A stretch of 12,081 nucleotides of DNA, from positions 1 to 12,081 of the forward strand of contig CAQNVT010000249.1 in assembly GCA_948844705.1 (NCBI GenBank), written 5' to 3'. The DNA is from an uncultured Dorea sp. GTDB lineage: Bacteria > Bacillota > Clostridia > Lachnospirales > Lachnospiraceae. A program made the translations under genes and the position numbers. Below are positions 1 to 12,081 of this stretch, piece after piece; positions within the stretch are counted from its first letter, which is position 1; each line of letters opens with the position of its first letter. A model generated the notes under the pieces. It did no database searches, was not told where the DNA came from, and saw only the letters and a list, made by a program, of their open reading frames with translations.

Positions 1-9
1 GGTATTTTC

Positions 10-59
10 AATCTGGGACGTAGTAAAATTAATTTTTCTACGTCCCAGATTCTTTTTTT
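10..59 (+). terminator. Rho-independent terminator for a plus-strand gene left of the window
   Basis: Arms at 10-23 and 38-51 are perfect 14-bp inverted repeats (AATCTGGGACGTAG and its complement). The inner segment 25-36 is itself palindromic, so the stem can continue past one T-T mismatch to a small loop. A run of seven T follows at 53-59 on the plus strand, the classic intrinsic terminator layout for transcription entering from the left. On the minus strand no T-run follows the hairpin, so it is a weaker terminator for the transporter operon. The right arm contains the stop codon and last three codons of the minus-strand BCCT gene, so hairpin and coding sequence share bases. Confidence 0.8.
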
Positions 60-1531
60 ATTGCCTTTATAAAGGCCGCGCATGCCGTAACCATTATGAA
101 TATAAAAGGAAATGCTGCTGCCAGCGATATTGTCTGAAGCGGCTTCAATCCCCCCGCCATTAAAAGGCCGACTGCCATAACCGACTGAATGATCCCCCAC
201 AGAATCTTTTTGCTGTTCGGAGGATTGATATCTCCCTTTGTCGTAAGCATAGACAGTACATATACACCGGAATTGGCCGACGTGACGAAAAACGCACAAA
301 GTGAAATAATAGCCACGATCGACAGAAGAAACCCAAGTGGATATTCGCTAAGCACTACAAAAAGTCCAACCTCCGGCGAAGCTACCGCCTCCCTCAGTGT
401 TTCCAGCGCGACAATCCCTTTCGCGCCGAGATTGATACCAAGGCTCCCGAAAACCGAACCCCACACGCAGGAAGCAAGCGCAGGAACAAGCACAACGCCG
501 AGGATAAACTCCCTGATCGTGCGTCCTTTTGAAATACGTGCCACAAACACTCCTACAAAGGGCGCCCATGCAATAAACCAAGCCCAGTAAAACAGCCTCC
601 AGCTTCCGACCCAGCTGTTATCGCCGTAGGCCCGGATCCCCAGTGCATCCTGGAGAAAATTGCTGACATACAGCCCCATTCCGTTTATAAAACCGTTTAA
701 GGTCTCAACCTTCGGGCCCACAAGAAAGCACACCGCCATCAAACCGATCGCAACATAAAGATTCATATCTGAAATGAACTTAATTCCTTTGTCGATACCG
801 GAGACCGCAGAGCCTATATAGATGACGGACACGATAACGATAATAGCAATCTGTACCACAAGCGTAGACGGAAGCCCGAACATATAGTTAAAGCCTGCAT
901 TGATCTGCAGCGTCCCGAGTCCCAGAGATGTCACGACACCCGCAACCGTCGCAAATACCGCCAGAATATCCACAAGCTTTCCAAGCCACCCTTCTGCCAG
1001 CTTCTTTCCAATCAACGGCTCCAGAATAACACTGATCAGCCCCTTTTTATTTTTACGAAACATAAAATATGCAAGCGCAAGCCCGATAACCGCATAATTG
1101 GCCCACGGCAGGATCCCCCAGTGCATAAAGAAGGATCTCATGGCAAAATCCGCCGACTCCGGAGTACCGCCCTCCATGCCTGCCGGATTCAGATAATGAG
1201 TCAGGGGCTCGGCAACTCCCCAAAATACGAGTCCGACTCCCATACCACACCCGAAAAGCAGTCCGAACCATGTCAGATTGCGGTATTCCGGTCTTGAATC
1301 GTCTTCTCCAAGACGAATCCTGCCATATTTTCCAAATGCGATATAAACGACAAATACCAAAAATACGATCATTGCCGTCATATACAGCCATCCGAAGTCC
1401 TCAGTAAGAAATGCGAACGCCGCATTTGATACAACTGTAAAGCTGTCATTGAATGCTACGGACCACACAGCCATAACAGCTACTAAAACAAGCGAAACGT
1501 AAAATACGATATTTTCTTTTTTATTCTCCAT
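38..1531 (-). CDS. BCCT-family (betaine/carnitine/choline) transporter
   Basis: A polytopic membrane protein of 497 residues, a normal length for bacterial BCCT carriers, which import quaternary ammonium compounds with sodium or by exchange. Family signatures are visible, numbered from an alternative TTG two codons upstream: the glycine motif GMGVG near residues 98-102, the first aromatic box HWGILPWANY near 139-148, and the segment FYWAWFIAWAPFVGVFVARI near 316-335 that carries the Trp-rich substrate site. A Thr-Ser pair in FFVTSANS near 419-420 matches the position of a sodium site in BetP-type carriers, which hints at sodium coupling. I chose the ATG at 1531 because AGGAG lies 7 nt upstream; the TTG at 1537 is too close to it. 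The gene begins 18 nt after the reductase selenoprotein gene, so it is very probably the last gene of that operon and supplies its substrate. Betaine is the likeliest substrate; carnitine, choline or sarcosine are not excluded. Confidence 0.93.
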   Translation of the reverse strand: MENKKENIVFYVSLVLVAVMAVWSVAFNDSFTVVSNAAFAFLTEDFGWLYMTAMIVFLVFVVYIAFGKYGRIRLGEDDSRPEYRNLTWFGLLFGCGMGVGLVFWGVAEPLTHYLNPAGMEGGTPESADFAMRSFFMHWGILPWANYAVIGLALAYFMFRKNKKGLISVILEPLIGKKLAEGWLGKLVDILAVFATVAGVVTSLGLGTLQINAGFNYMFGLPSTLVVQIAIIVIVSVIYIGSAVSGIDKGIKFISDMNLYVAIGLMAVCFLVGPKVETLNGFINGMGLYVSNFLQDALGIRAYGDNSWVGSWRLFYWAWFIAWAPFVGVFVARISKGRTIREFILGVVLVPALASCVWGSVFGSLGINLGAKGIVALETLREAVASPEVGLFVVLSEYPLGFLLSIVAIISLCAFFVTSANSGVYVLSMLTTKGDINPPNSKKILWGIIQSVMAVGLLMAGGLKPLQTISLAAAFPFIFIMVTACAAFIKAIKKESGT

Positions 1532-1549
1532 ATCCAATCTCCTGACCTG

Positions 1550-2854
1550 CTATACACGGAATACGGTCTGCTCTTTTACATCGGTCGCCAAAGCCTCCAG
1601 CGCAACCTTAGTTCTGTGATAACGAAGCTTCCATTGATCTTCCCTCGATGTCCCCGGGTCACCCAGCGGATATGGAATAGATATCATAGGAACAATTCTG
1701 TTTGAACCTACCGTCTTTGCTACCGGAATCAGATTACACATCTGCACGATCGGGAAGCCGGCCCTCTCGATCTCTTTTACCATCGTTGCACCGCAACGAG
1801 TACAGGTGCCTCATGTGCTGACCATGATAACCGCATCTACATTGTCCTCCTGGAAATACGGAACCATTTCCTTCGCCATTCTCCGGGCCTCTGCCTCCGT
1901 CGTTCCTGTTCCTACCGTCGTATAGAAATACGGATGAAGGCTTCCGAAAAACTCTTCCTTTTCCAGCACCTTAAGGGCATCTACCGGCGTGATTACATTA
2001 GGGTCGGCATCCGCCGCCGCCGGATCAAAGCCTGCATGAATCGTCTTATATTCTCCGCCCTTTAAGGCTTCCGTATCCGAAATATCATATCTGCCCCAGC
2101 GGGTTGCGGAGGCTGACTGGATGCGGTCCGGATTATCTGCCGGTACGATTCCGCCGGTGTTCACAAGGGCGATCTTTGCCTTCTTTAAGTCCTTAACTGC
2201 CGGAGCAATCGGAACCATGTCCCTCTTCGGAATCGGAAGCTCCGTCTCAAACGGCTCGCCGTTCAGCTTCTTAATCAGCATATCGATCATACGCTCGGAA
2301 GCCGGCTTTCCGTCCGAAAGCCATGTCTGATGACGAATCCCCCTGGCAAAATATCCTTCCTCGTCGGCGCTTCCTACCGGCTCCCCGTTTAACAGCTTAT
2401 TGGCGACCCTTGCCATCGCCTTAACATCCTTTCTCATCTTGGATGCGATATTACCGCCCTGCAAAATATACATGTCCTTTTTAAACATATCGACACCCGG
2501 AGTTTCGCTGTTCATGGAGGTCACGACCGGTACGCCGAATTTTTCCTTCACCGCCTTGCAGATCGTACCGCACGCCACCGTGTAACGTCCCGCCTGGAAT
2601 GCCGGTCCTGCAAGAAAAATATCAAATTCTTTGCCCTCAAGCATACCAAGGATCTCTGCAACCGCCTCCTCTGTATTAGAACCCATATAATTATCGCCGC
2701 AGATAATCGTATGCGTCACCTCTGCATCAAGCTCCTTTGCAAACTGCATTGCCGGGCCGATCTGCGCTTCATGAATCTGAGGGGAGATTCCTGCCTGCTC
2801 CTCTCCGCCGATCTGTCCGAAAAACTGATTTACATATATAACCGCCTTTTTCAT
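1550..2854 (-). CDS. grdH: Glycine/sarcosine/betaine reductase component B, selenoprotein subunit (selenocysteine at UGA 1811-1813)
   Basis: A 434-residue selenoprotein if the in-frame TGA at 1811-1813 is read as selenocysteine (residue 348). Without readthrough it would be two fragments. The context reads STUGTCTRCGATMVKEIER, the U-x-x-C-x-x-C redox motif of the GrdB/GrdF/GrdH family. The full length fits that family, and the frame continues seamlessly for 86 codons past the TGA. In the known pathway this cytoplasmic subunit activates the amino-acid-derived substrate and passes a carboxymethyl group to the selenol of GrdA. GrdC/GrdD then release acetyl phosphate. ATG 2854 is preferred over GTG 2857 because GGAGGTGA ends 6 nt before it. 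The gene follows the alpha/beta subunit gene by 16 nt and precedes the BCCT gene by 18 nt. Choosing grdH (betaine) over grdF (sarcosine) or grdB (glycine) is inference from the transporter and the absence of grdA/C/D; membership of the family itself is near certain. Confidence 0.93.
1783..1799 (-). promoter_or_regulatory. Bacterial SECIS hairpin for selenocysteine insertion
   Basis: In the mRNA the arms UCGUUGC and GCAACGA form a perfect 7-bp stem closed by the triloop GGU. The loop begins 18 nt after the UGA at 1811-1813. Known bacterial SECIS elements are short stem-loops inside the coding sequence just after the UGA, with a small loop carrying a G in its first two positions, and are bound by SelB. 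This hairpin meets that description. It also codes for residues of the conserved TRCGAT segment, so structure and protein sequence are constrained together. Confidence 0.85.
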
Positions 2855-2870
2855 CACATCTCACCTCCGT

Positions 2871-4196
2871 CTAAAATTCCTTCATAGTTTTCGGAGACCA
2901 TCCGCATACCTGGTCGCCGCAGAACATCGAGTTGTTTTCCATAATAATCGATCCGTCTTCCCTCACGGACGGCCCTAATATCTCATCATCTGCCCATCCG
3001 CCTGACAAGCCGTCTCTTGCAAGCGCCTGAAGCTCACCTAATACGGTTTCCATCGGAGGCAGCTCAATCAGCTGAGATACATTTCCGCAGGATACGATTG
3101 CATCACATTTCTCATCCAGCGTTACAAGAGGCTGGGATTGTCCGTCACGCCCGGTACACTCATTCGTAATACCTACCGTCTTAACACCCGCATTCTCAAG
3201 CGCCACGATACATCCTACAAAATCGGCATCCGGATTGCCATATCCTTCCTCTGCCACGACCGCTCCGTCTGCACCAAGACTTTTTGCGATCTGCGCCACA
3301 AAAAGAGCCGCTCTTTCCTTCTGCTCCAATGCAACATTTAAGTTAGACATAATGACTCCCAGGAAATTAATCGTCTTTCCATGCTCTCCGTAAAGCGCCT
3401 TAATATTCGGGCAATTCTGGAAATCATAGGTGGACCATTTTGAAGATACCGGCATAAAGCTTCCCGATACCATCGCACCGTCAAGGATTTCATTTGGATG
3501 CATCACAGTCGGAACGACATGATTCATATCCCACCCGTATACAAGATCGTTATATCCCATCTCCTCCATCTGGGACTGCGGCTGCATTACATATACAACT
3601 GACGGGAGCTTCTCTGTCTCAGGGCCGCGTCTGATCATCGCCCCAAGCTCATAGACCTCTGTCTCCTCCGGGGTAAGCTCCTTAACACAGGCGCCGATAT
3701 ACTCTGCAAGCTTATGCCCTGCTCTTCTCAACGCATCATTTTTCTTCTGCTGTTCATTTCTTTCAAATTCTTCATTCGTATCCGCGACAAGAACAATATT
3801 ATTAAGCTGTCCGAAATATGTGTACTTCTGTCCCTCCCCGCTCATATCGATCACACCGTCCTGGAAACCGCCCCAGTGTCTGCCTGCTACAAGGACACTG
3901 CAGTTTTTAAGCGCATAGGTTACGCCTTCCCCTGCCTTTGCAAGATCTCCCGTATAACCGGGGAAAATGCTCCTCCCGTCCGGGCGAATCCTTGGTTCAA
4001 TTGCCTCCTTTACGGGACACAGCCGAATCTTATCTCCCGGCTTTGCGATATAGAGCTCCGCCTCCGTGATCCTGTCATCCCCGCGTACAAACTGAAGTGC
4101 TTCCTCCTTATTGATCATAAGCACTCCGTCCTTCAAGGATAATTCATTTCCAAAAACGATATCCTTTACATAGAAATTGCCAATCTCCAGCCTCAT
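2871..4196 (-). CDS. grdI: Glycine/sarcosine/betaine reductase component B, alpha/beta proprotein
   Basis: A 441-residue cytoplasmic proprotein of the GrdE/GrdG/GrdI family. In this family the chain is cleaved next to a cysteine into two subunits, the cysteine becoming an N-terminal carbonyl-type (pyruvoyl) group used to bind the substrate amine. The segment YDFQNCPNIKALYGEHG near residues 257-273 holds the best Asn-Cys candidate (Asn261-Cys262); its position gives fragments of roughly 260 and 180 residues. The C-terminal NSMFCGDQVCGWSPKTMKEF is also family-like. I chose the ATG at 4196 because AAGGAGG lies 6 nt upstream and the protein then starts MRLEIGNFYVKDIVFG. The frame is open further upstream, but that extension would run into the promoter -10 box. 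First gene of a three-gene operon with the selenoprotein subunit and a BCCT carrier. Assignment to betaine (grdI) rather than sarcosine (grdG) is inference from the carrier. Confidence 0.92.
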   Translation of the reverse strand: MRLEIGNFYVKDIVFGNELSLKDGVLMINKEEALQFVRGDDRITEAELYIAKPGDKIRLCPVKEAIEPRIRPDGRSIFPGYTGDLAKAGEGVTYALKNCSVLVAGRHWGGFQDGVIDMSGEGQKYTYFGQLNNIVLVADTNEEFERNEQQKKNDALRRAGHKLAEYIGACVKELTPEETEVYELGAMIRRGPETEKLPSVVYVMQPQSQMEEMGYNDLVYGWDMNHVVPTVMHPNEILDGAMVSGSFMPVSSKWSTYDFQNCPNIKALYGEHGKTINFLGVIMSNLNVALEQKERAALFVAQIAKSLGADGAVVAEEGYGNPDADFVGCIVALENAGVKTVGITNECTGRDGQSQPLVTLDEKCDAIVSCGNVSQLIELPPMETVLGELQALARDGLSGGWADDEILGPSVREDGSIIMENNSMFCGDQVCGWSPKTMKEF

Positions 4197-4259
4197 GTTT
4201 TTCCTCCTTGTCTCCCTGCTTTTATAGAGATTTTCTATTAGCATAATTTGATTTTTATT

Positions 4260-4275
4260 AAAAAGCGCGCTTATT
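4260..4275. promoter_or_regulatory. Operator palindrome 2, just downstream of the transcription start
   Basis: AAAAAGCGCGCTTATT is the exact inverted copy of the 16-bp sequence at 4300-4315, with the same AAGCGCGCTT core (4263-4272). The two core centres are exactly 40 bp apart, close to a whole number of helical turns. It falls roughly at +10 to +25 of the predicted transcript, so a repressor on both sites would clamp the start region. Confidence 0.68.
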
Positions 4276-4291
4276 ACATATCTATAAAAAG

Positions 4292-4320
4292 AATATAACA
4301 ATAAGCGCGCTTTTTGTCAA
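4292..4320 (-). promoter_or_regulatory. Sigma-A-type promoter of the grdI-grdH-BCCT operon
   Basis: On the minus strand TTGACA (4315-4320) and TATATT (4292-4297) are separated by exactly 17 bp. The -35 box is perfect consensus and the -10 box matches at five of six bases. Transcription would begin near 4285, giving a leader of about 90 nt before the ATG at 4196. A promoter this strong would be expected to need repression, which fits the palindromes overlapping it. Confidence 0.8.
4300..4315. promoter_or_regulatory. Operator palindrome 1, inside the promoter spacer
   Basis: AATAAGCGCGCTTTTT lies between the -35 and -10 boxes of the grdI promoter. Its core AAGCGCGCTT (4303-4312) is a perfect 10-bp palindrome, and two more base pairs match beyond a single mismatch on each side. 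Size and placement are typical of a TetR-family operator, where bound repressor blocks RNA polymerase. The divergent TetR gene at 4524 is the natural candidate; the pairing is inferred. Confidence 0.7.
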
Positions 4321-4523
4321 TATGTTTTTTATAAATATAGAATAAATCTATATATCCTGAATACCCGATTGCCTATTACTCAGCCGAAGCATTCTTATTG
4401 TCAACAGGAAAATTTGCTATCCCCTGAATTAAGTGGTAAAATTGTTACTGTAAACGGAAATATAAATTGTATTCTGGGGAATGCTCTCACAAAAAGCCAA
4501 AAAAGAAAGGAATCTATATATCT

Positions 4524-5177
4524 ATGAGTAACACAAATAATGACAAAGAAATTTTAAAGCGGCAGAACCGGATCCGGTTCATTCAGGCCGCGCAGGAACT
4601 GATTGAATGTGAAGGCCCCGAAAACGCCTCCATACGCAAGATCGCAGAACGGGCAGGATTTCATAATTCTACGATCTATCTGTATTTTGAAGATGTGGAT
4701 CAGCTGATCCTCCTTGCTTCCCTCAAGTATTTTAATGAATACAGCAGGGCACTGTCCGAATTAAGTACCAGGGAGCTTACTCCGTCCGAGAAATTCATGA
4801 CGATCTGGAGCTTTTTCGCAAAAGAGGTTTTTCAAAGGCCGAAAATTTTTCACAATTTTTTCTTTGGAAAGCACAGTGATAATCTGACAAAAATCATAAG
4901 ACAATACTACGAGCTTTTCCCGGAGGAGCAGAAGGAATATTCTCCGGAAATCGAGGATATGTATTACGGGCAGGATATTAAAGAGCGCTGCCTTAAGCTG
5001 CTCATACCGCTTGCCGGTGCAGATACAAGGATCAATAAGGATAATCTGGAGCTGGTCAACGATATGATCGTCAGCTTTTTAAAATATCTTCTGGAGCAAA
5101 AATGCCAGAATCCTTCCCTGGATTCTGACATTCTTACAGATAAACTTCTTCAGATGCTAGGCTTCATTATCTCGTAA
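4524..5177 (+). CDS. TetR/AcrR-family transcriptional regulator (probable regulator of the reductase operon)
   Basis: A 217-residue protein with an N-terminal TetR-type DNA-binding domain: the segment ASIRKIAERAGFHNSTIYLY at about residues 35-54 is the helix-turn-helix, followed by FEDVDQL, the usual start of the next helix. The remaining 150 or so residues are a helical ligand-binding region that I cannot assign to a ligand. I chose ATG 4524 because AAAGGA lies about 12 nt upstream and the protein then has a normal TetR N-terminus; an upstream in-frame start at 4467 would add 19 Lys-rich residues without a good ribosome site. It is divergent from grdI, whose promoter carries two palindromes, so local control of the reductase operon is the simplest reading. 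Its last 11 bases overlap the 3' end of the convergent DegV gene. Confidence 0.88.
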   Translation: MSNTNNDKEILKRQNRIRFIQAAQELIECEGPENASIRKIAERAGFHNSTIYLYFEDVDQLILLASLKYFNEYSRALSELSTRELTPSEKFMTIWSFFAKEVFQRPKIFHNFFFGKHSDNLTKIIRQYYELFPEEQKEYSPEIEDMYYGQDIKERCLKLLIPLAGADTRINKDNLELVNDMIVSFLKYLLEQKCQNPSLDSDILTDKLLQMLGFIIS

Positions 5178-6018
5178 AACCTGCAATTCCAAAGGCTCCC
5201 GGTCCTCCGTGCGAAGTGATGACGCCGCCTGTTTTTACCCAGGTAACCTCCTTAATCCCGCACGCGAGGGCTGTTTTTTCCGCCTCTTTTATAATGTCCT
5301 CCTCAAGCCCCGGCGTCCGGATCAGCCACAGTCTGGAGGTCTTAAGGCCCTTTTCCTCAATATAATCCTTTACAAGCTGCGGTATGATCTTTTTCATGCT
5401 TCCTCTGTGCTTCTTCGTAGCCTGAAGATAACCGTCCAGTATCTCAATCCTTGGATGAATCCGAAGAAGGGCACCGCACAGGGCCGCGGCATTGCTCACT
5501 CTTCCTCCCGCGCGCAAAAACTCCAGCGTATCCGGCACAAAACACATGCTCACGTTTTCAGATATCTCCTTTGCCTTCTCTGAAGCCTCTTTTATATTCC
5601 ACTCCGGATGCTCCTTTAAAAGCTCCGCCATCGTGACCACAACCGCATATTGTCCCGCCGATACCTGTTTTGTATCAACGCTTATGACATACTCTCTGTT
5701 CTGGGCCGCGATCTGTGCGCTCTGATAGGAGCATGTCGTAACAGAAGAATAAGCAAGATACAAAATCTGGCTGTCCGGATTTTCCGCATGGATCCGGTCA
5801 AATATATTCTCAAAATCCTCCGGCACGCAGCCGCTTGTCTTCGGAAGTCTCCCTGTATTCTTATAATAGCTTACGATCTCCTCTGACGGGAATGAAGCGT
5901 CATCCCTCGTCTCCTCGCCGAATGATACATGCATCGGCACAATATATATCCCGTACTGACGGGCAACCTCCTCCGGAATATCCGAGCCCGTCTCGGCAAG
6001 CAATACAATTTTTCCCAT
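5167..6018 (-). CDS. DegV-family (FakB-like) fatty-acid-binding protein
   Basis: A 283-residue soluble protein of normal DegV length. In characterised members (FakB) the protein carries a fatty acid in a buried pocket and presents it to a separate kinase, FakA, which is not in this window. Visible family features are the N-terminal AETGSDIP, TSGCVPEDF at 61-69 (usually TSQPS in relatives), YSSVTTCSYQSA at 90-101, FLRAGGRVSNAAAL at 167-180 with Arg173, and the C-terminal HGGPGAFGIAGF at 270-281. Thr61, Ser92 and His270 fall where relatives bind the lipid carboxylate. I chose ATG 6018 because AAGGAG lies about 7 nt upstream; earlier Met codons lack this. Divergent from a second TetR-type gene and tail-to-tail with the first, so it is probably a single-gene transcript. 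Its physiological ligand cannot be read from the sequence. Confidence 0.93.
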   Translation of the reverse strand: MGKIVLLAETGSDIPEEVARQYGIYIVPMHVSFGEETRDDASFPSEEIVSYYKNTGRLPKTSGCVPEDFENIFDRIHAENPDSQILYLAYSSVTTCSYQSAQIAAQNREYVISVDTKQVSAGQYAVVVTMAELLKEHPEWNIKEASEKAKEISENVSMCFVPDTLEFLRAGGRVSNAAALCGALLRIHPRIEILDGYLQATKKHRGSMKKIIPQLVKDYIEEKGLKTSRLWLIRTPGLEEDIIKEAEKTALACGIKEVTWVKTGGVITSHGGPGAFGIAGFTR

Positions 6019-6068
6019 AATCGACTCCTTCATTTTTATCATGACGTGGTTTTCATTACTACTTATTA

Positions 6069-6097
6069 TTGTATATCAGCCCACATTATGATACAAT
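6069..6097 (+). promoter_or_regulatory. Candidate promoter for the second TetR gene
   Basis: TTGTAT (6069-6074) and TACAAT (6092-6097) are spaced by 17 bp. The -10 box matches consensus at five of six positions; the -35 box is weaker. The predicted start near 6104 lies just inside a cluster of TTTACA/TGTAAA half-sites, which would suit autoregulation. Confidence 0.4.
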
Positions 6098-6138
6098 TTA
6101 CAAAATGATTTAAAATGTAAACTTTTACTGCTGTTTAC
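6097..6138. promoter_or_regulatory. Cluster of inverted TTTACA/TGTAAA half-sites (candidate operators)
   Basis: TTTACA at 6097-6102 and TGTAAA at 6116-6121 form one inverted pair with 13 bp between them. GTAAAC at 6117-6122 and GTTTAC at 6133-6138 form a second pair with 10 bp between them, sharing the middle half-site. The cluster sits in the 140-bp region between the divergent DegV and TetR genes, downstream of the candidate TetR promoter. That placement is typical of TetR operators. AT-rich chance matches cannot be excluded. Confidence 0.4.
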
Positions 6139-6158
6139 GGCAACGGAGGAATTCTGAT

Positions 6159-6731
6159 ATGAAATGTGAGCTTTCACTGATGAAACATATACTAGGGAAA
6201 AATTTTACAAAAAGAAACCGCTTCACCAGACAATGTATCGGTGAAGCGTTGATTGCTTTAATGAAGGATAAAAGCTATGAAGAAATTACAATTTCCGATA
6301 TCGTAAAAAAAGCGGGCGTATCACGGATGACCTTCTATCACTATTTCCAGTCCAAAACAGATGCCGTCAACAATTATCTCCATGAGATCATCGAATGCTA
6401 TCTGGAGGAATGCAGCCGTTCCCTCGGAATAGACAGCTTCTATGACGCCGCACATGTACGTCATGCTTTTCTCTTCTTTGACCAGTACTCGGATTTTTTT
6501 CTTACACTGGCAGAGGCCAGCCTTCACTCTCTGATGCTGAATGCAATCAATGACTATATGATACGGTTCGTTGACCCCGTTTATCCCCGCTCTCACTATG
6601 AGCTCTATTATTACGGCGGGGCGCTGCTCAATGTCTTTCTAAAATGGGAGGAGGAGGAAAAATCCGAACCCATTGATGCCATCGTGGCAGTCATCTGCCG
6701 CTGCTGTGACATCCCGCCGCAAAAATCATAA
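6159..6731 (+). CDS. TetR/AcrR-family transcriptional regulator, divergent from DegV
   Basis: A 190-residue TetR-type regulator. The helix-turn-helix is in EEITISDIVKKAGVSRMTFY at residues 41-60, followed by HYFQSKTDAV, a standard TetR_N ending. The C-terminal half has Tyr- and Phe-rich helices and a terminal Cys-containing segment (ICRCCDIPPQKS); I do not recognise a ligand. The start at 6159 is supported by GGAGGA 8 nt upstream. It shares a 140-bp intergenic region with the DegV gene, so control of itself and of DegV is the likely job. It ends 33 nt before the 3' end of the convergent glucosidase gene, with no clear terminator between them. Confidence 0.88.
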   Translation: MKCELSLMKHILGKNFTKRNRFTRQCIGEALIALMKDKSYEEITISDIVKKAGVSRMTFYHYFQSKTDAVNNYLHEIIECYLEECSRSLGIDSFYDAAHVRHAFLFFDQYSDFFLTLAEASLHSLMLNAINDYMIRFVDPVYPRSHYELYYYGGALLNVFLKWEEEEKSEPIDAIVAVICRCCDIPPQKS

Positions 6732-6764
6732 ATACCGGCTCCTGTTCAGGCTGTCCTTTCACTG

Positions 6765-8435
6765 TTATGCATAGAGCACCGCCATGCACTCATATGGCTC
6801 AAGGACTGCGGAATGCCCAAGCTCTGTCCGTCCATAATTGGAGATCAGCACATCGCCTTCCTCTCCCATAAGCTCCTCCGGCACCTCGTATGCCATCTCT
6901 TTCTCTGCAAAATTGCAGATCACCAGAAGTCTCTGTCCTTCATAGGAACGCATATAGACATACAATTCCTCGCTGTCCGGAATCAGAAGCTTATAGTCCC
7001 CGTAAACAATGATCTCATGCTCTTTACGCAGCCTGATCAGCTTCTGATAATAATGGAATACGGAATCCTCTCTTTCCATCTGTTCCTTCGCATTGATCTC
7101 TTTATAATCAGGGTTTACCGCGATCCACGGAGTACCTGACGTAAAGCCTGCCTGACGGCTGTCATCCCACTGCATGGGGGTTCTTGCGTTATCCCTTCCC
7201 TTATAGCTTATATAATCAAACATGTCCTCCGGGGACACAATCTTTTTTTCTGTCAGCTCATGATAAGCATTAATGCTTTCAATATCACGGAATTCGTCCA
7301 GCGACTGAAAAGGATAATTCGTCATGCCAAGCTCTTCGCCCTGATAGATATACGGCGTCCCCTGCATCATATGAAGACAGGTTCCCAGAAGTTTCGCGGA
7401 ACGCTCCCGGTACTCCTTTGTATCATTTCCGATACGCGAAAGCATCCTTGGCTGGTCATGATTACACCAGTACAGACTGTTCCATGCCTTGCCCGCAAGC
7501 TCTGTCTGCCACTTGCTCATAACAGCTTTAAGCTCTGTAAGTCTGATCTTCTCATGATTCCACTTAAAGTTTTCGCCGCCGTCAAGATCCATATGCTCAA
7601 ACTGAAATACCATATTGAGCTCGGTGCCCTCTGCGGACGCGTATTTTTTCGCCTCCTCCACCGTAACACCGGAGCATTCTCCCACCGTGATCAAATCATA
7701 CTTTGAGAGAACCTCCCTGTTCATCTCTTTAAGGTAATCATGTACATGGGGTCCGTTGGCACAGCCATGATCTCCATATCCGCTCCTTCCTACCGGCCCG
7801 TCGGGAAGCCCCGGACGCTTGGAAATCAGGCTTATCACGTCCATGCGGAAGCCGTCGATCCCCTTCTCGCACCACCAGGTCATCATATCAAAGACCTTTT
7901 TTCTGACCTCCTTGTTATCCCAGTTGAGATCTGGCTGCTTCTCAGAAAAAAGGTGAAGAAAATACTGATCTGTCTTTTCATCATATTTCCATGCCGAACC
8001 GCCGAAGCAGGCTCCCCAGTTATTCGGCTCCTTTCCGCCTTTTGCATCTCTCCATATATAATAATCCCGATAGGGATTGTCCTTTGATTTCCTGCTCTCC
8101 ACAAACCATGCATGCTCATCGGAGGTGTGATTTACAACCAGATCCATCATAATCTTAATACCAAGCTCATGGGCTCTCTTAAGCATACGGTCATAATCCT
8201 CCATTGTCCCGAATTCCGCCATGATCCTGCGGTAATCACTGATATCGTACCCATTATCGTCATTCGGCGACTGATATACCGGAGAGAGCCAGATCACATC
8301 GATTCCCAGCTCCTTAAGATATTCTAATTTACCGGTGATCCCGTTAAGATCCCCGATCCCGTCCCCGTTACTGTCACAAAAGCTTCTTGGATATATCTGA
8401 TATACAACGCTTTCCTTCCACCATGCTTTTTTCAT
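6765..8435 (-). CDS. GH13 alpha-glucosidase, oligo-1,6-glucosidase (MalL-like)
   Basis: A 556-residue cytoplasmic glycoside hydrolase of family GH13 (subfamily 31 type), normal length. It should release glucose from the non-reducing ends of short alpha-glucosides such as isomaltose. The (beta/alpha)8 barrel residues are present: Asp199 nucleophile in GIDGFRMDVI, Glu253 acid/base in TVGECSG, and Asp327 in NHDQPR. Val200 directly after the nucleophile is the residue linked to alpha-1,6 preference in this family. D21-N23-D25-I27-D29 in DSNGDGIGD matches the calcium loop. A C-terminal beta domain follows GRDNARTPMQWD. No signal peptide, so the sugars must be imported. I chose ATG 8435 because GGAGG lies 8 nt upstream and the protein then begins MKKAWWKESVVYQIYPRSF, as in relatives; an ATG at 8462 would overlap the previous stop. 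It lies 26 nt after the AraC 1 gene and is probably cotranscribed with it. Sucrose or trehalose-6-phosphate activity is possible but less supported. Confidence 0.95.
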   Translation of the reverse strand: MKKAWWKESVVYQIYPRSFCDSNGDGIGDLNGITGKLEYLKELGIDVIWLSPVYQSPNDDNGYDISDYRRIMAEFGTMEDYDRMLKRAHELGIKIMMDLVVNHTSDEHAWFVESRKSKDNPYRDYYIWRDAKGGKEPNNWGACFGGSAWKYDEKTDQYFLHLFSEKQPDLNWDNKEVRKKVFDMMTWWCEKGIDGFRMDVISLISKRPGLPDGPVGRSGYGDHGCANGPHVHDYLKEMNREVLSKYDLITVGECSGVTVEEAKKYASAEGTELNMVFQFEHMDLDGGENFKWNHEKIRLTELKAVMSKWQTELAGKAWNSLYWCNHDQPRMLSRIGNDTKEYRERSAKLLGTCLHMMQGTPYIYQGEELGMTNYPFQSLDEFRDIESINAYHELTEKKIVSPEDMFDYISYKGRDNARTPMQWDDSRQAGFTSGTPWIAVNPDYKEINAKEQMEREDSVFHYYQKLIRLRKEHEIIVYGDYKLLIPDSEELYVYMRSYEGQRLLVICNFAEKEMAYEVPEELMGEEGDVLISNYGRTELGHSAVLEPYECMAVLYA

Positions 8436-8461
8436 CCTCTTATCCTCCTTTGCCAAGTTCA

Positions 8462-9292
8462 TTACTGGTACAGCTCCTGCATAACCCTCTCCTTGTATTT
8501 TTGTCGGTATTCACTGGGAGATATTCCGTATACTCCCTTAAATGCTCTGGAAAAATGCAGAAGATTCGGATAGCCCACCAGTGCTCCTATATCCCCGACA
8601 GACAGATTCCCCGTCCGAAGCTCGGCCGCCGCCTTCTCCATCCGGAAACGGATCAAAAACTGCTGAGGCGACTGCCCGGTAACCGACTTAAATATTTTCC
8701 CGAAATAGCTTCTGTCGAGCCAGCAGCGTCTTGCCAGCTCCTCCACCGATATATGCCTGGAGTAATTCTGTTCTATATAGCGGACCGCACCTTCCACATA
8801 GGTTTCGCTGTTTCTTCCCGCTGTCATCTGTCCCTTGAACCGAGACGTTCTTACAAGGCAATCCATAAACAGATACATATATCCTGTCATCTTAAGCGGA
8901 CATTCCTCCCCGCTCTTCACAAGATCAAGCATACTGCGAAGCAGCTCATCGCCCTGTTCCTGACTCTCCGGCATATAAACCGGCCGATTCTCCGATAATC
9001 CCGAAAGCTTCGTGTACTCTCCCGCACGAACGCCTCCGAACTCGACCCAGATATAATCCCATACGTCCTCTGAGAAAAGCTGAAATTCGTCTTCCTTCCC
9101 GGGTACGATTAAATATCCCATTTTCTCAGACAGTGTGTAGACAAGAGTTTCCTTTTCCTCTTTCTCTACCCGCAAAACTCCTTTTCCTGAAACAATGTAA
9201 CAAAAAAGATAATGACCGCCAGATGTATACTGCTTTATCTCCCACGGACACTTCTTTTTTTCATACCCGCATCGATAGATCAATAAATCCAT
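8462..9292 (-). CDS. AraC-family transcriptional regulator 1 (upstream of the glucosidase)
   Basis: A 276-residue regulator with an N-terminal cupin-type sugar-sensing domain (about residues 1-100) and two helix-turn-helix motifs in the last 100 or so residues: SVEELARRCWLDRSYFGKIF and the second motif containing SVGDIGALVGYPNLLHFSRA, ending FKGVYGISPSEYRQKYK. This is the layout of AraC regulators that activate carbohydrate genes. ATG 9292 is preferred and gives MDLLIYRCGYEK, aligning with its paralogue; AGGAG lies 11 nt upstream. A GTG at 9304 is the alternative but overlaps the ribosome site. The gene is first in a two-gene unit with the glucosidase, behind a promoter flanked by LacI-type operators. 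The C-terminal domain is strikingly similar to that of the AraC protein encoded at 10518-11372. Confidence 0.93.
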   Translation of the reverse strand: MDLLIYRCGYEKKKCPWEIKQYTSGGHYLFCYIVSGKGVLRVEKEEKETLVYTLSEKMGYLIVPGKEDEFQLFSEDVWDYIWVEFGGVRAGEYTKLSGLSENRPVYMPESQEQGDELLRSMLDLVKSGEECPLKMTGYMYLFMDCLVRTSRFKGQMTAGRNSETYVEGAVRYIEQNYSRHISVEELARRCWLDRSYFGKIFKSVTGQSPQQFLIRFRMEKAAAELRTGNLSVGDIGALVGYPNLLHFSRAFKGVYGISPSEYRQKYKERVMQELYQ

Positions 9293-9370
9293 AAAGCTTA
9301 CCACTCCTTAATTTTATTAAATTGTGTACTCCGTCGAACAATAAATGCCCGACACGCGTAAGTTACCCAG

Positions 9371-9384
9371 GTTTTGCGCATAAC
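9371..9384. promoter_or_regulatory. LacI-type operator, downstream site
   Basis: GTTTTGCGCATAAC matches the perfect palindrome at 9432-9445 in 13 of 14 bases and keeps the central TGCGCA. It lies at about +9 to +22 relative to the predicted start of the AraC 1-glucosidase transcript, a position where a bound LacI-family repressor blocks transcription. Confidence 0.72.
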
Positions 9385-9399
9385 TATTTTCTAGAAAAA

Positions 9400-9428
9400 A
9401 TTATAGCTTAGAAAAAGCCGTTTTTCAA
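9400..9428 (-). promoter_or_regulatory. Sigma-A-type promoter for AraC 1 and the glucosidase
   Basis: On the minus strand TTGAAA (9423-9428) and a consensus TATAAT (9400-9405) are exactly 17 bp apart. Transcription should start near 9393, leaving a leader of about 100 nt before ATG 9292. Around the start lies the 12-bp palindrome TTTTCTAGAAAA (9387-9398). The promoter is bracketed by two LacI-type operators. Confidence 0.8.
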
Positions 9429-9431
9429 GAG

Positions 9432-9445
9432 GTTTTGCGCAAAAC
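9432..9445. promoter_or_regulatory. LacI-type operator, upstream site (perfect palindrome)
   Basis: GTTTTGCGCAAAAC is a perfect 14-bp palindrome with a central CpG, the hallmark of LacI-family operators. It sits four bases upstream of the -35 box, 61 bp centre-to-centre from the second site at 9371-9384. The LacI-family gene ending at 9485, only 40 bp away, is the natural candidate to bind it. Confidence 0.78.
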
Positions 9446-9484
9446 GTCACATTGTACAATATCCGGATTTTGCTTTTATTCAAT

Positions 9485-10495
9485 TTACCGGTTTTTTACG
9501 GAGTCACGCAAAACAAGCGTCACCGGAAGTCTGTCGGTCATGGAGACCCTGCTCTCCCCCTGTATAAAATCAAACAGCTTCTTCACTGCATACTGCGCCT
9601 TCTTTTCCACGTCCTGATGCACCGTCGTAAGGCGGGGCCTGCACATTGCGGCGCTTTCCGTGTCATCAAAGCCTGCCACGGACAGATCTTCCGGCACGTT
9701 GATTCCCGCATCGCTTAATAAAGCGATCGCCTCCACCGCATAATAGTCAGACGCAAAAAACATTGCATCATACTCCTTTAAAATTCTGTCAAGATGCTTC
9801 CTGTAGTACTCCGTTCTCGCCGCTCTTTCCTCTGGAATTATTATATGACGCACACACGCCTTCTTAGCACCGTACTCTTCACATGCCTGGCATACACCCT
9901 TCCACCGTTCATGATCGACGCCCACATCATTATCTGCCGCAAACCCAATCCTCCTATGTCCCGATTCCAGCAGATATTTTGTCATAAGGTAACCGCCGTT
10001 TTTATCGTCCAGACCTACGTTTGCCATTCTCTGGTCCCTGTAATACACATCGATGGACACGATGGGCACATGACAGCTTCCCTGAAGCTTTATATTGTCC
10101 GCAGTCCCAAATCCAAGCGTGATCAGCCCCTCCACGTTCCAGGTGGCCGCAAATTGGATTCCGTCCTCCGGTGTTGCCGTAAAATGCAAAAGCATATAGT
10201 AATTTTTCTTATATATCTCCTGCTCCAGCGAGCGGAGCAGTATATTCGCAAAGGAATGCCCCTCTGCATGATGCTTTTCTCCGTCCGCCTCAAAAACAAG
10301 GACACCGATTACTCTCGTACCTCCTCCTGCCAGCATCCTTGCTCCCATGCTCGGAACATAATCCAACTCCTTCAGAAGCTTTTCGATCCTTTCTACCGTT
10401 TCCTCCGATACCTTCTTTTTGTTACCGTGAATCACATTTGACACGGTCGTAGGGCTCACGCCCGCTTTCTCTGCAATATCCTTGATACGTATCAT
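9485..10495 (-). CDS. LacI-family transcriptional regulator
   Basis: A 336-residue repressor of normal LacI length. The N-terminal helix-turn-helix MIRIKDIAEKAGVSPTTVSN (1-20) is followed by the hinge YVPSMGARMLAGG with the Leu55 that normally inserts into a central CpG. The periplasmic-binding-protein-like sensor domain follows, with VGLDDKNGGYLMTKYLLESG, HRRIGFAAD, and AGFDDTESAAMCRPRLTTVH near the C-terminus. The effector sugar cannot be told from sequence alone. I prefer ATG 10495 over GTG 10507; GAGGTGA lies about 8 nt upstream of the ATG. It begins 22 nt after the AraC 2 gene, so the two are probably cotranscribed. The palindromes just beyond its 3' end, in front of AraC 1 and the glucosidase, fit LacI-family operators. 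Confidence 0.95.
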   Translation of the reverse strand: MIRIKDIAEKAGVSPTTVSNVIHGNKKKVSEETVERIEKLLKELDYVPSMGARMLAGGGTRVIGVLVFEADGEKHHAEGHSFANILLRSLEQEIYKKNYYMLLHFTATPEDGIQFAATWNVEGLITLGFGTADNIKLQGSCHVPIVSIDVYYRDQRMANVGLDDKNGGYLMTKYLLESGHRRIGFAADNDVGVDHERWKGVCQACEEYGAKKACVRHIIIPEERAARTEYYRKHLDRILKEYDAMFFASDYYAVEAIALLSDAGINVPEDLSVAGFDDTESAAMCRPRLTTVHQDVEKKAQYAVKKLFDFIQGESRVSMTDRLPVTLVLRDSVKNR

Positions 10496-10517
10496 CTGTC
10501 CTTTCACCTCTTATCCT

Positions 10518-11372
10518 TTATCTGTCTATGATCTTATTCTTCTGCCTGTATTCTCTCGGCGACATGCCGTAAACACTCTTAAATGCCCTGGAAAAATGCA
10601 GAAGGTTCGGGTATCCTACCGAGCTTCCGATATCTCCCACCGAATCATTGCTGACGATCAGCGCATCCGCTGCTTTGGTCATACGGTAATGTATCAAAAA
10701 ATCCTGGGGAGACTGTCCTACTACCTTTTTAAATACTTTTCCGAAATAGCTCCTGTCAAGCTGGCACTTTTTAGCAATGTCTTCTATCGTAATATTTTTT
10801 TCATAATTATGTTCAATGTATACGACGGCCTCACGCGCATAAAATTCACTGAGCTTTCCTCCCTGCAGCTCTTTTTTAGACGAAGAATACTTGATCAGGC
10901 AGTCTACAAAAAGATACAAATTTCCGATGAGTTCTATAGAAGACGCATTCTGGCTCTTTACAATCGTCATCATCCGTTCCTGTATATTCCTCCCGTATTC
11001 CGGATCAGAGGGAATATATACCGGATTTTTATGGGAAAGTCCGGCGAGCTCCACATATTCCTTTGCCCGAAGTCCCCCGAATTCGATCCATACATATTCC
11101 CATGGATGGTTCTTGTCTGCATAATATGTATTGACGTATCCAGGCTCTATGATAAAGCCGTTTCCCCCGGTAATATAATAGGTAGACACATTTGCCTTTT
11201 CGTCGTTTGCATGAAGACACCCTCTTCCGGAAATCACATAGTGAAAGAGATAGTTATTCCTTACATAAGGTCCGAAGGAATGCAATGATTCGCACTTTTC
11301 ATACCCATATTGGTATATTGTAAGGTCCATGAACCTCTCATCCTGAAACACTGAAAACAAATGATTCATCAT
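10518..11372 (-). CDS. AraC-family transcriptional regulator 2 (divergent from the ABC sugar-binding protein)
   Basis: A 284-residue AraC regulator: a cupin-type sensor domain carrying YLFHYVISGRG and WIEFGGLRAKEYVELAGLS, then two C-terminal helix-turn-helix motifs (TIEDIAKKCQLDRSYFGKVF and SVGDIGSSVGYPNLLHFSRA) ending SVYGMSPREYRQK. I chose ATG 11372 (MMNHLFSVFQDERFMDLTIY) because AAGGAAGGG lies about 9 nt upstream and relatives carry a similar leader; ATG 11330 is a possible shorter start. It shares a 275-bp region with the divergent sugar-binding protein gene, so activation of that transporter is the likely job. It precedes the LacI gene by 22 nt and is a clear paralogue of AraC 1. Confidence 0.93.
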   Translation of the reverse strand: MMNHLFSVFQDERFMDLTIYQYGYEKCESLHSFGPYVRNNYLFHYVISGRGCLHANDEKANVSTYYITGGNGFIIEPGYVNTYYADKNHPWEYVWIEFGGLRAKEYVELAGLSHKNPVYIPSDPEYGRNIQERMMTIVKSQNASSIELIGNLYLFVDCLIKYSSSKKELQGGKLSEFYAREAVVYIEHNYEKNITIEDIAKKCQLDRSYFGKVFKKVVGQSPQDFLIHYRMTKAADALIVSNDSVGDIGSSVGYPNLLHFSRAFKSVYGMSPREYRQKNKIIDR

Positions 11373-11467
11373 AATGCGTTGCCCTTCCTTTCTTTTTAAA
11401 TCGTTATTTTGTCCAAAAACACGTGTGTTTTTTTGTAAAATTTCACGAAAAATCAAGATTTTCTTGT

Positions 11468-11497
11468 ATTATATACCATAATACGTCTATACTTCAA
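11468..11497 (-). promoter_or_regulatory. Candidate promoter for AraC 2 and LacI
   Basis: On the minus strand TTGAAG (11492-11497) and TATAAT (11468-11473) are spaced by 18 bp. The start would be near 11461, about 90 nt before ATG 11372. A small dyad CAAGA/TCTTG (11454-11466) lies across the predicted start. A second inverted repeat, arms AAAAACA and TGTTTTT around CGTG (11415-11432), lies in the leader. Confidence 0.55.
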
Positions 11498-11547
11498 CAT
11501 TTGCAATATAATATCGCATTTTGATAAATTTCAGACACATCTGCACA

Positions 11548-11576
11548 TTTACCTTTGTTCGTCAAACTGCTATTAT
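11548..11576 (+). promoter_or_regulatory. Candidate promoter for the sugar-binding lipoprotein
   Basis: TTTACC (11548-11553) and TATTAT (11571-11576) are 17 bp apart. The -10 box matches consensus at five of six bases and the -35 box at four of six, as expected for a promoter that needs an activator such as the divergent AraC protein. The leader would be about 65 nt. Confidence 0.5.
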
Positions 11577-11647
11577 TCTATCCAGAAATACACAATAATT
11601 CATGCAACTTACCAAAGCATGTAAAAAAAGAAAAGGAGAGATGTGGA

Positions 11648-12055
11648 ATGAAAAAGAGATTTATTGCCACGGCGCTTGTGGCAGCCATGCTGATTGGAAC
11701 CGTCCTTTCAGCCGGCGGATGTTCATCCGAAAGCTCAGACGGAAAAACCCATATCACCATGCTTCAGTACAAGCAGGAAGCAGTAAAAGCTTTCGAAAAA
11801 ATGGAAGAAGAATTCAATGCGACACACGATGATATCGTGCTGAAAATTGAATCTCCCAACGATGCCATGACCGTACTGAAAACACGCTTTATCAAGGAGG
11901 ACGCCCCTGACATTATCGGCATCGGCGGCGACGTAAACTTTTCAAACTTCCTTGATGCAGAGATGCTTATGGATATCTCGGATTTCGAAGGACTTTCACT
12001 GATTAAGCAGGCTTATCTGGACATTGGCAAGAAAACTGAAAATCATGGAAAATGA
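11648..12055 (+). CDS. ABC transporter sugar-binding lipoprotein, N-terminal part only (truncated or frameshifted)
   Basis: The start of an extracellular solute-binding protein of a sugar ABC importer. AAAGGAGAG lies 9 nt before ATG 11648. The protein opens with a lipoprotein signal peptide: MKKR, a hydrophobic stretch, then LSAGGC with Cys25 as the lipid-anchored residue. The mature part starts SSESSDGKTHITMLQYKQEA and reaches APDIIGIGGDVNFSNFLDAEMLMDIS, typical of family 1 binding proteins. The frame stops at 12053-12055 after 136 codons, while such proteins are usually about 400 residues or more. The last nine residues (GKKTENHGK) do not look like the family. An overlapping +1 frame is open from about 12027 to the window edge, so a frameshift, a real truncation or an assembly error are all possible. 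Transporter permeases would be expected further right. Confidence 0.8.
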   Translation: MKKRFIATALVAAMLIGTVLSAGGCSSESSDGKTHITMLQYKQEAVKAFEKMEEEFNATHDDIVLKIESPNDAMTVLKTRFIKEDAPDIIGIGGDVNFSNFLDAEMLMDISDFEGLSLIKQAYLDIGKKTENHGK

Positions 12056-12081
12056 GAAACATCCACTTGACGACTTGAAAA

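Follow-up and report, generated by a model that had tools for sequence, protein, structure and literature searches.

The locus raises the question of whether an in-frame UGA splits a minus-strand gene into two fragments or is read as selenocysteine and, if the latter, which protein is made and how its synthesis might be controlled. Under translation table 11, the window (the whole stretch of 12,081 nucleotides analysed here, from an uncultured Dorea sp.) yields an ORF of 347 or 348 aa, depending on whether it starts at ATG 2854 or GTG 2857, and an ORF of 77 aa. When the TGA is counted as one residue, a single frame of 434 residues runs to a TAG stop codon, with U348 opening a U-x-x-C-x-x-C motif (UGTCTRC) and 86 codons beyond it. 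Translation thus confirmed what the preliminary description had noted about the position of the UGA at the start of the motif, the 86-codon tail and the 434-residue readthrough product. A tail of 258 nt was free of stops in 0.87% of 20,000 base shuffles. The full-length product matched the NCBIfam model betaine_GrdH (NF040795) over residues 3-434 with 830 bits (cut-off 775), and the general subfamily model TIGR01918 was over its cut-off as well. The sarcosine and glycine models, GrdF (557.5 bits, cut-off 800) and GrdB (504.8 bits, cut-off 602.2), stayed below theirs, and betaine_GrdH is the sole substrate-specific NCBIfam model over cut-off. The choice between GrdB, GrdF and GrdH, which had been left open earlier, is therefore decided by the model scores in favour of GrdH. 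Pfam GRDB (PF07355), a profile of 347 positions, covers residues 2-347 and stops at the UGA, and the 77-residue tail by itself scored 149.2 bits against the NCBIfam GrdH model. A sequence search of solved structures at E 0.001 returned none for GrdH. By its model scores the gene is grdH, predicted to encode the selenocysteine subunit of betaine reductase. The features of the locus are listed in Table 1.

Table 1. Features of the grdIH locus and its flanking regulatory region (window positions).
Feature	Position	Strand	Basis
grdH, predicted beta subunit of betaine reductase component B	2854-1550	-	434 aa with Sec348; NF040795, PF07355, translation
In-frame TGA, almost certainly the Sec codon, first position of UGTCTRC	1811..1813	-	translation; TGA in 78/78 related alignments
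Bacterial SECIS (SECIS_4, Rfam RF01990), a hairpin with a GGU loop	1773..1810	-	66.1 bits, gathering 38
grdI, alpha proprotein (441 aa) of betaine reductase component B	2871..4196	-	PF09338, 614.5 bits
BCCT-family transporter gene following grdH; probably imports glycine betaine	38..1531	-	PF02028
TetR-family regulator in divergent orientation; candidate repressor of grdIH-BCCT	4524..5177	+	PF00440
Promoter-like site TTGACA-N17-TATATT upstream of grdI	4292..4320	-	11/12 consensus matches
First copy of the proposed operator (+ strand, AATAAGCGCGCTTTTT)	4300..4315		perfect 16-nt inverted repeat with copy 2
Second copy of the proposed operator (+ strand, AAAAAGCGCGCTTATT)	4260..4275		start 40 nt from copy 1

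A scan of a genome collection gave 71 loci, and 78 GrdH-family alignments, two of them partial, span residue 348. All 78, at 47-91% identity, have TGA at this site, and a Cys codon was found in none of them. The objection anticipated in the preliminary description, namely that the TGA could be a recent nonsense mutation of a Cys codon, fails on this count. The Rfam search of the whole window produced a single match, SECIS_4 at 1810-1773 on the minus strand; all 38 model positions are matched, and the element departs from the printed consensus at two letters. Its hairpin, UCGUUGC-GGU-GCAACGA, begins 11 nt past the TGA and has 7 bp, and the upper stem of the Rfam model has 6 bp. The perfect 7-bp stem with a GGU loop that had been described before is thus present in the window, but only its five innermost pairs are found without exception in the relatives. 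Among 79 sequences including the window, 64 of them distinct and related by descent, so that the counts are not independent events, all 64 distinct sequences form the inner pairs (17-29 to 21-25), 56 the sixth pair (16-30) and 33 the outermost (15-31). Pair 18-28 is never broken, being U-A in 58, C-G in 4 and A-U in 2 distinct sequences, and the C-G and A-U forms alter Thr to Ala or Ser. Third-position entropy was compared over the 99 alignment columns in which 95% or more of the 76 rows of over 400 residues share the same residue. The five lowest values belong to codons 354, 356, 351, 353 and 355; codons 349, 350 and 352, directly after the UGA, rank 76, 31 and 33 of 99 and are not specially constrained.

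The folding energy was considered as proof of the SECIS and rejected, since its z of -0.79 is not significant alone: the best fold of a 47-nt stretch is a different hairpin, with 43 of 200 shuffles equally good, and in a 41-nt piece the SECIS-type fold is 0.1 kcal/mol less stable than the optimum. The case for the predicted SECIS is carried by conservation and not by energy. The rules for bacterial SECIS elements, in the passages of PMC13188914 that set them out, are an apical loop of 3-9 nt, a stem of 4-16 bp, a G in the first two loop positions, a distance of 16-37 nt from the UGA and an MFE at or below -7.5 (PMC13188914). The window hairpin agrees with each of these, with its GGU loop, 7 bp and 18 nt from UGA to loop, and the -7.5 kcal/mol of the hairpin alone is exactly at the energy limit.

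The Sec machinery was searched for in ten related genomes and 14 control genomes. The models for SelB, SelD and tRNA-Sec gave matches in all 14 controls and that for SelA in 4, and only matches over cut-off were therefore counted. SelA, SelB, SelD and tRNA-Sec were over cut-off in 10/10 relatives (the SelD of genome G003 is a fragment), and in the 14 controls SelB was over cut-off in 2, SelA in 1, SelD in 2 and tRNA-Sec in 5. GrdA with one in-frame TGA was found in 8/10 relatives and GrdC over cut-off in 9/10, and neither was found in the controls. GrdA was not found in G003 and G010, where a second search with full-length GrdA, which is uninformative when empty, was also empty. In G003, grdC is cut at the contig start, and the absence of GrdA there is thus likely an assembly loss; in G010 neither GrdA nor GrdC was found. 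Judging from these relatives, the window's own genome would also encode selABCD, grdA and grdCD. The other objection anticipated in the preliminary description, an absence of selABCD, finds no support in the ten relatives. SelD has one in-frame TGA in 9/10 relatives (e.g. loci L076 and L077), the tenth being the fragment, and in these nine it itself looks like a selenoprotein. In Hespellia stercorisuis (L007, 6662-17305, and the adjoining stretch of contig G007:C79) the betaine reductase and Sec genes form one cluster, with grdI, grdH, BCCT, trxB- and trxA-sized ORFs, grdA, grdC, a grdD-sized ORF and then selD, selA and selB on one strand; two operator-type sites lie before grdI on this contig.

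Two other readings of the UGA have to be weighed. It might be a nonsense mutation or a sequencing error in a Cys-containing gene, so that the gene would be a pseudogene or truncated, and the two ORFs obtained with table 11 are in line with this. The invariant TGA without any Cys among the related alignments, the fit of the tail alone to the GrdH model and the presence of a SECIS all argue against it, and we regard it as extremely improbable. The codon could also be read as tryptophan in a code-4-like manner, or simply be read through, without selenocysteine. Homologue P0119 (439 aa) does have Trp at the Sec position, as expected from a gene caller set to such a code, and this gene call was probably made with TGA read as Trp. 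The terminators of the ten window genes checked are TAA or TAG, never TGA, and stop usage alone is thus compatible with a tryptophan code. Against such a code speaks that TGG occurs 51 times among the internal codons of ten window genes and TGA nowhere besides the grdH site; the double-sided changes in the SECIS stem and the Sec machinery of the relatives point the same way, and we consider tryptophan or plain readthrough very unlikely. The selenocysteine reading is supported by the protein family, the SECIS family, TGA in 78/78 alignments, compensatory stem changes, third-position constraint and the Sec machinery of relatives, and the UGA is almost certainly decoded as selenocysteine. For the explanation as a whole, a betaine reductase GrdH with Sec348 specified by the SECIS, we estimate a probability of about 97%.

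Glycine betaine as the GrdH substrate is suggested by the family model and the adjoining transporter. grdI starts at ATG 4196-4194, which is preceded by AAGGAGG, and its PF09338 match spans the whole protein. The NCBIfam search of GrdI returned no GrdI model; the closest model is that of the sarcosine protein GrdG (343.8, below the cut-off of 780). The Cys of the NECTG motif, which we take to be the site of proprotein cleavage, is residue 347 counting Met, and NECTG is kept in 55/69 GrdI matches. The same place is NESTG in 7/69 and is without Cys or Ser (DEYAG, DEFPG, PEFPG) in 5/69; these variants may bear on the maturation of those proproteins. The BCCT gene is over the cut-off of TIGR00842 (482.5 versus 407.55) and just short of that of betaine_BCCT NF047988 (621.3 versus 650). 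In 65/70 related loci grdI immediately precedes grdH, and in 52/70 a BCCT gene starts at most 600 nt after grdH, with room for one in 62/70. A B subunit for sarcosine, glycine or another quaternary amine would be in keeping with the close relationship of GrdB, GrdF and GrdH and with the sarcosine-type best model of GrdI, below cut-off as it is. That only betaine_GrdH among substrate-specific models is over cut-off, and that grdH is followed by a BCCT gene in 52 of the 70 loci, makes such a substrate unlikely. We favour glycine betaine, and the grdI-grdH-BCCT operon would then combine betaine uptake with its reduction to trimethylamine.

In the proposed mechanism, SelB carrying Sec-tRNA would bind the hairpin just 3' of the UGA and direct selenocysteine into residue 348, and GrdH would partner GrdI. 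Glycine betaine imported by the BCCT transporter would be bound and split by GrdHI, with release of trimethylamine, and the two-carbon unit would pass to the selenol of GrdA and on to GrdCD to give acetyl phosphate. The gene identity, the SECIS, its conservation, the operon order and the partner genes of relatives come from the present data; established knowledge of this family supplies the chemistry, the action of SelB and the part of GrdA as carrier.

grdH is here an ordinary bacterial selenoprotein gene of a gut-type anaerobe, a Firmicute close to Lachnospiraceae, and is of a known kind that is often stored truncated, and its finding is of low surprise. In the selenoprotein list of PMC3091704, the Clostridium sticklandii GrdH (CLOST_1057) is entered with Sec352 of 440 aa. 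The window protein shares with it the NF040795 match, a similar length and about the same Sec position and, with known GrdH, the U-x-x-C-x-x-C motif, the TGA plus SECIS and the partner GrdI; no difference beyond ordinary sequence divergence was found, CLOST_1057 being compared by its published description. GrdH is treated as a selenoprotein in passages of PMC3091704 and PMC8547467, and PMC13188914 and PMC1088965, in the extracts at hand, treat GrdA and GrdB and not GrdH. GrdH represents a known betaine-to-trimethylamine route in gut and marine sediment (PMC5537630, PMC6964529, PMC8547467), and betaine reductase is one known gut route to trimethylamine, the precursor of TMAO (PMC5537630, PMC6964529). 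grdIH has also been reported to share one operon with trxA, grdA and the gene for a betaine transporter (PMC10536192). In cold-seep metagenomes, grdHI was described as clustered with the BCCT transporter gene opuD, together with shared grdABCD and thioredoxin genes (PMC8547467). The window resembles this arrangement in the clustering of grdHI with a BCCT-type betaine transporter, but it comes from a gut Lachnospiraceae relative and has a divergent TetR gene, whereas the cold-seep account, in the part that describes the cluster, names no regulator.

The remark in the preliminary description that automated annotation would truncate the protein is borne out by the databases. Among homologous proteins, 119 of the best 120 of 3569 have 346-364 aa, the length expected if cut at the UGA, and two of these whose sequences were inspected (P0002 and P0117) terminate at the Sec site. 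Surveys based on gene calls would therefore lose the catalytic end.

The less familiar part of the locus is the regulator-operator pair. The divergent TetR protein has in common with BetI, the choline-sensing TetR repressor, a TetR-type DNA-binding domain and a betaine-related neighbourhood, but it adjoins a reductase operon and reached only 36 bits with the BetI model TIGR03384 (cut-off 201.3); an assignment as BetI was rejected. Between the TetR gene and grdI lies a paired palindrome near AATAAGCGCGCTTATT. Copy 1 is inside the spacer of the grdI promoter-like site and touches the last base of its -35; this site is the best of 10 promoter-like sites in 1-5300 (7.4 expected, the scan alone being weak). 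With one mismatch allowed, the core AAGCGCGCTT occurs twice in the window versus 0.54 expected, and 20/200 shuffles reach two. In the 67 grdI-bearing relatives, the 25,243 nt upstream of grdI hold 40 exact copies of AAGCGCGCTT, compared with 3 in 935,601 nt elsewhere. At least one copy lies upstream of grdI in 24/67 relatives, two or more in 15 and none in 43/67; the spacing of the copies is 40-42 in 12 of the 15 with two or more. A relative of the TetR protein with at least 38% identity is encoded in 30 loci including the window, many of these TetR and operator loci being close kin, and it is divergent from grdI in 24/30. Of these loci, 20/30 place a CGCG core in a TTG-N3-N16-18-TA-N3-T frame (L038 in another register) and 10 do not. 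Variant sites occur as well: L016 and L058 carry TAATCGCGATTA, and L030 and L041 carry CAATCATGATTG and TAATCATGATTA. In L030 and L041 the TetR protein has a YNSAT-type stretch, which is presumably the recognition helix, instead of FHNST. The match of helix and site is not strict, since L058 combines an FHNST helix with a TCGCGA site.

The conserved palindrome pair and the divergent TetR gene suggest a dedicated repressor. The protein would bind palindromes near AATAAGCGCGCTTATT that are about 41 bp apart, one of them in the grdI promoter spacer. Regulator and operator may have changed together, with YNSAT helices going with ATCATGAT sites (two loci) and FHNST mostly with AGCGCGCT. In some gut Lachnospiraceae, control by the TetR protein may extend to the shared genes trxA-grdA-grdCD, by way of one palindrome copy in their promoter. 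As a whole, the reading that betaine reduction has its own, as yet unnamed repressor in the divergent TetR protein, acting via the paired palindrome, extending to trxA-grdA-grdCD and co-changing with its operator, appears to us reasonably probable. If true, trimethylamine formation from betaine would be switched by one ligand-sensing protein in these bacteria, and the conserved operator pair would offer a testable switch for when they turn betaine into trimethylamine. No regulator of betaine reductase was evident in the titles and abstract openings of the papers listed, which is a weak negative.

The sites at the trxA-grdA loci are fewer. Among nine grdA loci from eight relatives, a site lies about 500 nt upstream of grdA in two (G002, with one mismatch, and G004). 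Of eight longer regions, L105, L106 and L108 have a site in the trxB-trxA interval; L108 was chosen for its extra site, and without it the count before grdA is 2/8 relatives. L107, L109, L110 and L111 have no operator site, and the sole site of L112 is before grdI. An operator before grdA in every relative was therefore rejected, given only 2/8 relatives and the picked L108. The NCBIfam gene order of L105 is an alpha-subunit gene cut by the stretch end, a grdB/grdF-type gene (to its UGA), trxB, trxA, grdA, grdC and grdD; trxB and trxA of L106 and L108 were assigned by like order and size. The L105 site fills the spacer of TTGCAA-N17-TATAAT. Searching whole genomes with two mismatches allowed gave a mixed picture, the reversed control outnumbering the pattern in 2/16 genomes (G002 and G016), and only sites at promoters were therefore used. 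Elsewhere in the window, positions 6765-11456 hold an alpha-amylase family gene, two AraC-type regulators and one LacI-type regulator, apparently a separate sugar-utilisation region.
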